A stretch of 64,000 nt of DNA from the NCBI RefSeq assembly GCF_000014425.1, contig NC_008530.1, positions 310,001 through 374,000 of the forward strand. Direction: 5' to 3'. The notes under the pieces were generated by a model. That model did no database searches, was not told the origin of the DNA, and saw nothing but the letters and a program-made list of their open reading frames with translations. The translations under genes were made by a program, and so were the position numbers. Origin of the DNA: Lactobacillus gasseri ATCC 33323 = JCM 1131. GTDB taxonomy: Bacteria; Bacillota; Bacilli; Lactobacillales; Lactobacillaceae. Positions 1 through 64,000 of this stretch are shown here, piece by piece; the stretch's first letter is position 1, and each line of letters starts with the position of its first letter.

Positions 1-1879
1 AAATAATACTGGATTTGGACTTATTCCAAGTTCACAAAGTAGTAGTGAAGTAACTCGTTTCAGTACTACGATGCTTCAAAATGACTCAATGGTTAAGACA
101 GTTTCAGATCTTGCTCAAAAGAGCGGAGCATCAATTTCTGGTCAGGGTGAATCTCAATCTGGAACTTGGATTTCTACCATTGTTATGCTTGTCCCAACTT
201 TGATTTTTATTGTCATGCTTTGGATGATGATGAACCAAGGCGGACAGGGTCGTGGTGGCGGCATGATGAACTTTGGAAAATCTCATGTTAAGCCACAAGA
301 CCCAAGTAAAAATAAGGTTAGATTCTCAGATGTAGCTGGTGAAGAAGAAGAAAAGCAAGAGTTAGTTGAAATTGTTGAATTCTTAAAGAATCCAGCAAAA
401 TATACTAAGCTAGGTGCTAGAATTCCAGCTGGTGTTCTTCTTGAGGGCCCTCCTGGTACTGGTAAAACTTTACTTGCTCGTGCGGTTGCTGGTGAAGCTG
501 GCGTGCCATTCTACTCAATTTCTGGTTCAGACTTTGTAGAAATGTTCGTCGGTGTCGGTGCCTCTCGTGTACGTGACTTATTTGAAACGGCTAAGAAGAA
601 CGCCCCAAGTATCATCTTTATCGATGAAATTGATGCCGTTGGACGTAAACGTGGTAACGGCGTAAGTGGTGGTCATGATGAAAGAGAACAAACTTTAAAC
701 CAATTGTTGGTTGAAATGGATGGTTTCGAAGGTGATGAAGGTGTCATTGTTATGGCAGCTACTAACCGTTCAGATGTTCTTGACCCGGCACTTCTTCGTC
801 CTGGCCGTTTTGACCGTAAGGTTTTAGTTGGTCGTCCAGATGTTAAGGGACGTGAAGCTATCTTAAAGGTTCATGCTAAGAATAAGCCTTTAGCTCCAGA
901 TGTCGACTTAAAAGAAGTAGCACGCCAAACTCCTGGTTTTGTTGGTGCTGATCTTGAAAATGTTTTAAATGAAGCTGCTTTAGTTGCCGCTCGTCGTAAT
1001 AAGACTGAAATTACAGCATCTGATATTGATGAGGCAGAAGACCGCGTTATTGCTGGACCAGCTAAGAAAGACACTGTTATTTCTCCTGAAGAAAGAAAAC
1101 GTGTTGCATACCATGAAGCAGGACACGCAATTGTTGGTTTAGTCCTGAGCGATTCTAGAACTGTTCGTAAAGTTACGATTGTACCTAGAGGCCGTGCTGG
1201 TGGATATAACATTATGCTTCCAAAAGAGGATGAAAACATCATCACTAAGAAGCAATTAATGGAACAAGTTGCTGGTTTAATGGGTGGTCGTGCTGGTGAA
1301 GAAGTAGTTGTTGGTGATAAATCTACTGGTGCTTCAAACGACTTTGAACAAGCTACTAACATTGCTCGTGGTATGGTTACTCAATATGGTATGACTGACG
1401 TTGGTATGACTGAACTTGAATCTCCAAGTATGCAAGTACCTTATGGAACTAAGCCATACAGTGAGGCTACAGCTGCTAAGATTGATGAAGCTGTTAAAGA
1501 AATTCTTGATGAAGGTCACAAACAAGCAGTTGATATCATTAAGAGCCACCGTGAAACTCATAAGATTATTGCAGAAGCATTGCTCAAGTATGAAACTTTA
1601 AACGAAAAGCAAATTCTTTCATTATTTAAGACTGGTAAGATGCCAGAAAATGATGAGAATGAATTTCCAAGTGAGTCCAAAGCTTCAACTTATGAAGAAG
1701 CAAAAGCTGCAATGGAAAAGAAGGATCAACAAAGAGAAGAAACTGAAAATAAGGATGACAAAGAAGACGTTCATCCACTTCCTGATGATCATAAGAATAT
1801 TGACGATATTCCACTTAACCCACCATCTGAAAAGAAGAATTCTGACGAACACAATTCAGATGAAAACAAGGATAAGTAA
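1..1879 (+). CDS. ftsH: ATP-dependent zinc metalloprotease FtsH (5' end outside window)
   Basis: Membrane-anchored AAA+ protease that extracts and degrades membrane and regulatory proteins. The reading frame is open from base 2, so the start and first membrane helix lie upstream of the window. Visible parts in order: the second membrane helix (about nt 168-235), Walker A GPPGTGKT (nt 446-469), Walker B FIDEID, the second region of homology around nt 760-810, and the zinc site HEAGH (nt 1112-1126). The tail after about nt 1640 is long, charged and rich in Asp, Glu and Lys, a low-complexity extension. A strong terminator follows. Identity is certain; only the N-terminus is missing. Confidence 0.98.
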
Positions 1880-1905
1880 GAGTTTATTGTAAGAGTGATG
1901 TTTAT

Positions 1906-1950
1906 ACTCCTTTCTAATACTGAAATTACAGATTTTAGAAAGGAGTTTTT
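1906..1950 (+). terminator. ftsH intrinsic terminator
   Basis: A perfect 12-bp inverted repeat (arms 1906-1917 and 1935-1946, loop of 17) is followed by five T. The 3' arm contains AGGAG, the only Shine-Dalgarno-like sequence before the next gene. Confidence 0.9.
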
Positions 1951-1961
1951 TGGTATTAAGA

Positions 1962-4661
1962 ATGAAATATTTAAGTAAAAAAGACAAAAAGATTTTAAAA
2001 TTAAGCTTAATAAGTTGTTTGACAACTATGGTGCTCTTTTTCCTTTTATCTACTTTCACTGATTGTAATCCAATCTTTGGGGGAGTATTGTATGGAGGAG
2101 ATTTACCTAATCAGTATTTATCTTTCTTTCAATATTATCGTCATTTAGTTTTAGGAAATTGGGCAAGTGCTGGGTATACTTTTTCCAATGGACTAGGTGG
2201 AGATATGGCTGGTAACATTGCTTACTATGTCTTAAGTCCATTAAATTTTATAGTTTTTCTTTTTCCTGCAAATAAAATCAATATTGCTGTTTATGTAATA
2301 ATCTTGTTTAAGCTAGGTTTGATGAGTGGTACATTTACTTGGCTCATTTTAAAATGGTTTAACTTTAAATATCAGGCCTATGCCATTTTTTTAGGAATCG
2401 CATATAGTTTAAGTGGCTATTCAGTTGCTTATGCTGGAAATGTCATGTGGTTTGACGGATTAATTTTGTTGCCTTTAATCACTTATGCTTTGGTTAGAGG
2501 AATCAAGATTAATAAATGGCTTACTTACAGTATTTTACTGGCTTGTGCCATTATATTTAATTACTATATTGGTTACATGATTTGTATCTTTATGGTAATT
2601 ATTTTCCTAGCATATACAATCAATAATTTTAAAGACATTAAACTATTTTTCCATCAGTTTTTGAATTTTGCGATCAGTTCTATTATTAGTGGTTTAATTA
2701 GTGCAATAGTCCTATTACCAACTCTATTTAATCTTTCAAGTAATAAATTAGCACAGTCGGATTTTAATTCGAATTTTAATATTAAGCTCCTTATTACTGG
2801 GGGAAAAACAGTATCCAGACTGTTTATTGGAGATACTTACAATGATTGGCCACCAATTTTTGTAGGTACATTAGCTGCCATAATTTTTATTATCTACTTT
2901 ATTGATTCTCGTAATTCAGTTAAAGCCAGAATCACTAATTTGATAATTGGAATTATATTTGTCTTAAGTATTATCGTGCGTCCATTATACTTATTCTGGC
3001 ATGGTGGACAACAAACTATTGCTTACCCTTATCGTTTTAGTTTTTTAATCGTATTTTGGATTTTACTTTTAGCAGCAAAAGAGCTGTCATATCAGAACTT
3101 TAAGAAAAAAGATAGAATTATAGCTACCACTATTTATTTATTATTGAGTTTGATGACGGTGTATATTCGTCGTCGAATCGGACCAAATAATTTTTATGAA
3201 TGGATAGCTGTAGCTTTAGTACTGCTCTTTGGACTATTAATTTACTTCTCAAATAAAAACTTTGTTCGAATTATTCTAATATTGGTTGGATTAGTTGAAT
3301 TATCGGGAAACGCATATACTGGTCTTAGCCATTTGGGAATGAAGAGTGATTATTATCCTAAATATGTTGCAGAAAACAGTGAAGTAATTTCTAAGATTCC
3401 GGCAGCTGATAAGACAGGTAGAATCGCTAAAAATTATGAATTAAATAATGATCGCGGTGAAGGATATACTTTTAACTATCGTGGGGTAGAAGAATTTTCA
3501 TCTAATAATGATTCACGAATTAGTAGTTTGATGACTGATTTGGGATTTTCAACATTTAGATACTTCTATTACTATCAAACGGGTACTGTAGTTACTGATG
3601 CTATCTTTAATGTTAAGAGCTTTATTAACAGTTCTTTGACTAATCAAAGTATTTCACCAGAATATGTTAACTATGGTTTAAGAGATGATTTAAAAACTAG
3701 ACCAGTTATTTTAAAACAGGGCGATAAAACTGTGTATCGAAATGAAACACTTCCATTTGCCTTTGCTGGTAATTTATCTAATAAATTAAAGTTTAAAGAT
3801 GAAAATCCTGTTTATAATCAAAACTTAGTTTTAAATTCTTTGACTCAATCTAAGTCTAATGTTTTGGATTATAGTAATAAAAAGGCACGGATTACAACAA
3901 ATAACTTGTCAGTGAAATATGGTAAAGTAAAATATCATGTCATAAAGAAACATAAGAAGATTACTAAGCGTACTGAACAAAAATATTTCACAATTAAGAG
4001 ATATGATAAAGAGCGTCCTGGGACGATGAGGTTCACCTATGATAATCTAAAGCCTAACCAGGTGGGATATATTCGTTTTAGTAAAAATTTGATGCAATTA
4101 GTGCTTGCTTTAAATAATTATCAATGGAATAAAAATCCTGATTATCGTCCTCCATTTAGTGTGACTATAAACGGTAAACAAGTTCAACTTCAAGAATATA
4201 CGGACCAATTAATTGGCGTTCAAGCTGATAAAAATGGAAAAGTTGATATTAAAATGACCGTAGATGGAAAGGGTGGCAAGTTCATTCTTAAATACCCTAA
4301 ATTTGTGAATATCGACTTTTCAGCTTTACATGATAAAGTCAAAAAAGCGCACGAAAGGGAAATGAAATTCACAAGTTTTGAAGATGGATATGTAGCTGGT
4401 AAAGTTAAAATTAATAAAAATCAAAATTTAGTAACTACTATTCCTTATAGTAAGGGCTGGCAAGTTAAAGTAGACGGAAAACCAGTTAAAATTAATCGTA
4501 CTTTGGGTGTATTTATTGGATTAAAGATGAAACCAGGAACTCATCAAATCACATTGAAATATAGAACACCAGGTGTATTAGTAGGTGCTCTCTTGAGCAT
4601 TATCGGTATTATTTCCTTAATCGTATTTACTTTGTTTTTAAAGAAGAATAAAAAAGATTAA
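1962..4661 (+). CDS. YfhO family membrane glycosyltransferase-like protein
   Basis: A protein of about 899 aa with many hydrophobic helices in the first ~430 residues, a large soluble outer portion, and one last helix before a Lys-rich tail. This layout and the N-terminal region around YGGDLPNQYLSFFQYYRHL fit the YfhO family (GT-C fold). In Bacillus, YfhO is linked to adding sugars to lipoteichoic acid; the same role here is inference. The start is uncertain. ATG 1962 has AGGAG 16 nt away, and TTG 1950 has it only 4 nt away. Both would use a Shine-Dalgarno lying inside the ftsH terminator stem. It stands alone between two terminators. Confidence 0.85.
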   Translation: MKYLSKKDKKILKLSLISCLTTMVLFFLLSTFTDCNPIFGGVLYGGDLPNQYLSFFQYYRHLVLGNWASAGYTFSNGLGGDMAGNIAYYVLSPLNFIVFLFPANKINIAVYVIILFKLGLMSGTFTWLILKWFNFKYQAYAIFLGIAYSLSGYSVAYAGNVMWFDGLILLPLITYALVRGIKINKWLTYSILLACAIIFNYYIGYMICIFMVIIFLAYTINNFKDIKLFFHQFLNFAISSIISGLISAIVLLPTLFNLSSNKLAQSDFNSNFNIKLLITGGKTVSRLFIGDTYNDWPPIFVGTLAAIIFIIYFIDSRNSVKARITNLIIGIIFVLSIIVRPLYLFWHGGQQTIAYPYRFSFLIVFWILLLAAKELSYQNFKKKDRIIATTIYLLLSLMTVYIRRRIGPNNFYEWIAVALVLLFGLLIYFSNKNFVRIILILVGLVELSGNAYTGLSHLGMKSDYYPKYVAENSEVISKIPAADKTGRIAKNYELNNDRGEGYTFNYRGVEEFSSNNDSRISSLMTDLGFSTFRYFYYYQTGTVVTDAIFNVKSFINSSLTNQSISPEYVNYGLRDDLKTRPVILKQGDKTVYRNETLPFAFAGNLSNKLKFKDENPVYNQNLVLNSLTQSKSNVLDYSNKKARITTNNLSVKYGKVKYHVIKKHKKITKRTEQKYFTIKRYDKERPGTMRFTYDNLKPNQVGYIRFSKNLMQLVLALNNYQWNKNPDYRPPFSVTINGKQVQLQEYTDQLIGVQADKNGKVDIKMTVDGKGGKFILKYPKFVNIDFSALHDKVKKAHEREMKFTSFEDGYVAGKVKINKNQNLVTTIPYSKGWQVKVDGKPVKINRTLGVFIGLKMKPGTHQITLKYRTPGVLVGALLSIIGIISLIVFTLFLKKNKKD

Positions 4662-4668
4662 TTATCAG

Positions 4669-4709
4669 ATACACTTCTCGAAGCTAATTATTGAGAAGTG
4701 TATTTTTTT
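4669..4709 (+). terminator. Terminator after the YfhO family gene
   Basis: An 11-bp perfect stem (4669-4679 with 4693-4703) is followed by a run of seven T. Confidence 0.9.
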
Positions 4710-4718
4710 AAGTAGATA

Positions 4719-4811
4719 AAATTTAGTAATATCGAAAGTATTAAATTGCTTATTGGCGCTGTAACAAGTATCATAGGTATAATCCTATTAGTTGTATTTA
4801 ATTTTATTTAG
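4719..4811 (+). pseudogene. Remnant of a second YfhO-type gene (C-terminal tail)
   Basis: This frame has no start codon of its own and ends at TAG 4809-4811. It encodes about 30 residues including LLIGAVTSIIGIILLVVF. That closely resembles the last helix of the intact upstream gene (VLVGALLSIIGIISLIVF). A separate terminator follows at 4839-4867, as expected for a former gene end. The simplest reading is a tandem paralogue that was deleted down to its last membrane segment. It is too short to be functional on its own. Confidence 0.7.
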
Positions 4812-4838
4812 AAAAGAAAAAGTATTAATTAAAGAATG

Positions 4839-4867
4839 AAGTCTATGTTTTATAGGCTTTATTTTTT
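4839..4867 (+). terminator. Terminator upstream of hslO
   Basis: An 8-bp stem (AAGTCTAT with ATAGGCTT, one G-U pair, loop of 5) is followed by six T after one A. It belongs to the decayed paralogue tail and ends 13 nt before the hslO start. Confidence 0.65.
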
Positions 4868-4880
4868 AGGAGAAAGAAAA

Positions 4881-5756
4881 ATGAACGATTATTTAGTAAA
4901 AGCAATTGATAAAACTAAAAATTTAAGATTAATTACGGTTAATGCTAAAGAGTTAGTAAGTGAAGCTCAAAAAAGACATGATACTTGGAGCGCATCTTCA
5001 GCTGTGCTTGGTAGAACTTTAATTGGTGGATTACTTTTATCGGCGGCCTTATTGAAAGATAAAGATGAGTTAACAGTTAGACTGCTTGGAAATGGCCCAG
5101 TAGGAGCAACTGTTGTAACAGCAAAAGCTGACTTGACTATTAAGGGATATGTCCAAAATCCGCATATTGCTCTTCCACCTAAAAAAGATGGACACATTGA
5201 TGTAGCCAAAGCTGTTGGTGAAGGTTGGCTTGAAGTGACAAAAGATCAGGGATTAAAAGAACCTTATACTGGTCAAGTTCCAATTGTTAGTGGAGAAATT
5301 GCGGAAGATTTCACATATTATTTAGCAAAATCTGAACAAATTCCTTCAGCAGTAGGTTTGTCTGTCTTTGTTGAACCAAACAATAGTATTGGAGCTGCGG
5401 GTGGTTTTGTATTACAGGCATTGCCAGGAGCAACTGACGAACAATTAGCTCAAGTGGAAAAGAGAATTAAAGCTCTTCCTAATCTTTCAACTTTATTCCT
5501 AGATGGGATGTCACCTGAAAATCTAGCCGAAAGGATCCTAGGAACTGATTGCAAGATTTTAGCTAAAGAAAATGTTGCGTTTTCTTGTGATTGTTCAAAA
5601 GAAAAATATAGTAAAATTTTAGCTACACTTAAACCAGGACAACTAAAAGAAATGATTGAAAAAGATCATGGCGCAGAATTAGTTTGCCGTTTCTGTAAAG
5701 AAAAATATCATTTTACTGAAGATGAATTAAAAGATGTCCTGAAGAAGGCAAATTAA
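4881..5756 (+). CDS. hslO: Redox-regulated chaperone Hsp33
   Basis: Cytoplasmic holdase that is switched on by oxidation and protects unfolding proteins. The 291-aa length is typical. The zinc-binding redox switch is complete near the C-terminus: CDC (SCDCSKEK) and, about 30 residues later, CRFC. I place the start at ATG 4881, because AGGAG lies 8 nt before it at 4868-4872 and the protein then begins MNDYLVKAIDK, as in the family. An in-frame ATG 45 nt upstream lies in the terminator stem and is unlikely. It is followed by dus and lysS in the same direction. Confidence 0.96.
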   Translation: MNDYLVKAIDKTKNLRLITVNAKELVSEAQKRHDTWSASSAVLGRTLIGGLLLSAALLKDKDELTVRLLGNGPVGATVVTAKADLTIKGYVQNPHIALPPKKDGHIDVAKAVGEGWLEVTKDQGLKEPYTGQVPIVSGEIAEDFTYYLAKSEQIPSAVGLSVFVEPNNSIGAAGGFVLQALPGATDEQLAQVEKRIKALPNLSTLFLDGMSPENLAERILGTDCKILAKENVAFSCDCSKEKYSKILATLKPGQLKEMIEKDHGAELVCRFCKEKYHFTEDELKDVLKKAN

Positions 5757-5815
5757 AGTGGTGTGTAGTGGATAGTTTTGCTATGATATTAGGGTATTTG
5801 AAAGGATGAGCAAGT

Positions 5816-8352
<2,537 letters not shown>

Positions 8353-8387
8353 GAAGATTTGAAGAAAAAGAATAAATAGCTTTAAAA

Positions 8388-8419
8388 ATAGACTGTCTTT
8401 GAAGATGGTCTATTTTTTT
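8388..8419 (+). terminator. lysS terminator
   Basis: A 10-bp stem with two G-U pairs (8388-8397 with 8404-8413) and seven T. Confidence 0.85.
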
Positions 8420-8439
8420 GATTTTTTCAGAAAAAGTAC

Positions 8440-8467
8440 TTGCAATCGAATGATGTTTTGCTATACT
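8440..8467 (+). promoter_or_regulatory. Sigma-A promoter for the tRNA genes
   Basis: TTGCAA (8440-8445), a 16-bp spacer and TATACT (8462-8467). Transcription would start about 6 nt before tRNA-Gly. Confidence 0.75.
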
Positions 8468-8479
8468 AGTAAATGTACT

Positions 8480-8554
8480 GCGGAAGTAGTTCAGTGGTAG
8501 AACATCACCTTGCCATGGTGGGGGTCGCGGGTTCGAATCCCGTCTTCCGCTCCA
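8480..8554 (+). tRNA. tRNA-Gly(GCC)
   Basis: A complete cloverleaf of 75 nt. The acceptor GCGGAAG pairs with CTTCCGC, the anticodon GCC is at 8512-8514, the T-loop is TTCGAAT, and the 3' CCA is encoded. Confidence 0.98.
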
Positions 8555-8558
8555 GTAT

Positions 8559-8588
8559 AAAAGACTCACCGAAGTGTGAGTCTTTTTT
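8559..8588 (+). terminator. Terminator between the two tRNA genes
   Basis: An 11-bp stem AAAAGACTCAC/GTGAGTCTTTT (8559-8569 with 8576-8586) and a T-run. It lies between the tRNA genes, so tRNA-Pro depends on read-through or on an unseen promoter. Confidence 0.85.
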
Positions 8589-8594
8589 GATATT

Positions 8595-8668
<74 letters not shown>

Positions 8669-8686
8669 TTGAATATTATTTTTATT

Positions 8687-8723
8687 AAAAAGTTCGTCTT
8701 AAGCTAGAAAGACGAACTTTTTT
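8687..8723 (+). terminator. Terminator after tRNA-Pro
   Basis: A stem of about 13 bp, AAAAGTTCGTCTT with AAGACGAACTTTT, and a T-run. Confidence 0.9.
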
Positions 8724-8752
8724 GTATATAATGTTCATGAAATATCAAATAG

Positions 8753-8781
8753 TTTACATTTACTAATTGTAAGTGTAAGAT
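8753..8781 (+). promoter_or_regulatory. Probable clpC promoter
   Basis: TTTACA (8753-8758), a 17-bp spacer and TAAGAT (8776-8781), about 50 nt before the clpC start. I found no CtsR heptad repeat or CIRCE element next to it. Confidence 0.5.
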
Positions 8782-8831
8782 ATTTGTCTAAAGATTGTAG
8801 TATGATCTTAAAAGAAATAAGGCGGTGCAGA

Positions 8832-11300
8832 ATGGAAAAATCATATAGTGATAGTGCAAAGAATGTTCTTGAAATTGCTAAAGAGCAAGCACAAAACTTT
8901 CACCATCGAATTATTGGAACGGAGCATGTTTTGCTTGCTTTAGTAATTGAAGCTAACGGAGATGCCGGTAAGCTTTTGCGTGAAAGAAACGTAACACCAA
9001 CCTTAGTGCGAGAAGAAATTGAAAGATATACTGGCTATGGTTCAAGTCCCAAAGCTACATATATGGAAATGTCACCACGCTTAAGCTTAGTTTTGAATTT
9101 TGCTAAGCAAAAATCTGATGAATTAGGCACTCCTCAAATTGAAACAAAGCATATTTTGCTGGGGTTATTAGCTAGTGACCAAATTTTGGCAAGTTTAATT
9201 TTGAAAAATATTGGTGTAGAACCACGTGACTTAAGTCAAGATATTAATGATAGTTTCATGGATGATTCTGGAGAAGCAAACAATATTTTTGATGTTTCTT
9301 CTGCAACTAGAACTAAAAAAGGCAAGTCACTGACACCTAATTTAGATAAAGTAAGTGTAAATTTAAATAAACGTGCACGCGAGGGTGCAATTGATCCAGT
9401 AATTGGTAGAGATAAAGAAATAAAGCGAGTAATTCAAATTTTATCTCGAAGAACTAAGAATAATCCTGTTTTAGTTGGAGAACCCGGAGTTGGTAAGACA
9501 GCAGTTGCACAAGGAATAGCTTCTGCAATTGTAAATCGTGAGGTTCCGGATAACTTAGCTAAAAAACGTGTCATGGCACTAGATATGGGAAGTCTAATTG
9601 CTGGGACTAAATATCGCGGTGAATTTGAAGATAGAATGAAGAAAATTCTAAAAGAAATTCAACGAGATGGTTCTGTGATTCTATTTGTTGATGAAATGCA
9701 CACCTTGATTGGTGCAGGTGGAGCAGAAGGTGCCATTGATGCTTCAAATATCTTGAAGCCATCTTTAGCACGCGGTGATATTCAAATGATTGGTGCCACT
9801 ACTTTTGATGAATATCAAAAGTACATTGAAAAAGATCAAGCTTTGGCAAGACGTTTTCAACAGGTTAAAATTGGCGAACCATCAAAAGAAGAAACAGTGG
9901 ATATCTTAAAGGGATTACGTCCTAAATATGAAAAATTCCACAATGTAAAAATTGAAGATGAAGCAATTAAAGATGCAGTCGAATTTTCAACAAGATATAT
10001 TGCTAACCGCTTTTTACCTGACAAGGCAATTGACTTAATTGATGAGGCGAGTGCAGCAGTCAAGATTCAAGCAGTTGGTAAGGCTGATCCACGCTTGACT
10101 AAGTTAGATACCCAAATTAATGATGTTATTCACCAAAAAGAAGAGGCAGCTGAAAATCAAAACTTTGTACAAGCAGCTAAATTACGTGATGAAGAAAATA
10201 AGCTTACGCAAGATCGGGATAAATTAATTGCCAGAGTAGAGAACAAGAACTCTAAAAAATCTATTGTTGATTCAAATAAAATTGCCCAGATTGTATCAGA
10301 ATGGACGGGCGTACCAGTTACTCGAATGAAGAAGAGTGAAACGAAACGTTTAGCTCACCTCGAAAGTATTTTGCATGAACGCGTAATTGGACAAGATAAG
10401 GCAATTAGTGCAGTAAGTCGTGCAATTAGACGAAGTAGAAGTGGGATTAAGGATGAGAATCGTCCAATCGGTTCTTTCTTGTTCTTAGGACCTACTGGGG
10501 TCGGTAAGACTGAATTAGCAAAAGCATTGGCAGCAGCAGTCTTTGGTTCAGAAAGAAATATTATTCGTGTTGATATGTCTGAATATATGGATCAAGTAGC
10601 TACAAGCAAGTTAATTGGTTCTGCTCCTGGTTATGTAGGCTATGAAGAAGGTGGACAACTTTCAGAACGTGTAAGACGTAATCCATATTCAGTAATTCTG
10701 TTAGACGAAGTGGAAAAAGCTCATCCAGATGTTTTCAATTTATTGCTGCAAGTTTTAGATGAGGGTTTCTTAACTGATTCAAAGGGAAGAAAAGTTGATT
10801 TTAGAAATACAATCATTATTATGACTTCTAACCTTGGTTCGCGCAGCTTACAAGAAGATAAGACAGTTGGCTTTGCGGCTGATAACGAAGATAAAAATAA
10901 ACTTCAGCAAGAAAAGGTTACAGCAGCAGTTAAACAGTTCTTTAGACCAGAATTTTTGAATAGAATTGATGAAACAGTTGTCTTTGATAGTTTAACTAAG
11001 AAACAATTGCGTGAAATTGTTAGTTTAATGACTAGTCATTTGATTAGTCGCTTAGCTCGAAAAGAAGTTACTTTAAAGATTTCTCCAGCAGCTTTAGATG
11101 TGTTAGCCAAAGACGGTTTTGATCCAGAAATGGGAGCCCGTCCTTTGCGCCGTGCAATTCAACATGAACTTGAGGATGTAATTGCAGAAGATTTAATTAG
11201 TGAAAAGATTAAAGCTGGTCAAACAGTTAAAGTTGGTGCTCATCAAGGTAAATTAAAATTTACAATTGTTGATAAAGATAAGCCTTTAGTTAAAAACTAG
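8832..11300 (+). CDS. clpC: Clp protease ATP-binding subunit ClpC
   Basis: AAA+ unfoldase that feeds substrates to ClpP. The protein is 822 aa. In order it has the two Clp-N repeats (residues about 5-140), AAA-1 with GEPGVGKT, a middle region with a UVR-like motif ([14 protein letters not shown]), AAA-2 with GPTGVGKT and [13 protein letters not shown], and the C-terminal Clp domain. The UVR motif and double N-repeat support ClpC over ClpB or ClpE. ATG 8832 is chosen because AAGGCGG lies 7 nt before it; an upstream in-frame ATG has no such site. The usual ctsR-mcsA-mcsB partners are not adjacent. It has its own promoter region. Confidence 0.95.
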
Positions 11301-11306
11301 TTCTTT

Positions 11307-11335
11307 TTGACAAATTAGTAATATAAGTGTAAAAT
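11307..11335 (+). promoter_or_regulatory. Strong sigma-A promoter of the rpoB leader RNA
   Basis: Perfect TTGACA (11307-11312), a 17-bp spacer and TAAAAT (11330-11335), starting 6 nt after the clpC stop. It would transcribe the structured leader at about 11342-11432. Confidence 0.8.
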
Positions 11336-11341
11336 ACAAAA

Positions 11342-11432
11342 CGTTTAAAAGGCTGAAATTCAGGATTTCGCTGATCTATTGTCCAGCGAGATGATAAAAC
11401 AAAAACGACTATTATGTTGTTTTTGTTTTTTT
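11342..11432 (+). ncRNA. Structured leader upstream of rpoB ending in a terminator
   Basis: It holds a small hairpin (11353-11363), a 9-bp hairpin ATTTCGCTG/CAGCGAGAT (11365-11373 with 11384-11392), and a terminator-like stem AAAACAAAAAC/GTTTTTGTTTT (11396-11406 with 11419-11429) before a T-run. A leader motif called Lacto-rpoB is known upstream of rpoB in Lactobacillales. This is a likely match by position, not verified by a covariance search. It may be an attenuator of rpoBC, a small RNA, or the clpC terminator as well. Confidence 0.65.
11396..11432 (+). terminator. Terminator or attenuator before rpoB
   Basis: An 11-bp, mostly A-U stem with a 12-nt loop and T-run. The low G-C content of the stem suggests partial read-through. 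A second promoter for rpoB may lie beyond it (TTGCAA 11452-11457, TAATAT 11473-11478), but the 15-bp spacing is poor. Confidence 0.65.
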
Positions 11433-11509
11433 GTACCCAAATTTTGACTTTTTGCAATTTGTAACACAAATGTAATATTTAGATTCTTATATAAGAAAGG
11501 ATGTTTTCT

Positions 11510-14500
11510 TTGTTAGGACACGCTGTGAACTACGGTAGTCACCGGACAAGACGTAGCTTCTCTCGAATTAAAGAAGTATTGAAGTTACCTAACTTGACTG
11601 ATGTGCAAACGCAATCTTACAAGTGGTTTCTTAATGAAGGTATTCGTGAAATGTTTGACGACATTATGCCGATTTCAGACTTTTCAGGAAAACTTTCTTT
11701 AGAGTTTGTTGACTACAAACTTCTGAAGCCAAAATACACTCTTGAAGAAGCACGTGATCACGATGCAAATTACTCTGCTCCTCTTCATGTAACTTTAAAG
11801 TTAACCAACCATGAAACTGGAGAAATTAAGACTCAAGATGTCTTCTTCGGAGAATTTCCATTAATGACTGATTCAGGTACTTTCGTTATTAATGGTGCTG
11901 AGAGAATTATTGTTTCTCAGCTTGTTAGATCTCCTGGTGTTTACTACCATTCAGATTTTGATAAAAATGGTCGCCAAATTTTCGGTGCTACAGTTATTCC
12001 TAACCGTGGTGCATGGCTTGAATATGAAACTGATGCTAAGGATTTAGCTTATGTTCGTATTGACCGTACTCGTAAGCTTCCATTAACAGTTCTAATTCGT
12101 GCTTTAGGATTTGGATCTGATAGTGAAGTTGCTGATATGTTTGGTGAAAGTGACTCACTTCGTTTCACTTTAGAAAAAGATATCCACAAAAATCCTGCTG
12201 ACTCTCGTGTTGCCGAAGCCTTAAAGGATATCTACGAAAGATTACGTCCAGGTGAACCTAAGACAACTGATTCATCTCGTTCGCTTTTGTATGCTAGATT
12301 TTTTGATCCAAGAAGATACGATTTAGCTCCTGTTGGTCGCTACAAGATCAATAAGAAACTTTCTTTAAAGAATCGGTTATTAAGACAAACTTTGGCTGAA
12401 ACTTTAGCTGACCCTGATACTGGTGAAATCATTGCTAAAAAGGGTGACGTTGTTACTCATGAAATTCTTGATAAATTGTCACCTTACTTAGATCGTGACG
12501 ACTTTAAGATGGTAACTTATGAACCTTCAAAGGAAGGTGTCTTACCTGACCCAGTAACAGTTCAAGAAATTAAAGTATATTCTAAGGTTGATCCTGAACG
12601 TGTAATTAAGTTAATGTCTAACGGTCATATTGCTGATGACGTTAAGCACTTAACTCCAGCTGATGTTTTGGCATCAATTAACTACTTCTTTAACCTTCAA
12701 GATAACATCGGAACTACTGATGATATCGACCACTTAGGTAACCGTCGTATTCGTCGTGTAGGTGAATTACTTCAAAACCAATTTAGAATTGGTTTAGCAA
12801 GAATGGAACGTGTTGTGCGTGAAAGAATGTCAATTCAAGATATTTCTACAGTTACACCACAACAATTAATTAACATTCGTCCTGTTGTTGCTTCAGTTAA
12901 GGAATTCTTTGGTTCATCACAATTGTCACAGTTCATGGACCAAAACAACCCACTTGGTGAGTTAACTCACAAACGTCGTATGTCTGCCTTAGGACCTGGT
13001 GGTTTGTCTCGTGACCGTGCTGGGTACGAAGTTCGTGACGTGCACTATACTCACTATGGTCGTTTATGTCCTATTGAAACTCCTGAAGGACCTAACATTG
13101 GTTTGATTAACTCTTTAGCAACTTACGCTATTGTTAATAAGTATGGCTTTATTGAAACACCATACCGTCGTGTTTCTTGGGATACTCACAAGGTTACTGA
13201 CAAGATTGATTACTTAACTGCTGATGTTGAAGATAATTACATTATTGCTGGTGCCAACGCTCCATTAAATGAAGACGGTTCTTTCAAGGATAAGATCGTT
13301 TTAGCTCGTCATAAGGAAGATAACCTTGAAGTTACTCCTGATAAGATTGACTATATGGACGTTATTCCTAAGCAAGTAGTTTCAGTAACTTCTGCATGTA
13401 TTCCTTTCCTTGAAAACGATGACTCTAACCGTGCCTTGATGGGTGCTAACCACCAACGTCAGGCTGTTCCATTGATTAACCCACATGCTCCAATTGTTGG
13501 TACTGGTATGGAATACCGTGCTGCTCATGACTCTGGAGATGCATTAGTTGCTAAAGCACCTGGTGTAGTTGAATACGTTGATGCAAACGAAATTAGAATT
13601 AGAAGAGACGACGATACTTTAGATAAGTATGTTCTTGAAAAATTCCGTCGATCAAATGCAACTAAGAACTACAACCAAACACCAGCTGTTAAGCAAGGCG
13701 AAAGAGTAGTAGCTGACGAAGTTATTGCCGATGGTCCAGCAATGGAAAACGGTGAATTAGCTCTAGGTCAAAACCCAATTATTGCTTTCTTGACTTGGAA
13801 CATGTACAACTATGAAGATGCCGTTATGATTTCTGAACGTATGGTTAAAGATGATGTCTACACATCTATCCATATTGAAGACTATGAATCAGAAGCTCGT
13901 GATACTAAGCTTGGACCTGAAGAAATTACACGTGAAATTCCAAACGTTGGTGAAGATGCGCTTAAAGACCTCGATGAAGAAGGTATTGTACGTATTGGTG
14001 CCGAAGTTCAAGACGGTGATATCTTAGTTGGTAAAGTTACTCCAAAGGGTGTGACTGAATTATCAGCTGAAGAACGTTTGCTTCACGCTATCTTTGGTGA
14101 AAAGGCTCGTGAAGTTCGTGACACTTCCTTACGTGTACCACATGGTGGTGGCGGTATTGTTCAAAACGTACAAGTCTTCACGCGTGAAGCAGGAGACGAA
14201 TTGCCACCTGGTGTAAACAAGATGGTTCGTGTCTACATCGTTCAAAAGCGTAAAATTCAAGTTGGTGACAAGATGTCTGGTCGTCACGGAAACAAGGGTA
14301 CTATTGCCTTAGTTTGTCCTGAAGAAGATATGCCATACTTGCCAGATGGTCGTCCAGTAGACATTTGTTTGAATCCAATGGGTGTGCCTTCACGTATGAA
14401 CATTGGACAGGTTCTTGAATTACATTTAGGTATTGCAGCTAAGCAATTAGGTATTCATGTTGCCACTCCAGTATTTGATGGTGCTTCTGAAGATGATATG

Positions 14501-15139
14501 TGGAACATGGTTCGTGAAGCTGGTATTGGTAAAGACGGTAAGACTGTTCTTTACGATGGACGTACTGGTGAACCATTCCATAACCGTGTTTCAGTAGGTA
14601 TTATGTACTACTTGAAGTTGACTCACATGGTTGATGATAAGATCCACGCACGTTCAATTGGGCCTTACTCACTTGTTACTCAACAACCACTTGGTGGTAA
14701 AGCACAATTTGGTGGTCAGCGTTTCGGTGAAATGGAAGTTTGGGCTCTTGAAGCTTACGGTGCTGCATACACATTGCAAGAAATCTTGACTTACAAGTCA
14801 GATGATGTTGTTGGTCGTGTTAAGGCATATGAAGCTATTGTCAAGGGTGAAAGAATTCCAAAACCAGGTGTTCCAGAATCATTTAGAGTTCTTGTTAAGG
14901 AACTTCAATCCTTAGGTTTGGATATTAAAGTCTTAGATATGGATCACAAGGAAATTGAATTACGTGATATGGACGATGATTCTAATGATCACTTCAACAT
15001 TGACACTTTATCTAAGCTTGCTGAACAACAAGAAAAGAAGAAGTTGGCCGAAGAAGCTGCAAAGAAAGATGACAAGTCAGCTGAACCTGTAGATCAGAGT
15101 GATTCTTCAACTTCATCTGATGATAAGGTTTCTAAGTAA
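11510..15139 (+). CDS. rpoB: DNA-directed RNA polymerase subunit beta
   Basis: Large catalytic subunit of RNA polymerase. 1209 aa from TTG 11510, which I prefer to ATG 11501 because AAAGG at 11496-11500 is 9 nt away and would abut the ATG. The rifampicin pocket is wild type: [23 protein letters not shown] and the following RPIETPEGP-like block ([14 protein letters not shown]). The C-terminal clamp part ([27 protein letters not shown]) is intact. A Lys/Asp/Ser-rich tail of about 40 residues follows. rpoC begins 15 nt downstream, so both are co-transcribed. Confidence 0.98.
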
Positions 15140-15154
15140 TAGGAGGTTAAACTT

Positions 15155-18100
15155 TTGATCGACGTAAATAAGTTTGAAAGTATGCAAATTGGTTTGGCTT
15201 CTCCAAACAAGATCAGAAGTTGGTCTTATGGCGAAGTTAAAAAGCCAGAAACTATCAACTATCGTACTTTGAAACCAGAAAAAGATGGTTTGTTCGATGA
15301 AAGAATTTTCGGACCAACTAAGGACTGGTCTTGTGCTTGTGGTAAGTACAAGGGTATTCGCTATCGCGGTATTGTGTGTGACCGGTGTGGTGTAGAAGTT
15401 ACTTCTGCTAAAGTTAGAAGAGAACGTATGGGCCACATCGAATTAGCTGCACCAGTTTCACATATCTGGTATTTCAAAGGTATTCCATCTCGTATGGGAT
15501 TAGTGTTAGATATTTCACCTCGTGCACTTGAAGAAGTAATATATTTTGCTGCTTATATTGTAATTGACGCAGGTGATACTGATCTTGAAGATAAACAACT
15601 TCTTACAGAAGCTGAATATCGTGAAAAGAAAGCAAAATTCGGTAACCGTTTTGAAGCTAAGATGGGTGCTGAAGCTGTAAAGGAACTTCTTGAACAAGTA
15701 GATATTGACAAAGAAGTTCATGATTTAAAAGAAGAATTAAAGACTGCTACTGGTCAAAAGAGAACTCGTGCTATCAGAAGATTAGATATCTTAGATGCAT
15801 TTAAGAATTCAGGTAATAAGCCTTCATGGATGGTTATGGATTGTATTCCAGTTATTCCGCCTGATTTAAGACCAATGGTTCAACTTGATGGTGGTCGTTT
15901 CGCAACTTCTGATTTGAATGATTTATATAGACGTGTAATTAATCGTAATAATCGTTTAAAGAGATTGTTAGACTTAAATGCACCTAGAATTATCGTTCAA
16001 AATGAAAAACGTATGCTTCAAGAAGCTGTAGATGCATTAATTGATAACGGTAGACGTGGTCGTCCAGTTGTAGGACCAGGTAACCGTCCACTTAAATCTC
16101 TTTCTCATATGTTAAAGGGTAAGCAAGGACGTTTCCGTCAAAACTTGCTTGGTAAGCGTGTCGACTACTCAGGTCGTTCAGTTATCGATGTTTCACCTAA
16201 GTTGAAGTTTTATCAATGTGGTGTTCCACGTCCAATGGCTTTAGAGTTGTTTAAGCCATTTGTGATGCATGAATTAGTAAAACGTGGTTTAGCATCTAAC
16301 ATTAAGAATGCTAAGCGCAAGATTGATCGTGAAGATGACGATATCTGGGACATCTTAGAAGATGTAATTAAAGAAAGACCAGTTCTTTTGAACCGTGCAC
16401 CTACTCTTCACCGTTTAGGTATCCAAGCATTCGAGCCAGTTTTGGTACCTGGTAAATCAATTCGTCTTCACCCTCTTGCTTGTGAAGCCTATAACGCCGA
16501 CTTCGATGGTGACCAGATGGCCATTCACGTTCCATTATCTGATGAAGCTGTAGCAGAATCACGTTTGCTTATGCTTGCTGCTCACCATATCTTGGCTCCT
16601 AAGGATGGTAAGCCAATTGTTACTCCTTCTCAGGATATTGTTTTAGGTAATTACTGGTTAACTCAAGCAGAACGTGGTCGCGAAGGCGAGGGTATGATTT
16701 TTGACTCACCAGCTGAAGCAGCTATTGCATATGCAAATGGTGATATTCACTACCATACTCGCATTGGTTTAGCAGCTGATTCAATGCCTGAAAAGCCATG
16801 GCCAAAGGGATATGAACACGGAATTTTTGTAACTACCTATGGTAAGTTAGTCTTCAACCAAATTTTCCCTAAGGATTTCTTCTATATTAATGATCCTACT
16901 CAAGAAAATCTTACCCATCCCGTAGATGAAAGATATTTCTTGCAACCAGGTGAAGATATCCATGAAAAGCTAGATAATATGAAACTTGGAAAGGCCTTTA
17001 AGAAAGGTTTCTTATCAGATTCTATTGCTCAAATTTACAAGGATTATAAGGTTCAAAGAACTTCTGATTTCTTGGATGACTTGAAGGAATTAGGCTACAC
17101 TGTATGTACTACTTCTGGTTTGACTATTGGTGTTGAAGATATTCCTACAATTACTGATAAGGACGATATTGTGGCAGAAGCTCGTAAGAAGGTTGACGTG
17201 GTTTCTAAGCAATATCGTCGTGGTTTGATTACTGATGAAGAACGACATGATCGAGTGATTAGCATTTGGAATAATTGTAAAGATATTGTTCAAAATGAAA
17301 TTGCTCAAATTCATGCTCCAAGAAACCCAATCACAATCATGGCAGATTCCGGTGCTCGTGGTAACATTTCTAACTTTACCCAGCTTGCTGGTATGCGTGG
17401 CTTGATGGCTGCTCCTAACGGAGGAATGATGGAAATTCCTGTTACATCAAACTTCCGTGAAGGATTATCCGTTTTGGAAATGTTCATGTCCACTCACGGT
17501 GCTCGTAAAGGTATGACCGATACCGCGTTGAAGACTGCTAACTCAGGTTACTTAACTCGTCGTTTGGTAGACGTAGCTCAAGACGTTATTATTCGTGAAG
17601 AAGATTGTGGTACTGATCGTGGCTTGACTGTTCATGCAATTACTGAAGGCGATGAAATGATTGAACCATTATTTGATCGTCTAGTAGGCCGCTATACTTC
17701 TAAGAGTGTCTATGATCCAGAAACTCATGAAGTTATCTGCCCAGCAGATGTCTTGATGGATGAAGATATGGCTCATAAGATTGTTGATGCTGGCGTCACT
17801 GAAGTAACTATTCGCTCCGTGTTTACTTGCAACACTCAACACGGTGTATGTAAGAAATGTTATGGTATGAACCTTGCTACTGGTGACGATGTTGAAGTTG
17901 GTGAAGCAGTAGGTACTGTTGCTGCTCAATCTATCGGTGAACCTGGTACTCAGTTAACTATGCGTAACTTCCACAACGGTGGTGTTGCTGGTGCTGCAGA
18001 TATTACTCAAGGTTTACCTCGTGTTCAAGAATTGTTTGAAGCTCGTAACCCTAAGGGACGTGCAACAATTTCTGAAGTAACTGGTGAAATAACTTCAATT

Positions 18101-18826
18101 GAAGAAGATCCAGCAGAACACACTCGTCAAATTACTGTAAAAGGTCAAACAGATACTCGTACTTATGATGTACCATATACTGCATCTGTAGCAGTTGCTG
18201 AAGGTGACCATGTTGTACGTGGAGATAAATTGACTCTTGGTTCTATCGATCCTAAAGAATTGATTCGTGTACGTGATGCATTGACTACTGAAAAATACAT
18301 TCTAAGTGAAATTCAAAAAGCTTATAGAATGCAGGGTGTAGAAATTGCTGATAAACACGTTGAAGTTATGGCACGTCAAATGCTTCAAAAGGTTCGTATT
18401 CTTGATCCAGGTGAAACTGATATCTTACCAGGTGAATTGATGGATATTGGTGAATTTAAGGCAAGAAACCGTGAAGTAATTATTTCTGGTGGTATTCCTG
18501 CAACAGCACAAAGTGTAATTCTTGGTATTACCAAGGCCGCTCTTGAAACTAACAGTTTCTTGTCTGCAGCTTCATTCCAGGAAACTACTCGTGTTCTTAC
18601 TGATGCTTCTATTCGTGGAAAGAACGATCCATTACTTGGTCTTAAGGAAAATGTTATTATCGGTAAGATTATTCCTGCCGGTACTGGTATGCCTGTTTAC
18701 CGTGAAATGGAACCTAAGGTTGACGTTCCTGAAGATGAAAAGAAAAAGTCAGTTTATTCTATAGCTGATATTGAGAAGAAATTAGCCGCAGCTGATGCAG
18801 AGAAAGATAAAGGCTCAGCTGACTAA
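15155..18826 (+). CDS. rpoC: DNA-directed RNA polymerase subunit beta'
   Basis: Carries the active-site magnesium loop NADFDGDQM (around nt 16492-16518), the N-terminal zinc site ([20 protein letters not shown]) and the second zinc site (DCGTDRG with [11 protein letters not shown]). 1223 aa, usual for lactobacilli. The start is TTG 15155 with a perfect AGGAGG 8 nt before it. It is co-transcribed with rpoB and ends at a strong terminator shared with the converging prepilin peptidase gene. Confidence 0.98.
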
Positions 18827-18856
18827 TCATCCTTTCAAAACTTAAACATTTGTGTT

Positions 18857-18895
18857 AAAAAAGTCTATTCGCTCTTATGCGAATAGACTTTTTTT
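18857..18895. terminator. Terminator between rpoC and the convergent peptidase gene
   Basis: A perfect 12-bp stem (18861-18872 with 18879-18890) flanked by A-run and T-run, so it can work in both directions. Confidence 0.9.
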
Positions 18896-19571
18896 ATATA
18901 AAATTATAAAAAATAATGCTCAGGAATATAAAAGGTATAAAAGGATATTGTTTTTGGTTCTGAGTAATTAAGTGAGTGATTATCAGAAAAATGGATGATA
19001 ATAAGAAAAGATACTCAGCAATGTAGAAATTATAATAAAAGATAAGAATAATAAAAATTATTGTATCGCCATAGCCAAATTTCTTTTTCAAATTCATTAT
19101 TAAGAAGATCAATATAACAAAAGAAATTAAAATCCATTCGATTGTAGTGTAATTAGAAGTAGAGTAAGGAATTTTAAATACTACAATCGCAATAAGTGGA
19201 ATAAGGATTTGAACTGGAAAAGATTGATCAATGTAATCGAAAATACTAATTAAAAAAATAAAAATGATGAAAAAGTATGAAGTTTGGTTAGCAAGCGGAT
19301 TTAAAGGCATGAAAGCTAGGCCACCTAAAATTTCACAATAAAAAGTTTCAATAGGAATATAAGCGTGACAGAAGAAACATTTCCCTTGATATCTTAGAAA
19401 AGAAAAAATAGGTATTTGGTTGAGAAGCGTAAGCGGAATTTGGCAGTTATCACAATGAGATTTATCTGTTATAAAGTTCTCCGTCTCAAATCGCTGAACA
19501 ATTACTAGTAGATGGGAACCAATGATACTACCAATTACAAAATTAAATATATAAATAAATGAGTTTGACAT
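18894..19571 (-). CDS. Type IV prepilin peptidase (A24 family, ComC/PilD-like)
   Basis: Membrane aspartyl protease that cleaves the leader of prepilin-like proteins such as the ComG pseudopilins of DNA uptake. 225 aa, with the N-terminal helix GSIIGSHLLVIVQR, two CxxC pairs (HCDNC and CFFC), FDYIDQSFP carrying the first catalytic Asp, and GYGD with the second, in a chain of hydrophobic helices. ATG 19571 is preceded by GGAGG. It sits on the opposite strand between rpoC and rpsL, breaking the polymerase and str operons apart. Very AT-rich. Role in competence is inferred; a ComX-like sigma gene lies at 60.5 kb. Confidence 0.9.
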   Translation of the reverse strand: MSNSFIYIFNFVIGSIIGSHLLVIVQRFETENFITDKSHCDNCQIPLTLLNQIPIFSFLRYQGKCFFCHAYIPIETFYCEILGGLAFMPLNPLANQTSYFFIIFIFLISIFDYIDQSFPVQILIPLIAIVVFKIPYSTSNYTTIEWILISFVILIFLIMNLKKKFGYGDTIIFIILIFYYNFYIAEYLFLLSSIFLIITHLITQNQKQYPFIPFIFLSIIFYNFI

Positions 19572-19624
19572 CTTTTAACCTCCAATATTTATATACGCAA
19601 AATTAAAAAATTTTTTTTAAAATG

Positions 19625-19653
19625 TTTACGGAATTAAAAAATCATGTTACACT
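19625..19653 (+). promoter_or_regulatory. str operon promoter
   Basis: TTTACG (19625-19630), a 17-bp spacer and TACACT (19648-19653) with an extended -10 TG. The leader to rpsL is about 80 nt and has weak pairing (ATCCG at 19680-19684 with CGGAT farther on). Confidence 0.7.
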
Positions 19654-19738
19654 AGCCATTGTGCTATTAAAAACATGATATCCGTGAGGTCAAAAAAGAA
19701 ACTCCCGGATGTGTGAACAATTTTAGGAGGAAATTTTA

Positions 19739-20146
19739 ATGCCAACAATTAACCAATTGGTTAGAAAAGGCCGTCACTCAAAGACGACTAAATCTGATTC
19801 ACCAGCTTTAAACTATGCTTACAACAGCATGAAGAAAAAGATGAACTACAACCCAGCACCTCAAATGCGTGGTGTTGCAACTCGTGTAGGTACTATGACA
19901 CCTAAGAAGCCTAACTCAGCTTTACGTAAGTACGCTCGTGTTCGTCTTTCAAACTTAATCGAAGTTACTGCTTACATTCCTGGTATTGGTCATAACTTGC
20001 AAGAACACTCCGTTGTTTTAATTCGTGGTGGTCGTGTAAAGGACCTTCCTGGTGTTCGTTACCACATCATTCGTGGTGCTTTGGATACTGCAGGTGTTGA
20101 TGGTAGAAAACAAGGCCGTTCTAAGTACGGTGCTAAGAAAGGTTAA
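19739..20146 (+). CDS. rpsL: 30S ribosomal protein S12
   Basis: Decoding-centre protein, 135 aa, first gene of the str operon. The conserved loops [11 protein letters not shown] (residues 54-64) and [11 protein letters not shown] carry the lysines changed in streptomycin-resistant strains, and both are wild type. The residue after LRK is Tyr where many bacteria have Val. ATG 19739 has TAGGAGGAAATTTTA before it. rpsG follows after 25 nt. Confidence 0.98.
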
Positions 20147-20171
20147 AACAGTTAAATAGGAGGGACTACTA

Positions 20172-20642
20172 ATGCCTAGAAAAGGTAATGTTGCTAAGAG
20201 AGATGTTTTAGCAGATCCAGTTTATAACTCTAAATTGGTTACTAAATTAATTAACCACTTAATGATTGATGGTAAGAAGGCAAAGGCATCTTCAATTCTT
20301 TACGATGCTTTTGGTATTATTCAAGATAAGACTGGTAAAGAACCAGTTGAAGTTTTTGAAGAAGCAATGAACAATGTTATGCCAGTTTTGGAAGTTAAAG
20401 CTCGCCGTATCGGTGGTTCTAACTACCAAATCCCAGTTGAAGTTCGCCCAGAAAGAAGAACTACTCTTGGCTTAAGATGGCTTGTTTCTTACGCTCGTTT
20501 ACGTAATGAACATACTATGGATGAACGTCTTGCAAACGAAATTATGGATGCTGCTAACAATACTGGTTCAGCAGTTAAGAAACGTGAAGACGTCCACAGA
20601 ATGGCAGAAGCAAACCGTGCATTTGCTCACTACCGCTTCTAA
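20172..20642 (+). CDS. rpsG: 30S ribosomal protein S7
   Basis: Binds the 3' major domain of 16S rRNA and starts assembly of the small-subunit head. 156 aa, full length, with typical [12 protein letters not shown] near the start and [21 protein letters not shown]-type C-terminus. ATG 20172 follows AGGAGGG. Second gene of the str operon, 29 nt before fusA. In Escherichia coli S7 represses this operon; whether it does so here cannot be read from the sequence. Confidence 0.98.
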
Positions 20643-20671
20643 TCGTTAGTTTGTAAAAGGAGATTAATCTT

Positions 20672-22768
20672 ATGGCTAACAAACGTGAATTCCCTTTGGA
20701 TAAGACACGTAACATTGGTATCATGGCTCACATCGATGCCGGTAAAACTACTACTACTGAACGTATTTTGTACTACACTGGTAAGATCCACAAAATTGGT
20801 GAAACTCACGAAGGTGACTCACAAATGGACTGGATGGATGAAGAAAAGGAACGTGGTATCACTATTACTTCCGCAGCTACTACTGCTCAATGGAAGGATT
20901 ACCGTATTAACATTATTGATACCCCAGGACACGTTGACTTTACTATCGAAGTAGAACGTTCTCTTCGTGTTCTTGATGGTGCGGTAACTGTTCTTGATGC
21001 TCAAGCTGGTGTTGAACCACAAACTGAAAATGTTTGGCGTCAAGCTGAAACTTACGGCGTTCCTCGTATTGTTTTCGTTAACAAGATGGACAAGATTGGT
21101 GCTGACTTTGACAAATCTGTTAAGTCATTGCATGAACGCTTAAACGCAAACGCACATGCCGTTCAAATGCCTATTGGTTCAGCAGATACCTTTGAAGGTG
21201 TTATTGACTTGATCAATATGGTAGCTGACGTTTACGATGAAGATAAACTTGGTTCAAAGTGGGATACTATTCCTGTTCCTGATGAATACAAGGAAGAAGC
21301 TTTAAAGCGTCGTAACGAATTAATTGAAGCTGTTGCTGATGTTGATGACGGTATTATGGACAAGTACCTTGGTGGTGAAGAAATTTCTAATGATGAATTA
21401 AAAGCAGCTATTCGTAAAGCTACTTTGAATTTGGAATTCTTCCCAGTTTATGCTGGTTCAGCATTTAAGAACAAGGGTGTTCAAATGATGCTTGATGGTG
21501 TTATTGATTACTTACCATCACCACTTGACGTAAAACCTTACGTTGCTCATGATCCTAAGACTGGTGACGAAGTTGAACTTATGGCTGACGATAAGAAACC
21601 ATTTGCAGCTTTAGCATTTAAGATTGCAACAGATCCATTTGTTGGTCGTTTAACTTTTATCCGTGTTTACACTGGTTCACTTCAATCTGGTTCTTACGTA
21701 TTGAACGCATCAAAGAATGCTCGTGAACGTGTTGGACGTTTACTTCAAATGCACGCTAACTCAAGAACTGAAATTCCTGAAGTATTCTCAGGTGATATTG
21801 CTGGTGCGATTGGTTTGAAGAACACTACTACTGGTGATTCTTTAACTGATCCAGATCACCCACTTATTTTGGAAAGTTTACAAGTTCCAGATCCAGTTAT
21901 TCAAGTATCTGTTGAACCTAAGTCAAAAGCTGACCGTGATAAGATGGATGTCGCTTTACAAAAGCTTACTGAAGAAGACCCAACCTTCCGTGCTGAAACT
22001 AACCCAGAAACTGGTCAAACTTTGATTTCAGGTATGGGTGAATTACACTTAGACATCATGGTTGAACGTATGAAACGTGAATTTAACGTTGAAGCAACTA
22101 TTGGTGAACCTCAAGTTGCTTACCGTGAAACCTTCACTAAGGAAGCTAAGGCACAAGGTAAGTTCGTTCGTCAATCTGGTGGTAAAGGTCAATATGGTGA
22201 TGTTTGGATTGACTTTACTCCAAACGAAGAAGGAAAGGGTTACGAATTCGAAGACGCTATCGTCGGTGGTGTTGTTCCTCGTGAATTTATTCCTTCAGTT
22301 GACCAAGGTTTACAAGAAGCTATGAAGAATGGTGTTCTTGCAGGCTACCCATTAATTGATGTTAAGGCTAAGTTGTACGATGGTAGTTACCACGAAGTCG
22401 ACTCATCAGAAGCTGCCTTCAAGGTTGCTGCTTCTCTTGCTTTGAGAAATGCTGCTGCTAAGGCTGGTGCCGTTATCCTTGAACCTATCATGAAGGTTCA
22501 AGTAACCACTCCAGAAGAATACTTAGGTGATGTAATGGGATCAATTACAGCACGTCGTGGTTCTATGGAAGGTATGGAAGATAGAGCAGGTGCTAAGGTA
22601 ATCAACTCATTTGTTCCACTTTCAGAAATGTTTGGTTACGCAACTACTTTGCGTTCATCAACTCAAGGTCGTGGTACATTTACAATGGTATTTGACCACT
22701 ACTCACCAACTCCTAAATCTATTCAAGCTGAAATCATCAAAAAACGTGGTGGAGAAGACGCTGAATAA
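20672..22768 (+). CDS. fusA: Elongation factor G
   Basis: GTPase that drives translocation on the ribosome. 698 aa. G1 is [16 protein letters not shown]3 is [21 protein letters not shown], and G4 is NKMDK. Domains II-V follow, with [18 protein letters not shown]-type sequence ([14 protein letters not shown]) near the end. AAAGGAG precedes ATG 20672. Unlike in many bacteria, tuf is not next in the operon; a strong terminator closes it. Confidence 0.98.
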
Positions 22769-22787
22769 TTTATAAATGTAGAGTTTG

Positions 22788-22819
22788 AAAAAGAGATATC
22801 ATATGATATCTCTTTTTTT
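22788..22819 (+). terminator. str operon terminator
   Basis: A nearly perfect palindrome, AAAAGAGATATCAT followed at once by its complement, and a T-run. Confidence 0.9.
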
Positions 22820-22852
22820 GTACAAAAAAATAAAATAAAATGCTGAGAAAGC

Positions 22853-22881
22853 TTGATATTTAAGGAAAGACAAAGTACAAT
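22853..22881 (+). promoter_or_regulatory. S10 operon promoter
   Basis: TTGATA (22853-22858), a 17-bp spacer and TACAAT (22876-22881). This is the only strong promoter before rpsJ and starts a leader of about 150 nt. Confidence 0.8.
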
Positions 22882-22887
22882 AGTAAA

Positions 22888-23035
22888 CGTGCGAAAATAT
22901 TGGAGGGGTATACCCCGCGCACAAAAAGCAATGCTTTGACGCAAAAGGTTGCGGCACACCAGGCTGCATTGCCACAGAGGTGAGTCGGTAATTTTTGCCG
23001 AGCTAGTCATCTTTTAAAGAAGACGAAGGAGGTTA
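22888..23035 (+). ncRNA. Structured leader of the S10 operon (candidate r-protein regulatory RNA)
   Basis: At least four stems can be drawn: GTGCG/CGCAC (22889-22893 with 22918-22922) enclosing GGGGTATACCCC; GCAATGC/GCATTGC (22928-22934 with 22966-22972) enclosing CGCAA/TTGCG; CGGTAA/TTGCCG (22986-23000); and a small stem just before the ribosome binding site. Such leaders are known to bind L4 or other products of the operon in several bacteria. Which protein acts here is not shown by the sequence. Confidence 0.75.
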
Positions 23036-23039
23036 TTAG

Positions 23040-23348
23040 ATGGCAAGTCAACAAATTCGTATTAGATTAAAGTCATACGAACATGGTATTCTCGATGAAT
23101 CAGCTGCTAAAATTGTAGCTACCGCTGAAAGAACTGGAGCACAAATTTCTGGTCCTGTTCCACTACCTACGGAAAGAACTTTATTCACTGTTTTACGTTC
23201 ACCACACAAGAACAAAGATTCACGTGAACAATTTGAAATCCGTACACATAAGCGTTTAATTGATATTTTGAATCCAACACCTAAGACTGTTGATTCATTA
23301 ATGAAGCTTGATTTACCAAGCGGCGTTGATATCGAGATTAAATTATAA
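23040..23348 (+). CDS. rpsJ: 30S ribosomal protein S10 (NusE)
   Basis: First gene of the 30-gene ribosomal block. 102 aa with the conserved [20 protein letters not shown] start and [22 protein letters not shown]10 is also NusE, a partner of NusB and NusG in transcription antitermination. ATG 23040 follows AAGGAGG. rplC begins 26 nt later. Confidence 0.98.
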
Positions 23349-23374
23349 TTTAAAACATATATGGAGGTGTAATC

Positions 23375-24004
23375 ATGACCAAAGGAATCTTAGGAAGAAA
23401 GGTCGGTATGACTCAAATCTTCACTAAAAACGGTATCTTGGTTCCTGTAACTGTTATTGAAGCAACCCCTAACGTTGTTTTACAAGTTAAAACTAACGAA
23501 TCAGACGGTTACGAAGCAGTTCAAGTAGGTTACCAAGACATGCGTGAAGTATTGAGTAACAAACCAGCCAAAGGTCATGCTGCAAAAGCAAAGACTTCAC
23601 CTAAGCGCTTCATTCGGGAAATCCGCGATGTCGAGCTTAAGGATTACGAAGTCGGCTCAGAAATCACGGTGGACTCATTTAGTGAAGGTGACGTAGTTGA
23701 CGTTACTGGCACTACAAGAGGTCATGGTACTCAAGGTAACATCAAGCGTTGGGGCCAATCAAGAGGTCCAGAAACTCACGGTTCTAGATACCACAGAATC
23801 CCAGGTTCAATGGGTTCTATCATTAACCGTGTACCTAAGGGTAAGAAGTTACCTGGTCACATGGGTGGCAAGAAAGTTACCGTACAAAACTTAGTAATTG
23901 AAAAAGTTGTACCTGAAAAGAACGTACTTTTAGTCAAAGGTAATGTTCCTGGTGCAAAGAACTCATTAATTTTTGTAAAATCTGCTGCTAAAGCTGCTAA
24001 ATAG
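23375..24004 (+). CDS. rplC: 50S ribosomal protein L3
   Basis: Binds near the peptidyl transferase centre. 209 aa. Starts [16 protein letters not shown] and contains the conserved central loop ([13 protein letters not shown]) whose mutations give pleuromutilin or linezolid resistance in other species; nothing unusual is visible. GGAGG precedes ATG 23375. Confidence 0.98.
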
Positions 24005-24018
24005 GAAGGAGGACTATA

Positions 24019-24636
24019 ATGGCTAATTTAGAAATTATCGATCAAAAAGGTAAGTCTGCAGGTAATGTAGATTTAAATGAAGAAATCTTCGGTATTGAAC
24101 CTAATGAAAGTGTTGTTTTCGATGCAATCATTAGACAAAGAGCTGGTAAGCGTCAAGGTACTTCTGCTGTAAAGAACAGATCAGCTGTTCGTGGCGGTGG
24201 TAAGAAACCTTGGAGACAAAAAGGTACTGGTCGTGCTCGTCAAGGTTCTATTAGAGCCCCACAATGGCGTGGTGGTGGTACTGTATTTGGTCCAACTCCT
24301 CGTTCATACAAGATGGACATGCCTCGTAAAGCACGTCGTTTAGCTATGAAATCAGTTCTTTCCCAAAAAGTTGCTGACAAAGATTTAATCATTCTTGATC
24401 AATTAACTTTAGAAGCACCTAAGACTAAAGAATTAAAGGCTATCTTAGATAATGCTAACGTTTCTGGTAAGGTTTTAGTTGTGTCTGATGATAAGAATGT
24501 TCAATTATCAGGTAAGAACCTTCCAAAAGTGAAAGTTGTACCTGTTAATGGCTTAAATGTTGTTGATGCGGTTGACTACCAAAAACTTGTATTAACTCAA
24601 GACGCTATTAAGAGAATTGAGGAGGTTTTGGCATAA
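24019..24636 (+). CDS. rplD: 50S ribosomal protein L4
   Basis: Lines the exit tunnel together with L22. 205 aa, with the tunnel loop [20 protein letters not shown], the site of macrolide-resistance changes, in normal form. In Escherichia coli L4 represses the S10 operon through its leader, which makes it the first candidate ligand for the leader seen upstream. The stop overlaps the rplW start by one base (TAATG). Confidence 0.98.
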
Positions 24637-24932
24637 TGGATGCACGTGATATCATCTTACGGCCTGTAGTTACCGAAAAATCCATGAATTTAATGGATGA
24701 TAAGAAGTATACTTTTGATGTGCTTGTATCAGCTACCAAGACTCAAGTTCGTAATGCCGTTGAAGAAATTTTTGATGTAAAAGTTAAGAATGTTAACATT
24801 ATGAACGTTCGCGGTAAAGAAAAGAGAGTTGGTCGTTACACTGGTAAGACTGCTCGTCGTAGAAAAGCAATCGTTACTTTAACTGAAGATTCTAATGATA
24901 TTAAGATCTTCAATGATAATAAAGAAAATTAG
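24636..24932 (+). CDS. rplW: 50S ribosomal protein L23
   Basis: Sits at the tunnel exit, where trigger factor and the signal recognition particle dock. 98 aa. Starts [22 protein letters not shown] 24636 shares one base with the rplD stop, so translation is coupled. An AGGAGG-like site lies inside the rplD end (GAGGAGG, nt 24618-24624). Confidence 0.97.
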
Positions 24933-24951
24933 TAAATAGGAGGTCAGTCAA

Positions 24952-25788
24952 TTGGCAATTATCAAATATAAGCCAACTACAAACGGCAGACGTAATATGA
25001 CTTCTTCCGACTTTGCTGAAATTACCAAGAAAAAGCCTGAAAAGACTTTACTTGAATCTCAAAGTCATACTGCTGGTCGTAACTCATACGGTCATATTAC
25101 TGTTAGACACCGTGGTGGTGGTCACAAACAAAAATACCGTATCATTGACTTCAAGCGTAATAAGGATGATGTAAAAGCAGTTGTTAAGGCTATTGAATAT
25201 GATCCAAACAGAACTGCTAACATCGCTCTTCTTCACTACACTGACGGTATTAAAGCTTACATCTTAGCACCTAAAGATCTAAAAGTTGGTACTGTTGTTG
25301 AATCTGGTCCAAATGCTGATATTAAGCCTGGTAATGCATTGCCATTATCTGCTATTCCAGCTGGTACTGAAATTCACAATATTGAATTGAAGCCTGGTAA
25401 AGGTGGTCAATTAGTAAGAAGTGCAGGTACTGTTGCACAAGTTCTTGGTAATGATGGTAAGTACACTTTAGTTAGACTTCAAAGTGGTGAAGTTCGTAAG
25501 ATTTTATCAACTTGCCGTGCTACTATCGGTTCTGTTGGTAATGAACAACACTCATTAATTCAATTAGGTAAAGCTGGTCGTAAGCGTTGGTTGGGCAAGC
25601 GTCCACAATCTCGTGGTTCCGTAATGAACCCTAACGATCACCCACATGGTGGTGGTGAAGGTAAGGCTCCAGTTGGTCGCCCACAACCTATGACTCCATG
25701 GGGTAAGAAGTCTCGTGGTATTAAGACTAGAAACTCTAAGGCTAGAAGTGAAAAACTTATTATTCGTCACCGTAAAGGTAACAAGTAA
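24952..25788 (+). CDS. rplB: 50S ribosomal protein L2
   Basis: Needed for subunit joining and peptidyl transferase activity. 278 aa, with the conserved basic block [20 protein letters not shown] and the C-terminal [16 protein letters not shown] region that holds the histidine long implicated in activity. The start is TTG 24952 after TAGGAGG; the protein reads [15 protein letters not shown]. Confidence 0.98.
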
Positions 25789-25809
25789 TTAAACGAAGGA
25801 GGTTAATTA

Positions 25810-26097
25810 ATGAGCCGTAGTATTAAAAAAGGTCCTTTTGCTGATGCAAGCCTTTTAAAGAAGATCGAAGCCCAAGAAGGTTCCGAAAAGAAGCAAGTAA
25901 TTAAAACATGGTCTCGTCGTTCAACTATTTTCCCTTCCTTTGTTGGTTTCACAATAGCTGTTTACGATGGAAGAAAACATGTGCCAGTATACATTACTGA
26001 AGATATGGTTGGTCATAAGTTAGGTGAATTTGTACCTACTAGAACTTTCCGCGGTCACAAGGTCGCTGATAAGGCCACTACTACAGTAGGTAAATAA
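25810..26097 (+). CDS. rpsS: 30S ribosomal protein S19
   Basis: Head protein that contacts the A-site tRNA and bridges to 23S rRNA. 95 aa beginning [12 protein letters not shown], with [15 protein letters not shown] and [24 protein letters not shown] precedes ATG 25810. Confidence 0.98.
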
Positions 26098-26117
26098 TAG
26101 GAAGGAGAGACATCTAA

Positions 26118-26471
26118 ATGGCAGAACAAATTAGTTCAGCTAAAGCTGAAGCAAGAACAGTTCGCATCGCTCCTAGAAAAGCCCGTTTGGTAGTAGACCT
26201 TATTCGTGGAAAGAGTGTTGCTGAAGCTCTCGCAATTTTACAATTTACGCCAAGAGCTGCTTCCCCAATCGTTGAAAAAGTGTTGAAGTCAGCTATTGCA
26301 AATGCTGAACACAACTACGATCTTGAAAGTGCAAATCTTTACGTATCAGAAGCATACGTAAACGAAGGTGCAACTTTAAAGAGATTTCGTCCACGTGCTA
26401 AGGGTATGGCTTCTCCAATTAACAAGAGAACAAGCCACGTAGTAGTTGTAGTATCTGAGAAGAACGATTAA
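26118..26471 (+). CDS. rplV: 50S ribosomal protein L22
   Basis: Exit-tunnel protein, 117 aa. Starts with [19 protein letters not shown]-type sequence after a short N-terminal stretch. The long beta-hairpin ([18 protein letters not shown]), site of macrolide-resistance changes elsewhere, is full length. GGAAGGAG precedes ATG 26118. Confidence 0.98.
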
Positions 26472-26485
26472 GGGAGGTAAATTTA

Positions 26486-27154
26486 ATGGGTCAAAAGATT
26501 AACCCAAATGGTTTCCGTCTCGGTGTTAACCGTGATTGGGAAGCAAAGTGGTATGCAGACAAAAACTACGCTGACACTTTAAATGAAGATTTACGTATTA
26601 GAAAGTTCATCTCTGAAAAGTTAGCTGATGCATCTGTTTCCACTGTGGAAATTGAACGTGCTGCAAACAGAATTAACATTTCTATCCACACTGCAAAACC
26701 TGGTATGGTTATCGGTAAAGGTGGTAAAGAAGTTGAAGCTTTAAGAAAACAACTTAGTGCTTTAACTAAGAAGAACGTTCACATTAATATTGTTGAAATT
26801 AAGAAGCCTGATTTAGATGCTAAATTAGTAGGCGAAGGTATTGCTCGTCAACTTGAAGCAAGAATTGCATTTAGACGTGCAACTCGTCAAGCAACTCAAA
26901 GATCTATGCGTTCTGGTGCTAAGGGTATCAAGGTTCAAACTGCTGGTCGTTTGAACGGTGCTGATATGGCAAGAAGAGAATGGCATACTGAAGGTAGTGT
27001 TCCACTTCATACTTTAAGAGCAGATATTGATTATGCTTGGGTAGAAGCTGCAACTACTTATGGTCAAATTGGTGTTAAGGTTTGGATCAATCGTGGTGAA
27101 ATTTTACCACAACGTAAGAACAAACCTTCTAAGAAAACGAAGGGAGGAAACTAA
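26486..27154 (+). CDS. rpsC: 30S ribosomal protein S3
   Basis: Forms part of the mRNA entry channel. 222 aa, starting [18 protein letters not shown]. It has the KH RNA-binding loop [12 protein letters not shown] and a C-terminal basic tail. GGGAGG precedes ATG 26486. rplP follows after only 2 nt. Confidence 0.98.
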
Positions 27155-27156
27155 TA

Positions 27157-27594
27157 GTGTTAGTACCTAAGCGTGTAAAGCACCGTCGTGAATTCCGCGG
27201 TAAAATGCGTGGTGAAGCTAAAGGCGGAAAGACCATTGCATTTGGTGAATATGGTTTAGAAGCTGTTGAATCTCACTGGATTACTAATAGACAAATTGAA
27301 GCCGCTCGTATTGCTATGACTCGTTTCATGAAGCGTGGCGGACGTGTTTGGATTAGAATCTTCCCACAAAAATCCTACACTGCAAAAGGTGTTGGTGTTC
27401 GTATGGGTTCCGGTAAAGGTGCACCAGCTGGTTGGGTAGCTGTTGTTAAAAGAGGCAAGATTATGTTTGAAATCGGTGGCGTTTCAGAAGACGTTGCCCG
27501 TGAAGCTTTAAGACTTGCTTCAAACAAGCTTCCAATTAAGACTAAGTTTGTTAAGAAGAGTTCGGAAGTAGGTGGCGAATCTAATGAAGGCTAA
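27157..27594 (+). CDS. rplP: 50S ribosomal protein L16
   Basis: Contacts the A-site tRNA and the 5S rRNA region. 145 aa. The start is GTG 27157, 2 nt after the rpsC stop; its ribosome binding site GGGAGG lies in the last codons of rps[20 protein letters not shown] and the loop around [17 protein letters not shown] are standard. The 3' end overlaps rpmC. Confidence 0.98.
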
Positions 27595-27781
27595 AGATAT
27601 CAGAGCATTAACCACTGATCAAATGTTAGAAAAGGAAAAGCAATATAAAGAAGAACTTTTTAATTTGCGTTTCCAACAAGCAACGGGTCAATTAGAGAAC
27701 ACCGCTCGCTTGAGACAAGTCCGCAAGAACATTGCTAGAATTAAGACAATTCTTAGCGAAAAAGAATTGAGCAAGAATTAG
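27584..27781 (+). CDS. rpmC: 50S ribosomal protein L29
   Basis: Small two-helix protein at the tunnel exit, 65 aa ([13 protein letters not shown]). I choose ATG 27584, which overlaps the end of rplP by 11 nt and has AGGTGG 10 nt upstream. A GTG at 27572 in the same frame has no better site. Coupled to rplP. Confidence 0.96.
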
Positions 27782-27803
27782 TTAACGGAAGGGAGTTATT
27801 AAC

Positions 27804-28070
27804 TTGAGCGAAACTAACGAAAGAAATAATCGTCACGTATACCAAGGTCGAGTTGTTTCTGACAAGATGGATAAGACTATTACAGTTGTTGTAGATACCT
27901 ACAAGAACCACCCTGTTTATAAGAAGCGTATTAAATACTCAAAGAAGTATTACGCTCACGATGAAAACAACGAAGCTAAGATTGGCGATACTGTTCGTAT
28001 CATGGAAACCCGTCCATTATCACATGCGAAGCGTTACCGTCTAACTAAGATTGTTAAGAAGTCAATTTAA
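27804..28070 (+). CDS. rpsQ: 30S ribosomal protein S17
   Basis: OB-fold protein that binds the 5' domain of 16S rRNA. 88 aa from TTG 27804, with GAAGGGAG about 10 nt upstream. Contains [22 protein letters not shown] and [16 protein letters not shown]. Confidence 0.97.
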
Positions 28071-28103
28071 TTACGCGGATTTTATTGAGGGGAGGATAAA
28101 CTA

Positions 28104-28472
28104 GTGATCCAACACGAAAGCCGTTTAAAGGTTGCTGACAACTCCGGTGCAAGAGAACTCCTAGTTATCAAGATTTTAGGTGGTTCTAAGCGTAAAACCG
28201 GTAATATTGGTGATATCGTAGTTGCTGCTGTTAAACAAGCAACACCAGGTGGCGTTGTCAAAAAAGGTGATGTTGTTAAAGCAGTTATTGTTAGAACAAA
28301 ATCAGGTGCACGCCGTGAAGATGGTTCATACATCAAGTTCGACGAAAATGCAGCAGTTGTAATTAATGCTGATAAGAGTCCTCGTGGAACTCGTATTTTT
28401 GGGCCTGTAGCCCGTGAACTGCGTGAGCACGATTTCATGAAGATCGTATCTCTTGCTCCTGAAGTCTTATAA
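28104..28472 (+). CDS. rplN: 50S ribosomal protein L14
   Basis: Interface protein that also binds the silencing factor RsfS. 122 aa from GTG 28104 after GGGGAGG. Starts [20 protein letters not shown] and keeps [14 protein letters not shown]. Co-directional in the spc part of the cluster. Confidence 0.98.
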
Positions 28473-28492
28473 TTTTTTAGGGAGGTGCACTG

Positions 28493-28732
28493 ATGTTTGT
28501 TAAAACAGGTGACAAAGTAAAAGTTATTGCCGGTAAAGATAAAGGCAAAGAAGGCACTGTACTTTCAGTCAACGCCAAGACTAACCGTATTGTTGTCAAA
28601 GGTGTTAATAAGATCAAAAAGCATGAGAAACCTTCACAAGCCAACGCTAATGGTGGTGTGGTAGAAAAAGAAGGTTCTATCCATGCATCAAATGTAAAAG
28701 TTATTGCTAAAAAAGAAGATAACAACAAATAG
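28493..28732 (+). CDS. rplX: 50S ribosomal protein L24
   Basis: Assembly initiator for the large subunit. 79 aa with a KOW motif at the N-terminus ([20 protein letters not shown]). At 79 aa it is shorter than the ~103 aa form of many bacteria, as is usual for lactobacilli. GGGAGG precedes ATG 28493. Confidence 0.97.
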
Positions 28733-28746
28733 GAGGGAGGACGCAC

Positions 28747-29289
28747 ATGGTAAACAGTTTAGTAGAAAAATATTCAAATGAAATCGCACCAGCTATGAAC
28801 AAAAAGTTTAATTACGATTCAGTTATGGAAATTCCTAAAATTGATAAAATCGTTTTAAACATGGGTGTCGGTGATGCAGTTTCTAATGCAAAGAATCTTG
28901 ATGAAGCTGTAGAAGAATTGACTTTAATCTCAGGTCAAAAGCCTTTGATTACTAAAGCTAAGAAATCAATCGCAAACTTCCGTTTACGTGAAGGTATGTC
29001 TATTGGTGCTAAGGTTACCCTTAGAGGCGATAGAATGTACGATTTCTTGTACAAATTAATCAACGTTTCTCTTCCTCGAGTTCGTGACTTCCGTGGAATC
29101 AGTTCTAGATCATTTGATGGTCGTGGTAACTATACTTTAGGTATCAAAGAACAATTGATTTTCCCAGAAATCGACTACGACAAGGTAAACCGTGTTAGAG
29201 GTTTGGACGTTGTTATTGTAACTACTGCCAATACAGATGAAGAAGCTCGTGAACTTCTTACTGAGTTTGGTATGCCTTTTGCTAAATAA
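28747..29289 (+). CDS. rplE: 50S ribosomal protein L5
   Basis: Binds 5S rRNA and forms a bridge to S13. 180 aa, full length, with [35 protein letters not shown] and a normal C-terminus. GGAGGGAGG precedes ATG 28747. Confidence 0.98.
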
Positions 29290-29303
29290 TTTGGAGGACA
29301 TTA

Positions 29304-29489
29304 ATGGCTAAAACATCACAAATCGTCAGAAATCATCGTCCTGCTAAGTTTTCATCTCGTGAATACACTCGTTGCGAGAGATGTGGCCGTCCACACTCTG
29401 TTTACCGCAAGTTCAAATTATGCCGTATTTGCTTAAAAGACTTAGCACACAAGGGTCAAATTCCTGGTGTTAAAAAGGCAAGTTGGTAA
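29304..29489 (+). CDS. rpsZ: 30S ribosomal protein S14, zinc type
   Basis: 61 aa with CERC and CRIC, the four-cysteine zinc site of the S14 type Z form. This is the housekeeping version in low-GC Gram-positives; a zinc-free paralogue may exist elsewhere. TTGGAGG precedes ATG 29304. Needs zinc, so it belongs to the cell's zinc economy. Confidence 0.97.
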
Positions 29490-29513
29490 TTAACGGTAAA
29501 GGAGGCAAATTAA

Positions 29514-29912
29514 ATGGTCATGACAGATCCAATTGCAGATTACTTGACTAGAATTAGAAATGCTAACATGGCAAAACACAGTTCTGTTGAGATTCCTGCA
29601 TCATCAATGAAGAAATCACTTAGTGAAATCTTAAAGAACGAAGGCTTTATTCGCGATTACCAAGTTGAAGATGACAACAAACAAGGTATGATCAAGATTT
29701 TCTTGAAATACGGTCCTAATAACGAACGTGTTATTTCAGGTTTAAAGCGTATTTCTAAGCCTGGTTTAAGAAACTACGTAAGTGCAGAAAACTTACCAAA
29801 AGTTCTTAATGGTCTTGGTATTGCTATCATTTCTACTTCTGCAGGTGTGATTACTGATAAAGAAGCTAGAGAAAAGAACGTCGGCGGCGAAGTTATTGCT
29901 TACGTTTGGTAA
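29514..29912 (+). CDS. rpsH: 30S ribosomal protein S8
   Basis: Binds the central domain of 16S rRNA. 132 aa. ATG 29514 has AAAGGAGG 6 nt before it; a second ATG two codons later is also possible. Contains [20 protein letters not shown] and ends GGEVIAYVW. In Escherichia coli S8 represses the spc operon; no matching mRNA structure was looked for here. Confidence 0.98.
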
Positions 29913-29936
29913 TTTTGACAGAAAGGAGAACTATTA

Positions 29937-30467
29937 ATGAGCCGAATTGGTTTAAAGGTCATCGAGGTTCCTGAAAAGGTCACAGTTACCAAAAATGGTG
30001 ACGACATCACTGTTAAGGGACCAAAAGGTGAACTTACTAGATACTTTGATCCACGCATTACCTTTGAACAAAAAGATGGAGAAATTCATTTTAGTCGTTC
30101 AAGTGAAGCTGACAAAGCTCTTCATGGTACTGAAAGAGCAAATCTTGCTTCCATGATTGAAGGTGTAACTGATGGATATGTTAAGAAGTTAACTTTAGTT
30201 GGTGTTGGATACCGTGCAGTTGCACAAGGTAAGAAATTAACTCTAAATGTTGGTTACTCTCACCCAGTCGTATTTGAAGCACCAGAAGGTGTTACAGTTA
30301 AAACCCCATCAGCAACTTCAATTGAAATTGAAGGTATTTCAAAACAAGTTGTAGGTCAATTTGCGGCAGAAATTCGTGATGTTCGTCCACCAGAACCTTA
30401 CAAGGGTAAAGGTATTCGTTACGAAGACGAATATGTACGTCGCAAGGAAGGTAAGACTGGTAAATAA
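29937..30467 (+). CDS. rplF: 50S ribosomal protein L6
   Basis: Two-domain protein near the factor-binding site. 176 aa, [15 protein letters not shown] at the start and [26 protein letters not shown]-type end. AAAGGAG precedes ATG 29937. Confidence 0.98.
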
Positions 30468-30495
30468 TTAAATAGAAAATTTTTGAGGTGAAATT

Positions 30496-30855
30496 GTGAT
30501 TTCTAAACCAGATAAAAACAAATTACGCTTAAAGCGTCATAAACGTATTCGTGGAAAGATTTCTGGTACTGCTGAGCGCCCACGCTTAAGTGTTTTCCGT
30601 TCAAACAAAAACATCTACGCTCAATTAATTGATGATGTAGAGGGTGTAACGCTTGCAAGTGCCTCAACAAATGATAAAAATATTTCAGCTGAAGGTTCTA
30701 AGATGGAACAAGCTGCTGAAGTAGGTAAAGCTTTAGCTGAAACTGCTGCTAAGAAGAACATTAAGAGTGTTGTATTTGATAGAAGTGGTTACTTATACCA
30801 CGGTCGTGTACAAGCTCTTGCTGATGCAGCACGTGAAAACGGATTAGAATTCTAG
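30496..30855 (+). CDS. rplR: 50S ribosomal protein L18
   Basis: 5S rRNA binding protein. 119 aa from GTG 30496 after GAGGTG. Contains [18 protein letters not shown] and ends [26 protein letters not shown]-like, as in the family. Confidence 0.98.
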
Positions 30856-30872
30856 GAAAGGAGAATTAACTA

Positions 30873-31397
30873 ATGGCAAACCGCAACGATTCTCGTAGAG
30901 ATTCTCGTAAAGATCGTAAAAAAGACGATATTGAAGATCAATTAGTAGCAATTAACCGGATCACCAAGGTTGTTAAGGGTGGTCGTCGAATGAGATTTGC
31001 TGCTGTTGTAATCGTCGGCGATAGAAAAGGTCATGTAGGTTTTGGTACTGGTAAGGCTCAAGAAGTCCCAGAAGCTATCCGCAAGGCTGTTGAAGCTGGT
31101 AAGAAGAGAATGATTAAGGTACCTACTGTTGGTACTACTATTCCACATGAAGTTATGGGCCATTATGGTTCTGGTAACATTATGTTAAAACCTGCTGAAG
31201 CTGGTTCTGGTGTTGCTGCTGGTGGTGCTGTTCGTATTATCATGGATTTAGCTGGTATTTCAGATGTTACTTCTAAATCACTTGGTTCAAATACACCAAT
31301 CAATGTTATCCGTGCTACTATGGACGGTTTGAGTAAGTTAAAGACTCGTGAAGATGTTTTGAAACTTCGTGAGTCAGCAAAAAGCTTAGAAGATTAA
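30873..31397 (+). CDS. rpsE: 30S ribosomal protein S5
   Basis: Accuracy protein at the back of the decoding centre. 174 aa. The first ~23 residues are an Arg/Asp/Lys-rich extension; the core starts at [20 protein letters not shown]. The loop [19 protein letters not shown] is standard. AAAGGAG precedes ATG 30873. Confidence 0.98.
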
Positions 31398-31409
31398 GGA
31401 GATTAAATA

Positions 31410-31592
31410 ATGGATTTAAAAGTTACCTTAATTAAAAGCGTCGCACACCGTCTTCCAAAACAAAGAAAGATTGTTAAAGCTCTTGGTCTTGGTAAGGTAA
31501 ATAGCACTGTTGTTCTTCCAGACAACGCTGCAACTCGTGGCGCTTTATTGAAGATTGCTCACCTGATCTCAGTTGAAGAGGTTAATAAGTAA
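31410..31592 (+). CDS. rpmD: 50S ribosomal protein L30
   Basis: Small large-subunit protein, 60 aa: [20 protein letters not shown] and a normal end. AAGGAG precedes ATG 31410, 12 nt after rpsE. Confidence 0.97.
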
Positions 31593-31617
31593 TTAGAATC
31601 CAAGGAGGTGCCAATTA

Positions 31618-32058
31618 ATGAAGCTTAATGAATTAAAACCAAATGAAGGTTCACGTCGCAACAGAAAGCGTGTTGGTCGTGGTACTTCTAGTGGTTACGG
31701 TAAAACTGCTGGTCGTGGTCAAAAGGGTCAATTAGCTCGTACTGGTGGTAAAACTCGTTTAGGTTTCGAAGGTGGTCAAATGCCATTATTCAGAAGAATG
31801 CCTAAGCGTGGTTTTAAGAATGTTAACCGCAAAGAATACGCTATTATTAATTTAAATGATTTAAACAGATTTGATGATGGTAGTGAAGTAACTATCGACA
31901 CATTAAAATCATCAGGTTTAGTTAAAAAAGAACTTGCAGGAGTTAAGTTGTTAGCTAACGGCGAATTAAAGGTTAAGTTGACTGTAAAAGTTAATAAAGT
32001 CTCAGAAGCTGCTAAAAAAGCTGTTGAAGCCGCTGGCGGAACTGTTGAGGTGATCTAA
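31618..32058 (+). CDS. rplO: 50S ribosomal protein L15
   Basis: Late assembly protein, 146 aa. The glycine/arginine-rich N-terminus ([23 protein letters not shown]) is typical. AAGGAGG precedes ATG 31618. Its stop overlaps the secY start by one base, coupling the two. Confidence 0.98.
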
Positions 32059-33353
32059 TGTTCTCGACCTTGAAGAACGCCTTTAAGGATAAAGATATTA
32101 GATCTAAGATCTTTTTTACACTCTTTATCCTGTTGCTTTATCGTATCGGAGCTAATATAACAGTTCCGGGAGTTAATGCAAAAGCTATTACACGGGTTGC
32201 ACAGACTGGTTTAGTCCCAATGTTGGATACAGTCAGTGGTGGTGGATTAGATACATATTCAATCTTTTCTTTAGGGGTTTCACCTTATATCACTGCTCAA
32301 ATTGTTATTCAATTACTCCAAATGGATATTGTTCCTAAGTTAGTTGAGTGGGGAAAACAGGGAGAAGTCGGAAGACGAAAAACAAATCAAGTAACGCGCT
32401 ATCTTACTTTAGTGGTTGCCTTTGTTCAAAGTCTCGGAATTACTCTTGGTTTTAACGTTTTAACCGAAATGGGTTTGGTTAAAACGCAAACTCCTCAAAC
32501 CTATATTGAGATTGCCATTATTATGACAGCCGGGACAATGCTTTTGACCTGGCTAGGTGATGAAATCACTGATAAAGGTCTGGGAAATGGTGTATCTGTA
32601 ATTATTTTTGCAGGTATTATTGCCCGTCTTCCTAATGGAATTTATCAGCTATTTAAAGATTTCATTATTAATAATAGTGCTAGCGATCGTTGGCAAGGGA
32701 TTTTGTTCTTCATCGCGATCATTATTGCCATTTTACTAGTAACTCAATTTGTTACATGGTTTCAACAGGCTGATTTGCGAGTACCTATCCAATATACTCG
32801 TAGAGCAGCAACAAGTGGCTCCGAAAGTTTCCTACCTTTAAAGGTTAACGTTTCTGGAGTTATTCCAGTTATTTTTGCCAGTTCCTTTATTATTACACCA
32901 GCTACAATTTTGATGGCTTTTCAAAGATCTCATGGAAATGAACAATGGTTTAAGATTTGTAATCAAATATTTAGTTTACAAACCACACCTGGTGCATTAA
33001 TTTATACATTGTTAATCATTTTGTTCACTTTCTTCTACGCCTTTGTTCAAGTAAATCCAGAAAAGTTGGCTGAGAACTTGCAAAAGCAAGGAGCCTACAT
33101 TCCTAGCGTTTGGCCAGGAAAAGATACACAAAAGTATGTATCTAAAATTTTGATTAGATTATCAACAGTAGGTGCAGTATTTTTAGGCCTTGTTGCCTTA
33201 TTACCGCAACTTGCTACAAATATTTTTGGTTTACCAAGTTCAATTGGACTTGGCGGAACAAGTCTTTTAATCGTTATTGGTGTGGTTTTAGAATTAGCCC
33301 GTCAAGTTGATGGACTACTAATGAAGCGCGAATACGTTGGATTTATTAGATAG
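32058..33353 (+). CDS. secY: Preprotein translocase subunit SecY
   Basis: Channel of the Sec machinery for export and membrane insertion. 431 aa with about ten membrane helices. The first helix region has [11 protein letters not shown], the plug and pore regions follow, and the C-terminal cytosolic loops carry basic residues for ribosome and SecA docking ([16 protein letters not shown]). ATG 32058 overlaps the rplO stop. adk follows after 11 nt, the usual order. Confidence 0.98.
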
Positions 33354-33364
33354 TAAGGATAAAA

Positions 33365-34018
33365 ATGATTAATTTAATTCTTTTAGGTTTGCCTGGTGCA
33401 GGCAAAGGAACAGCTTCTGAAAGCATTGTAGATAAGTATCACTTGGCACATATTTCGACAGGTGATATGTTCAGAGAAGCTATGGCTAATGAAACTCCAG
33501 TTGGTTTAGAAGCTAAAAGTTATATTGATAAAGGTGATTTAGTGCCAGACGAAGTTACTGCTAAGTTAGTTGAAGAACGTCTTAAGCAACCTGACACTAA
33601 GAATGGATTTATCTTAGATGGATTTCCAAGAACCACTGTTCAAGCAGAACTTCTTGAAGGTATAACTAAACGGTTAGAAAAGCCGTTAACTAATGTAATT
33701 GCAATTGATGTTGATGAAGATGTTCTAATCAAGCGTTTATCAGCACGCTACATTTGTAAAAATTGTGGTGCAACTTACAACAAGATTTCAAATCCAACTA
33801 AAGTAGAAGGTACTTGTGATCGTTGCGGAGGACATGAATTTTTCCAACGCGAGGATGACAAGCCAGAAGTTGTTAAAAATCGCTTAGAAGTTAACAAGAA
33901 GATGAATACTCCTCTTCGTGATTTCTATGAAGAAAAAGGAATTCTTTCAACTGTTAACGGTGAACAAACTCCGGAAAAAGTATTTGAAGACATTGACAAA
34001 ATCTTAAGTAAAGATTAG
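33365..34018 (+). CDS. adk: Adenylate kinase
   Basis: Interconverts AMP, ADP and ATP. 217 aa, long form with a zinc-binding LID: CKNC and, 17 residues later, CDRC. The P-loop is [11 protein letters not shown], with DGFPRT for AMP binding. AAGGA precedes ATG 33365. A methionine aminopeptidase gene, often next in other bacteria, is absent; infA follows instead from a new promoter. Confidence 0.98.
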
Positions 34019-34025
34019 TCTCGTA

Positions 34026-34053
34026 TTGTTTTTTTTACATTCCGTGTTATAAT
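34026..34053 (+). promoter_or_regulatory. Promoter of the infA-rplQ (alpha) segment
   Basis: TTGTTT (34026-34031), a 16-bp spacer and a perfect TATAAT (34048-34053) with an extended -10 TG. It gives extra transcription of infA, rpmJ, rpsM, rpsK, rpoA and rplQ. Confidence 0.8.
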
Positions 34054-34091
34054 GCCTAAGTGTGACTATTTGTTCATGTGGAGGAACAATT

Positions 34092-34313
34092 TTGGCAAAA
34101 GAAGATGTCATCGAAGTTGAAGGTAAGGTAGTTGATACCTTACCTAATGCTATGTTTAAAGTTGAATTAGAAAATGGTGCAACAATTTTAGCTCATGTTT
34201 CGGGTAAGATTAGAATGCACTACATTAGAATTTTACCTGGTGATAGAGTAACAGTTGAATTATCACCATATGATTTAACTAAGGGTAGGATTACGTATCG
34301 TTTTATTAAGTAA
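34092..34313 (+). CDS. infA: Translation initiation factor IF-1
   Basis: OB-fold factor that covers the A site during initiation. 73 aa from TTG 34092 ([20 protein letters not shown]), with GTGGAGG upstream. The in-frame ATG 30 nt earlier would add a non-family extension and overlaps the ribosome binding site, so I reject it. The gap to adk is 73 nt and holds a strong promoter. Confidence 0.97.
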
Positions 34314-34327
34314 TTACGGAGGCAAAC

Positions 34328-34444
34328 ATGAAAGTTAGACCATCTGTTAAACCAATGTGTGAACATTGCAAGATTATCAAAAGACATGGTCGTGTTATGG
34401 TGATTTGCTCTGCAAACCCTAAGCACAAACAACGTCAAGGTTAA
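34328..34444 (+). CDS. rpmJ: 50S ribosomal protein L36
   Basis: A short gene of 38 aa: [18 protein letters not shown] and so on, ending PKHKQRQG. The Cys-x2-Cys, Cys and His zinc ligands are present, so this is the zinc-binding (C+) form. ACGGAGG precedes ATG 34328. Confidence 0.97.
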
Positions 34445-34477
34445 TAGTTATATATTTTTATTAGGAGGTGCAATTTA

Positions 34478-34825
34478 ATGGCACGTATTGCTGGTGTTGA
34501 CTTACCCAGAAATAAAAGAGTTGTAGTCGCATTAACTTATATCTATGGTATTGGTGAACCAACTGCAAAGAAAATTTGTAAAGATGCTGGTATTTCTGAA
34601 GATATTCGTACTAATGACTTGACTCCAGAAGATCAAGAAAAATTACGTAGCGAAGTAGATAAGTACCGTGTTGAAGGTGACCTTCGTCGTGAAGTTAGTC
34701 TTAACATTAAGCGTTTAGTTGAAATTGGTTCATACCGTGGTATTCGTCACCGTCGTGGCTTACCAGTTCGTGGTCAAAATACCAAGAATAATGCTCGTAC
34801 TCGTAAGGGTTCAAAGAGAAAATAA
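34478..34825 (+). CDS. rpsM: 30S ribosomal protein S13
   Basis: Head protein that bridges to L5 and contacts the P-site tRNA. 115 aa: [34 protein letters not shown], and a basic C-terminal tail. TAGGAGG precedes ATG 34478. Confidence 0.98.
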
Positions 34826-34849
34826 TTTATTAAATAGGAGGTTAAGTTA

Positions 34850-35239
34850 ATGGCTGCAAAGAAAACAGCACGTAAACGCCGTGTAAAGAAGCATGTTGAA
34901 AGCGGCGTTGCTCATATTCATTCTACGTTTAACAATACCTTGGTCATGATTACTGACGTACAAGGTAACGCAGTCGCATGGTCTTCCGCTGGTGCTTTAG
35001 GTTTCAAGGGTAGTCGTAAGTCTACACCATTTGCTGCTCAAATGGCCGCAGAAGCAGCTGCAAAGTCTGCAATGGATCAAGGCATGAAACATGTTGAAGT
35101 TTCAGTTAAAGGACCAGGTGCAGGTCGTGAAGCTGCTATTAGAGCACTTCAAGCTGCAGGTCTTGAAATCACTGCTATTCGCGACGTTACTCCAGTGCCG
35201 CACAACGGTTCCAGACCACCAAAACGTCGTCGTGTCTAG
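34850..35239 (+). CDS. rpsK: 30S ribosomal protein S11
   Basis: Platform protein near the mRNA exit. 129 aa with [18 protein letters not shown] and the ending [18 protein letters not shown] precedes ATG 34850. Confidence 0.98.
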
Positions 35240-35284
35240 TTTATTCCTGCGTGCAGGACATTACGTTTTGAAAGGGGCCCAGTA

Positions 35285-36223
35285 ATGATTGAATTTGAAA
35301 AACCAAATATTACCGTAGTAGACCAAGAGGAGGCATACGGTAAGTTTGTTGTCGAACCACTGGAACGCGGTTTCGGGACTACTTTAGGTAACTCACTCCG
35401 TCGAGTTTTACTTACTTCTATTCCAGGTACGGCACTTTCTTACATTCAGATTGATGGTGTGTTACATGAATTTTCAACAGTTCCTGGCGTTAGAGAAGAC
35501 GTCACAAAAATTATTCTTAATTTGAAGAAACTAGAGTTAAAGTCACTCTCAGATGAAGAAAAAATTGCTGAAATCGATGTAACTGGTCCAGCAATCGTAA
35601 CTGCTGCTGATTTAAAGGTCGACTCTGATATTGAGGTCTTAAATCCAGATCAATATATTTGTAGTATTGCTGATGGTGGCCATTTGCATATGAACGTTGC
35701 GATCAAGAATGGTCGTGGTTATGTTCCCGCAAGTGAAAACAAGACAGATGACATGCCTATTGGCGTCATCCCCGTTGATTCACTCTTTTCACCAATCAAA
35801 AAAGTTAACTACCAAGTTGAAAGTGCTCGTGTTGGTAAAAGAGACGATTATGACAAATTAACTTTAGAAATTTGGACTGATGGTTCAATCACACCTAATG
35901 ATGCCCTTAGTTTCGCTGCGAAGATTCTTGTAGAACACTTCAAAGTATTTATGTCTACTGATATGGATGCGCAGTTTGATGATGTAATGGTAGAAAAAGA
36001 GGACGATAAGAATGAGAAGAAGCTTGAGATGACGATCGAAGAGCTTGACTTATCTGTTCGTTCATATAACTGCTTGAAACGTGCAGGAATTAATACTGTT
36101 CAAGAATTAACTGATAAATCTGAAGCAGATATGATGCGCGTACGTAACTTAGGACGTAAGTCATTAGAAGAAGTAAAGAATAAACTTGCCGAACTTGGTC
36201 TATCACTTCGTCAAGATGACTAA
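35285..36223 (+). CDS. rpoA: DNA-directed RNA polymerase subunit alpha
   Basis: Assembly platform of RNA polymerase. 312 aa. The N-terminal domain has [22 protein letters not shown]. After a short linker (about residue 235) the C-terminal domain ([19 protein letters not shown], then [11 protein letters not shown]) binds UP elements and activators. The ribosome binding site is only GAAAGGGG, weaker than its neighbours. Lies between rpsK and rplQ as usual. Confidence 0.98.
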
Positions 36224-36249
36224 GTTGGAAAAATAAGGAGGGAAAACTC

Positions 36250-36633
36250 ATGGCATACCGTAAATTAGGTCGCGATAGTGCACATAGAAAAGCAATGCTT
36301 AGAGAAATGACTACCCAATTAATCATGAACGAACGCATTGTTACTACTGAAACCCGTGCTAAAGAAATCCGTAAAACTACCGAAAAGATGATTACTTTAG
36401 GTAAACGCGGTGATTTAAGTGCTAGAAGAAAAGCTGCTGCTTTTGTTCGTAATGAAATCGCTGATATTCATGAAGAGAAAGATGCAGTTGTTGTAAAATC
36501 AGCACTTCAAAAACTTTTCAGTGACATTGCACCTCGTTACAAAGACCGTAATGGTGGTTACACTAGAATGTACAAGTTAGCTACCCCACGTAAGGGTGAT
36601 GCTGCTCCAATGGTAATCATTGAATTAGTTTAA
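36250..36633 (+). CDS. rplQ: 50S ribosomal protein L17
   Basis: Tunnel-exit protein, 127 aa: [20 protein letters not shown] and the ending [16 protein letters not shown] precedes ATG 36250. It closes the ribosomal block; a terminator and a new promoter follow. Confidence 0.98.
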
Positions 36634-36728
36634 TTGCGTAAAATATAATATTATTATTTTATAAATCTTTCACAAAAGCGAGAATAAGCGTGATGATGGT
36701 GGCTTTTGCCTAGTCTAGCTTAGATGTT

Positions 36729-36760
36729 AAATCATCCCTCTTTGTGGTTGATTTTTTTTT
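36729..36760 (+). terminator. Terminator after rplQ, overlapping the next promoter
   Basis: An 8-bp stem with one mismatch (36730-36737 with 36746-36753) and a run of nine T. An extra 7-bp hairpin CAAAAGC/GCTTTTG (36673-36679 with 36702-36708) lies upstream in the same gap. Confidence 0.75.
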
Positions 36761-36776
36761 GCTCTTTTTTTATAAT
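36748..36776 (+). promoter_or_regulatory. ecf module promoter
   Basis: TTGATT (36748-36753), a 17-bp spacer and a perfect TATAAT (36771-36776). The -35 box lies in the 3' arm of the rplQ terminator and the spacer includes its T-run. Confidence 0.75.
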
Positions 36777-36815
36777 TGATACAACGACATATTTGAAAAA
36801 GAGCAAGTGATATTT

Positions 36816-37664
36816 ATGAAAGATAATATAGTAACCGTAGAGCATCTTTCTTTTACTTATAAGGATAGTGAAGAACCTGCAGTAAAAGATGTTAGTTTTT
36901 CAATTCCTAAAGGAACTTGGACCACTTTGGTTGGTCATAACGGAAGTGGCAAATCGACTATTGCGCGTTTGTTAAATGGTATTCTTTTACCAGATGATAA
37001 TCCTGAGACCTTGATTAATATCGATGGTATTACGCTGACTGAAAAAACTATGTGGGATATTAGAGATCGTGTGGGAATTGTATTTCAAAATCCCGATAAT
37101 CAATTTGTGGGAGCTACAGTTGAAGATGATGTGGCTTTTGGTTTAGAAAATCGTCAGGTACCTCGTCCTAAAATGAAAAGTATTGTTCAGGATGTACTTA
37201 ATCAAGTCGGAATGACAAATTTTCAAAAAAGTGAACCGCAATACCTTTCTGGTGGTCAAAAGCAAAGAGTTGCTATTGCAGGAATTTTAGCAATTGGTCC
37301 AAAACTGATAATTCTAGATGAATCAACGAGTATGCTTGATCCTGCAGGAAAGTTCAAAATTCTTAAGCTTATAAGAAAATTACAAAAAGAAAATGAACTA
37401 ACAATATTTTCGATTACACATGATATTAACGAAGCAGAGCACGCAGACCAGATTTTAGTTTTAGATAAAGGGAGCTTGCTAGCTAGCGATTCGCCTGTAG
37501 ATATATTTAAAGATGTGTCTCTTATTAAAAATGCAGGGTTAGACCTTCCTTTATTTTATAAAATAAAAAATAAGCTGATAAATAAAGGAATAAGTATCCC
37601 ACAAGAAGTCAATACTGAGGAAAAGTTGGTGAAATATTTGTGTCAATTGAATTCAAAAATGTAG
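36816..37664 (+). CDS. ecfA1: ECF transporter ATPase EcfA1
   Basis: One of two ATPases of the energy-coupling module that powers uptake of B vitamins and some metals, working with exchangeable S-components coded elsewhere. 282 aa. Walker A GHNGSGKST, Q-loop FQNPDNQFVGATVEDDVAFG, signature YLSGGQKQR, Walker B LIILDESTSMLDP, switch His in ITHD. The LDESTSMLDP form marks EcfA1. I take ATG 36816 with AAAAAGAG upstream; GTG 36807 is an alternative. ecfA2 overlaps its end by 25 nt. Confidence 0.95.
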   Translation: MKDNIVTVEHLSFTYKDSEEPAVKDVSFSIPKGTWTTLVGHNGSGKSTIARLLNGILLPDDNPETLINIDGITLTEKTMWDIRDRVGIVFQNPDNQFVGATVEDDVAFGLENRQVPRPKMKSIVQDVLNQVGMTNFQKSEPQYLSGGQKQRVAIAGILAIGPKLIILDESTSMLDPAGKFKILKLIRKLQKENELTIFSITHDINEAEHADQILVLDKGSLLASDSPVDIFKDVSLIKNAGLDLPLFYKIKNKLINKGISIPQEVNTEEKLVKYLCQLNSKM

Positions 37665-38506
37665 ATTATATTTATGCTCCGGGAACTCCGTTTCAGACTC
37701 AAGGATTAACCAATATATCCTTTAAAATAAGAAGTGGCTCATTTGTTGCAATTGCTGGTCATACGGGAAGTGGAAAATCTACTTTAATGCAGCATTTTGA
37801 TGGCTTATTATTGCCAAGTAAAGGCTCAGTTACCATTGCCGATAAGAGTATAACTTCCAATACTTCCAGCAAGTCTTTAAAAGAAATTAGAAAAAAAGTT
37901 GGTTTAGTATTCCAATTTCCTGAAAGCCAATTGTTTGAAGAAACAGTTCTTAAAGATGTTATGTTTGGACCGCTTAATTTTGGCTTTTCAGAACAAAAGG
38001 CTAAAGAACAAGCTATTCAGTGGATAAGAAAAGTTGGTTTATCTGAACAAGTCATGAATAAATCACCCTTCGAGCTTTCAGGCGGACAAATGCGCCGAGT
38101 AGCAATTGCTGGCGTAATGGCGTATGAACCAGATATTTTGTGTTTAGATGAACCAGCTGCAGGCTTGGATCCTGAAGGACAGAAGCAAATGTTTGACATA
38201 TTTAAAAATTATCAACGGGAAGGACATACAGTCATTTTAATCTCGCATAATATGGATGATATTAGTCAATATGCAGATGATATGTTGGTTCTTGAGCATG
38301 GTCATTTAATAAAACATGCAAGTCCAAAGGAAGTTTTTTCTGACCCTGACTGGTTAAAAAAACATTTTTTAGATGAACCTGCTACCAGTAAATTTGCTAG
38401 AAAATTAGAAAAAGGTGGCTTTCAATTTTCAGAAATGCCTTTAACTGTTGATTCTTTAGTCAATGAAATTACAACCAAATTAAAGTCGAAGGGAGGAAAT
38501 GAATGA
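37640..38506 (+). CDS. ecfA2: ECF transporter ATPase EcfA2
   Basis: Second ATPase of the same module. 288 aa from GTG 37640, inside the end of ecfA1, so translation is coupled and the start has no strong Shine-Dalgarno. Walker A is GHTGSGKST, the Q-loop region FQFPESQLFEETVLKDVMFG, the signature ELSGGQMRR and Walker B CLDEPAAGLDP. The 3' end overlaps ecfT by 4 nt (ATGA). Confidence 0.95.
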   Translation: MSIEFKNVDYIYAPGTPFQTQGLTNISFKIRSGSFVAIAGHTGSGKSTLMQHFDGLLLPSKGSVTIADKSITSNTSSKSLKEIRKKVGLVFQFPESQLFEETVLKDVMFGPLNFGFSEQKAKEQAIQWIRKVGLSEQVMNKSPFELSGGQMRRVAIAGVMAYEPDILCLDEPAAGLDPEGQKQMFDIFKNYQREGHTVILISHNMDDISQYADDMLVLEHGHLIKHASPKEVFSDPDWLKKHFLDEPATSKFARKLEKGGFQFSEMPLTVDSLVNEITTKLKSKGGNE

Positions 38507-39306
38507 GTAAGATTATTATCGGTCGGTATATACCTGGAAATTCCATTATCTATAAGATGGATCCAAGAGGAAAAATAATTGCTACCTTTTTATTTATTGT
38601 CATTATCTTCCTAGCTAATAATTGGTTATCCTATCTCTTTTTATCTTTTTTTACTTTACTTGCTGTTGGAGCAACTAAATTAAAACCAAAAGTATTTTGG
38701 GATGGTGTGAAACCTTTAATTTGGCTGATTCTTTTTACATCAGTTTTGCAGCTATTTTTTACTACTGGTGGAAAAGTTTACTGGCATTGGGGAATTTTTA
38801 ACATTAGTGAATACGGTATTCAAAATTCTATTTTTATTTTTATTCGTTTTGTAATGATTATTTTAATTTCTACTGTTCTCACTCTAACAACAACTTCGTT
38901 AGAAATAGCAGATGGGATGGAATGGCTCCTAAGACCTCTTGGATACTTAAAAGTTCCCGTAGCCCAGATTGCGCTTGTAATGTCGATAGCACTTCGCTTT
39001 GTGCCGACTTTATTAGATCAGGCTGTTAGAATTATGAACGCTCAGAGAGCACGTGGAGCAGATTTTAATAGCGGTGGATTAATTAAAAGAATTCATGCAA
39101 TTATTCCAATTTTAATTCCTCTATTCATCAGTTCTTTAACAATTGCAATTGATTTAGCAACAGCAATGGAAGCTAGAGGTTATCGAGAAGGGGCAAAAAG
39201 GACGCGCTATCGTGTTTTAAGATGGTCAAAGTATGATTGGGATTGGGTTAATCTAGGATATTTTGCTCTCCTGACGTTAATTTTATTACTTACAAGGACA
39301 TATTAA
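38503..39306 (+). CDS. ecfT: ECF transporter transmembrane subunit EcfT
   Basis: Membrane scaffold that couples the two ATPases to S-components. 267 aa, about five to six helices, with both Ala-Arg-Gly coupling motifs (RARGADF and EARGYR) in the cytosolic helices. GGGAGG precedes ATG 38503. truA starts immediately after its stop, so the four genes form one transcript. This order after rplQ is typical of lactobacilli. Confidence 0.96.
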   Translation: MSKIIIGRYIPGNSIIYKMDPRGKIIATFLFIVIIFLANNWLSYLFLSFFTLLAVGATKLKPKVFWDGVKPLIWLILFTSVLQLFFTTGGKVYWHWGIFNISEYGIQNSIFIFIRFVMIILISTVLTLTTTSLEIADGMEWLLRPLGYLKVPVAQIALVMSIALRFVPTLLDQAVRIMNAQRARGADFNSGGLIKRIHAIIPILIPLFISSLTIAIDLATAMEARGYREGAKRTRYRVLRWSKYDWDWVNLGYFALLTLILLLTRTY

Positions 39307-40101
39307 ATGATGACTACGAGATATAAGTTGACAATGGCATATGATGGACACCTTTTTCATGGCTTTCAAATTCAGCCAAACGAACGAACTGTGCAGGGCG
39401 TGATTGAAGAAGCTTTAAAAAAGATGACGAAGGGAAAAAGAGTAGTAGTGCATGGATCTGGAAGAACTGATGCTGGTGTTCATGCTAAAGGTCAAGTTAT
39501 CCACTTTGATTATCCGGGAAAAGAAATCCCAGCTAAAAATATGATGCTTGCTCTCAATGCATTAATGCCAATTGATACAGTTTTCTTTGATAGTGAAATT
39601 GTAGATTCTGATTTTCACGTGCAATATTCAACTAAGGGAAAATGGTATCGGTATATAGTTGATCAGCACCGTTTTACTGATCCTTTTAATCGGTTTTACA
39701 CTGGACACTATCCATATCCGTTAGATATTGCTCTAATGAAAAAGGCTGCTAAAGATTTGATCGGAGAACATGATTTCACTAGTTTTGCGGCAAGTGGTGG
39801 TCAAATTGTTGATAAAGTGCGAACAATTTATTATGTAAATATTACTTCTGACCCAGATAATAAAAAGATTATTTTTGATTTTATTGGCAATGGTTTTTTG
39901 TATAACATGGTTAGAATTTTAGTTGGTACTTTACTGGAAATTGGTAATAAAAAACGTCCAGTTGATGATATACCGAGAGTTTTAGCAGCAAAAGATCGAC
40001 AAGAAGTTCGTACAACAGCACCAGCCAGTGGATTATACTTGCAACATGTTTTTTATGAAGAAGTTCCTAAAAAATATCGATTAGACCTTAAAAAAGATTG
40101 A
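39307..40101 (+). CDS. truA: tRNA pseudouridine(38-40) synthase TruA
   Basis: Isomerises uridines in the anticodon arm. 264 aa with the catalytic Asp in [17 protein letters not shown] 39307 abuts the ecfT stop and uses AAGGA in the end of ecfT. A second ATG follows at once. Its 3' end overlaps the promoter zone of rplM. Confidence 0.96.
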
Positions 40102-40105
40102 CTTT

Positions 40106-40134
40106 TTGAGCAAAACGACGTAAATTAGTATACG
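40106..40134 (+). promoter_or_regulatory. rplM-rpsI promoter
   Basis: TTGAGC (40106-40111), a 17-bp spacer and TATACG (40129-40134). An alternative is TTGACT (40098-40103) with TAAATT (40121-40126), also 17 bp apart. Confidence 0.6.
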
Positions 40135-40200
40135 TATGTTTGTCCACGATAGGCCCCGGAAACTTATTGTTTGTCAAACAGAAGAAAAACGGAGGAATTT
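40135..40200 (+). ncRNA. Candidate L13 leader upstream of rplM
   Basis: A closing stem TGTTTG/CAAACA (40137-40142 with 40175-40180) encloses CCACGATAGGCCCCGGAAAC. A regulatory L13 leader is known upstream of rplM in Firmicutes. Position and compact fold fit, but no covariance model was run. Confidence 0.55.
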
Positions 40201-40203
40201 AAA

Positions 40204-40647
40204 GTGCGTACTACCCCATTAGCTAAAACTAGTGATATTAAACGTAAGTGGTATGTTATCGATGCGACTGATGTTTCACTTGGTCGTTTATCAACTGCTG
40301 TAGCATCAATTTTAAGAGGTAAGAATAAGCCTCAATATACACCAAATGTAGATACTGGTGATTATGTTATTGTTGTTAACGCAGGTAAATTAAAGTTGAC
40401 TGGTAAAAAGGCAACTGATAAGATCTATTACCACCACTCAGATTACCGTGGTGGTTTAAGAGCTACTCCTGCCGGTGAATTATTAGCTAAGAACCCAGTA
40501 AGATTAGTTGAATTATCTGTAAAGGGCATGTTGCCAAAGAATACTCTTGGTCACCAAGAGTTCATGAAGATGCATGTTTACGCTGGTGAAGACCACGAAC
40601 ACGCAGCACAAAAGCCTGAAAAGTTAGACATCAACGAATTAATCTAG
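40204..40647 (+). CDS. rplM: 50S ribosomal protein L13
   Basis: Early assembly protein of the large subunit. 147 aa from GTG 40204, which has CGGAGG 8 nt before it. A TTG farther upstream in frame would read through the ribosome binding site and is rejected. Contains [22 protein letters not shown] and [11 protein letters not shown]. rpsI follows after 13 nt. Confidence 0.97.
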
Positions 40648-40660
40648 GAGGTTTTAAATA

Positions 40661-41056
40661 ATGGCACAACAAGCAGCTTACGCTGGAACTGGTCGTCGTA
40701 AAGATTCTGTTGCCCGCGTACGTTTAGTACCAGGTAACGGTCAAATTACCATTAACAAAGAAGACGTAACTAAGTACATTCCATACCCTAACTTGGTTCA
40801 AGATATGAAGCAACCATTAGCATTAACTGAAACTGAAGGTCAATACAACGTTGAAGTTAATGTTAACGGTGGTGGCTTCTCAGGACAAGCTGGTGCAATT
40901 CGTTTAGGTATTGCACGTGCACTTCTTGAAGTTGACCCAGATTTCCGTGGTCCACTTAAGAAGGCTGGTATGTTAACTCGTGACCCAAGAATGAAGGAAA
41001 GAAAGAAGCCAGGTTTGAAGAAAGCCCGCAAAGCTTCACAATTCTCAAAGCGTTAA
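40661..41056 (+). CDS. rpsI: 30S ribosomal protein S9
   Basis: Its C-terminal tail reaches the P-site tRNA. 131 aa with [16 protein letters not shown] and the conserved end [19 protein letters not shown] precedes ATG 40661. Ends the rplM-rpsI operon. Confidence 0.98.
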
Positions 41057-41077
41057 TATTTATATTACGTTTTATAC

Positions 41078-41108
41078 AAAAGACATCTCGCAAGGGGTGT
41101 CTTTTTTT
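41078..41108 (+). terminator. rpsI terminator
   Basis: A stem AAAGACATCTC/GGGGTGTCTTT with two G-U pairs, loop GCAA, and a T-run. Confidence 0.88.
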
Positions 41109-41178
41109 GATAGGTATAATTATTCAATATAAAAGTATTATGTTTTTAGAGAGTTAAAATTAATAATAGGGAATAAAG

Positions 41179-41619
41179 ATGATTATATACACTAGATATA
41201 AATTTAATGGTGAAGTATTATTTTCAAGATTTATCAATTTTGAAGAGATAATGGATCGTAAATATAGTTGCTTAGGACAAATGACTCGAGTAACTATAAA
41301 AGGTAGAAAGACTTATGAAGGTTTTGCTGATGAACCTTATTTGTCAAATAAAGGTAAATGCTTAACTTTAATATGGTATGATATCGACTATGGCACTTTA
41401 GGGTTAAGAAGTGGTAAAGTAACCACAATATTTATACCATTAGATATAATTATTGGAATTGAGTCAATTTTGCATAGTAATCCACGTTGGGGACATCCAC
41501 CAATTAATGAATTTGTTTTTAGTAGTGAATTAAGATCAAGATTAATGAAACTGCATGAAAAATATATGCAAAGTGAAGAAAAAAGTAGGCCAAAAAAGAT
41601 ATATTTAAACTTCGATTAA
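41179..41619 (+). CDS. Hypothetical protein, 146 aa
   Basis: I do not recognise this protein. It is soluble, with no signal peptide or membrane helix. The central part (TRVTIKGRKTYEGFADEP, then LTLIWYDIDYGTLGLRSG and TIFIPLDIIIGI) alternates hydrophobic and polar residues as in a small beta barrel. The C-terminus is helical and charged. ATG 41179 has only a weak AGGGAAT upstream. It stands alone between the rpsI terminator and the NmrA-like gene, and its codon use is more AT-rich than its ribosomal neighbours, so it may be a later arrival. Confidence 0.75.
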   Translation: MIIYTRYKFNGEVLFSRFINFEEIMDRKYSCLGQMTRVTIKGRKTYEGFADEPYLSNKGKCLTLIWYDIDYGTLGLRSGKVTTIFIPLDIIIGIESILHSNPRWGHPPINEFVFSSELRSRLMKLHEKYMQSEEKSRPKKIYLNFD

Positions 41620-41623
41620 GAAA

Positions 41624-41651
41624 TTGTGAAAGTTTTGAACTATAATAATAT
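41624..41651 (+). promoter_or_regulatory. Possible promoter of the NmrA-like gene
   Basis: TTGTGA (41624-41629), a 16-bp spacer and TAATAT (41646-41651). Confidence 0.4.
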
Positions 41652-41688
41652 AGACAAGGTATCCTAAGAAAGGTTCTATATTATTTAC

Positions 41689-42555
41689 ATGAAATATTTA
41701 ATTACTGGAGCAACAGGTAACTTAGGTGAAAAGGTTACTCGTTGGCTTAGAACTATGACTTCTGAAAATAATATTCGGGTTGGAATTCATAATTTAAAAA
41801 AAGCGAATAAGTTTGATGATCTAGCTGTTGAAAAGGTTAAGCTAGATTACTTTGATTTAGATACTCTTCAAAAAGCAGTTTCTGGCGTTGACTTGGTTGT
41901 TTATATTCCTAGTCTTACTTATGATTTGCAAAAAAGGATTACAGAATTTGAAAATGTGTTGCAAGTAGTAAAAAATGCAAAAGCAAAATTAATTTTTGTT
42001 AGCTTTTTTGCGGACCAAGAAAATAATCCTTTTGTGATGTCGCCATTTTATGCTTATGTACCAAGGCGATTAGCTAGCTCAAATGTTGAGTATAGTATTG
42101 TGAAAAATAGTCTTTATGCTGATCCCTTAGTTCCATATCTTGAAGAATTAATTAAGCGTAAGAACATAATTTATCCTGTTGGTACCCAGCCACTTTCTTT
42201 TATTACTCGAAATGATAGTGCTCATGCGATTGCTTGCTTAGCTATGCAACCTGTGATGCGTGATCAAGGTCAGACTTATTTACTAAGTATGGATAAAAAT
42301 TATAATATGGTTGAATTGTCCTATATTATGTCACGAATTACTGATCATAAAATTGGTTATGCACCGGTCACAACTACTGAATTTGCTAAAATTTATGCCC
42401 AAGAAGGCGATGGAAAAGAATTAGCATCAATGTATGCTGGTGGTGCAAAAGGATTATTAAGCGCAACATCAGACGATTTTCATCGCTTAACTGGACGTGA
42501 GCCGGAAGAGGTGGAACATTTTTTGCGAAATGGTTATCAAATAGCTCGTTTGTAA
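41689..42555 (+). CDS. NmrA-like NAD(P)-binding protein
   Basis: 288 aa with the Rossmann signature GATGNLG at residues 7-13. The later SSNVEYSIVKNSLYADPL and the atypical dehydrogenase layout match the NmrA/QorB group of NAD(P)H-binding proteins (quinone reductases or redox sensors). The substrate cannot be read from the sequence. ATG 41689 is 15 nt after AGAAAGG, longer than usual spacing. Monocistronic; a non-coding RNA unit follows. Confidence 0.85.
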   Translation: MKYLITGATGNLGEKVTRWLRTMTSENNIRVGIHNLKKANKFDDLAVEKVKLDYFDLDTLQKAVSGVDLVVYIPSLTYDLQKRITEFENVLQVVKNAKAKLIFVSFFADQENNPFVMSPFYAYVPRRLASSNVEYSIVKNSLYADPLVPYLEELIKRKNIIYPVGTQPLSFITRNDSAHAIACLAMQPVMRDQGQTYLLSMDKNYNMVELSYIMSRITDHKIGYAPVTTTEFAKIYAQEGDGKELASMYAGGAKGLLSATSDDFHRLTGREPEEVEHFLRNGYQIARL

Positions 42556-42580
42556 TTTATCATATATTTGTGCATAGTAT

Positions 42581-42608
42581 TTCAAGTTAAAATAAAAGAT
42601 GTTATACT
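42581..42608 (+). promoter_or_regulatory. Promoter of the stand-alone RNA
   Basis: TTCAAG (42581-42586), a 16-bp spacer and TATACT (42603-42608) preceded by TG (extended -10). Confidence 0.65.
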
Positions 42609-42614
42609 ATGGAT

Positions 42615-42795
42615 AGTAAGTGCTAAGAGAAAATTAATTGTAATTAAAGTGTAGATGCAGAGCTGAGTAAGACCGTAGGCATGTTTTTGTACTACACGGA
42701 TTTTTAGCTTAGGGATGAGGTTAAAAGTCAACTTTTAACTGCTATATACGAAAAAGAGATCAGACATTAAAATCTGATCTCTTTTTCGTTAGATT
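42615..42795 (+). ncRNA. Stand-alone structured RNA of about 175 nt, unidentified
   Basis: It has its own promoter, four stems and a terminator, and no open frame above 8 codons. CTAAG (42623-42627) can pair with CTTAG (about 42708-42712), enclosing TTAATT/AATTAA and GTGTAG/CTACAC with ATGC/GCAT inside. Then comes GTTAAAAG/CTTTTAAC (42720-42727 with 42732-42739) and the terminator. The next gene is on the opposite strand, so this is not a 5' leader. It could be a Lactobacillales small RNA, perhaps 6S-like; I could not assign a family. Confidence 0.7.
42748..42795. terminator. Bidirectional terminator
   Basis: A perfect 17-bp stem ACGAAAAAGAGATCAGA and its complement (42748-42764 with 42773-42789). 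The T-rich arm lies on either strand, serving the RNA and the convergent DJ-1 gene. Confidence 0.9.
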
Positions 42796-42801
42796 TATTA
42801 G

Positions 42802-43386
42802 TTAAAGACTAGCGTCAATATTTTTAGCTAAGTAGTCGTAAAGCATACCCTTTTCTAGGTCACTGGTATCGTGCCCAAGCGTCCGAGCAATAGTGTAAGC
42901 ATATGCCCAAGCAGTAGCTGGACCACGGCTAGTGATAATCTTGTGTTCTTTATCAACAACAGTAATATCAGTGCTAAAGTGACCGTTTGGACATTCTTCT
43001 TCGATTTGTTTTTCAAAGCCTGGATAACAAGTGTAGTTAGCACCTTCTAATAAACCATAGTGCCCTAAAGCAATTGGAGCTGCACACATTGCGGCATCCC
43101 ACTTGCCAGCCTTATTTCTTTGAATCATCAAGTCTGCAAGCTTCTTATTATTTCTTAAATTCAAAGCTCCAGTTCTGCCACCAGGGAAAGCAACAAGATC
43201 ATAATCAAGAAGTGAATCATCCACAACTTTATCACAAGTAAGCAAGATATGATGGTCACCATCAATTTCTTTTTTATCTAGACCAACCATGTCACAGTCA
43301 ATATTTAAACGACGTAAGACATCAACGACACTTAGGCCTTCAACTTCTTCACAACCGTCTGCAAAGACAACAGCTACTTTTGTCAT
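42802..43386 (-). CDS. DJ-1/PfpI family protein
   Basis: 194 aa, glutamine-amidotransferase-like fold. It starts MTKVAVVFADGCEEVEG, giving the acidic residue that supports the active cysteine. The nucleophile elbow is AAMCAAPIAL, followed by SRGPATAWAYA. This is the DJ-1/ThiJ group (deglycase, stress or chaperone roles); the exact activity is not settled for bacterial members. AAGGAGG precedes ATG on the minus strand. Monocistronic. Confidence 0.9.
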   Translation of the reverse strand: MTKVAVVFADGCEEVEGLSVVDVLRRLNIDCDMVGLDKKEIDGDHHILLTCDKVVDDSLLDYDLVAFPGGRTGALNLRNNKKLADLMIQRNKAGKWDAAMCAAPIALGHYGLLEGANYTCYPGFEKQIEEECPNGHFSTDITVVDKEHKIITSRGPATAWAYAYTIARTLGHDTSDLEKGMLYDYLAKNIDASL

Positions 43387-43663
43387 AAAAAAGTCCTCCT
43401 TTTTTAGTAATTACTATACATTCCTTATTTTAACGCAATGACTTGATCTTTTTTTATTTGAGGATTGAAAAAATTAACTAAAAATTGCGTATATAAATGT
43501 AGAAAGGAAAATGAAGGAATGGGTGAGGATCTTGTAGTAGAAAATATGTGAAACACTAAATATAGTATTGATTTTAAAAATACTTGAAATAACGTAGTAT
43601 TCTGTTAACATTGAGATAATTGTAATAAAATTTGTGAAACAATTTAAGGAAAGAGGGTAAAAA

Positions 43664-44353
43664 ATGGCTACTGAAGTTTATTTAGTAAGACATGGAGAAA
43701 CGATGTTTAATCAGTTGAATAAAGTTCAAGGTTGGGCTGATTCTCCATTGACTGTCAAAGGAATTAATGATTTGAAGGTAACTGCTTCTAATTTATCGCA
43801 GGTTCACTTTGATAAAATGTACAGTTCTGACTTGAAGCGAGCCATTGATACGGTTCACTTAATTGCAGATACAAATGAGGTTTCAGAAATTGGCAAAATA
43901 AAGAAGCTTCCAGCCTTTCGCGAGGTATTTTTTGGAACTTTTGAAGGCGACGATATTGATGAAACTTGGGAAAAAGTTGCAAAAGCTGGTGGCATGAAAC
44001 CAACGAGTGATGTAGTAAAAATTATTCAGACACTTGGGATCCATGATTTCCGTGAAGCTACTAAAAAGGCTGATCCCCGTCATTTAGCTGAAGATGCTGA
44101 GGCACTAGATAATCGTATGGATCAAGCAATTAGTCAATTAGCCCAAGAAACTAAAGGATTAGGAAGAGTATTAGTAGTATCTCATGGTGATTTTATTAAG
44201 ACTTTAGGGATTAAATATTGGGATCAAGCAAGTGGTGATCATGATATCCCATTTCCTGATAATGGCAGCGTTACTCGCGGAATTATTGACAATAGTGGAA
44301 AATTTAGAATTATTAATTATGGTGTCAAAAATACTGATATTCCAAATTTATAA
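43664..44353 (+). CDS. Histidine phosphatase family protein
   Basis: 229 aa. It has the phosphohistidine motif LVRHGETMFN at residues 7-16, and the second catalytic His in VVSHGDFIKTLG. The acidic partner region is REVFFGTFEGDD. It belongs to the phosphoglycerate mutase superfamily but lacks PGM-specific features, so a phosphatase is more likely. AAGAGGG precedes ATG 43664. The 277-nt gap upstream holds no gene that I can support and only weak promoter-like boxes. Confidence 0.88.
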   Translation: MATEVYLVRHGETMFNQLNKVQGWADSPLTVKGINDLKVTASNLSQVHFDKMYSSDLKRAIDTVHLIADTNEVSEIGKIKKLPAFREVFFGTFEGDDIDETWEKVAKAGGMKPTSDVVKIIQTLGIHDFREATKKADPRHLAEDAEALDNRMDQAISQLAQETKGLGRVLVVSHGDFIKTLGIKYWDQASGDHDIPFPDNGSVTRGIIDNSGKFRIINYGVKNTDIPNL

Positions 44354-44381
44354 GATGTAACTATTTAGTTGCATCTTTTTT
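44353..44381 (+). terminator. Terminator after the histidine phosphatase gene
   Basis: A 10-bp stem AGATGTAACT/AGTTGCATCT with a G-U pair and a T-run. Confidence 0.88.
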
Positions 44382-44703
44382 AGTATAGGTTAGAGGGATG
44401 TTCTTTAGCAGTATGTTCAACATGCTCAATCATTGCGTCAATCATTGATAAGACGTCAGGATCGTTTAAAAAGTAAAAAACATGTGTCCCATGCTTATGA
44501 TGTTTAACTAGATTATACTTTTCTAAAATTCCTAATTGCTTTGACACGACGGGTTGAGCTAGTTCAAGTGTAGTTGCAATTGTTGAAACATCGACTTCTT
44601 TAGAAGAATTACGTAAGAAAAATAAAATTGAGATTCGTCTGCTATTACTCAAAACCTTGTATATCTTAGCTGCTTCGTTAACTAGGGATGTATTTAACCT
44701 CAT
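44380..44703 (-). CDS. ArsR/SmtB-family metal-responsive repressor
   Basis: Winged-helix repressor, 107 aa from ATG 44703 (GTG 44712 and TTG 44715 are alternatives nearer to the GAGG site). The recognition helix is AQPVVSKQLGILEKYNLV. The last helix carries Asp81-x-Asp83-x10-His94-x2-His97. That is the spacing of the alpha-5 metal site of CzrA/SmtB (Asp-x-His-x10-His-x2-His/Glu), with the first His replaced by Asp. It is divergent from the CDF exporter and their promoters overlap, so it probably controls that gene and itself. The metal is most likely zinc, by inference. Confidence 0.9.
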   Translation of the reverse strand: MRLNTSLVNEAAKIYKVLSNSRRISILFFLRNSSKEVDVSTIATTLELAQPVVSKQLGILEKYNLVKHHKHGTHVFYFLNDPDVLSMIDAMIEHVEHTAKEHPSNLY

Positions 44704-44721
44704 TATGATCACCAAACCTCA

Positions 44722-44750
44722 TTGACAATATATCGAAAATGGAATATTAT
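44722..44750 (+). promoter_or_regulatory. CDF exporter promoter
   Basis: Perfect TTGACA (44722-44727), a 17-bp spacer and TATTAT (44745-44750). Confidence 0.85.
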
Positions 44751-44785
44751 ACTTTCTGCATATAAGTATACCAAATTCGATATAT
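44728..44785. promoter_or_regulatory. Probable operator of the ArsR-type repressor
   Basis: Two nested inverted repeats lie over the promoters: ATATATCGAA (44728-44737) with TTCGATATAT (44776-44785), a perfect 10-bp match; and TATACTT (44748-44754) with AAGTATA (44764-44770). Repressor binding to either would cover both promoters. Confidence 0.6.
44746..44774 (-). promoter_or_regulatory. arsR-type gene promoter
   Basis: On the minus strand TTGGTA (44774-44769), a 17-bp spacer and a perfect TATAAT (44751-44746). Its -10 box coincides with that of the divergent exporter. Confidence 0.75.
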
Positions 44786-44800
44786 TTATGGAGAAAAAAC

Positions 44801-45685
44801 ATGAAAGATAAATCATCATTACGTTATTTTTGGGTAACACTATTAAATATTATTATTACAATTGCTGAATTTATTGGTGGGGCAATTTCTGGATCGCTAG
44901 CGTTGTTATCCGATGCTGTGCATAACTTAAGCGATGTTGGTTCGATAGTTTTAGCCTTTGTCGCTAATTTAATTTCTAAAAGAAAAAGAAACACCAGCAA
45001 AACTTTTGGTTATGATCGTGCCGAAATTTTAGCAGCCTTTACTAATGGAATTATTTTAATTGTAATTAGTATCTATTTGTTTATTGAAGGAATTCAACGT
45101 TTCAGCCATCCAGAGCCAATTAGAGGAATGATTATGTTGATTGTTTCTTTAATTGGTCTAGCAGCAAATGTCATTTCGATGTTTGTAGTTATGAAAGAGG
45201 CTAAGACGAGCCTTAATGCTAAAGCTACTTTTTTAAATATGCTTTCTGATGCAATTACTAGTGTAGCTGTAGTTTTGGGCGCAATCGTTATTTCAATTTG
45301 GAAAATTTACTGGATTGATCCAGTGTTAACAATCGCTGCTTCGGTATTTTTACTCAAAGAAGCATATGAAGTAACAATTAAGGCAGCTAATATTTTGATG
45401 GAAACAAACCCAAGCATCGATTTAAACAAGGTAAATGAGCTAGTCTTGTCTTGTCCACATGTGAATAATATTCACCATGTCCATGTCTGGCAATATTCAG
45501 ATAATGTGACAATGCTTGATGCTCACATTAATGTGGATAAGAACCTGGACGCTGTTCAGCTAGAAAAAATTTATACAGAAATTGCGGAAAAGTTAAAATC
45601 TCTTGGAATTAATCATGTAACATTGCAAGCAGAATGTACTCGCGGAATTGATGATAAGATGATTTTTGCAGATAAAGAAGATTAG
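44801..45685 (+). CDS. Cation diffusion facilitator metal exporter
   Basis: 294 aa, six membrane helices and a C-terminal cytosolic metal-sensing domain. Helix II has LSDAVHNLSD with His41-x3-Asp45, the usual binding pair. Helix V has Asn146-x3-Asp150 (LNMLSD) where zinc exporters such as CzcD and ZitB have His-x3-Asp. It exports divalent metal in exchange for protons. The ArsR-type neighbour suggests zinc, cadmium or cobalt; the Asn makes the metal uncertain. The C-terminal part has CPHVNNIHHVHVWQ and HVTLQAEC. GGAG precedes ATG 44801. Confidence 0.93.
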   Translation: MKDKSSLRYFWVTLLNIIITIAEFIGGAISGSLALLSDAVHNLSDVGSIVLAFVANLISKRKRNTSKTFGYDRAEILAAFTNGIILIVISIYLFIEGIQRFSHPEPIRGMIMLIVSLIGLAANVISMFVVMKEAKTSLNAKATFLNMLSDAITSVAVVLGAIVISIWKIYWIDPVLTIAASVFLLKEAYEVTIKAANILMETNPSIDLNKVNELVLSCPHVNNIHHVHVWQYSDNVTMLDAHINVDKNLDAVQLEKIYTEIAEKLKSLGINHVTLQAECTRGIDDKMIFADKED

Positions 45686-45688
45686 TTA

Positions 45689-45716
45689 TTCTGGTTTTGC
45701 TGCTATTTGGTAAAAT
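45689..45716 (+). promoter_or_regulatory. Promoter of the small three-gene unit
   Basis: TTCTGG (45689-45694), a 16-bp spacer and TAAAAT (45711-45716) with an extended -10 TG. Confidence 0.6.
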
Positions 45717-45750
45717 AGGGGCAAAGCCTTTTATTTTTATGGAGAAAAAA

Positions 45751-46008
45751 ATGAAATTCGATACAGATGACTTAAAAGAAAGCCTAAAAAATTATCAACA
45801 AAAAGCTAGTGATCAATTTAAAGATTTTGCTGAAAACGATTGGCCTGACATTAAAGATCATATGACTGAAAAAGGACAACAAGCGGGCGACTATTTGAAG
45901 AAAAATGGTGGAAAAGTTTATCAAAATTCTGTTAAAGCCTTTAAAAAGGGCGTCAGAGATCTTGATCAGTGGGTAAACGGAACTAGCGTACATAAGGACG
46001 ATAAATAA
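45751..46008 (+). CDS. Hypothetical charged protein, 85 aa
   Basis: Not recognised. A soluble helical protein rich in Lys, Asp and Gln, with no cysteine and no membrane segment. The start is ATG 45751 after TATGGAG; ATG 45739 overlaps that site. The next gene begins 1 nt after the stop, so it is translated together with a small membrane protein. Proteins of this kind are sometimes stress-induced, but nothing in the sequence proves it. Confidence 0.75.
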   Translation: MKFDTDDLKESLKNYQQKASDQFKDFAENDWPDIKDHMTEKGQQAGDYLKKNGGKVYQNSVKAFKKGVRDLDQWVNGTSVHKDDK

Positions 46009-46009
46009 A

Positions 46010-46195
46010 ATGAAAGTAAATATTTGGGTAGCTGTGATTGTTCTAATTGTTGGTTTATGGGACTTGTACTATGCTTATAATCGCTATCAAGAAAAGAAAG
46101 TGACTAAAAGAGGTAGTAAAGCAGATGCTATTTCTTTTGCAATTTTAGGGACGATTTTTACAATTGGCGGAATTATTATGCTATTTATGCATTAG
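46010..46195 (+). CDS. Small membrane protein, 61 aa
   Basis: Two predicted membrane helices (WVAVIVLIVGLWDLYYA and AISFAILGTIFTIGGIIML) joined by a basic loop with RYQEKKVTKRGSK. No family assigned. ATG 46010 is 1 nt after the upstream stop and uses AAGGACG in the end of that gene. Likely made together with the preceding 85-aa protein and the following mutase-like protein. Confidence 0.75.
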   Translation: MKVNIWVAVIVLIVGLWDLYYAYNRYQEKKVTKRGSKADAISFAILGTIFTIGGIIMLFMH

Positions 46196-46213
46196 GATTA
46201 GGTGGTAAGAAAT

Positions 46214-46891
46214 TTGGTTAAGTTGGTTTTAGTTCGACACGGAGAAAGCATAGCAAATCGAGATAATGTATATACTGGCTGGAATGACGTGCCGTTGAGT
46301 AAAAAAGGAATTGAACAAGCTAAAGATGCAGGGCTCAAAGTAGCTAAGATTCCTGATTTTGTACCTACTCATATCCACACTTCTGTTCTGTCACGTGCAA
46401 TTATGACTGCAAATATAATTGCGGATGTTTGTAGTTTTCTCTATTTACCAATTACTAAAACTTGGCGCTTAAATGAAAGACACTATGGAGCTTTAAGAGG
46501 CATTAATAAAGATGTTTCAAAAAAGATCTTTGGTAAAGAACAAGTATTAAAGTGGAGGCGTGGATTTGATAGTGTACCACCACTTCTAACTCAGCCTGTT
46601 CAAGACCGCAGATATCAAAAGTATGATATGCGCTTGATGCCGCAGGGAGAAAGTTTGCATCAAACTCAAGACCGATTGATGCCATATTTTTGGGACCATA
46701 TTGCGCCTGAATTAATGTCTGGTCACGATCAACTAATTGTAGCTCATGGATCAAGTCTGCGTGCCCTTATTAAAAAAATTGAGGGTATCAGCAATAAAGA
46801 TATTGTGAAGGTTGAAGTTCCAAATGCAGAACCAATTGTTTATACTTTTGATTCTGACTTGCATATTATTAAAAAAGAAATTTTGCACTAA
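46214..46891 (+). CDS. Phosphoglycerate mutase-like protein (GpmA family)
   Basis: 225 aa from TTG 46214, which has AGGTGG 8 nt before it; GTG 46202 lies in that site and is rejected. It has LVRHGESIANRDNVYTGW, RLNERHYGALRGINK, and VAHGSSLRALIKK with the second catalytic His. The block around YTGWNDVPLS and ERHYGALRG is that of cofactor-dependent phosphoglycerate mutase. It diverges (SKKIFGKEQVLKWRRG), so it may be a second mutase rather than the main glycolytic enzyme. Third gene of a small unit. Confidence 0.85.
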   Translation: MVKLVLVRHGESIANRDNVYTGWNDVPLSKKGIEQAKDAGLKVAKIPDFVPTHIHTSVLSRAIMTANIIADVCSFLYLPITKTWRLNERHYGALRGINKDVSKKIFGKEQVLKWRRGFDSVPPLLTQPVQDRRYQKYDMRLMPQGESLHQTQDRLMPYFWDHIAPELMSGHDQLIVAHGSSLRALIKKIEGISNKDIVKVEVPNAEPIVYTFDSDLHIIKKEILH

Positions 46892-46893
46892 GC

Positions 46894-46921
46894 GAGTAGA
46901 CTTTTGGTCTGCTCCTTTTTT
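46894..46921 (+). terminator. Terminator of the three-gene unit
   Basis: An 8-bp stem GAGTAGAC/GTCTGCTC with one G-U pair, and a T-run. Confidence 0.85.
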
Positions 46922-47000
46922 AATAGTTTGTATAGGTATTTTTATGGTAAAATTTTTTACGAGTATATTTGAACAAATTCTTGTAGAGTAGGAGAAAATA

Positions 47001-47936
47001 ATGCGTAAAATATTTTTATTAAGAGGAGCACCAGGATCTGGAAAATCTTCCTTTATTGCTCGTCACCACTTGCAGCCTTACGCTATTTCTCGTGATGAAA
47101 TTAGGCTGCTCTTGGCGGATTTGACGGTCTATTATGAAGAGAGTACTGACCATTTGCACCAAGTTATTCCTCGTCATGTAACTGTGCGTACAGAGCAGAT
47201 GGTTGATAATTTGGTCCAACATAAAATGGCCTATGGCGAAACTGTTATTGTCGATGGCACACATATCACACCTGATAAAATTGAACATTTTCGTCCTTGG
47301 GTTGAAAAATATCGCTATGAACTATTTGTAGTTGATTTAATGCAAAATAATAGCTTAGAGAGCTTACTGCGCAGAAATCAAACTAGAATGCACTATGATT
47401 GGGTTAAGCCTGACGTAATAAAGATGATGTATGAGCAATATGAAGCTAACCCGGAAGTACCATCTTGGGCATATTCTATTTTGCCTAATGGAATGGAGCG
47501 AGCTTTAAGTCAAAGAGAAAAGAATCTAGATCATTATTCACATGTGGTTTGTGTACCAGATAAAGTTAAGCCAGAAGATTTCCCACATGTTCATATTTCT
47601 AATTTTTATTTTTCTTTTAATGATGAATTTACTAGAAAATATGGAACTTATCGAAATGTTATTACCTTAGGTAAAACTAGGGATGAAGTTATTGAACAAT
47701 TTAGACTTCCATATTTTGTGTTTAAGTTCCACCACAAGCATTTCTTGATTTCTGCTTATCCAATTCGAAATGAAATGTTAGATCCTATTCGAAAAGTAAA
47801 AGGAGTTTGGTCTTACTCGACTGGGTTATATAATGTAGCTGATTTTGTCAAAGAATTTCCAGAAAATGAACATCAACATGTTCATCAATTTAATTTAAGT
47901 AAGATTGACCCTACTCGTTTATTGCATATTTGGTAG
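47001..47936 (+). CDS. Polynucleotide-kinase-like P-loop protein with unknown C-terminal domain
   Basis: 311 aa. The N-terminal half is a P-loop kinase with RGAPGSGKSSF (Walker A, residues 8-18), SRDEIR, and VDGTHIT. These three blocks follow the order in T4 polynucleotide kinase. The C-terminal ~140 residues (from about PDKVKPEDFPH) contain ISNFYFSFNDEF and many His (KFHHKHFLI, HQHVHQF), with no DxDxT phosphatase motif and no ligase motif. The substrate is unknown: RNA ends, a nucleotide or a sugar are all possible. AGGAG precedes ATG 47001. Monocistronic. Confidence 0.8.
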   Translation: MRKIFLLRGAPGSGKSSFIARHHLQPYAISRDEIRLLLADLTVYYEESTDHLHQVIPRHVTVRTEQMVDNLVQHKMAYGETVIVDGTHITPDKIEHFRPWVEKYRYELFVVDLMQNNSLESLLRRNQTRMHYDWVKPDVIKMMYEQYEANPEVPSWAYSILPNGMERALSQREKNLDHYSHVVCVPDKVKPEDFPHVHISNFYFSFNDEFTRKYGTYRNVITLGKTRDEVIEQFRLPYFVFKFHHKHFLISAYPIRNEMLDPIRKVKGVWSYSTGLYNVADFVKEFPENEHQHVHQFNLSKIDPTRLLHIW

Positions 47937-47940
47937 AAAA

Positions 47941-47981
47941 AAACACTTCAACTGTAAAAGATACAGTTTGAAGTGTTTTTT
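47941..47981. terminator. Terminator between the kinase-like gene and pepC
   Basis: A stem AACACTTCA-ACTGT/ACAGT-TTGAAGTGTT with one bulge, A-run and T-run on either side. Works for both convergent genes. Confidence 0.85.
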
Positions 47982-48000
47982 GTCTGTTTTAAAATTTATA

Positions 48001-49350
48001 CTAATAATTCTTAGCTAAAGCACCCATTGGATCCCAAGGAAGTAATTGAATTGGATCTTTGCTTCCTTCTTCAAATGCTTTCTTCAAGTCGTCGCTAAGG
48101 TATTTCTTGTTGATAACTGCTTGGTAAACAAATTTATCAAACCACTTATCACTCATGACAAAGTAACCTTTAAATCCTGGTTTTTCGCCCCATGAGTTTT
48201 CAATCTTCCACTTAGTTGGTTTGCCATCTACTAAATCAACACCAGTTATAACCATGGCGTGATCCATCATACTTTCGCCTGAATCAAGCATATCAGCTTT
48301 TGACATATTAAAGTCAACATCAAACAGATCATCGCGCTTGTACAATTCGGTGTCTAGTAAACCAGCTTGACGTTCAGAGTCTTTAACAACATTTGAACCA
48401 AACCAAACAACTTCACCATTTTTAAGTTGCTTGATAATTAAGTCTTTCATTTCATCAACTGGTAAATTCAAGTGACGAACTTGACGACCGCCTTCAACGT
48501 TTCCTAAGTATTCAACAGAAAATACCTTGTGGAAAGGCTTATCCTTAGTTGGGGCATTAATTGTGGAAATATATTGACTCAAATCCCAGTTAACATATTT
48601 CTTAAAGAAGTCTTGTGGGCTCAAGTCAGCATCTCTGTGATAGTTGCCATCGTCGTCTTTGTATTCAAAATCAAATTTCTTAGGTGGAACACCAAGAGAA
48701 ATGGCTAAAATACGGTAAACTTCACGAAGCATTTCATTCTTACGTGCTTGAACTTCATCTTCGCTCTTCCCATCTTGAACCATCTTACGTAATTCAAGAC
48801 CATCTTTTCTAAGCAAAGTATTTAAAGTATCGTTTAAAGCACTAGAATTTGTTGCATTGGCAGTTTCTGGATAAACTTTCTTTGGAGCAATGCCGTATTT
48901 TTCAATAATTCCGCAAAGCATGTCCCATTGACCACCATCTTGTTGTGGAGTAGTGAATAAGAAACTAACTTTACGATCGCCTAAGTCTTTGTCAGCAGTA
49001 GCGATAACATTTTCAAAGAACCAGTTTGATTTTTCAAATTTATCCCAGAAGTTAGTGTAGTTTTGAGATAATTCAAAATCCTTAATTTTGAAATTCTTTT
49101 GAATCGAATGACGCATAGTATTTAAAGCACTAAACATCCAGCAACGACCAGATTGTTTTTGGTTAGCAACTTTACCAGTGTCGATTTCAATTGAAAAAGT
49201 TGGGTCTAAGTTAATTTTAGTTTGTAAATTTTGACTAGCTTTGAAAATGCCGTTTTCTTGAGCAGCTCTTGCAGCAATTTTGTTTGCTTTACTTGAGTTA
49301 AAGTCATTTTCAAAATCATTGATAAGATCATTTGTAATTTCTTTGCTCAT
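48001..49350 (-). CDS. pepC: Aminopeptidase C (C1B cysteine peptidase)
   Basis: Bleomycin-hydrolase type cysteine aminopeptidase, 449 aa, that trims N-terminal residues of peptides from milk protein or other sources in the cytoplasm. The active cysteine is in QSGRCWMFSALN, the histidine in MDHAMVITG, and the asparagine in KIENSWGE. No signal peptide. AAGGAGG precedes ATG 49350 on the minus strand. Part of the peptide-dependent lifestyle of lactobacilli. Another PepC/PepE-type paralogue may exist elsewhere. Confidence 0.96.
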   Translation of the reverse strand: MSKEITNDLINDFENDFNSSKANKIAARAAQENGIFKASQNLQTKINLDPTFSIEIDTGKVANQKQSGRCWMFSALNTMRHSIQKNFKIKDFELSQNYTNFWDKFEKSNWFFENVIATADKDLGDRKVSFLFTTPQQDGGQWDMLCGIIEKYGIAPKKVYPETANATNSSALNDTLNTLLRKDGLELRKMVQDGKSEDEVQARKNEMLREVYRILAISLGVPPKKFDFEYKDDDGNYHRDADLSPQDFFKKYVNWDLSQYISTINAPTKDKPFHKVFSVEYLGNVEGGRQVRHLNLPVDEMKDLIIKQLKNGEVVWFGSNVVKDSERQAGLLDTELYKRDDLFDVDFNMSKADMLDSGESMMDHAMVITGVDLVDGKPTKWKIENSWGEKPGFKGYFVMSDKWFDKFVYQAVINKKYLSDDLKKAFEEGSKDPIQLLPWDPMGALAKNY

Positions 49351-49543
49351 AAAATCCTCCTTGATTAAAAAAAGCTTAATTCTATTTTAGCTTAAATTAA
49401 AGATGAACGTCTAGTGATTGAACAAAAGAATATCTAATCATAAAATTTATTAAAAAAATAAATGATTTTTTTCGTATATATAATCAGGGACATCTTACGA
49501 GAATTAACGTAAAATATAGGTCTAGGAAAAAGAGGGGAAATTA

Positions 49544-50095
49544 ATGAAAAAACGTGGTTTTGAAATAGTATCTAAATACCGTAATGCTGGCTTACACTTG
49601 CCGCAAAGACAAACAATTGCTAGCGCAGGATATGATTTTGAATGTGCACAAGATATAGTTTTACCATCAATTTGGTGTACGAATTTTGTTAGAATTTTTA
49701 GATTAATTAGAAATAGTCATGAGCTAAATGAACGAGACCTTGAACTAGCAGAAAAAGTTTTAAAGCCTTTTTTAGTACCAACGGGAATTAAAGCATATAT
49801 GCCAGAAGATGAAGTTTTGATTCTTGCTAATCGCTCGTCTAATACATATAAGCGTAATGTTACCTTGCCGAATGGTATCGGAGTAATTGATAGTGACTAT
49901 TATAATAATGAAAAAAATGAAGGTGAGATTTACTTCCAACTGATTAATTACGGAGTTCGTCCACTAAAAATTAAGAAAGGCGAGCGAATTGGTCAAGGAA
50001 TTTTTATGCCTTATCTGAAAGCTGATAATGATGAACCAGTTCAAAGACAACGGCTTGGTGGATTCGGCTCTTCTGGAACAAGGAATGAGGAATAA
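49544..50095 (+). CDS. dUTP diphosphatase-like protein with an insert
   Basis: 183 aa. The five dUTPase motifs can be seen: AGYDFE, RSSNTYKRN, GVIDSDYYN, KKGERIGQGIF and RLGGFGSSG. Between motifs 1 and 2 there is an extra stretch of about 45 residues (SIWCTNFVRIFRLIRNSHELNERD and beyond) not found in the compact trimeric enzyme. The usual GRSG of motif 2 is RSSN. Activity is therefore probable but less certain than for a standard Dut. The stop overlaps the radA start by one base. Confidence 0.8.
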   Translation: MKKRGFEIVSKYRNAGLHLPQRQTIASAGYDFECAQDIVLPSIWCTNFVRIFRLIRNSHELNERDLELAEKVLKPFLVPTGIKAYMPEDEVLILANRSSNTYKRNVTLPNGIGVIDSDYYNNEKNEGEIYFQLINYGVRPLKIKKGERIGQGIFMPYLKADNDEPVQRQRLGGFGSSGTRNEE

Positions 50096-51474
50096 TGGCA
50101 AAAGTTAAAACCCGTTACAAGTGTCGCAATTGTGGTTATATTTCAGCTTCTTATTTAGGTAGATGCCCTAACTGCGGTGCTTGGAATCAATTTGAAGAAG
50201 AAACTCAAGAAGTAAAAAAAGTATCAACTAAGGCAACTGCCAGCCGTTTAATGACTAAAATTGGAAATAATGATCCAGTAAAATTAAATGAAGTAAAAGC
50301 TGAAAAAGAAAAAAGAATTGTAACGCCGTTTGAAGAATTAAATCGAGTTCTAGGGGGCGGAATAGTTCCAGGTTCTTTAGTTTTAATTGGTGGAGATCCT
50401 GGAATTGGCAAATCAACTTTGATGCTCCAAATTACCGGCGCTTTAGCTAAAGAGCATAGCGTTTTATATGTTTCAGGGGAAGAGTCGGCTAGTCAGATAA
50501 AAATGCGAGCTGACCGTCTAGGTGTAAGCAACAGTGGAATTTTGCTTTATCCTGAAACCAATATGCAGAATATTCGTGAACAGATTGATGAGATTAAGCC
50601 GGATTTTTTAGTAATCGATTCTATTCAAACAATGAATGAGCCATCTCTTGATTCGATGGTAGGATCTGCTTCTCAAGTTCGAGAAGTTACGAGTGAGTTA
50701 ATGAAAATTGCTAAGAATGATCAGATTACTACTTTTGTTATTGGACATGTGACTAAAGAAGGTGCTATTGCTGGTCCTAAGATTATGGAACATATGGTTG
50801 ACACTGTTCTTTACTTTGAGGGGGATGGCCACCATTCATATCGAATTTTAAGATCTGTTAAAAATCGTTTTGGGGCAGCTAATGAAATTGGCATGTTTGA
50901 AATGAAAAATGAAGGACTAACAGAAGTGAATAATCCTTCAGCAATTTTCTTAGACGAACGCTTACCCAATTCTACAGGGTCAGCAGTTGTAGTTTCGCTT
51001 GAAGGAACAAGGCCACTTTTAGCAGATATTCAGGCCTTGGTAACTCCAACTGCCTTTGGATATGCTAAAAGAACTACATCGGGGTTAGATTTCAATCGTG
51101 TAGCCTTATTATTAGCGGTTTTAGAAAAACGTGGTAACCTAATGTTGCAAAATCAAGATGCATTTTTAACGGCAACAGGCGGAATTAAGTTAAATGAGCC
51201 AGCGATTGATTTGGCAATCTGTATGGCTGTAGCTTCTAGTTATAAAAATAAAGAAATTTCTGCTACTGATTGTTTTGTAGGAGAGGTTGGTTTAACTGGT
51301 GAAATTAGAAGAGTTAATCAAATTGAAGCTAGAGTTAAAGAAGCTGCTAAGGTAGGCTTTAAGCGAATTTTTATCCCTAAACATAATTTAACTACTGAGC
51401 TTAAGAATAATTCTGCAATTGAAGTAATTGGTGTAGCAAGTCTGCCACAAGCTTTAAAACTGGTTTTTAATTAG
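50095..51474 (+). CDS. radA: DNA repair protein RadA
   Basis: RecA-like ATPase that helps branch migration in recombination and transformation. 459 aa. The N-terminal zinc finger is CRNCG and CPNCG (residues 9-27). Walker A is GGDPGIGKST, followed by the RadA motif KNRFGAANE and a C-terminal Lon-like domain (ITATGGIKLNEPAIDLAICMAVASS-type). ATG 50095 shares a base with the upstream stop. RadA is needed for natural transformation in other Firmicutes. Confidence 0.96.
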   Translation: MAKVKTRYKCRNCGYISASYLGRCPNCGAWNQFEEETQEVKKVSTKATASRLMTKIGNNDPVKLNEVKAEKEKRIVTPFEELNRVLGGGIVPGSLVLIGGDPGIGKSTLMLQITGALAKEHSVLYVSGEESASQIKMRADRLGVSNSGILLYPETNMQNIREQIDEIKPDFLVIDSIQTMNEPSLDSMVGSASQVREVTSELMKIAKNDQITTFVIGHVTKEGAIAGPKIMEHMVDTVLYFEGDGHHSYRILRSVKNRFGAANEIGMFEMKNEGLTEVNNPSAIFLDERLPNSTGSAVVVSLEGTRPLLADIQALVTPTAFGYAKRTTSGLDFNRVALLLAVLEKRGNLMLQNQDAFLTATGGIKLNEPAIDLAICMAVASSYKNKEISATDCFVGEVGLTGEIRRVNQIEARVKEAAKVGFKRIFIPKHNLTTELKNNSAIEVIGVASLPQALKLVFN

Positions 51475-51482
51475 AAGATAGA

Positions 51483-51511
51483 TTGAACTTTTGCTCGTTA
51501 AAAGTTACACT
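51483..51511 (+). promoter_or_regulatory. gltX promoter
   Basis: TTGAAC (51483-51488), a 17-bp spacer and TACACT (51506-51511). Confidence 0.65.
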
Positions 51512-51555
51512 TAAATGGATGAATTTTAATAAATTTTGAAAGAGGCGCTTTAATT

Positions 51556-53055
51556 TTGGCAAAACAAAAAATCCGTGTTCGTTACGCACCAAGTCCAACA
51601 GGTCACTTGCATATCGGTAACGCACGTACTGCATTATTTAACTATTTATTTGCACGTCATAACAAAGGGACTATGGTCTTAAGAATTGAAGATACTGACC
51701 AAAAACGTAACGTTGAAGGCGGTTCTAAGTCCCAAATGGAGAACTTGCACTGGTTAGGTATTGACTGGGATGAAGGTCCTGATAAGGGCGGCGACTTTGG
51801 CCCTTACCGCCAATCAGAGCGTAAAGATATTTACAATAAATACATTAAGCAATTAATTGACGAAGGTAAGGCCTACTATTCATACAAGACTGAGGAAGAA
51901 CTGGAAGCACAGCGTGAAGAACAACGTGCAATGGGAATTGCTCCTCACTACACTTATGAATACGAAGGTATGACCGCTGATGAAATTAAGCAAGCTCAAG
52001 CAGATGCAGAAGCAAAAGGCTTAAAGCCAGTTGTTCGTATCCACATTCCTGAAAATAGAACTTATGCTTGGGATGATATGGTTAAGGGTAAAGTATCATT
52101 TGAATCTGATACTATTGGTGGCGACTTTGTTATCCAAAAACGTGATGGCATGCCAACTTATAACTTTGCCGTTGTAATTGATGACCACTTAATGGAAATT
52201 ACTCACGTTCTTAGAGGTGACGACCATGTAGCTAACACTCCTAAGCAATTAGTAGTTTATGAAGCACTTGGCTGGGAACCACCTAAGTTTGGTCACATGA
52301 CTTTAATCATTAACTCTGAAACTGGCAAGAAGCTTTCTAAGCGTGATGAATCAGTTCTTCAATTTATTGAACAATACCGTGACCTTGGTTACTTGCCAGA
52401 AGCAATGTTTAACTTTATTACTTTGCTTGGTTGGTCACCTGTTGGTGAAAGTGAAATTTTCTCACAAAGAGAATTAATTAAATCATTTGATCCTAAGCGT
52501 TTATCTAAGTCACCAGCTGCTTTTGATCAAAAGAAGCTTGAATGGATTAATAACCAATACGTTAAGAAAGCAGATCGTGATGTTTTATTAGATCTTGCTT
52601 TGAATAACTTACAAGAAGCAGGATTAGTTGGTAAAGAAGTTTCACCTGAAAAGATGGAATGGGTTCGTCAATTGGTAAATATTTACGCTGTTCAAATGTC
52701 TTACACTAAGCAGATCGTTGATATTACTAAGATCTTCTTTGAAGAAGCTCCAGAATTATCTGATGCAGAAGTCGAAGAAATTAAGAAAGACGATGCTCGT
52801 CCTGTAATTGAAGAATTCAAGAAACAATTAAATGCAATTCCTCGCTTTACTGCTGTTCAAGTAATGAACGCAATTCAAGCTACTCGTCGTGAAACTGGCG
52901 TTAAGGGTAGAAAATTATTTATGCCAATTCGAATTGCTGCTACTCGTTCAATGGTTGGACCTGGTATCGGTGAAGCTATTGAATTAATGGGTAAAGAAAA
53001 AGTTAACAAGCACATTGATTTAACTTTGAAGCAATTAAGCGATTTAGGTCTTTAA
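51556..53055 (+). CDS. gltX: Glutamate--tRNA ligase
   Basis: Charges tRNA-Glu and, in lactobacilli, also tRNA-Gln, which is then corrected by GatCAB. 499 aa. HIGH motif in [14 protein letters not shown] and KMSKS-like motif in KLSKRDES. The C-terminal anticodon-binding domain is complete. The start is TTG 51556; AAAGAGG is about 10 nt before it. Own promoter and terminator. Confidence 0.97.
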
Positions 53056-53072
53056 TTATTTCCAATAAAGTT

Positions 53073-53100
53073 AAAGCTACGTGAAAGCGTAGCTTTTTTT
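53073..53100 (+). terminator. gltX terminator
   Basis: A perfect 9-bp stem AAAGCTACG/CGTAGCTTT with a 6-nt loop and a T-run. Confidence 0.9.
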
Positions 53101-53148
53101 GTTAGAATATACTAGGAAATAAATGTCTTAAGTGAAAGAAGGATGATC

Positions 53149-54561
53149 ATGAAGGTCTTTAATACTTTAACTCGGCAAAAAGAAGAGTTTAAGCCATTAG
53201 TAGCTGGTAAAGTAAGCATGTATGTCTGTGGACCAACTGTTTATAACTATATTCATATTGGAAATGCCCGTAGCGTAATTGCATTTGATACAATCCGCAG
53301 ATATTTTGAATATCGTGGCTATGACGTAAAGTATGTTTCTAACTTTACAGATGTTGACGATAAGATGATTAATGAAGCCCGTAAAGAACATACGACTGTA
53401 GGAGAACTTGCTGACCGCTATATTAAGGCTTTTATGGAAGATACAGAGGCATTAAATATTGAGCCAGCTACTCTTCATCCTAGAGCCACTCATGAAATTC
53501 AAGAAATTATTGATTTTGTTCAAGATCTAATTGATAAGGGCTTCGCTTATGAAGTTGACGGGGATGTTTATTATCGTGCTAAAAAGTTCCCTAATTATGG
53601 TCAGCTAAGCGATCAAAATATTGCTGAACTTGAAGAAGGTGCTTCTGAACACATTAATGAAGAAGAGCAAAGTAAGAAAGAAGATCCAATTGATTTTGCC
53701 TTATGGAAGGCTCAAAAAGATGACGATGAAATTGCTTGGGATTCTCCATGGGGTAAAGGACGTCCGGGTTGGCACATTGAGTGTTCAGTTATGTCCACCA
53801 AATATTTAGGTGATACGATTGATATTCACGGCGGTGGTCAAGACTTAGAATTTCCACACCATGAAAACGAAATCGCTCAAAGCGAAGCTAAAACTGGTAA
53901 AAAATTTGTTAATTATTGGATGCACAACGGCTTTGTAACTGTGGGTAAAAAACAAGAAAAAATGTCTAAGTCACTGCATAATTTTGTAACTGTGCATGAT
54001 ATTTTAAAGCAAATTGATCCACAAGTTTTACGTTTCTATATGTCTAGTGTTCAATACCGTCGTCCAATTAATTATTCTGAAGATGGTTTAAAACAAGCAG
54101 AGACGGTTCTTAAACGTTATCAAAATACCTTGAGAAATCTTGACGCTCGCCTAATGGATGAGCAGGAGACTCTTGAAGACAGTATTTTAAGGGATAATTT
54201 AACGCAGGCAAAGGCTGAGTTTATTGAAGCGATGGATGATGATTTTAATGTTCAAAATGCTTTGAGTATTATGTATGACTTAACTTCAAACTTAAATACG
54301 CATCTTCAAAAAAATCAAGTGGATAAGCCTGCTTTAAAAAAGGCCAAGAAATTGTTGCTTGCTTGGCTTGAAATTTTTGGTGTTAGTTTCAATGAAAAGC
54401 AAACTGAAAATGATGACGAGATAGAAGTTATGGTTGCTAAACGTGATGAAGCTCGTAAAAATAAAAACTGGGCTGAGAGTGATCGCTTAAGAGATGAATT
54501 ACAAGCAAAAGGTATTGTAATTGAAGATACTCCACAAGGAACGAGGTGGCATCGTGCTTAA
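53149..54561 (+). CDS. cysS: Cysteine--tRNA ligase
   Basis: 470 aa. Zinc-binding cysteine and HIGH motif lie in [16 protein letters not shown], the second zinc region in [10 protein letters not shown], and KMSKS in [11 protein letters not shown] use ATG 53149 with AAGGATGATC before it; ATG 53143 overlaps that site. No T-box is visible upstream. It overlaps mrnC by 8 nt. The order cysS-mrnC-rlmB is conserved in Firmicutes and joins tRNA charging to 23S rRNA maturation. Confidence 0.97.
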
Positions 54562-54997
54562 ACCAAAGGTACTGACAGAGAAAAAGACCAATCCAGATAG
54601 CCTAGGACCGCTTACCTTAGCTTATTTAGGGGATGGAGTGTATGAAGTTTATATTAGACGCCACTTGGTTAAGGGCGGTATTGTAAAACCACAAATGCTT
54701 CAAAGATATGCAACGCACTATGTTTCAGCTAAAGCTCAAGCTGGTTTGATTACAAAAATGCAGGATTTAAAAATGTTAGATGAAGCTGAATTAGCAGCCT
54801 TCAAGCGCGGAAGAAATGCTAAAAGCCATACCCATGCTAAAAATACTTCAATTAATACCTATAAGTTATCAACAGGTTTTGAAGCAATGTTTGGCTATTT
54901 AGATTTACTAGGTAAAAAAGATCGTGTTGATGAGCTAGCAAATTGGTGCATTGACCAAGTAGAACAGGGAGGATTAGACGACTATGAGTTCGAATAA
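54554..54997 (+). CDS. mrnC: Mini-ribonuclease III
   Basis: Dimeric RNase III-type enzyme without a double-stranded RNA binding domain, which matures 23S rRNA ends. 147 aa from GTG 54554, inside the end of cysS, with GAGGTGG before it. The catalytic-domain signature [16 protein letters not shown] and the later [14 protein letters not shown] are present. Its end overlaps rlmB by 14 nt. Confidence 0.95.
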
Positions 54998-55739
54998 TGA
55001 TGAATTTGTGTATGGACGTCATGCTGGAATCGACTTCTTAAAGACGCAAGATGCTAACTTAATTAATAAGGTGTTTTTACAAAATGGCGTTCAAGAAGAA
55101 TTTGCTAATCAAGTTTATCAATTAGCACGTAAAAAGAATTTAGTTGTGCAAAATGCTCCTAAAAATAAATTGGATCAAATGGTTAATCATGAAAACCATC
55201 AAGGATTAGTTTTAACAGTGGCTCCATTTGAATATGCAGATTTAGATGAGCTTCTTGATAAATTTGATCAAGATGGGAAAGATCCCTTTATTTTAATGCT
55301 TGACTCAATTGAAGACCCCCATAATTTGGGTTCAATCTTAAGAACTTGTGATGCTACTGGTGTTGATGCTGTAATTATTCCTAAAAGAAGAGCAACTGGT
55401 CTAACTTCTGTTGTTGCTAAGACTTCGACTGGAGCTATTGATTATGTTCCTGTAGCTCGAGTTAACAATTTAGTGCAAACTACCAAGTTACTTAAAAAAC
55501 GTGGTTACTGGATTTTCGGTACTGCCATGGAAGGTGAAGATTACCGTAAGTGGAACGCTAATGGAAAAACAGTTCTTGTAATTGGTAATGAAGGTAAAGG
55601 AATTTCACCCCTTCTGTTAAAACAAATGGATCAAACTTTAACGATCCCGATGGTTGGCCATGTTCAATCGCTAAATGCTAGTGTAGCAACTGGTGTTTTA
55701 CTTTATGGGATGTTTAATAGCCGTCATCCAGAAAAATAA
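54984..55739 (+). CDS. rlmB: 23S rRNA (guanosine-2'-O-)-methyltransferase RlmB
   Basis: SpoU/TrmH-type methyltransferase with the trefoil knot. 251 aa: an N-terminal substrate-binding domain (YGRHAGIDFLK), then SPOUT motifs SIEDPHNLGSILRTCDATG, VIGNEGKGISP and LNASVATGVLLYG. ATG 54984 lies inside mrnC with CAGGGAGGA just upstream. Last gene of the cysS group; there is no clear terminator before the lac leader. Confidence 0.95.
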   Translation: MSSNNDEFVYGRHAGIDFLKTQDANLINKVFLQNGVQEEFANQVYQLARKKNLVVQNAPKNKLDQMVNHENHQGLVLTVAPFEYADLDELLDKFDQDGKDPFILMLDSIEDPHNLGSILRTCDATGVDAVIIPKRRATGLTSVVAKTSTGAIDYVPVARVNNLVQTTKLLKKRGYWIFGTAMEGEDYRKWNANGKTVLVIGNEGKGISPLLLKQMDQTLTIPMVGHVQSLNASVATGVLLYGMFNSRHPEK

Positions 55740-55746
55740 AAATGCA

Positions 55747-55760
55747 AGAAAACGCTTGCA
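55747..55760 (+). promoter_or_regulatory. cre site of the lac operon
   Basis: AGAAAACGCTTGCA matches the CcpA operator pattern TGWAARCGYTWNCA at all but the first position and the W-class variation at one. It lies in a TGCAAG-N6-CTTGCA inverted repeat and overlaps the -35 box, so CcpA binding would block transcription when glucose is present. Confidence 0.8.
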
Positions 55761-55784
55761 CATATTAACTGAACCTGATATGAT
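55756..55784 (+). promoter_or_regulatory. lacT promoter
   Basis: TTGCAC (55756-55761), a 17-bp spacer and TATGAT (55779-55784). The start would be near 55791, just before the antiterminator site. Confidence 0.75.
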
Positions 55785-55809
55785 AACAATTAGTAAGAGA
55801 TTGAAAAAG

Positions 55810-55839
55810 TAGATTGTTACTATTGAATTAGGCGAGACT
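55810..55839 (+). promoter_or_regulatory. RAT site (ribonucleic antiterminator for LacT)
   Basis: The sequence AGATTGTTACTATTGAATTA with GGCGAGAC following fits the LicT/BglG-type RAT hairpin (GGATTGTTACT, loop, AGGCAAAACC). Its 3' side runs into the 5' arm of the terminator, so the two folds exclude each other. Confidence 0.85.
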
Positions 55840-55893
55840 ACTGAATAACTCTAACTAGCAGTACGCTAGTGGGTTTATTCAGTAGTCTTTTTT
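55835..55893 (+). terminator. Regulated terminator of the lac operon
   Basis: A perfect 14-bp stem (55835-55848 with 55875-55888) with an inner hairpin ACTAGC/GCTAGT and a T-run. It overlaps the RAT by about five bases. Confidence 0.92.
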
Positions 55894-55919
55894 TATCCTT
55901 TTTTAAGGAGGTGGGAGAG

Positions 55920-56783
55920 TTGTTGTTGATCAAGCGCGTGTTTAATAATAACTCAGCTTTGGTTGAGCTAGGCAATAATCGTGAAGCAGTTGTAGTTGGA
56001 AACGGAATTGCTTTCAAAAAAACTGAAGGAAAGGAGATAGATACGAGTAAAGTTGAAAATATTTTTTATCTTGAAAATAGTGCAACAAAAAGAACTATTT
56101 TTTCGTTATTAAAGAATACACCAATAGATATTGCTGTAACTACTATGCATGTCGTTAATCACGCATATAAAAAATATCACTATGAATTATTTGATTATTT
56201 TTATCTGTCATTGAGCGAGCATATTTTAGGAGTTTATCATCGAATTTTGGATAATACTTATCAAACAAGTCAAATTCCTGATATCAAGGATGAATATCCT
56301 TTGGAAAATAAGATTGCTCAAGAAAGCGTAAAGATAATTGAACGGGATCTAAAAATTAAGCTACCTGTATCAGAAAGAAAAAATATTATGTTGCATTTAA
56401 TTAATGCAAGGATTCCTGAAAAAAAACAGGTCAATCGAGAAAAAAATATAATCAATATCGAAGAAATGCTGCACATAGTTCAGGTGATCCTTGATCAACA
56501 TAATATTTATCGATTAGCTAGTAATAATGATGAATATGAGCGTTTTATGATTCATTTGCAATATCTTTTTAGGAGATTAGAGCAGGGGAAAAAATTTCGC
56601 TCATCCGATATTACTAAGAAAGTAAAGGATGAACTTATATCTGAATATCCAGAATCATTTGTAGTAGTAAAAGAAATAGATGAACAGCTGAAGCAAGATT
56701 TTCAATGGGAAATATCGGATGAAGAAAAGCTATATTTAATTGTTCATATTCAAAGAATTTATGAGAAAAGTTCAAAATACTAG
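55920..56783 (+). CDS. lacT: BglG/LicT-family transcription antiterminator
   Basis: RNA-binding antiterminator controlled by PTS phosphorylation. 287 aa from TTG 55920, with AAGGAGG 8 nt before it; TTG 55923 and 55926 are close alternatives. The CAT domain is at the N-terminus (IKRVFNNNSALVEL, then VVVGNGIAFKKTEG). Two PRD domains follow with conserved histidines (TTMHVVNHAYKKY, HLINARIPEK, HLQYLFRRLEQGK, IVHIQRIYEK). In the absence of lactose the PTS would inactivate it. Fits the RAT and terminator just upstream. Confidence 0.93.
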   Translation: MLLIKRVFNNNSALVELGNNREAVVVGNGIAFKKTEGKEIDTSKVENIFYLENSATKRTIFSLLKNTPIDIAVTTMHVVNHAYKKYHYELFDYFYLSLSEHILGVYHRILDNTYQTSQIPDIKDEYPLENKIAQESVKIIERDLKIKLPVSERKNIMLHLINARIPEKKQVNREKNIINIEEMLHIVQVILDQHNIYRLASNNDEYERFMIHLQYLFRRLEQGKKFRSSDITKKVKDELISEYPESFVVVKEIDEQLKQDFQWEISDEEKLYLIVHIQRIYEKSSKY

Positions 56784-56792
56784 GAGAAAAAA

Positions 56793-57152
56793 ATGGTTAG
56801 TAAAGAAGAAATTTCGATGGTTGGATTTACAATTGTTGCTTATGCTGGAGATGCCAAAACAGACTTGTTAAATGCTCTTAAATTAGCACGTGAAGGGAAG
56901 TTTGAAGAAGCTGAAAAACTGATCGAAGAAGCAAATAATTCATTAGTTGATGCGCATAATGCACAGACTAAGTTAATGAGTCAAGAAGCTAGTGGTGAAG
57001 AATTAGAAACAACTTTTATTATGTCTCATGGACAAGATACATTAATGACTACAATGCTTTTACGTGATGAAGTGAAATATTTTATTGATTTGTATAAGCA
57101 AAATTTAGCTTTGCGAGCTGAAATTGAGCAGCTTAAAGAAAAAATGAACTAA
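56793..57152 (+). CDS. lacF: PTS lactose-type EIIA component
   Basis: Phosphocarrier for lactose/cellobiose-family PTS. 119 aa, helical trimer type. His79 in MSHGQDTLMT is the expected phosphorylation site, and Asp82 the metal ligand; VDAHNAQT (His55) is the family's other conserved block. The residue two after that Asp is Thr/Leu where many LacF have His-Leu (QDHLM). GGAG precedes ATG 56793. Lies between lacT and lacE; in Lactobacillus casei lacF is last instead. Confidence 0.93.
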   Translation: MVSKEEISMVGFTIVAYAGDAKTDLLNALKLAREGKFEEAEKLIEEANNSLVDAHNAQTKLMSQEASGEELETTFIMSHGQDTLMTTMLLRDEVKYFIDLYKQNLALRAEIEQLKEKMN

Positions 57153-57170
57153 ATAAATGGAGGAGTAGAA

Positions 57171-58874
57171 ATGGATGGGTTGGTAAAAAGAATTGAAAAA
57201 GCGCAGCCATTCTTTAGAAAAGTTGCGACTAATCAATATTTAAGAGCAATTCGTGATGGCTTCATCGCGTTAATGCCAATTATTATCTTTTCAAGTTTTT
57301 TCTTGTTAATTGCTAATGTGCCCCAAATTTGGGGATTTGTTTGGCCTAAAAAAGTAGCTACAGCTTTAAATTTATTTTATAACTTATCAATGGGCTTTTT
57401 GTCCTTAATGGCGGCTTCTACTGTAGCCAAGGCCTTAACTGGAAGTTTAAATCTAAAGTTGCCAAAAACTAATCAAATTCCAGTTGCTGGAGTTCAATAT
57501 ACGGCTCAAATTTCTTTTGCATTTGTGGCAATAGATACTTTATTAAATAAAGGAAATTTATATTTAGCTACTGATATGATTGGGACTAAAGGATTAATTT
57601 GTGCCTTCTTAGTAGCATTTATTGTACCTAATATTTATTATTTTTGTTTTAAACATAATGTCACAATCACGCTACCTGATGTAGTACCTCAAAATATTGC
57701 GCAAGCCTTTAAAAATATTGTTCCCTTTGCTATAGCAACTACTTTCTTTTGGGCATTTACGTTAATTTTTAGAGCTTTAACTAATATGAATTTGGCAGCT
57801 TGGATAATTAAAAGTCTAACTCCACTTTTTACTGCAGCGGATGGGTATGTTGGATTAGCAATTATTTATGGTGCAATGGCGTTCTTCTGGTTTATCGGAA
57901 TTCAAGGGCCCTCAATCGTTGAACCAGCAGTTACGGCAATCTACTTAACTAATGTTGAAGCTAATTTAAGAGCATTTAATTCAGGAAATATTCAAGGCGC
58001 TAATCACATTTTGTCACAAGGAATTCAAATGTTTGTTGCTACTTTAGGAGGAACTGGAGCAACTTTAGTAGTAACGTTTATGTTTGCCTTTTTGTCTAAA
58101 TCTAAACAATTAAAAGCAGTTGGACGTGCATCAACAATTCCAGTTATTTTTGGTGTTAATGAACCTATTTTATTTGGTGCTCCACTGATCTTGAATCCAA
58201 TTTTCTTTATCCCTTTTATTTTTGCGCCAATTCTTAATGTTTGGATCTTTAAAATTTTTGTTGATGTGCTTCATATGCCGTCATTTATTTACAACTTACC
58301 ATGGACCACGCCACCAACATTAGGATTGTGGATGGGAACTGGTTTTAATATTTTAGCTTTACTATTAGGAATTTTATTACTAGTAGTTGATTCATTATTG
58401 TATTATCCATTTTTTAAGGCTTATGATGCTTCAATGCTAGCCCAAGAAGAGAAAAAGGAAGAACTTGAAGAAAAAGATAATAAGAAATCTGTTGTATCAT
58501 CTGCTGAGCCTAAATTTAATGAATCTGAGATTCCACTAGGCAAAACTAAAGATCAACAAGCACTAAATGTTTTAGTTTTATGTGCTGGTGGTGGGACATC
58601 TGGAATTTTAGCTAAGTCACTTAATAAATTAGCTAAAGAAGACAAGTTACCTTTAAATGCAGCAGCTGCCGCATTTGGATCACATCATGATTTAATATCT
58701 GGAATGGATGTAGTAATTTTAGCGCCGCAAATGGATACCATGAAAGATGAACTTGCAAAGGAATGTAAGCAAAATAATGCTCGTATGATTACCACTACTG
58801 GAAAACAATATATTTACATGACGCAACATGCTAATGAATGTTTGAAGCTATTAATCAATGATATTAATAAATGA
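57171..58874 (+). CDS. lacE: PTS lactose-specific EIICB component
   Basis: Imports lactose and phosphorylates it at the galactose 6-position. 567 aa. The EIIC part (about residues 1-430) has many membrane helices with GVNEPILFGAPLILNPIFFIPF typical of the lactose/cellobiose group. After an acidic linker (about 430-465) comes EIIB, whose active cysteine is in VLVLCAGGGTSGIL. GGAGG precedes ATG 57171. The fusion IIC-IIB is the LacE layout, against separate CelA/CelB of cellobiose systems. Glucosides or other galactosides cannot be excluded. Confidence 0.93.
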   Translation: MDGLVKRIEKAQPFFRKVATNQYLRAIRDGFIALMPIIIFSSFFLLIANVPQIWGFVWPKKVATALNLFYNLSMGFLSLMAASTVAKALTGSLNLKLPKTNQIPVAGVQYTAQISFAFVAIDTLLNKGNLYLATDMIGTKGLICAFLVAFIVPNIYYFCFKHNVTITLPDVVPQNIAQAFKNIVPFAIATTFFWAFTLIFRALTNMNLAAWIIKSLTPLFTAADGYVGLAIIYGAMAFFWFIGIQGPSIVEPAVTAIYLTNVEANLRAFNSGNIQGANHILSQGIQMFVATLGGTGATLVVTFMFAFLSKSKQLKAVGRASTIPVIFGVNEPILFGAPLILNPIFFIPFIFAPILNVWIFKIFVDVLHMPSFIYNLPWTTPPTLGLWMGTGFNILALLLGILLLVVDSLLYYPFFKAYDASMLAQEEKKEELEEKDNKKSVVSSAEPKFNESEIPLGKTKDQQALNVLVLCAGGGTSGILAKSLNKLAKEDKLPLNAAAAAFGSHHDLISGMDVVILAPQMDTMKDELAKECKQNNARMITTTGKQYIYMTQHANECLKLLINDINK

Positions 58875-58884
58875 CGGAGGTAGT

Positions 58885-60312
58885 ATGTCAACTTTATTGA
58901 AAAGGGTAAAAAAGTTACCCAAGGGTTTTGTATGGGGCGCAGCAACTGCAGCTTACCAGGTTGAAGGAAATACAAATTTAGATGGTAAAGGGAAGATTAT
59001 GTGGGATGATTATTTAAAAAATCAGGGAAATTTCTCACCCAATCCTGCTTGTGATTTTTATCATCGTTATCCAGAAGATTTAAAAATAGCTCATAATCTA
59101 GGGCTAAATGCAATTCGCATTTCGATTGCTTGGACTCGTATCTTTCCTAATGGCTACGTAACAGATGAGCCAAATGAAGCAGGCGTTAAGTACTATCATC
59201 GACTTTTTCATGAATGTTTAAAAAATAATTTAGTACCATATGTGACATTACATCATTTTGATAGTCCTAAGACTTTGTTTGATCAAGGCGACTGGCTTAA
59301 TAGAGAAATGATTGATGAATTTGTAAAATATGCAGATTTTTGTTTTCAAGAATTCGTTGAGGTTGATAATTGGTTTACGATTAACGAATTAATTTCGTTA
59401 GCTATGTGTCAGTATATTCAAGGAACTTTTCCCCCTAATAAGTTATTTGATGTTTCTGATGCAATTCAAGCTCAGCATAATGAACTAGTGGCACATGCAA
59501 AGGTAGTTAATCTCTTTAAAGCTAAAGGATATAAGGGAAGAATTGGGTTAATTCATGTGATTCAACCCGTTTATCCAGCAACGAATTCAGAAGCAGATAG
59601 ACACGCAGCTGATTTAAGGGATGCATTTATGAATCGCTTTTTATTAGATGGAACTTTATTAGGTTTTTATTCTGATCGAACGCGGCATTTAATCAAAGAA
59701 ATTTTAGTTGCAAATAATGCTGAATTACATATTCTTCCGGAAGATCTTGAAATTCTTAAACAAGCAAGTAAGCAGAATGATATGCTTGGGATTAATTATT
59801 ATCAGAATCAAACCGTTGCCAGTTATGATGGACCAAGTGAAACTTATCATAATGGCAATGGAAAGAAGGGCAGTAGTGTTTTTGCTTTTCATGGAGTTGG
59901 TAAAGATGTACGAAATCCTGCCATTCCGACAACAGATTGGGACTGGAACATATATCCTGAAGGGCTATATGACGTATTAAAAAGAATAGCACATGATTAC
60001 CCAGACTATCCTGTGATCTATATAACTGAAAATGGAATGGGTGCAAAAGAAGCGTGGGATAGTTCGAAAGAATATCTTGATGATAATTATCGAATTGATT
60101 TTATTGACCAGCATTTAGCAGCTATCTTAAAGGCTCGAAATGAAGGAGTTAATGTACAAGGTTATTTCCTTTGGTCTTTACAAGATCAATTTTCATGGTC
60201 AAATGGCTATAATAAGCGTTACGGCTTAATTTATGTGGATTTTGCTAGTCAAGATCGGCATTTAAAAAGAAGTGCCTTGTGGTTTAAGGCCCTAAGTAAG
60301 ACTATGAAATAA
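58885..60312 (+). CDS. lacG: 6-phospho-beta-galactosidase
   Basis: Splits lactose-6-phosphate into glucose and galactose-6-phosphate. 475 aa, GH1. The acid/base Glu is in WFTINELIS and the nucleophile in YITENGMG. The phosphate-binding block SWSNGYNKRYGLIYVDF carries the Ser, Lys and Tyr of phospho-glycosidases. WDWNIYPEGLYD and LHHFDSPKTLF resemble LacG rather than BglA. I use ATG 58885 after CGGAGG. Galactose-6-phosphate would need tagatose-pathway genes, which are not in this window. Confidence 0.92.
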   Translation: MSTLLKRVKKLPKGFVWGAATAAYQVEGNTNLDGKGKIMWDDYLKNQGNFSPNPACDFYHRYPEDLKIAHNLGLNAIRISIAWTRIFPNGYVTDEPNEAGVKYYHRLFHECLKNNLVPYVTLHHFDSPKTLFDQGDWLNREMIDEFVKYADFCFQEFVEVDNWFTINELISLAMCQYIQGTFPPNKLFDVSDAIQAQHNELVAHAKVVNLFKAKGYKGRIGLIHVIQPVYPATNSEADRHAADLRDAFMNRFLLDGTLLGFYSDRTRHLIKEILVANNAELHILPEDLEILKQASKQNDMLGINYYQNQTVASYDGPSETYHNGNGKKGSSVFAFHGVGKDVRNPAIPTTDWDWNIYPEGLYDVLKRIAHDYPDYPVIYITENGMGAKEAWDSSKEYLDDNYRIDFIDQHLAAILKARNEGVNVQGYFLWSLQDQFSWSNGYNKRYGLIYVDFASQDRHLKRSALWFKALSKTMK

Positions 60313-60340
60313 TAATTTTTAACAGATAAGAAATTATCGT

Positions 60341-60369
60341 TCCGAAATTAGGCACAGATTTGCTATACT
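60341..60369 (+). promoter_or_regulatory. Weak promoter of the sigma factor gene
   Basis: TATACT (60364-60369) with an extended -10 TG; the -35 box TCCGAA is poor. An operator or com box was not found in the 144-nt gap. Confidence 0.45.
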
Positions 60370-60456
60370 TGTATCCCATAAACATTCGTTCCCTTAGAAA
60401 GGATTCATTCTTTTTTTATTCTGATTATCAAATAGAAAAAGGAGGAATTTCCTGAG

Positions 60457-61014
60457 ATGGAAAAAGTGAATGAAGTTTACTTGATTAGAAGGGTGAAAGA
60501 AAAGCAAGATATGAAGGCTTTACATGAACTTTTGGACCGGTATCGACCTTTAATCAATGGCGCTAAAATGAATTTTTTCATTCGTAATTTTGATAACGAT
60601 GACTGGGAACAAGAAGCGTTAATTATGTGTTATCAGAGTTGCTGCACATATGATGAAGATCGAGCAGATAATTTCGGTGCCTACTATCGAACCAAATTCT
60701 ATAATCATCTAAGATCGCTTTTAAGGTATGAATTAGCCCAAAAAAGGACCGCTTTTACTAAATCAATTTCTTACGACAATGTGGTGCAGAAAAATTTAAT
60801 TAAAGAAGAAGTTGAAGAAATGCATATTACGCCTCGAAAAGAAATGTATCAAAAGTTTATTAAAGAGCTTTCTGATAAAGAAGTAATTGCTCTAAAAGTT
60901 TTTTTAGGAGAGTTAACAATCGAAGAGGCAAGTCAGAAAACAAAGTACAGCCGTTATCAATTATTGCAAGCCAAGGCTCGCTGCAAAGCAAAAATGCAAA
61001 AAGAATTGTTTTAA
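60457..61014 (+). CDS. ComX/SigH-like alternative sigma factor
   Basis: 185 aa, small sigma-70 family protein. Region 2 is around residues 20-85, with the core-binding and -10-recognition stretch (WEQEALIMCYQSCCTYDE, NFGAYYRTKFYNHLRSL). Region 4 is a C-terminal helix-turn-helix (TIEEASQKTKYSRYQLLQAKARCKAKM). This is the ComX/SigX layout that in related species turns on DNA-uptake genes; SigH-like roles are possible. AAGGAGG precedes ATG 60457. No anti-sigma or peptide gene is adjacent. Confidence 0.85.
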   Translation: MEKVNEVYLIRRVKEKQDMKALHELLDRYRPLINGAKMNFFIRNFDNDDWEQEALIMCYQSCCTYDEDRADNFGAYYRTKFYNHLRSLLRYELAQKRTAFTKSISYDNVVQKNLIKEEVEEMHITPRKEMYQKFIKELSDKEVIALKVFLGELTIEEASQKTKYSRYQLLQAKARCKAKMQKELF

Positions 61015-61081
61015 ATTCGCATAGAATTAATAAAAAGGCTATAATAAAGGTTGTAGAATTTATTTAGGAGGTAATTTTAAG

Positions 61082-61300
61082 ATGGCAGATGAAGTTATTA
61101 AGACAGAATTGTTAGACCGTCACATGAAGGAAGTTTTTGATTGGAGCGACTCTGATATTCCTGTTAGAGATGCACTATGGGACTACTTTATGGAAAAGAA
61201 TGGTAGAGATACCATGAAGACGGAAAGTGACATGCTTCCGTTCTTGAAAGACTCTGACGATAAGATCGAAGCCTTCGTCAACGAAAATCTTAAGAAGTAA
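61082..61300 (+). CDS. Small acidic protein, 72 aa, unknown
   Basis: Not recognised. Highly acidic, soluble, no cysteine, predicted helical ([17 protein letters not shown], then [17 protein letters not shown]). TAGGAGG precedes ATG 61082. It has a double hairpin downstream and no close partner. It looks like a conserved lactobacillus protein because its codon use is near that of well-expressed genes, but I cannot give a function. Confidence 0.75.
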
Positions 61301-61330
61301 CATCACCTAAAAACAATAATTCTACGCACC

Positions 61331-61387
61331 GTGGTCACGCATTGTTTGACCACCAAAGAACAATCTCTAGGGATTGTTCTTTTTTTG
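61331..61387 (+). terminator. Double hairpin ending in a terminator
   Basis: A perfect 7-bp stem GTGGTCA/TGACCAC (61331-61337 with 61347-61353), then an 11-bp stem AAAGAACAATC/GATTGTTCTTT (61355-61365 with 61372-61382) and a T-run. Confidence 0.88.
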
Positions 61388-61423
61388 TGAGAAAATATAT
61401 TTTAAAAAGAAAGGGGCGGCAGC

Positions 61424-62932
61424 ATGGACTATATTATTGGAATGGATATTGGCACCACAGCGAGTAAGGGAGTCTTATATCAAGAAAATGGTAAAAAGAT
61501 TGCAGAGGCAACAATTCCGTATCCCTTAATTCAAGAAAAAGTGGATCAAGCTGAAGAAGATCCACAAGTGATCTTTGATGCTGTTCAAAAGATTATTTTC
61601 GACTTGAGCAAAAAAGTTTCTGGTAAAATTAGTGCAATTTCGTGGTCAAGCCAAATGCATAGCTTAATTGGACTTGGTAAAGATAATCAATTATTAACCA
61701 ATAGTATTACTTGGGCTGATAATCGCAGTAGAGAAGTTGTAACTACTGCAAAGAAGAGTGGATTAGCTAACAGTATCTACCAACGAACCGGAATGCCGCC
61801 TCATCCAATGGCTCCTGTGTATAAGCTATTGTGGATTAAAGAAGAACTTCCAGAGCTTTTTACACAGGTGCAAAAGTGGATTGGAATTAAAGAATACATT
61901 ATCTGGCGCTTAACTGGAAAAATGATGACAGATATAACAATGGCAGCTGGGACAGGCTTGTTGAACCTAAAAAATTTATCTTGGGATGAAGATTTACTTA
62001 ACCAAATTAATTTAGAAAAGGAAAAACTGCCAACCTTAGATAAGCCAGAGACAGTTGTGGAAGGAATAATCCCCAATTATATTCAAAAACTAGGATTAAG
62101 TGATCAGACAAAAATCATTTTAGGTGCTAGTGATGGCTATTTATCAACAATTGGAGTTGGAGTTTTAAATGAAAAATCTTTTGCTTTAAATGTTGGGACA
62201 TCTGGTGCTGTGAGAGTAATTGCGCCTGAAGTGGTAGTTGATTCAGAAAATCGCTTTTTTTGTTATCCAGTGGATAAGAAACATTATCTATTGGGCGGAC
62301 CAGTCAATAATGGCGGTATAGTATTTGAATGGGCTAGAAAGACAATTTTCGGTCCTGATCAGACCGCTGAAGATTTTATCAATGTGGCAGAAAGTGTTCC
62401 TGCTGGAAGCAATGGGTTGATCTTTCATCCTTACTTAGGCGGAGAACGGGCACCAATTTGGAATGCTCAAGCACGTGGATCTTTTATTGGACTTACCAGA
62501 AATCACACTAAGCCGCAAATGGCTCGTAGTGTTTTAGAAGGAATTGTTTTTAATCTTTTGGGTGCAGCTAGAGGCTTACGTGAAAAAATTGGTGAGCCAG
62601 ATGCACTAAGAGTGACTGGTGGCTTTGTAAAGAGTGACTTTGTAAGACAGTTGATTGCCGATATTTTTAACTTGCCAGTCATTGTGATTAAAAATGATCA
62701 AAGTGGAACCTTAGCGGCAATGTTTTTAGCACAAGTGGGGATGAAAAAAGAGGCAGATTTAGAAAAAATCGCTAAGAAAATTGATGGGAGCAAAATTTAT
62801 TTTCCTAATCCTAAAAATGTCGCAGTTTATCAAGACATCATTCCTATCTATCGTGAAGTTGAGCATGATTTAGATCAAAGTTATGAAAAAATCGCCAGCT
62901 TTCAGGAAAAATATCCTAAATTGTTTGAATAA
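61424..62932 (+). CDS. FGGY carbohydrate kinase, probably gluconokinase
   Basis: 502 aa, FGGY family. N-terminal phosphate-binding loop GMDIGTTASKG, catalytic-region ASDGYLSTIGVG, and C-terminal RVTGGFVKSDFVRQLIADIF. The length and TWADNRS / GIKEYIIWRLTGK-type blocks are closest in my reading to gluconate kinases (GntK) rather than xylulokinase or glycerol kinase. The sugar is inferred. AAAGGGGCGG precedes ATG 61424. No transporter or dehydrogenase is adjacent except the convergent glycerate kinase. Confidence 0.8.
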   Translation: MDYIIGMDIGTTASKGVLYQENGKKIAEATIPYPLIQEKVDQAEEDPQVIFDAVQKIIFDLSKKVSGKISAISWSSQMHSLIGLGKDNQLLTNSITWADNRSREVVTTAKKSGLANSIYQRTGMPPHPMAPVYKLLWIKEELPELFTQVQKWIGIKEYIIWRLTGKMMTDITMAAGTGLLNLKNLSWDEDLLNQINLEKEKLPTLDKPETVVEGIIPNYIQKLGLSDQTKIILGASDGYLSTIGVGVLNEKSFALNVGTSGAVRVIAPEVVVDSENRFFCYPVDKKHYLLGGPVNNGGIVFEWARKTIFGPDQTAEDFINVAESVPAGSNGLIFHPYLGGERAPIWNAQARGSFIGLTRNHTKPQMARSVLEGIVFNLLGAARGLREKIGEPDALRVTGGFVKSDFVRQLIADIFNLPVIVIKNDQSGTLAAMFLAQVGMKKEADLEKIAKKIDGSKIYFPNPKNVAVYQDIIPIYREVEHDLDQSYEKIASFQEKYPKLFE

Positions 62933-62938
62933 AGTAAA

Positions 62939-62975
62939 AATGATCGTTTAGTTTTTGTGCTAAGCGATCATTTTT
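62939..62975. terminator. Terminator between the FGGY kinase and glycerate kinase genes
   Basis: A 13-bp stem AATGATCGTTTAG/CTAAGCGATCATT with one G-U pair, T-run on each strand. Confidence 0.88.
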
Positions 62976-62979
62976 GAAT

Positions 62980-64000
62980 TTATTTCAATTTTTTAATCAG
63001 TCGGCCAATATTTTCACTAGTTTGGGCTAGATCATGTTTGCTGTCCTTGATCGCTTGCTTTAGATCTTTAGCGCCACTTTCGGTCGCAAAGATCGCATCA
63101 ATTGGCCCATATAGTTCGCTAACTTTCTTACCAATATTACCAGTTAGACAGATTACAGTAGAGTTCGGTGCAACTTCTTTGGCTGCTTTAGCAACTCCAT
63201 AGGGAGTTTTACCAAACTGGGTTTGAAAATCAGTTGCTCCTTCGCCAGTAAAAATAAAGTCTGCATTCTTTGTTTTTTCTTTGAAATTGGTCATTTCAAG
63301 TACGGCTTCAACGCCAGACTGGATGGTAGCATTTGTAAAGGTGAGTAAACCAAAGCCAAGTCCACCAGCAGCCCCAGCACCAGGAGTATGTTCGTAATCT
63401 TGCTTTAGATCTCTTCGTGCAATAGCAGCGAAATGGTGTAAATTTTGATCTAACTTTTTTACCATTTCAGGCGTAGCCCCTTTTTGTGGCCCGAAGACAG
63501 TTGAAGCACCATTTTTACCAGTAAGTGGATTAGTTACGTCACTAGCTAAAATGATTTCAGTATCTTTTAGACGGGGATCAATTTTAGAATTATCAATTCT
63601 GATTAATTGACTTAGATTTCCGCCACCGAATGGAATGTCCTTGCCCTGCAAATTAAGCAGTTTAACACCAAGTGCTTGAGCCATTCCAGCTCCACCATCA
63701 TTAGTACAACTTCCGCCTAATCCGATAATTATTTTTCTAATTTTTGCGTCTAAAACTGTTTTGATTAATTCTCCAACACCATAAGTAGTAGTTATCAGGG
63801 GATTTTTAGTTTGGTCATTAACATATTGTAGACCTGCTGCTTCAGCCATTTCGATGACAGCAGTTTTTTTGTCGCCTAAGATGCCATAATGCGCAGCAAC
63901 TGAAGTATTTAAAGGACCTCTAACTGATTTAGTAAAAATTTTCCCATTTGTAGCATCAACTAAGGCCTGCATTGTACCTTCACCGCCGTCAGCCATTGGA
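62980..64000 (-). CDS. Glycerate kinase, GlxK type (5' end outside window)
   Basis: Phosphorylates D-glycerate. At least 338 aa are present; the frame continues past the window end, where Pro precedes MADGGEGTM, so the true N-terminus (about 40 more residues) is missing. Conserved blocks are PMADGGEGT, GLGGSCTNDGGAGMAQALG and LASDVTNPLTGKNGAS, plus FTGEGATDFQTQFGKTPYGVA. This is the type I glycerate kinase fold. It converges on the FGGY kinase and shares its terminator. Confidence 0.94.
   Translation of the reverse strand, partial: PMADGGEGTMQALVDATNGKIFTKSVRGPLNTSVAAHYGILGDKKTAVIEMAEAAGLQYVNDQTKNPLITTTYGVGELIKTVLDAKIRKIIIGLGGSCTNDGGAGMAQALGVKLLNLQGKDIPFGGGNLSQLIRIDNSKIDPRLKDTEIILASDVTNPLTGKNGASTVFGPQKGATPEMVKKLDQNLHHFAAIARRDLKQDYEHTPGAGAAGGLGFGLLTFTNATIQSGVEAVLEMTNFKEKTKNADFIFTGEGATDFQTQFGKTPYGVAKAAKEVAPNSTVICLTGNIGKKVSELYGPIDAIFATESGAKDLKQAIKDSKHDLAQTSENIGRLIKKLK

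Follow-up and report, generated by a model that had tools for sequence, protein, structure and literature searches.

A predicted small RNA gene apparently confined to one Lactobacillus species group, probably arisen beside a pre-existing terminator

Results

Layout of the locus

The stretch of DNA analysed here, hereafter the window, comprises 64,000 nucleotides (bases 310001-374000) of the 1,894,360-base genome of Lactobacillus gasseri. At 42600-42789 on its plus strand, an extended -10 element, a noncoding body of ~172 nt and a perfect 17-bp terminator follow one another between the gene for an NmrA-like protein and the convergent gene for a DJ-1/PfpI family protein (Table 1). The extended -10 proposed in a preliminary description of this DNA was confirmed by reading: TG lies at 42600-42601 and TATACT at 42603-42608, and the TG-N-TATACT motif is kept in 8 of the 9 genomes found to carry the RNA. 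The -35 element is poor, with a weak TTCAAG 16 bp upstream, and the extended -10 was not among the sites returned by a consensus promoter scan over 1.4 kb (5 promoter-like sites versus 6.0 expected). Judged by promoter spacing, transcription from the extended -10 would start near 42615. In the one deviating genome, G022 (L. johnsonii ATCC 33200), the -10 hexamer has decayed and a TATAAT is present ~10 nt further downstream; the start site of the RNA may be shifted there.

The terminator arms are 100% complementary, as originally described, and a terminator scan called the 17-bp hairpin on the plus strand only. Its symmetric A-run and U-run suggest that it probably also ends the convergent DJ-1/PfpI transcript. 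The claim that no gene follows on the same strand likewise proved correct, as the next gene (42802-43386) is convergent and the nearest plus-strand gene 3′ of the RNA begins at 43664. Both a promoter and an intrinsic terminator of the RNA's own can therefore be read from the sequence, the terminator being also called by the scan and the promoter not. Elsewhere in the window, at 40133-40184, lies an ordinary ribosomal protein L13 leader (RF00555, 50.3 bits).

Table 1. Features of the predicted small RNA locus, in window coordinates.
Feature	Position	Strand	Remarks
Upstream flank: NmrA-like NAD(P)H-binding protein, 288 aa	41689..42555	+	Pfam PF05368; context, outside the RNA
Promoter region	42581..42614	+	weak -35-like TTCAAG 42581-42586; extended -10 TG-T-TATACT 42600-42608; read from sequence
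Predicted small RNA, ~172 nt	42615..42786	+	ends inferred from promoter spacing and the U-run 42782-42786
Near-invariant 5′ segment	42615..42649	+	core GUGCUAAGAGAAAAUUAAUUGUAAUUA; 96% identity between sub-groups
First hairpin, GUGUAG...CUACAC	42649..42697	+	conserved loop AAGACCGUA at 42669-42677; alignment of 8 sequences
Second hairpin	42699..42729	+	sequence diverged, pairing kept; 12 pairs, 3 changed on both sides
Terminator, perfect 17 bp	42748..42789	+	arms 42748-42764 / 42773-42789, 100% complementary
Downstream convergent flank: DJ-1/PfpI family protein, 194 aa	42802..43386	-	Pfam PF01965; context

Distribution among genomes

Covariance model R1 found homologs of the RNA in 9 of 75 genomes of the genus, each carrier giving a single match at E <= 0.01, and the same nine gave long matches in a DNA search. 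Besides L. gasseri, the carriers include L. taiwanensis DSM 21401 and L. johnsonii ATCC 33200. The arrangement of the window, with the NmrA gene before the RNA and the convergent DJ-1 gene after it, recurs in all 8 other carriers (9/9 synteny). Among 301 genomes sampled from the family and 395 from the order, 7 and 7 matched, all belonging to this genus and to the nine carriers; the other genera in these samples gave no match under strict filters, which lose weak matches. Plasmid and phage collections contained no match to the RNA, and the 5′ motif was not found in viral contigs. In the genomes searched, the putative RNA gene looks confined to one Lactobacillus species group.

Several weaker matches were set aside. 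The DNA search had listed 17 genomes of the genus at E <= 0.01, nine of which were counted as homologs; the matches in the 8 further genomes were short (20-41 bases, E 0.0004-0.007) and fell to the terminator region, to loci L015/L017 and to loci L016/L018. The L016/L018 matches apparently lie within a coding region, L015 (a match to 36 nt of the RNA; R1 0.17) lies inside a gene for a DUF285/MucBP surface-type protein, and L017, also a match to 36 nt, gave no match with R1. Likewise, 0 of 28 viral-contig matches to the short loop pattern matched R1 at E <= 1. A pattern scan of genome contigs returned 6 stretches, from L. johnsonii, L. taiwanensis, two uncultured Lactobacillus bins, Flavobacterium and Lutibacter; the Flavobacterium stretch had no R1 match, and the short, weak match in Lutibacter (22.1 bits; E 0.004 over 22 kb that had been selected because it holds the motif) was taken as chance. 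In G022, a leader-like stretch (L042 1300-1900, minus strand) gave a weak second R1 match (E 0.06 and 0.012); it is T-box-like by eye, Rfam did not confirm a T-box leader at cut-off, and the candidate was dropped as weak.

Conservation between sub-groups

The carriers fall into two sub-groups, the window with G033 and G020 versus the others, and identities were compared over 15 between-group pairs, omitting G069 as a near-duplicate of G071. The 5′ 35 nt of the RNA are 96% identical between sub-groups versus 43% for the four-fold sites of the upstream NmrA gene, a conservation beyond neutral expectation, and the RNA is therefore under selection. Identity amounts to 82% in the promoter region, 83% in the first hairpin, 63% in the second hairpin segment (42698-42730), 84% in the 3′ segment and 91% in the terminator, and to 47% in the 16-nt spacer just upstream of the promoter; gaps are uncounted in these values and average 2.0 for the 5′ segment and 3.5 for the first hairpin.

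Folding and covariation

The full RNA folds better than its shuffles (z = -4.25) because of the terminator: The body without it is no better than shuffles, with z = -0.52 in the window and values of -1.20 to +0.92 across eight sequences including the window, one of the eight stretches being displaced by 10 nt. Thermodynamics therefore gives no support to the folded RNA with four stems of the preliminary description. What stands of that claim is a single hairpin, at 42699-42729, the only one in which we saw covariation; the other stems are unproven. In eight sequences, 96.8% of its cells are paired and 3 of its 12 pairs carry changes on both sides. In 500 shuffles, the percentage paired, the count of both-side cells and the covariation score always stayed below the observed values, whereas 205/500 had at least as many pairs changed on both sides and 466/500 at least as many further pair types; such controls are weak for a set of 8 related sequences. 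The covariation check in relatives proposed earlier thus gave a signal for this hairpin and not for the first one, whose outer 5 pairs are invariant in 8/8 sequences and therefore silent on pairing (the sixth is present in 5/8, with 3 gapped). No pair of its closing stem changed on both sides, which we counted against the small RNA reading. It is evolution, not thermodynamics, that supports a functional RNA at this locus.

Conservation and predicted accessibility coincide in the 5′ segment and in the loop AAGACCGUA, the latter with a mean unpaired probability of 0.58-0.94. Since the body is not unusually stable and its conserved stretches are accessible, these features suit an RNA that pairs more than they suit a rigid scaffold. 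The segment GUGUAG..GCAG could pair either with CUACAC, as in the first hairpin, or with CUGYUAUAUAC just 5′ of the terminator. The two helices of the latter arrangement are paired in 100% and 93.8% of cells and are nearly invariant (5/5 and 2/4 pairs never vary). The RNA may therefore switch between two folds.

The 9-mer AAGACCGUA was also encountered outside the window, there followed by UACGGUU, in a stretch (L165 3-740, minus strand; genome C1 ~92199-92539) that covers the upstream region of a CitMHS-family transporter gene to about codon 27. The stretch is almost invariant in nucleotides across 8 genomes of the group, while the downstream codons vary; the ninth carrier, G069 (79% complete), gave a 26-base match only. 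The shared 9-mer may be a coincidence, because most outgroups retain the K-D-R codons.

An empty site in related genomes

An NmrA relative at E <= 1e-30 is present in 26 of the 75 genomes of the genus, and a DJ-1 search matched in 69. Our empty-site comparison covers the genomes with the NmrA relative: Nine are carriers, six have the two genes as an adjacent convergent pair lacking the RNA, and in eleven the genes are not together (different contigs, far apart, or DJ-1 match absent). The gap between the two genes measures 33-58 nt in 6/6 adjacent noncarriers versus 225-252 nt in the nine carriers, and in all six it holds little besides a terminator-like hairpin. One of these six relatives is 59% complete and one has a partial NmrA match, which we counted against the comparison. 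Because the site is empty in all six, a gain of promoter and body in the ancestor of the group is the simplest account, and the RNA gene probably arose there beside a pre-existing terminator. Loss in the other relatives, which would need repeated clean deletions, is possible. No duplicate of the added part, nor any source for it, was found in the L. gasseri genome, where the other matches correspond to the terminator, and no direct repeats of at least 10 nt were found flanking the RNA gene.

Search for pairing targets

A search of 6 genomes gave 58 matches to the 9-nt complement of the loop, five of them the RNA itself. Forty were examined (all but the 5 self-matches, 11 matches in G020 and 2 in G071) and fell into 27 groups, one of which is common to all five genomes compared. 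That group was rejected as a target, as the mRNA there carries the same sequence and not the complement; its duplex energies are uninformative, since they ignore accessibility and involve long AU-rich stretches. Across the five genomes compared, no perfect 9-nt loop complement was found that is conserved at a start codon throughout. Ranked by duplex energy only, the start regions of 57 window genes, NmrA being excluded because no ribosome-binding site was recognised, showed no clear outlier (best z -2.5). The DJ-1 start region ranked 27, 50 and 13 for the three RNA segments tried, and the genes at 41281-41619 and 40661-41056 ranked 3 and 8 with the 5′ segment and 7 and 5 with the loop. In counts over six genomes, TACGGTCTT occurred 8-11 times per genome versus 23-39 times for a reversed control.

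Comparison with 6S RNA and Rfam families

Rfam 15 gave no family at the gathering cut-off in the RNA region, and the 13 weak matches at E <= 10 are all far below their cut-offs and mostly on the terminator stem. The scan with 6S and other small RNA models that had been suggested thus returned nothing at cut-off for this RNA. That tmRNA, SRP RNA and RNase P would not fit was borne out by the absence of any such match at cut-off, and the suggestion of a new small RNA is backed by conservation, synteny and the lack of a Rfam match at cut-off. The other suggestion, a 6S-like RNA, did not hold up. RF00013 had no match at E <= 10 in the 291 nt of the RNA region; it also had none genome-wide at E <= 0.001, in a setting where the control search matched in 5/14 genomes. 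6S RNA is reported to be 160-200 nt long and, in lactic acid bacteria, usually to be flanked by rarA and uspA (PMC8414754). The same L. gasseri genome has a Lacto-usp RNA (96.6 bits), listed as a motif of Lactobacillales in PMC2864571, between rarA and a Usp-family gene, an interval that also contains a 94-codon frame. The usual 6S place is therefore taken, and we infer that Lacto-usp corresponds to 6S RNA.

The RNA described here resembles 6S RNA (RF00013) in being a stand-alone gene of comparable length (PMC8414754), and Lacto-usp RNA (RF01710) in being a stand-alone gene. It differs from both in lying between NmrA and DJ-1 and not at rarA-uspA, in being unmatched by the models, in its branched fold (as predicted, versus a rod with a central bulge) and in its limitation to a single species group among the genomes searched; moreover, the genome already has a separate Lacto-usp RNA.

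Discussion

The comparative data indicate that the small RNA gene is real, undescribed in the literature searched (a full-text search, with subscription journals mostly outside it, found no description of the RNA) and ordinary in kind. We lean, slightly more than evenly, toward a stand-alone, clade-specific small RNA gene that was born in the ancestor of the group next to an existing terminator and acts in trans by pairing. The RNA would be transcribed from the extended -10, share its terminator with the convergent DJ-1 gene, and pair with mRNAs made elsewhere, contact being made by the invariant 5′ segment, the AAGACCGUA hairpin loop or both. Such pairing would proceed independently of Hfq, which to our knowledge lactobacilli lack. 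Pairing is here the default reading, not a finding. Intergenic small RNAs that act in trans are found in Firmicutes lacking Hfq, such as the csRNAs of streptococci. The likeness to them concerns the way of working only, namely, a short RNA with its own promoter, an intrinsic terminator and conserved stretches predicted to be accessible; a sequence relation was compared through Rfam only, and the RNA differs from them in showing neither a known regulator's site nor a known target.

A serious rival, although an unlikely one, is that the partner of the RNA is a protein (RNA polymerase, an RNA-binding regulator or an RNase) and not an mRNA with which it pairs. The strict conservation of the 5′ segment and of the 3′ CUGYUAUAUAC, even where these are predicted to be paired, would suit such a role, as would the failure of the searches with the loop 9-mer and the 57 start regions to yield a target; the body is however only as stable as its shuffles, and neither 6S, SRP, RNase P, tmRNA nor any other Rfam family matched at cut-off. 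An orphan cis-regulatory leader, that is, a riboswitch or attenuator whose gene is gone, would explain the order of promoter, structure and terminator as well as the two well-paired alternatives open to GUGUAG..GCAG. We consider it improbable, since the convergent DJ-1 gene comes next in 9/9 carriers and no same-strand gene directly follows, read-through would run antisense into DJ-1, and the alternative helix overlaps just the first bases of the 17-bp terminator. Slightly less probable still is that there is no gene, but a conserved spacer functioning only as a terminator. The terminator is indeed the most stable part, and relatives have a terminator-like hairpin alone, yet promoter and body are conserved far above four-fold sites, and those same relatives do without them.

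A small coding gene or a type I toxin-antitoxin pair seems very improbable. The earlier claim of no ORF above 8 codons can be upheld at the threshold of 12 codons used for listing, as no plus-strand ORF of at least 12 codons begins inside the transcript in the window. A GTG frame of 28-29 codons is open in 5 of the 8 homologs examined (G071, G059, G023, G022 and G070), and the indels between G071 and G059 total 3 nt and preserve it. By reading, however, only 5 codons of this frame are open in the window, G033 and G020, no ribosome-binding site precedes it, and it changes mostly at first and second codon positions; no frame spans all eight homologs, as expected of a noncoding RNA. On the minus strand, a partly hydrophobic frame of 49 codons in the window shortens to 31 codons in G033, and no such frame of at least 40 codons was seen for the RNA in the other homologs among the ORFs listed (the G070 list spans extra sequence). 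The least probable reading, to which we give hardly any weight, takes the RNA as the 6S homolog of the species group. Its length of ~172 nt, its own promoter and terminator, and the absence of an RF00013 match in the genome at E <= 0.001 would speak for this; against it stand the occupation of the rarA-Usp interval, the usual 6S position in lactic acid bacteria (PMC8414754), by Lacto-usp, the failure of RF00013 here even at E <= 10, the branched predicted fold, and the 66 of 75 genomes of the genus that have no match.

Returning to the stand-alone small RNA gene, we find the case evenly balanced for its being a datable birth of a functional gene, in which a convergent gene pair acquired a promoter and a body of ~130-150 nt on the upstream side of its terminator and the resulting RNA then came under strong constraint. 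If so, the newly fixed gene could be compared base by base with the ancestral empty site, and the empty site in relatives would provide a clean case of a small RNA gene starting by borrowing an existing terminator. In these commensal lactobacilli the predicted RNA is under strong constraint, Rfam has no family for it, and its restriction to this one group would make a knock-out comparison of close species straightforward.
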